Of a stretch of 14,086 nt of DNA, positions 1-14,086 are shown in pieces (the stretch's first letter is position 1; every line of letters begins with the position of its first letter). Under the pieces are notes generated by a model. It had not been told where the DNA came from. It saw only the letters and a program-made list of their open reading frames with translations, and did no database searches. Position numbers and translations under genes: made by a program. Origin of the DNA: Candidatus Zixiibacteriota bacterium (GTDB lineage: Bacteria > Zixibacteria > MSB-5A5 > CAIYYT01). The DNA lies in the NCBI GenBank assembly GCA_023134875.1, contig JAGLUH010000073.1, forward strand, positions 1-14,086. Direction: 5' to 3'.

Positions 1-159
1 ATCGCTCACAAATCCTGAGAAGCGAAGATGAAGGACTGGATTAAGGAGTGGGAAGGGACTGCATCGTTACCAGGTTAAGAAATCACCATGATGGAAACGA
101 AACAGGCGAATAAGAGAGAATAGTCGTACTGTTTCAACATAATACTGGAGGATGACAGG
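1..159. other. Window edge and leader of the homoserine dehydrogenase gene; no complete gene
   Basis: All three forward frames close quickly: at 16-18, at 29-31 and at 42-44. The third could be the last 13 codons of an upstream gene (reading ...QILRSEDEGLD), but so short a tail cannot be identified. A 16-codon ATG ORF at 28-78 has no recognisable product. The useful signal is a GGAGG Shine-Dalgarno sequence at about 147-151, eight bases before the ATG at 160. I see no convincing -35/-10 pair, so the gene at 160 may be read from an upstream promoter. Confidence 0.5.
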
Positions 160-1179
160 ATGCGCTTACTATTGATTGGTTTTGGTACCGTAGGACAGGG
201 GTTGGCCGAGTTGCTTCTTGCAAAAGAAAAGGTGCTCCGCGACCGGTATGGCCTGAAGGTTAAGGTCGTTGGTATCGCTGACATGCTTAAGGGAAGCGTC
301 TACAGTACCGACGGCATTGATCTGGCAAAAGCTCTCGCCCTGGTAAAGTCGGGTGACAAGCTGTCAACGCGGTCTGACAAGTATGATGGTGATGCCTTGA
401 GTATGATCGAGAACGCGGCCGCCGATATGATGGTCGAGATGACCTATACCGACATCAAGACCGGCCAGCCGGCAACGGATCATATCCGCGCCGCCCTGAA
501 GAAGGGAATGCATGTTACCACCACCAACAAGGGTCCGCTGGCACTCTTTTATCGGGAGCTAAAGCAGCTTGCCGATGAGAAGGGGGTGAGATTCCTCTTT
601 GAGGGTACGGTGATGAGCGGCACGCCCCTGCTGAATCTGATCCGGGAGACTCTCGCCGGCAGCACCATAACCGAGGTGAAAGGAATCCTCAACGGCACCA
701 CCAACTACATCCTGACGCAGATGGAGGAAGGACTGCCCTACGATGACGTACTCAAGAAAGCTCAGGAGCTGGGTTATGCCGAGGCTGTTCCTGACGCTGA
801 CGTGCTCGGCTGGGATGCGCTGGCTAAGGTGACGATTCTTGCCAACGTCGTCTTCGATGTCAACCTGAAGCCGGATGATTCCCCCTGCCTGGGGATCACG
901 GAGATCACGGCGGACGCTATCGCCGACGCCAGGTCACGCGGCAAACGGTTCAAGTTGATCGGCAAGGTCTGGCGCGACGGTGATACGGTGAAAGGAAGCG
1001 TGGCGCCTGAAGAGATAGACCTCAATCATCCTTTGGCCGGTGTTCCGGGCGCAACCAACGCCCTGACCATCACCACCGATACCCTCGGTGATATTACTAT
1101 CGTCGGGCCAGGTGCAGGCCGCACCGAGACCGGCTACAGCACGCTGATTGACATCATCCAGGCGGGAGGCACACGATGA
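160..1179 (+). CDS. hom: Homoserine dehydrogenase, short form without ACT domain
   Basis: A cytoplasmic NAD(P)-dependent oxidoreductase that interconverts L-aspartate 4-semialdehyde and homoserine, the branch step towards threonine and methionine. The 339-residue chain starts with a Rossmann motif, GFGTVG (residues 8-12). TTNKGPLA (121-128) is the conserved segment that closes the nucleotide domain. FEGTVMSGTP (147-156) and NGTTNY (178-183) are the substrate-domain signatures. GWDALAK (217-223) ends in the lysine expected to act in catalysis, and GPGAG (316-320) closes the fold. There is no C-terminal ACT domain and no fused aspartate kinase, so feedback control by threonine through ACT is not expected. 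The start is fixed by a GGAGG ribosome site at 147-151. The stop overlaps the next start in ATGA, which implies translational coupling to the aldehyde dehydrogenase. A paralogue acting on another hydroxy acid is possible because the flanking gene is not a threonine-pathway gene. Confidence 0.88.
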   Translation: MRLLLIGFGTVGQGLAELLLAKEKVLRDRYGLKVKVVGIADMLKGSVYSTDGIDLAKALALVKSGDKLSTRSDKYDGDALSMIENAAADMMVEMTYTDIKTGQPATDHIRAALKKGMHVTTTNKGPLALFYRELKQLADEKGVRFLFEGTVMSGTPLLNLIRETLAGSTITEVKGILNGTTNYILTQMEEGLPYDDVLKKAQELGYAEAVPDADVLGWDALAKVTILANVVFDVNLKPDDSPCLGITEITADAIADARSRGKRFKLIGKVWRDGDTVKGSVAPEEIDLNHPLAGVPGATNALTITTDTLGDITIVGPGAGRTETGYSTLIDIIQAGGTR

Positions 1180-2597
1180 AAATGCTGCTTGAAGGAAACT
1201 GGGTCGAGCGCGATAACAAGATAGAAGTGACCGATCCTTTCGATAATTCCGTCATCGACACTGTCCCCGTTGCCAGCAAAGATGATGTCGAAACTGCCCT
1301 TGCCGCCGCAGTGAAGGGTTTCGAGATCACCAAACGGATGTCTGTCTATGACCGTGCCGAAGTGCTTTACAAAACGGCGGAGATTATCTCGGGCCGACTT
1401 GACGAGTTCGCCACCGTTATCGCCAGAGAGGGATCGAAAACAATCAACGAGGCGAGAAAAGAAGCGAGCCGTTGCGTAAACACAATCAAAGTCGCGGCAG
1501 AGGAGTCGAAACGTATCCTGGGCGAGACCATTCCCTGGGATTCATTCCCCGGCGGCGAGAAGCGGCGCGGCTATTACTACCGTTTCCCGATCGGTGTGGT
1601 GCTGGCGATAACACCCTTTAATGATCCCTTGAATCTTGTCGCCCACAAGTTGGGTCCGGCCATCGCCGCAGGGAATTCAGTTATTCTGAAACCCGCCACC
1701 GTGACGCCGCTCTCGGCCATTAAACTGGTAGAGGCATTGCTTGAAGCCGGTCTGCCGCCGCTGGCGATTCAACTGGTTACCGGCTACGGCGCGGTGATCG
1801 GCGACGCCCTGGTGGCGGATGAGCGCGTCAGAATGATCTCGTTTACCGGGGGCGTCGAGGCGGGCAAGCATATCGCCAGGATGGCCGGTATCAAGAAGAT
1901 CCGCATGGAACTTGGTTCCGATTCGCCGGTCATCGTCTGGAAAGATGCCGACCTGGAACTGGCGGTTGAGTCATGTGTATCCGGTTCATTCTGGGCTGCC
2001 GGTCAAAACTGCATCGGTGTGCAGCGTCTGCTAGTGCACAAAGACATTTACGATGAATTCAAAACGAAGTTTGTGGCACGTACCAACAAGTACAAGATCG
2101 GCGACAAGATGAAAGAAGATACCGATATGGGGCCGATGATCACCGAGATCGAGGCGAAACGGGTCGAGAAATGGATTGCCGAAGCCAAGAAGAAAGGCGC
2201 AGCCGTTCTCACCGGCGGCGGCCGGCAGGGTGCTCTTATGGAACCGACGGTTCTGGAAAATGTCCCCAAAGGTGCGACAATCCATTGTGACGAGGTTTTC
2301 GGCCCGACCGTAAATCTTTATCCCATTGATGATCTTGACGAAGCCATCAAAGATGCCAACTCGCTTCCCTACGGTCTGCTGGCGGCGATATTCACCAGCA
2401 GCATTGATGTTGCTTTCAAGGCGGCGTACGAACTTGACTGCGGCGGTGTGATGATAAATGACTCCACTGACTACCGGCTCGATTCGATGCCTTTTGGCGG
2501 TGTCAAGTATTCCGGTCTCGGCCGGGAAGGGTTGAAATTCTCGCTACAGGAGATGACCGAACCGAAAGTGGTCTGTTTCAACCTGCCTGATATGTAG
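1176..2597 (+). CDS. NAD(P)-dependent aldehyde dehydrogenase (ALDH superfamily, lactaldehyde/GapN-like)
   Basis: A soluble non-acylating aldehyde dehydrogenase of 473 residues, full length for the family, oxidising an aldehyde to its acid with NAD(P). Family signatures are in order: ITPFND (145-150) with the oxyanion asparagine N149, LKPA (171-174) with the cofactor lysine K172, FTGG (223-226), MELGSDSP (244-251) with the general base E245, GQNC (276-279) with the nucleophile C279, and DEVFGP near residue 373. The ITPFNDPLNLVAHK context is like lactaldehyde, phosphonoacetaldehyde and non-phosphorylating glyceraldehyde-3-phosphate dehydrogenases, so the substrate cannot be fixed from sequence. 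It begins inside the end of the homoserine dehydrogenase gene (ATGA overlap). Because that partner makes or consumes aspartate semialdehyde, a semialdehyde is a reasonable candidate substrate; this is inference. No intrinsic terminator is evident after the stop. Confidence 0.88.
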   Translation: MKMLLEGNWVERDNKIEVTDPFDNSVIDTVPVASKDDVETALAAAVKGFEITKRMSVYDRAEVLYKTAEIISGRLDEFATVIAREGSKTINEARKEASRCVNTIKVAAEESKRILGETIPWDSFPGGEKRRGYYYRFPIGVVLAITPFNDPLNLVAHKLGPAIAAGNSVILKPATVTPLSAIKLVEALLEAGLPPLAIQLVTGYGAVIGDALVADERVRMISFTGGVEAGKHIARMAGIKKIRMELGSDSPVIVWKDADLELAVESCVSGSFWAAGQNCIGVQRLLVHKDIYDEFKTKFVARTNKYKIGDKMKEDTDMGPMITEIEAKRVEKWIAEAKKKGAAVLTGGGRQGALMEPTVLENVPKGATIHCDEVFGPTVNLYPIDDLDEAIKDANSLPYGLLAAIFTSSIDVAFKAAYELDCGGVMINDSTDYRLDSMPFGGVKYSGLGREGLKFSLQEMTEPKVVCFNLPDM

Positions 2598-2636
2598 GCG
2601 AGCTGTCAAGAGGGTAGGCCACTTGATGAGCGGTTT

Positions 2637-2716
2637 GTAGGTCGAAAGTCCTGCACTTTTGACATTCATGCGAAATGAGAAAAACGTTTGTCGGAACCGT
2701 CGGGGTCTCGACCTAC
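2637..2716. repeat. Dispersed palindromic repeat, copy 1
   Basis: An 80-bp non-coding element 39 bp after the aldehyde dehydrogenase stop. Its ends are perfect 8-bp inverted repeats, GTAGGTCG (2637-2644) and CGACCTAC (2709-2716). The left part also folds locally: GTCGAAAG (2641-2648) pairs with CTTTTGAC (2656-2663) around a 7-base loop. GACATTCATGC follows directly. Related copies are at 8035-8097 and 10423-10503. It resembles a REP/BIME or small MITE. I do not know a family name for it. Confidence 0.7.
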
Positions 2717-2733
2717 TGTATTCAATTCGTAGG

Positions 2734-2751
2734 GGCGTAGCATGCTGCGCC
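2734..2751. repeat. Small GC-rich hairpin next to repeat copy 1
   Basis: GGCGTAGC (2734-2741) and GCTGCGCC (2744-2751) form an 8-bp arm pair with one G-T wobble around a 2-base centre, so a hairpin would open the innermost pair. It is preceded by GTAGG, the same start as the neighbouring repeat. There is no T run after it, so it is not a standard intrinsic terminator. It may be a second repeat family or an end of a composite element. Confidence 0.4.
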
Positions 2752-2822
2752 TAAAGGCATTGATGTATCACCGCGACCATTTGCAGTCCATTTCCTTGCT
2801 GTGAAAAAAGTAACGAATAATG

Positions 2823-2851
2823 TTGACAAAAAAGGCGCCGATATCTAACTT
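2823..2851 (+). promoter_or_regulatory. Putative sigma-70 promoter upstream of the Rrf2 gene
   Basis: A perfect -35 box TTGACA (2823-2828) is followed by a 17-base spacer and TAACTT (2846-2851), a weak -10 box matching three of six consensus bases. Transcription would start near 2858 and leave a leader of about 150 nt before the Rrf2 start. It is the best promoter in the gap and would serve the Rrf2, dCTP deaminase and pyruvate oxidoreductase genes. Confidence 0.5.
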
Positions 2852-2929
2852 ATCTTCTTAAGTTTGTTACGGTCTGGCAGGGGACATCCCTTGGAAAAAA
2901 CATTACAGGCCGGGCTGATGGGAATGACA

Positions 2930-2947
2930 TTGTGAAATTATTCACAA
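2930..2947. promoter_or_regulatory. CRP/FNR-type operator palindrome TGTGA-N6-TCACA
   Basis: TTGTGAA (2930-2936) and TTCACAA (2941-2947) are perfect 7-bp arms around ATTA. The core TGTGA-N6-TCACA is identical to the consensus half-sites and spacing of CRP-family regulators. It lies about 70-90 bp after the predicted transcription start, where a bound protein would block elongation unless a second promoter lies downstream. The regulator is unknown; in this lineage it need not respond to cAMP. Confidence 0.55.
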
Positions 2948-2962
2948 TCACCGAGAAAACGG

Positions 2963-2994
2963 CTGCTATCGTTATCGATTAACCGATTTAGCAG
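2963..2994. promoter_or_regulatory. Imperfect palindrome in the leader just before the Rrf2 ribosome site
   Basis: CTGCTA (2963-2968) pairs perfectly with TAGCAG (2989-2994), and inside it CG-TTA can pair with TAA-C-CG with small bulges around TCGAT. The dyad ends where the AGGGAAGGA ribosome-binding stretch begins. It could be a leader hairpin controlling translation or a DNA operator for Rrf2 autoregulation, since Rrf2 proteins commonly bind long imperfect dyads at their own genes. The sequence alone does not decide. Confidence 0.35.
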
Positions 2995-3008
2995 GGAAGG
3001 ACATTGAG

Positions 3009-3416
3009 ATGCAGTTCACCAAGGCTGAGGAGTACGGCATATACGGTATCATGTATCTCGCCAGCCAGCCCAAGGGCCGGATCACGCCACTGTCGGAAAT
3101 CTCAGAAAATCAGAAGGTGCCGGAGAAATTCCTGGCCAAGATATTTCAATCACTCTCCCATTCCGGGTTAGTACGCTCGCACCGTGGTGTCAAGGGCGGT
3201 TTTACTCTGGGTCGACCGTCTGAACAAATCACAGTCAAGGATGTCGTCGAGAGCATCCAGGGACCCTACCAGCTCTCCAAGTCTCTTACTGAACCTTCCG
3301 GTCGACAAAGTCCCGCCGTTGCCAGCCTTTGCTGCGTATTACGGGAAGCGCAGGAGAAGCTGTTGGCAGTTTTTTCCAATCACACGATTAAGGATTTGAC
3401 CGACTGGCAGAGTTAG
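3009..3416 (+). CDS. Rrf2-family winged-helix transcriptional regulator
   Basis: A 135-residue DNA-binding protein, normal length for the Rrf2 family (IscR, NsrR, CymR). It opens with the typical MQFTKAEEYGIYGIMYLA helix (1-18). A winged helix follows with VPEKFLAKIFQSL as recognition region (37-49) and the wing signature GLVRSHRGVKGGFTL (53-67). The C-terminal helix EAQEKLL...TIKDL (113-131) is the usual dimerisation part. Fe-S members carry three spaced cysteines in the 90-110 region; here only an adjacent pair, C108-C109, is present, so a classic [2Fe-2S] site is not complete. The start follows an AGGGAAGGA ribosome site seven bases away. It precedes the dCTP deaminase (79-bp gap) and pyruvate:ferredoxin oxidoreductase genes, so control of the Fe-S enzyme in response to redox state is a reasonable inference. 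Confidence 0.87.
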   Translation: MQFTKAEEYGIYGIMYLASQPKGRITPLSEISENQKVPEKFLAKIFQSLSHSGLVRSHRGVKGGFTLGRPSEQITVKDVVESIQGPYQLSKSLTEPSGRQSPAVASLCCVLREAQEKLLAVFSNHTIKDLTDWQS

Positions 3417-3495
3417 CATTACCTTAGGGAGTGCTCAATGTTGTGCTCGGCAGTCGTCCCGAGTTTGTCAGCGGACCTCGACAATTGGAGTAATA

Positions 3496-4050
3496 ATGTC
3501 GGTTAAGCCTGATCGCTGGATCGCCGCAATGGCCAGGAAAGAGAAGATGATTTCTCCCTTTGCTGCCGGCAGGAAACGGAAAAACCTGATTTCCTACGGC
3601 CTCTCCTCCTACGGCTATGATATGCGGTTGGCAAATGAGTTTCAGCTTTTCACCGATCTTGCCGGTGGGATCATCGACCCCAAGAAGTTGCCGCCGGATG
3701 CTTTCCAGACGGTCAAAGCCAGATCAATTCTGATTCCGTCCGGTTCGTTCCTGCTGGGACGCAGTCTGGAGTATTTCCGCATTCCCCGTTCGATTTTGAC
3801 CATCTGCCTGGGCAAATCGACGTACGCCCGCTGCGGCGTCGTGGTTAATGTTACGCCGTTTGAGCCGGAATGGGAAGGTTTCGCCACGATTTCCCTGGCC
3901 AACACGTCCCCGCTGCCGGTAAGGATTTATGCCGGCGAAGGAATCGCCCAGGTGATCTTCCTGGAATCAGATACTACTTGCAGGATTTCCTATGCCGACA
4001 AGAAAGGTAAATACCAGGCACAGAAGAAAATAACCGGGGCGAAAATATAG
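3496..4050 (+). CDS. dcd: dCTP deaminase-family protein, catalytic Glu apparently replaced by Ser
   Basis: A 184-residue cytoplasmic member of the dCTP deaminase/dUTPase trimer family; dCTP deaminase makes dUTP from dCTP as a route to dTMP. The chain matches the long dCTP deaminase type: YGLSSYGYDMRL (34-45), EYFRIPRSILTICLGKSTYARCG (92-114), NVTPFEPEWEG (118-128), NTSPLP (136-141) and AGEGIAQVIFLE (146-157). K107, S108 and R112 match the E. coli R110-S111-R115 active-site stretch. In E. coli the general acid/base is E138 in VLEFYN. Here the aligned segment is TISLAN, with S133 (codon TCC at 3892-3894) at that position. The flanking blocks fix the alignment without gaps. The protein could be inactive, act as a dUTPase-like or binding protein, or use another residue. 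A GGAG ribosome site precedes the start. It lies 55 bp before the pyruvate oxidoreductase gene. Confidence 0.85.
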   Translation: MSVKPDRWIAAMARKEKMISPFAAGRKRKNLISYGLSSYGYDMRLANEFQLFTDLAGGIIDPKKLPPDAFQTVKARSILIPSGSFLLGRSLEYFRIPRSILTICLGKSTYARCGVVVNVTPFEPEWEGFATISLANTSPLPVRIYAGEGIAQVIFLESDTTCRISYADKKGKYQAQKKITGAKI

Positions 4051-4105
4051 AGCAATCATCAATGACGGCAAGTCCATGAATGGCTAACACTTGAGGTGAG
4101 AGGTA

Positions 4106-7100
4106 ATGGCAAATACGAAAAATAACAAGCAGCGAATGATTACCACAGACGGCAACTCGGCGGTGGCTTATGTCGCTCACGCCACCAATGAGATCATCGC
4201 CATCTATCCGATTACACCCTCCTCGGGAATGGGTGAGATCGCTGACGCCAAGTCAGCCCGGGGGGAAACAAATATCTGGGGGACTATACCAGACGTCACC
4301 GAGATGCAGTCGGAAGCAGGCGCTGCCGCAGCCTGTCACGGTGCTCTTACCAGTGGCGCCCTGACTACGACTTTTACGGCTTCGCAGGGGCTGCTGCTTA
4401 TGATTCCGAGCATGTTCAAGATCGCCGGTGAGCTTACCCCAACCGTATTCCACGTTACCGCGCGGGCGGTGGCAACCCATGCCTTATCGATCTTTGGCGA
4501 CCATTCCGATGTCATGGCGGTACGCTCCACCGGTTACGGCCTGCTGGCTTCCGGTTCCGTGCAAGAGGTCATGGACAATACCCTGATCTCGCAGGCGATT
4601 GCCTTGCGGTCGCGGATTCCTTTCATCCATTTCTTTGACGGTTTCCGCACCTCGCACGAAATCGCCAAGGTGGAGGAAGTATCGTTTGATATTATGCGTG
4701 CCATGCTGCCCGATGAGCTTGTGCTGGCGCATCGCCGGCGGGCGTTGACCCCCGATCGACCCGTACTTAAAGGCACCTCACAGAACCCCGATGTCTTCTT
4801 CCAAAGTCGCGAAACCATCAACCGGTTCTATACCGCGACGATGCCGATTGCGCAACAGGTGATGGACCAGTTTGCCGAGCTTACCGGCAGGCACTATCAC
4901 CTGTTCGATTATTACGGCGCTCCCGACGCCGAGCGCATCGTCATTATGATGGGCTCCAGTGCCGAGACGATGCACGAGACGGTCGACTATCTGAACGATC
5001 ATGGCGAAGCGGTCGGCATGATAAAGGTTCGTGTCTATCGTCCCTTCTCCGTGGAGGCGCTGGCGCAGGCGATTCCCGCCAGCGTTAAGGGGATTGCCGT
5101 CCTCGACCGCACCAAGGAGCCGGGCGCTATCGGCGAACCGCTTTATATCGATGTTCAGACGGCACTGGCGGAGATGACCACTGCTGGTATTGCTCCCTTT
5201 AAGAAGATGCCCAAAATCGTTGGCGGCCGCTACGGTCTCGGCTCCAAGGACTTCTATCCCGCCGACGCCAAGGCGGTGTTTGACAATCTGAAGAAAGAGA
5301 CGCCCAAGAACCATTTCACCTCCGGTATCGTCGATGATGTCACTCACACCTCGCTCGATATCGATCCTGATTTTCAAATTGAACCAGAGGGTTCCTTCCG
5401 TGGCCTCTTCTATGGTCTCGGCGCGGATGGCACCGTTGGCGCCAACAAGAACTCAATCAAGATTCTGGGCGAGAACACCGATCGCTACGCGCAGGGCTAC
5501 TTTGTCTATGACTCCAAGAAAGCAGGCGCGGTGACGGTATCCCATGTGCGCTTTGCCGAAAACCCGATCCGCAGCCCCTATCTGATCGGCAGCGCCAACT
5601 TCGTCGCCTGCCACAATTTCTCCTTCGTGGAGAGATACGAGATGCTTGACAAGCTGACTAAAGGCGGCACCTTCCTGTTGACCAGTCCCTATGCCGTCGA
5701 CGAGGTCTGGGACAAGCTACCCATCGAAGTGCAACAGGGTTTGATTGACAAGCACGCCAGTTTCTATATCATCGATGCTGTCGCCATCGCCAAGAAACTC
5801 GGTCTCGGTTCACGTATTAATATGATAATGCAGACCGCCTTCTTTATCATTGCCGAGATTCTTCCGAAAGAGAAATCAATCGAGGCGATCAAGGACGCCA
5901 TCAAGAAGACCTACGGCATAAAGGGCGACAAAGTGGTGCAGATGAACTATGACGCGGTCGACGCCGCCCTCGAGGGTATCGCCCGGGTTAATTACCCCGA
6001 CAAGGTCACCAGTACCTGCAAACGTCCGCCGGTGGTGCCCGAAGATGCCCCTGAGTTTGTGCAGAATGTTACCGCCAGGATCATCGAAGGGCGGGGCGAC
6101 TCGCTGCCGGTCAGCGCTTTCCCGGAAGATGGTTCCTACATGACCGGCACCACGCAGTACGAGAAACGCAACATCGCCATCGATATTCCGGTCTGGGACG
6201 CCGAGGTCTGTATCCAGTGCAATATCTGCGCCATCGTCTGTCCCCATGCGGCGATCCGCCCCAAGGTCTATGATCCGAAGTATCTGGAAGGCGCACCCGC
6301 CACTTTCAAGGCGGCGGATGCCCGCACCAAGGCGTACGAAGGATTGAAATACAGCCTACAGGTGGCGCCTGAGGATTGCACCGGCTGCGTCATGTGTGTC
6401 CACGCCTGCCCGGCTTTCGCCAAGGATGCCGACGGTAACAAGACCGATAAGAAGGCAATCAACATGGCGCCGCAGATACCGTTGCGCAAACAGGAAGCGG
6501 AAAACTTCGAGTTTTTCCTCAACCTGCCGGAGCCGGATACTTCCCGTTTCAACGTGGCCACCGTCAAGGGCAGTCAGTTTATGAAACCGCTGTTTGAGTT
6601 CTCCGGCGCCTGCGCCGGCTGCGGTGAGACCCCCTATGTCAAGCTGCTGACCCAGATGTTCGGCGACCGCATGATCGCCGGCAACGCCACCGGCTGCTCC
6701 TCGATCTATGGCGGTAACCTGCCGACGACACCCTACTGCCAGCGCTCAGATGGTCGCGGTCCGGCCTGGTCGAATTCGTTGTTTGAGGACGCCGCCGAAT
6801 TCGGGATGGGGATGCGCCTGAGCATTGACAAGTTAGGCGAGTTTGCGCTCGAACTGGTCGGTAAGCTGTTCCCCGACCGGTTGCGCGAATTCGCCGAAGC
6901 GCCGCAGAATACACCGGATGAAATCGAGGCGATACGCACCAAGGTTACCAAGCTGAAGAACGATCTGAAGAAGATCGATTCAGCCGAGGCCAGACATCTG
7001 CTGGAGATTGCCGACTACCTGGTGAAGAAATCAGCCTGGGCGATCGGCGGCGATGGCTGGGCTTATGATATCGGTTATGGTGGTCTTGATCATGTGCTTG

Positions 7101-7693
7101 CCTCCGGCAGGAACATCAATGCCTTAGTGCTTGATACCGAGGTCTACTCCAATACAGGCGGCCAGATGTCAAAATCGACACCGTTAGGCGCTATTGCTCA
7201 GTTCGCGGCGGGCGGCAAACCGATTCCCAAGAAAGACCTCGGTCTGCTGATGACCGCTTACGGTAATGTCTATGTCGCCCGCGTGGCGATGGGCGCCAGC
7301 CAGAACCAGACTGTGAAGGCATTTGCCGAAGCGGATGCCTATGACGGCCCCTCGCTGATTATCGCCTACAGCCATTGCATCGCTCACGGTATCGACATGG
7401 AGCGCGGTCTTGATGCGCAGAAGGCAGCGGTGGATTGCGGCCAATGGATTCTGTTCCGCTACAATCCCAACCTGCTCAAAGAAGGCAAGAACCCGATGAT
7501 CTTGGACAGCAAGCCGCCGTCGATCAAGTTCGAGGAGTTTGCCAAGATGGAAAACCGTTTCCGGGCGCTCCTATCACGTGATCCCGAACGCGCCAAGCGG
7601 CTGTTCAAGATGGCACAGGAGGATATCGATTTCCGGTTCAGGCATTATCAGTATCTTGCCGCGATGAAGATAGGCGATAACGGCAAGGAATAG
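4106..7693 (+). CDS. nifJ: Pyruvate:ferredoxin (flavodoxin) oxidoreductase, single-chain homodimeric type
   Basis: A 1195-residue cytoplasmic enzyme oxidising pyruvate and CoA to acetyl-CoA and CO2 while reducing ferredoxin or flavodoxin, a hallmark of anaerobic metabolism. All domains are in one chain, as in the Desulfovibrio africanus enzyme. The N-terminal domain has YPITPSSGMGE with T37, MQSEAGA with E70, and R120, matching T31, E64 and R114 of that enzyme with a constant offset. The ferredoxin domain has C702-x2-C705-x2-C708-x3-C712 and C758-x2-C761-x2-C764-x3-C768 for two [4Fe-4S] clusters. The proximal cluster cysteines are C836, C839, C864 and probably C1091. The thiamine diphosphate site is GGDGWAYDIGYGG (981-993) followed by NTGGQMSKSTP. 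No key residue is missing. GAGGTGAGAGG before the ATG is the ribosome site, and an intrinsic terminator follows. It probably shares a transcript with the regulator and deaminase genes. Confidence 0.96.
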   Translation: MANTKNNKQRMITTDGNSAVAYVAHATNEIIAIYPITPSSGMGEIADAKSARGETNIWGTIPDVTEMQSEAGAAAACHGALTSGALTTTFTASQGLLLMIPSMFKIAGELTPTVFHVTARAVATHALSIFGDHSDVMAVRSTGYGLLASGSVQEVMDNTLISQAIALRSRIPFIHFFDGFRTSHEIAKVEEVSFDIMRAMLPDELVLAHRRRALTPDRPVLKGTSQNPDVFFQSRETINRFYTATMPIAQQVMDQFAELTGRHYHLFDYYGAPDAERIVIMMGSSAETMHETVDYLNDHGEAVGMIKVRVYRPFSVEALAQAIPASVKGIAVLDRTKEPGAIGEPLYIDVQTALAEMTTAGIAPFKKMPKIVGGRYGLGSKDFYPADAKAVFDNLKKETPKNHFTSGIVDDVTHTSLDIDPDFQIEPEGSFRGLFYGLGADGTVGANKNSIKILGENTDRYAQGYFVYDSKKAGAVTVSHVRFAENPIRSPYLIGSANFVACHNFSFVERYEMLDKLTKGGTFLLTSPYAVDEVWDKLPIEVQQGLIDKHASFYIIDAVAIAKKLGLGSRINMIMQTAFFIIAEILPKEKSIEAIKDAIKKTYGIKGDKVVQMNYDAVDAALEGIARVNYPDKVTSTCKRPPVVPEDAPEFVQNVTARIIEGRGDSLPVSAFPEDGSYMTGTTQYEKRNIAIDIPVWDAEVCIQCNICAIVCPHAAIRPKVYDPKYLEGAPATFKAADARTKAYEGLKYSLQVAPEDCTGCVMCVHACPAFAKDADGNKTDKKAINMAPQIPLRKQEAENFEFFLNLPEPDTSRFNVATVKGSQFMKPLFEFSGACAGCGETPYVKLLTQMFGDRMIAGNATGCSSIYGGNLPTTPYCQRSDGRGPAWSNSLFEDAAEFGMGMRLSIDKLGEFALELVGKLFPDRLREFAEAPQNTPDEIEAIRTKVTKLKNDLKKIDSAEARHLLEIADYLVKKSAWAIGGDGWAYDIGYGGLDHVLASGRNINALVLDTEVYSNTGGQMSKSTPLGAIAQFAAGGKPIPKKDLGLLMTAYGNVYVARVAMGASQNQTVKAFAEADAYDGPSLIIAYSHCIAHGIDMERGLDAQKAAVDCGQWILFRYNPNLLKEGKNPMILDSKPPSIKFEEFAKMENRFRALLSRDPERAKRLFKMAQEDIDFRFRHYQYLAAMKIGDNGKE

Positions 7694-7722
7694 GCCGACG
7701 CATTACCAGTCATGGATGTTAC

Positions 7723-7760
7723 AGCCGCGTCTGCAACCCACAGGCGCGGCTTAATTGTTT
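7723..7760 (+). terminator. Intrinsic terminator after the pyruvate oxidoreductase gene
   Basis: AGCCGCGTCTG (7723-7733) pairs with CAGGCGCGGCT (7741-7751) over 11 bp with one G-U wobble, around a 7-base loop. TTAATTGTTT follows. It starts 30 bp after the stop codon and fits a Rho-independent terminator closing the transcript. Confidence 0.8.
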
Positions 7761-7779
7761 GTCGGTGCCCCACCATTTA

Positions 7780-7933
7780 GGGCTTGTTGAAAAACCTGTA
7801 CTTTGTGTCATCGCGAGTCCGGCGGCTGCCGGACGTGGCGATCTCAACATACCGCCTACAAACAACTTGGAGATTGCCACGTCGCTTAGGTCTTAAGCCC
7901 TTCGCTCCTCGCAATGACTTTTTCAACAAGCCC
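7780..7933. mobile_element. MITE-like element, 154 bp, perfect 15-bp terminal inverted repeats
   Basis: GGGCTTGTTGAAAAA (7780-7794) and its exact complement at 7919-7933 bound a non-coding element flanked by TTTA on both sides (7776-7779 and 7934-7937), which fits a 4-bp target duplication. Inside, GTCATCGCGAG (7807-7817) pairs with CTCGCAATGAC (7908-7918), and ACGTGGCGATCTC (7833-7845) with GAGATTGCCACGT (7870-7882), so the whole element folds on itself. Side hairpins TCCGGC-GGCT-GCCGGA (7818-7833) and GCTTA-GGTCT-TAAGC (7884-7898) sit on opposite arms. The GTCATTGCGAGGAGCG-type core resembles intergenic repeats I know from several bacterial phyla. It has no transposase and would need one supplied in trans. 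Confidence 0.75.
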
Positions 7934-7962
7934 TTTATGGTGGGAAAAGATAATAAACTGTC

Positions 7963-7982
7963 ATTCCCGTGCAAACGGGAAT
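7963..7982. repeat. CATTCCCG-type intergenic hairpin
   Basis: ATTCCCGT (7963-7970), loop GCAA, ACGGGAAT (7975-7982) is a perfect 8-bp stem, followed by CCAG. It resembles the TCATTCCCGC...GCGGGAATCCAG repeats scattered in many bacterial genomes. No T run follows, so it is not a typical terminator. Confidence 0.5.
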
Positions 7983-8034
7983 CCAGCTGTAGGTTATGAT
8001 CTCTTGGAGCGTGACAGCCTGGGGATTATAGCCC

Positions 8035-8097
8035 GTAGGTCGAAAGCCTTGCGCCTTCGACATTCATGCTGTTCAAAACCACAGAGGTTCCAACCTA
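8035..8097. repeat. Dispersed palindromic repeat, copy 2 (shortened)
   Basis: It shares CGTAGGTCGAAAG at its left end, the following GACATTCATGC, and the closing GGTTCCAACCTAT with copies 1 and 3, but its middle is about 18 bp shorter. GTCGAA (8039-8044) and TTCGAC (8056-8061) form a perfect 6-bp stem. At the fourth stem position it has G-C where copy 1 has G-T and copy 3 has A-T. Confidence 0.65.
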
Positions 8098-8121
8098 TGG
8101 CGCGATAGGATTAGAAAGGCC

Positions 8122-8149
8122 TTGTGTAATAAAGCATTCCAAGTATATT
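8122..8149 (+). promoter_or_regulatory. Possible promoter of the dockerin protein gene
   Basis: TTGTGT (8122-8127), a 16-base spacer and TATATT (8144-8149) resemble a sigma-70 pair. The site lies between repeat copy 2 and the gene and would leave a leader of about 150 nt. In that leader GGCGC and GCGCC (around 8206-8227) could pair, and GTCGG could pair with CCGAC (around 8178-8199). No known riboswitch was recognised. Confidence 0.3.
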
Positions 8150-8308
8150 TGATCAGTAGCACAAAAGCGCTGACACGTCGGCTGACAGTGAAACCGACAG
8201 CCGCTGGCGCCAGGGTTATGAGCGCCTGAGGTGATGGTTGCTTATGTTCCCTGCGACTTCGCCGAAGGTTCCAAAAAGTATAAATACTCCTTTGAAAGGT
8301 GTTTGACA

Positions 8309-10369
8309 ATGACGAGTAACAAACTTCACCTTATTTACTTCGTCATCATGGCGTTGCTGGTTACAGCAGTGGCGCTTCAGGCCGAGGAGCAACCGGCTAC
8401 ATATCAGGTCGCACGCAGTGCCGTCAGCGCCACAGCGACAATCGTGTCGCCGAAGTATATCAACTCGGTACCGCATCCGATCTCTTCCCACAAGCCGCAG
8501 CGCAAGTATCACAAGGACCCCTACGAGCCGGCGGCGGAAGAGCTGGCCAAGCTGGTTGTCGGACAGTACGATCCCAACAACCCGCATCACATTCTTGACC
8601 GCTCAGCGGCTGCGGAAACGGCGCGGAGTCTCTTTGAACCCTGCCGCAGTTTCTCCGGAGTAACCAATACCGGTTGGAATCCGCCCGATCCTCATGCCGC
8701 AGTCGGCCCTGATCATGTCGTCGTGGTGGTAAATAGCTCTATCGCCATCTTCGATAAATATACCGGCGAAAAACTGCTGCAAAGCACCGCTGACTACTGG
8801 TTCCAGAACACATCACCACCACCGCCGTCATATTTTATTTTTGATCCCAAGGTGGTCTATGACCCTAATGCCGGCCATTTTGTTATCCTTTTTCTCTGTA
8901 CTAATGATGTTTCCAAATCCTCCTTTCTGGTATCGGCATCAAAGAGCGCCGATGCAATGGGTGACTGGTACAACTACAACCTGGACGCCGCCGTCAACGG
9001 CGATGTTCCCGCCAACACCTGGCCTGATTATCCCGGCCTCGGTTTCGACTACGATCAAGCAATCTATCTCACTGCCAATATGTGGCAATTGGGGGGCGGC
9101 TATAAGTATGTCAAGGTTAGAATACTGGACAAGGATTCTCTCTATGCCGGTGGCGCGCTGACCTGGCACGATATCTGGAACCTGCGGTATCACAACTGGA
9201 CGAGTGCTTTCACGGTCAAGCCGGCAGTCAGTTATTCCGACGCCGACGGCGAGTTCTTACTTTCCAACATCTGGTATGGTGCCAATTACACTACCTACTG
9301 GAAGATAACCGATCCCCTCGGTTCGCCCGTAGTACAACTAAGGCCGCAGGTAAGCGTGTCGTCGTACAGTTCGCCACCCGACGGAGTACAACAAGGAGGG
9401 CCGCCGACTATCAGTTTGTTGGGACCGATGACCCAGGAGGTAGTTTATCGTAACGGCATGGTTTATACATCTTTTTCGCAGGCATTCAACTGGGGTTCCG
9501 GCACCGTGAGCGCGATCCGAATGCTGGGTGTTGATACTCTTACCTCGACGGCGACACTGGATGCTGTTTTCGGCGCGGATGGTATCTACTACTATTTTCC
9601 GGCGATCTATCCCGACCCGCTAAATCGTATTTACACCTGTTTCAGCCGCTCTTCCACAGAAGAATATATCGGCATCCACTATATTGAGGATTTCCTGAAC
9701 GATCCTGCCAGCAAGCTCCTGCGACAGGGTGACGGTCATCGCAGCGGGAGCTCGCCAACGCGCTGGGGCGATTATGGCGGTATCGCCGCCGATCCGGTCG
9801 ATCAAAACCTGGTCTGGGTCTATCATGAGTATGCCGGTCCGACAGGAGGAGGCTGGCGCACCTGGATCGGTCAAATACCCTCCAAAATCGGCAAGCCCAC
9901 CCTTGATGCGCCGCTAAATGCCGCTCAGGTGGAGACGCAGGTTGAATTGTCATGGGATATCGCCGATTCCGCTACCTCGTATCAGCTTCAAATCGACGAT
10001 GATTCCACCTTCATCTTGCCTGAAGTCAGCCTGGTAGTTGCGGGCAACAGCTATATAGTCGGCAGTCTGACCGATATGCAGACCCACTACTGGCGAGTGC
10101 AGGGCGTCACCGCCTGTGATATCAAAACCTGGTCTGACATTTGGTCATTTACCGTCTGCAATTTCGTGGCCGGTGATGCTGATGGCTCCGGCGCGACCAA
10201 TGTCGCCGATGCGGTTTATCTTATTAGCTACGTCTTTGGCGGCGGCCCGGCGCCTGATCCGGTCAACGCCGGCGACGTTGATTGTAACACCCTCGTAAAC
10301 ATTGCAGATGTTGTCTACCTGATAAACTACATCTTTGGCGGGGGGCCGCCTCCCTGTAAGCTGTGCTGA
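8309..10369 (+). CDS. Secreted protein with beta-rich N-terminal region, fibronectin-III-like domain and tandem dockerin
   Basis: A 686-residue exported protein of unknown function. The start at 8309 is chosen because GAAAGGTG lies just upstream and the chain then begins with a clean signal peptide (MTSNKLHLIYFVIMALLVTAVALQ, cleavage near residue 24-26). The reading frame is open back to 8231, but that extension would bury the signal peptide. Residues about 110-520 are aromatic- and Gly/Asp-rich, with motifs such as NPPDPHAAVGPDHVV and DPKVVYDPNAGHFV, suggesting a beta-propeller-like fold; no catalytic motif was recognised. Residues about 526-617 (PTLDAPLNAA...LSWDIADSATSYQLQI...HYWRVQG) look like a fibronectin-III domain. 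Two dockerin-type Ca-binding repeats start at 622 and 655, 33 residues apart, each a 12-residue loop (D-x-D-x-S/N...N-x-x-D) ending in FGGGP. No type IX sorting domain follows. It may bind a cohesin-like partner. Confidence 0.8.
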   Translation: MTSNKLHLIYFVIMALLVTAVALQAEEQPATYQVARSAVSATATIVSPKYINSVPHPISSHKPQRKYHKDPYEPAAEELAKLVVGQYDPNNPHHILDRSAAAETARSLFEPCRSFSGVTNTGWNPPDPHAAVGPDHVVVVVNSSIAIFDKYTGEKLLQSTADYWFQNTSPPPPSYFIFDPKVVYDPNAGHFVILFLCTNDVSKSSFLVSASKSADAMGDWYNYNLDAAVNGDVPANTWPDYPGLGFDYDQAIYLTANMWQLGGGYKYVKVRILDKDSLYAGGALTWHDIWNLRYHNWTSAFTVKPAVSYSDADGEFLLSNIWYGANYTTYWKITDPLGSPVVQLRPQVSVSSYSSPPDGVQQGGPPTISLLGPMTQEVVYRNGMVYTSFSQAFNWGSGTVSAIRMLGVDTLTSTATLDAVFGADGIYYYFPAIYPDPLNRIYTCFSRSSTEEYIGIHYIEDFLNDPASKLLRQGDGHRSGSSPTRWGDYGGIAADPVDQNLVWVYHEYAGPTGGGWRTWIGQIPSKIGKPTLDAPLNAAQVETQVELSWDIADSATSYQLQIDDDSTFILPEVSLVVAGNSYIVGSLTDMQTHYWRVQGVTACDIKTWSDIWSFTVCNFVAGDADGSGATNVADAVYLISYVFGGGPAPDPVNAGDVDCNTLVNIADVVYLINYIFGGGPPPCKLC

Positions 10370-10422
10370 AAAACGCGATTAGTGCATAGTCAGGTGAGCA
10401 GACCCTTTGACTTGTGAAACTT

Positions 10423-10503
10423 GTAGGTCAAGAGTCCTGTACTTTTGACATTCACGCAAAGCGTGAAGCGGCAATAGCCAGAACTACAAGGGCTCCAACC
10501 GAT
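10423..10503. repeat. Dispersed palindromic repeat, copy 3
   Basis: An 81-bp copy 53 bp after the dockerin gene stop. GTCAAGAG (10427-10434) pairs with CTTTTGAC (10442-10449). A second perfect hairpin, TTCACGC-AAA-GCGTGAA (10451-10467), follows at the place where copy 1 has only a weak fold. The end, GGGCTCCAACCGAT, matches the closing part of copies 1 and 2. It could also protect or end the convergent transcripts on either side. Confidence 0.65.
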
Positions 10504-10539
10504 GTCTGCGGGCTTCGTTCAGCTGGTAGACACATCCTC

Positions 10540-10908
10540 CTACATGTCCAGTTTCTGAAGTTCGTTCCTGGCGGGAGTAAACGTGGGATCGGCCTGCAAC
10601 GCCGCGCGAAAGGCCTGGGCCGCCTCCCGATTCTTTCGCAAGCTCAGCAGGGCGATACCGCGATAGTGATGAGCCCGTGGCATGTCGCCGGCGGCGATCT
10701 CGACCGCCCTTTGGTGGTAGACCTTGCTGTCGATAACCGGATGGCTAAAAAGAGGTGAGTCGCTCAGTTCCCAGCATACCAGCAGGCGCGGTACGAATGC
10801 CAGGACAATCAGGAGCAGAGGAAACCTGATTGATTGCCAGAGGCTCATAAGTCGATCTGAAGCCGCGACCTTTTTGTTTCTCGGCGGTTTGCGCTTCTTT
10901 TTTGCCAT
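10540..10908 (-). CDS. Small membrane-anchored TPR protein, likely internally deleted glycosyltransferase/TPR remnant
   Basis: A 122-residue ORF on the minus strand. The ATG at 10908 is chosen because AAAGGA lies just upstream and an extended -10 promoter lies about 60 bp upstream; the longer frame to 11073 would overlap that promoter and the terminator of the next gene. The N-terminal part has a Lys/Arg-rich tail (MAKKKRKPPRNKK), one hydrophobic helix (FPLLLIVLAFVPRLLVCW) and PLFSHPVIDSKVYHQRAVEIAAGD, the pattern that opens large GT39/ArnT-like membrane glycosyltransferases. It then passes at once to AHHYRGIALLSLRKNREAAQAFRAALQADP, one TPR motif near the C-terminus. In proteins I know with this arrangement, several hundred residues of membrane domain separate the two parts. 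The ORF therefore looks like a gene that lost its middle in frame. A genuine small protein is possible. Confidence 0.55.
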   Translation of the reverse strand: MAKKKRKPPRNKKVAASDRLMSLWQSIRFPLLLIVLAFVPRLLVCWELSDSPLFSHPVIDSKVYHQRAVEIAAGDMPRAHHYRGIALLSLRKNREAAQAFRAALQADPTFTPARNELQKLDM

Positions 10909-10965
10909 CTGTTCCTTTAACCTGTCAACGGGCGGATAGATCAGCGATAGATTCCGCTTGCGGCA

Positions 10966-10994
10966 ATTATAGCATGATTGTGCCGTGGGAGCAA
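10966..10994 (-). promoter_or_regulatory. Extended -10 promoter of the small minus-strand gene
   Basis: On the minus strand, TGCTATAAT has a perfect -10 box (10971-10966) with the TGn extension. A weak -35, TTGCTC (10994-10989), lies 17 bases upstream. Transcription would begin near 10959, about 50 bp before the ATG at 10908, which supports that start and suggests the shortened gene is still read. Confidence 0.6.
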
Positions 10995-11040
10995 CAGGCA
11001 AACGCAGCACGCTTGAACCTCTGCCTGCTCCAAGACCTTT

Positions 11041-11075
11041 CAAAAAAAAGAGAGTGGGTCTTGAAAGACCCACTC
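11041..11075 (-). terminator. Intrinsic terminator of the large secreted protein gene
   Basis: GAGTGGGTCT and AGACCCACTC form a perfect 10-bp stem around a TGAA loop (11052-11075 on the plus strand). Read on the minus strand it is followed by TCTC and eight T residues (plus-strand A run at 11042-11049). It sits 29 bp after the stop codon at 11105 and separates this gene from the small gene downstream. Confidence 0.9.
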
Positions 11076-11104
11076 CCTGGAGTGATGTATCTGTGAAGCA
11101 GAAA

Positions 11105-13654
11105 TTACTTCATCAGAACCATCTTCTTGGTATCCGTAAAGAGACCGGCGGCAGTCAACCTGTAGAAGTAGACACCGCTGGCCACATTTGACGCATCCCA
11201 AGTAACCTCTACGTGGCCTGCGTTTGTTCCGTTATAGCTCTTAATCAGCTGACCATTTACGTTGTAAATGTCAAGCGTCCAGTCGGTAACGACCGGTAAG
11301 TCTATCCCGATCTTGGTAGTCGGGTTGAACGGGTTGGGCACGTTCTGACTCAGCATGAAGTTGTCGGGAAGGGCAGTCTTCTCGACATGAGTCTCCATCA
11401 GGTTGCCGTAATAATCGGAAACCTGCACTGTAGCCAGATCAGCACCCGTCACCGTCACCACCTCGTTGAGGCCCGCCGGAAGCGCGTTGGTCAGGTTGAC
11501 AGTACCGGAGTAAACCAGTACGTGCAACACACCGTCACGCTCGTTGTAGAGGACCTCCATATCGGTGTGGCTGTTCAGCGTGTAGGCGCCGTTGACCTCA
11601 AAGGTCAGGTACAACCCACCGATATCCTCAGAACTGGAGGTGGAGACTGTGCCATTCACAACCTTGATGTCAGCAGTTGACGCGAATGGCGCCAGTTTTG
11701 CGTACGGCAGATCGTCACCGACGATGATTCTGATCAGATAGACCAGGTCACCAACCGTGAGCACCAGACCGTCGTTGTTGACGTCGGAAGCCGCGATCTG
11801 ACCCTCAAGGGCGACATGGAACACGCTGATGCCGTACAGGAAGTAGTTCGTGTACAGCACCGCATCCGCGATGGTATTCGCGAGACCATCAAGGTTCAGG
11901 TCGCCTGTGGCGTCAATCGAGTCGTGGTCGGCAATGTCCACGCCGCCGTTGTAGAAATTGACCACCGTATCAGGAGTGACCTTGTCACCCAGCATACAAT
12001 CGATGCCGGTACCCTGCCAGCCGCCCCATCCGGGAATTCCGGTGAGTTCGCCGACTAAGTCGTACCCGTAAACGTGCGCACTCAGGAACAGAGTATCACC
12101 CGTGATGGAGGAGAAGGTATTATCACCGCAGTCGAACCAGTAGAAGCTGATTGGCACGAACTGGCCCTCGTAAGTGTGATCATTCGTGACCAGGAACTTC
12201 AACGTGGCCAGACTACCGGTCAAACCCTCACCAAAGCAGAGCGGATGGTTAGGACCATTGTTGTAGTCAGCAATGGTGACTATCCGGACGAAGCCGGACG
12301 GACAGGGACCACCACAATTGCCCTGGGCGCCTGTGCTGTAGGTGAAGTACTCAAATCCGCAGGCAACCAGGACGTCTCCCGGAGCAGCTGACATGAAGGT
12401 CAGGGCGCTGGCGTCATAGGCGACGAGCAAGTCAAAACCGCCAAAACCTTCGGTCCAGTGATTCAGGAGAATGTCGACATAAGCGTAATGACCCTGGAAC
12501 TGCTTGTGAATCTTCTCAATCTGGACCTCATACGTCGGCATGACGCGAATCACGAAGTTACAGTAAGCGTATTCACAACCATCCCATACGGAGATCGTCA
12601 CCGGGAAGTCGCCAAGGTAAGTATCGTCACCATGCACTGTCGGCCAGTCCCAGACACCGTTACTCGTATTGAGATTGAAGGTGCCAACAGCCGGCGGAGT
12701 GACCACGGCATAGACTAGTGGCAACGGGCAGGCATCAGGATCGGTGGCGATAACCTGGCCATCAGCAGTCCAACCCCAGTAGATAAACAACTCAGAACCG
12801 GGAGTCGGGCAGTCGGTGAAGATTGGCGGGGCGGTCTCGAGCGTGATATACCAGGTGCACTCGTGATAGGTACCCCACTCGTCAGTAACCCGCACCACCA
12901 GGTCGTACATCTTACACATGTTGGCCTGCTCGACCGGATCCCAGAGGTAATCACCAGTAACGGTATTGATGCTGCCACCCGCGGAACCACCAACGATTGA
13001 CCACACCAGATCAGTAACGCACCAGTTATCCGGATCAAACGCGGCGAAAGGATACATGATCACGGCACAGGCGTTGAATATCTGACCTGCCGGACAGTTG
13101 GTGATCACCGGCGCCGTATTGAAGACCCGGTAAGTTTCACCGGTGCAGGCGTAAGTGTCCGCAGTACCTCCCGGCAGGGAGAACTTGGTATCGGCTATGA
13201 CCGGAATATTGGGATCAACAACCCAGCCATTCGTGCAGTCGACCGTAAACAGACCGGTATCGCAGTTGGTGGTCACTTCAATCTGGAACGTGTAGTCGCC
13301 AGCCGGCATCTGCATCGTGTTAGCCGGATCGAATGCCCACATGCGAATCATGTCATCCGGAGCGCCGCCAACACGAGTGATATCACTGCCCGGAAAAGTA
13401 AAGGCCGGATCGAGAGTGATGCTTGTTACTGTACCAAAGGCTTGCGTAGCTCCTTCTGTCACCAGGGCAATCAGGTCGAAAGCCTGAATGTCGACGCTGG
13501 CGTTGACATTCACGGTGATAACCTGGTTGGGAGTATTATACGGAAAATCAGCGGAGACAAACCCCACCGTAACGTGCGCAAATAATGAGCTAATCGGAAA
13601 CAGAAGCATTGCAGAGATCAGCAAAGCGAAAAACGTAAGATTTTTTTGCCTCAT
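11105..13654 (-). CDS. Large secreted surface protein: tandem beta domains, cohesin-like domain, dockerin-like pair, type IX sorting domain
   Basis: An 849-residue exported protein, function unknown. The start at 13654 has an ideal TAAGGAGC ribosome site and gives a clean signal peptide (MRQKNLTFFALLISAMLLFPISSLFA). The open frame reaches a TTG at 13687, but that start lacks support. Two tandem Ig/cadherin-like repeats begin with TAP[V/P]I at about 180 and 274, with several cysteines. Residues about 375-526 (VDILLNHWTEGFGGFDLLVAYDASALTF...LATLKFLV) look like a cohesin-type beta sandwich. Two dockerin-like Ca loops follow, starting at D585 and D624, each with a 13-residue spacing rather than 12. 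A further beta domain (about 660-755) precedes the C-terminal domain (766-849) with NVPNPFNPTTKI and SGVYFYRL...KKMVLMK, the type A sorting signal of type IX secretion cargo. It probably sits on the cell surface. Cohesin assignment is by pattern, not by search. Confidence 0.83.
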   Translation of the reverse strand: MRQKNLTFFALLISAMLLFPISSLFAHVTVGFVSADFPYNTPNQVITVNVNASVDIQAFDLIALVTEGATQAFGTVTSITLDPAFTFPGSDITRVGGAPDDMIRMWAFDPANTMQMPAGDYTFQIEVTTNCDTGLFTVDCTNGWVVDPNIPVIADTKFSLPGGTADTYACTGETYRVFNTAPVITNCPAGQIFNACAVIMYPFAAFDPDNWCVTDLVWSIVGGSAGGSINTVTGDYLWDPVEQANMCKMYDLVVRVTDEWGTYHECTWYITLETAPPIFTDCPTPGSELFIYWGWTADGQVIATDPDACPLPLVYAVVTPPAVGTFNLNTSNGVWDWPTVHGDDTYLGDFPVTISVWDGCEYAYCNFVIRVMPTYEVQIEKIHKQFQGHYAYVDILLNHWTEGFGGFDLLVAYDASALTFMSAAPGDVLVACGFEYFTYSTGAQGNCGGPCPSGFVRIVTIADYNNGPNHPLCFGEGLTGSLATLKFLVTNDHTYEGQFVPISFYWFDCGDNTFSSITGDTLFLSAHVYGYDLVGELTGIPGWGGWQGTGIDCMLGDKVTPDTVVNFYNGGVDIADHDSIDATGDLNLDGLANTIADAVLYTNYFLYGISVFHVALEGQIAASDVNNDGLVLTVGDLVYLIRIIVGDDLPYAKLAPFASTADIKVVNGTVSTSSSEDIGGLYLTFEVNGAYTLNSHTDMEVLYNERDGVLHVLVYSGTVNLTNALPAGLNEVVTVTGADLATVQVSDYYGNLMETHVEKTALPDNFMLSQNVPNPFNPTTKIGIDLPVVTDWTLDIYNVNGQLIKSYNGTNAGHVEVTWDASNVASGVYFYRLTAAGLFTDTKKMVLMK

Positions 13655-13777
13655 TACGTTGCTCCTTATGCTCCTCATAAGTTCCAAAAACTAAGTCAAG
13701 AAGTTTTGACCCATCGTTCTGCCGATCAATCTTTTTCTGAGATCGGATGTCCAAAACAACTCAACAGAAAACAATTC

Positions 13778-13798
13778 CACTGATCACCTCGATCAGTG
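13778..13798. promoter_or_regulatory. Perfect dyad upstream of the large secreted protein gene
   Basis: CACTGATC (13778-13785) and GATCAGTG (13791-13798) are exact inverted repeats around ACCTC, about 124 bp upstream of the start at 13654. It could be an operator or a leader hairpin. There is no T run to make it a terminator on either strand. Confidence 0.35.
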
Positions 13799-14086
13799 AA
13801 ACAACGTGCGAAAAACGAACAGAAATAAGCGGGATATATTTTCTTTAGGGAGTTCTGACTTAAAGAATGTCAGGACTTGGTTCTTGAAGATAAAGAAAAA
13901 CTTTCGGAAACCTGTTGTATGACAAGTAACCCTAGACGCTTACAAGCTATCGATTCGCCGACACTTGTCAAGCGTTTTTTTCAAAAAAACCAATGTTTCT
14001 TTGCAGTTTTTTCCTCCAGGCAGATTTCTCCCCGCCAGGGCGTGATTTCAAACGAATAGTTGTGGGCGGCAGACGTCCGGAGGCTG
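13799..14086. other. Non-coding upstream region to the window end
   Basis: No gene is supported here. It holds a distant inverted pair, TGACAAGT (13920-13927) with ACTTGTCA (13963-13970), and a homopolymer palindrome of seven T, C, seven A at 13975-13989. On the minus strand the second arm contains TTGACA, but no fitting -10 box lies at 16-18 bases. The AT-rich stretch near 13834-13846 could hold a promoter for the minus-strand gene; I cannot assign it. Confidence 0.4.

Follow-up and report, generated by a model that had tools for sequence, protein, structure and literature searches.

A dCTP deaminase homologue with serine at the catalytic glutamate position in Candidatus Zixiibacteriota, and its possible retention as a dUTP diphosphatase

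The closest described relatives of the gene analysed here are enzymes of the DCD fold: short-type dCTP deaminases (TIGR02274, with the examples 4dhk of Burkholderia thailandensis and 3km3 of Anaplasma phagocytophilum), bifunctional dCTP deaminase-dUTPases (M. tuberculosis, M. jannaschii, B. halodurans), and archaeal DCD-fold dUTPases (9ln0, 9ln3, 8y1w and 2zdc, all named dUTPases in their PDB titles). PDB titles further record the E. coli variant E138A with dCTP (1xs4) and with dTTP (2j4q), and the M. jannaschii variant E145Q with pyrophosphate (3gf0). The results of Hogrefe, Helt, Johansson and Huffman are used here as related in excerpts of PMC5122711, PMC4827122 and PMC3360063. According to these excerpts, the residues of dUTP hydrolysis are Ser102, Asp119 and Gln148 in M. 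tuberculosis numbering (Helt et al., via PMC3360063), Arg126 of the E. coli enzyme blocks this hydrolysis (PMC3360063), and the P. furiosus-type DCD-fold dUTPase is an efficient dUTPase with no deaminase activity (PMC5122711).

The window, by which we mean the whole stretch of 14,086 nucleotides that was analysed, contains an intact gene of this fold within a conserved cluster. The relevant features are the following:

3009..3416, + strand: Rrf2-family regulator (family match), upstream neighbour in the conserved cluster
3496..4050, + strand: Glu-less protein of the dCTP deaminase family, 184 aa, intact ORF with ATG start
3625-3627, + strand: residue 44, Arg in the window protein (alignment)
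3811..3831, + strand: GKSTYAR motif (residues 106-112) including S108; no variation at G106, K107, S108, T109 and R112 among 63 Glu-less and 55 Glu sequences
3847..3879, + strand: NVTPFEPEWEG motif (residues 118-128), in which E123 replaces the dUTPase catalytic Asp (alignment; E123 invariant)
3892..3894, + strand: codon 133, TCC, giving Ser133 where deaminases have the general-base Glu (alignment)
3949..3951, + strand: Q152, matching Gln148 of the M. tuberculosis enzyme (alignment; residue role as given in section 6 of PMC3360063)
4106..7693, + strand: pyruvate:ferredoxin oxidoreductase (PFOR; family match), downstream neighbour in the conserved cluster

By fold and by curated score the window protein belongs to the dCTP deaminase family, reaching 139 bits with TIGR02274 dCTP_deam (cut-off 92.8) and 105.3 bits with Pfam DCD PF22769 (cut-off 27). 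It differs from the short-type dCTP deaminases in that the general-base Glu of their TLEF/YN motif is replaced by Ser133, a position that we take to be E138 in E. coli numbering. A sequence-only reading of the window had already placed Ser at the catalytic position in an ungapped context, and this is borne out: HMMER aligns 4dhk (...EPEWEGYVTLEFSNTTPLP...) and 3km3 to the window protein with no gap anywhere from GKST through NTSPLP, S133 stands opposite the Glu of TLEFSN in the solved 4dhk, and the codon TCC differs from GAA and GAG at three of three bases. The archaeal DCD-fold dUTPases show low identity to the window protein (18-27%), which scores 25.7 bits with the archaeal dUTPase model NF002598, far below the cut-off of 130, and TIGR00576 (trimeric dUTPase Dut) is absent from the families reported for it.

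Of the residues of dUTP hydrolysis, a set to which the deaminase Glu does not belong, the window protein keeps two (S108 and Q152), while the Asp has become E123. The archaeal dUTPases retain this Asp in their DPGW motif, whereas the window protein has Glu there; from the bifunctional enzymes it differs both in lacking the deaminase Glu and in the exchange of Asp119 for Glu, and the joint presence of Glu and the hydrolase residues, by which bifunctional enzymes are recognised, is not found in it. No Arg lies between T120 and E123, and the hairpin has 2 residues fewer than that of the M. tuberculosis enzyme; Arg126 of E. coli, which we placed in this hairpin by eye, presumably has no counterpart in the window protein. 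In the alignment, the P. furiosus-type dUTPase has Met at the deaminase Glu position.

The exchange is common among relatives. In 120 listed homologues, including the window protein, the site is occupied by Glu (79), Ser (29, one of them the window protein), Ala (10), Cys (1) and Gln (1), such that 41 of the 120 carry a residue other than Glu. A degenerate DNA pattern for Dcd, which matched 131 of 131 trial loci, subsequently found Dcd in 117 of 132 genomes from a phylum that we infer to be Candidatus Zixiibacteriota, because the so-named P0034, P0097 and L052 are identical to the proteins of G106, G108 and G004. The 120 Dcd sequences translated from these 117 genomes have Ser (55), Glu (55), Ala (7), Gly (2) or Cys (1); counted by genome, 64 hold a Glu-less form (Ser, Ala, Gly or Cys) and 53 the Glu form. 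A one-off oddity or a sequencing error can be excluded, as non-Glu residues occur in dozens of homologues and in separate assemblies; the three-base difference of the codon had been advanced against such an error, and the 64 of 117 phylum genomes confirm that argument.

Ser is shared by G001 and G004, the Dcd-bearing relatives in the family of the window genome. To that extent the check proposed earlier, whether Ser is fixed in the clade, comes out positive, but Ser is not special, with Ala, Gly and Cys also found at the site. Outside the phylum, Glu-less members are P0016 (Spirochaetota by name) and L111 (Firestonebacteria by name); the TIGR02274 cut-off is passed alike by the window protein, P0016 and P0034. 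A profile search built on 37 non-Glu sequences returned 87 additional proteins, 86 of which have Glu, and among viral relatives the best 80 of 153 all have Glu.

Rrf2 and PFOR genes both adjoin Dcd in 48 of 65 Glu-less and in 22 of 55 Glu sequences, the counts being taken from short fetched stretches in which a miss is no proof of absence; the same cluster is also present at L226, L228, L230 and L231. As the cluster is common to both forms, the Glu-less gene is an orthologue changed in place, at least in the lineages that share the cluster. Close homologues with Glu had been named beforehand as an observation that would speak against a genuine change. Glu-bearing orthologues do exist, but they belong to other families and lie in the same gene cluster, so that the change is derived and occurred in place.

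In the source genome (77% complete) a single DCD-family gene was found, and the idea that a second, Glu-bearing Dcd exists beside the Glu-less one was rejected on this result. Each Glu-less genome gave one match to the Dcd pattern, the exception being G043, which has two near-identical Ser-type copies (L179 and L180), one with an internal TGA. The search for a second dcd or a dut that had been proposed thus returned neither in this 77% complete genome; the dut control was positive in 10 of 14 known genomes. Dimeric dUTPase PF08761 also gave no match, a weak negative, since the control for this family was positive in just one of the 14 known genomes tried. The same incomplete genome has one ThyX, no match to ThyA, and at a contig end a piece of a DCTD-type deaminase (residues 97-163, 69% identity to the DCTD of G001). 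Across the phylum, 3 of 132 genomes have a canonical dut match that passes the cut-off, PF08761 was found in 0 of 58 (subject to the same weak control), and ThyX is present in 54 of 58 and ThyA in 2 of 58. There are also examples in families f2 and f15 (G005, G021, G028, G034, G039, G044, G014, G049 and G054) where tandem Thy1 (ThyX) matches lie in one frame of ~500-560 residues, and G002 (99% complete) has ThyX and no match to Dcd, DCTD or dut.

The sequences of the Glu-less gene speak against decay. In a set of 63 Glu-less and 55 Glu sequences, from which the partial G081 and G094 were dropped, G106, K107, S108, T109, R112, G114, N118, T120, P121, E123, P124, E125, W126, E127, G128, T131, N136, Q152, F155, S165, Y166, Y173 and Q174 are invariant in both forms. 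R44, which is invariant in the 55 Glu sequences, is Ser or Thr in 35 of the 63 Glu-less ones, all of family f7. The median dN/dS is 0.15 for Glu-less (30 pairs) vs 0.09 for Glu forms (43 pairs), from non-independent pairs with dS of 0.05-1.6, and a stop within the matched stretch occurs in only 1 of 65 Glu-less copies, the second copy of G043. The view that simple decay does not account for the exchange, put forward earlier on the preservation of the protein, is supported by the invariant active-site motifs and a dN/dS of about 0.15. No compensating acidic column has been gained across the 63 Glu-less sequences; E59 is present in 42 of them, and the window protein has Ile there.

Loss of the Glu mostly goes together with a DCTD-type dCMP deaminase gene. 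The deaminase of G001, which we call type I, scores 230 bits against 2w4l, described in an excerpt of PMC12697855 as human dCMP deaminase; type II, found in f10 and f14, reaches 112 bits against 2w4l and is 45-54% identical to type I. Either type was found in 58 of 64 Glu-less vs 2 of 53 Glu genomes (Fisher 9e-24, kinship ignored). The list of positives was compiled by hand (best row of at least 94 bits, plus G070) and includes partial copies in G000, G106 and G070 (the latter weak, 26 bits over the last 45 residues with 49% identity), without which the tally is 55 of 64 Glu-less genomes; the match in G036, with one TGA inside, was scored as present. When kinship is counted, 1 independent pair is left on supported branches and the link between Glu loss and DCTD is not significant, the association resting on few independent events.

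Exceptions occur on both sides. Glu-less genomes without DCTD are G043 (95% complete), G082 (77%), G085 (91%), G093 (86%), G101 (84%) and G110 (97%), the Dcd of the last being of the Ala type. The two Glu genomes with DCTD, G104 and G105, are both members of f18, a family that has Ala and Ser forms as well, and look like a state in which DCTD is present and the Glu not yet lost; G105 carries a dut besides. A further 7 DCTD-bearing genomes gave no Dcd match, so that the Dcd activity is dispensable or replaceable. A PF00383 search in the six Glu-less genomes without DCTD and in G002 found 14 loci. Deaminase motifs were scanned at 12 of these 14 and at L233 (L245 and L247 being left out), with no ORF read at L241, L242, L244 and L246, which include the sole PF00383 matches of G082 and G085. 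The ORFs of G043, G110, G101, G093 and G002 we take to be TadA-like, with an additional, presumably cytidine-deaminase-like ORF in G043 and G002. Among 42 Glu genomes sampled for other phyla (from 43 of 80 loci; four are Zixibacteria by title), no DCTD match exceeded 69 bits. In L111, the Ser-type Firestonebacteria example, the sole deaminase scores 54.7 bits and looks ComEB-like, so the partner of this Dcd is not DCTD type I/II. Many Glu genomes also have a more distant, ComEB-like deaminase, a family in which dCTP-specific and promiscuous enzymes have been reported (PMC12697855, in excerpt). Should type I/II act on dCTP, the product would be dUTP and a dUTPase would be needed even more.

A tree of 118 rows has 7 changes between Glu and Glu-less. 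One of 40 hand-chosen rows from the phylum has 5, with the Glu-less rows in two groups (f1/f7/f18 and f10/f14), and here the AU test rejects a single Glu-less clade (p 0.001). As a single origin is rejected, the Glu has been lost at least twice in the phylum. For f1 and f18 with their nearest proteins alone (42 rows), the AU test does not reject such a clade (p 0.117). Codons for Ala and Gly are one base change away from Glu codons, and Ser is one from Ala, and because these are single steps, Ala and Gly may have been passed through on the way to Ser.

As Glu-less Dcd no longer has the residue by which the attacking water is activated, we consider it highly probable that it has lost dCTP deamination, a conclusion that draws on the chemistry and on the replacements by Ala and Gly. 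That it has been retained to convert dUTP to dUMP and pyrophosphate is a proposal for which we see the chances as evenly balanced. Of several possible explanations, the best reading, modelled on the archaeal DCD-fold dUTPases, is that deamination was shifted to DCTD and Glu-less Dcd was kept as a dUTP diphosphatase. The ancestral Glu enzyme would have been dUMP-forming, by deamination plus hydrolysis of the triphosphate, because the phylum mostly has ThyX and nearly all genomes are without dut. The DCTD-type dCMP deaminase found in some lineages could then have supplied dUMP. The Glu disappeared at least twice, probably via Ala or Gly to Ser, and the deaminase activity presumably with it, while selection would have maintained nucleotide binding and dUTP cleavage. 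A changed role, proposed earlier as dUTP hydrolysis, nucleotide sensing or regulation, stands as the best reading; dUTP hydrolysis is favoured among the three, with some room left for sensing or regulation.

Several observations would agree with a dUTPase: the active-site motifs are invariant and dN/dS is low despite the loss of the Glu; S108 and Q152 are kept, the Arg126 counterpart appears to be missing and dut is scarce; the P. furiosus-type dUTPase offers a parallel with its Met at the same site; and DCTD is distributed as described, with a single origin rejected. Others count against it. E123 replaces what would be the water-holding Asp, in Glu and Glu-less forms alike, and no short-subfamily member with measured dUTPase activity was met in the sources searched. 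The NF002598 score far below cut-off and the exchange of R44 likewise weigh against it. The explanation as a whole is weakened further by the lack of significance once kinship is counted, the six Glu-less genomes without DCTD and the 7 DCTD genomes without Dcd.

A different division of labour, which we regard as unlikely, would make Glu-less Dcd a dCTP/dUTP diphosphatase that converts dCTP to dCMP and pyrophosphate, with DCTD then turning dCMP into dUMP, such that the route is divided over two enzymes. The dCMP-deaminase-type gene that accompanies Glu loss would fit well, as would the E. coli E138A enzyme, which still binds dCTP and dTTP, and the M. jannaschii E145Q enzyme with pyrophosphate; however, no bacterial DCD-fold dCTPase was met in our searches, dCMP can be obtained from other sources, and the natural Glu-less relatives are reported, in the excerpts cited above, as dUTPases. 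Phage T4 divides the route from dCTP to dUMP between the gp56 dCTPase and a dCMP deaminase, and the two-step route would be the same here, although by analogy only, gp56 being of a protein family unrelated to DCD. The E138A structures and the invariant binding residues would equally suit a non-catalytic sensor or regulator that binds dCTP, dUTP or dTTP and has a second protein as its target, with a possible connection to the adjoining Rrf2 gene or to PFOR. We hold this to be doubtful, as the Glu form lies in this cluster too (22 of 55), which is thus not specific to the Glu-less one, and as the invariance of the hydrolase residues would be without reason, binding excepted.

It is very unlikely that the protein still deaminates dCTP by activating the water through some other group, such as E123 or the backbone. 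A TIGR02274 score above the cut-off and the six Glu-less genomes without a DCTD match, G110 among them, can be quoted for this. Against it, no new acidic residue is common to the Glu-less sequences, the site can also be occupied by Ala or Gly, every one of the best 80 of 153 viral relatives keeps the Glu, and E138 mutants of dCTP deaminase are not known to be active. Least credible, and largely refuted, is a dispensable gene on its way to loss after takeover by DCTD. Such a process might explain the somewhat higher dN/dS of Glu-less forms, the internal stop in one of the duplicate copies of G043 and the 7 DCTD-bearing genomes in which Dcd was not found; it is contradicted by the invariant core, a dN/dS far below 1, the 64 of 65 Glu-less copies whose matched stretch is free of stops, and the recurrence of this change in dozens of assemblies made separately.

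Family models still assign the label dCTP deaminase despite the missing general base, here in 64 of 117 genomes, and genes so labelled probably do another job in the Glu-less lineages, most likely the destruction of dUTP. Open-licence literature contained no report on dCTP deaminase of Zixibacteria, nor on dCTP deaminase as an inactive enzyme or pseudoenzyme, and earlier reports may exist elsewhere. If the diphosphatase acting on dCTP as well as dUTP were true, a cellular DCD-fold counterpart of the pair of T4 gp56 and dCMP deaminase would stand annotated as dCTP deaminase, and the route from dCTP to dUMP would have been split more than once in one bacterial lineage. Family f18, which holds both forms, provides natural pairs with which to ask if removal of dUTP or supply of dUMP maintains Dcd, and these also bear on the interconversion of mono- and bifunctional members of the dUTPase superfamily.

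Beyond the cluster, the window encodes a large protein at 8231-10369 (+ strand) with a dockerin match just under the cut-off, and another at 11105-13687 (- strand) with a Por-type secretion tail match above it, which is probably secreted.
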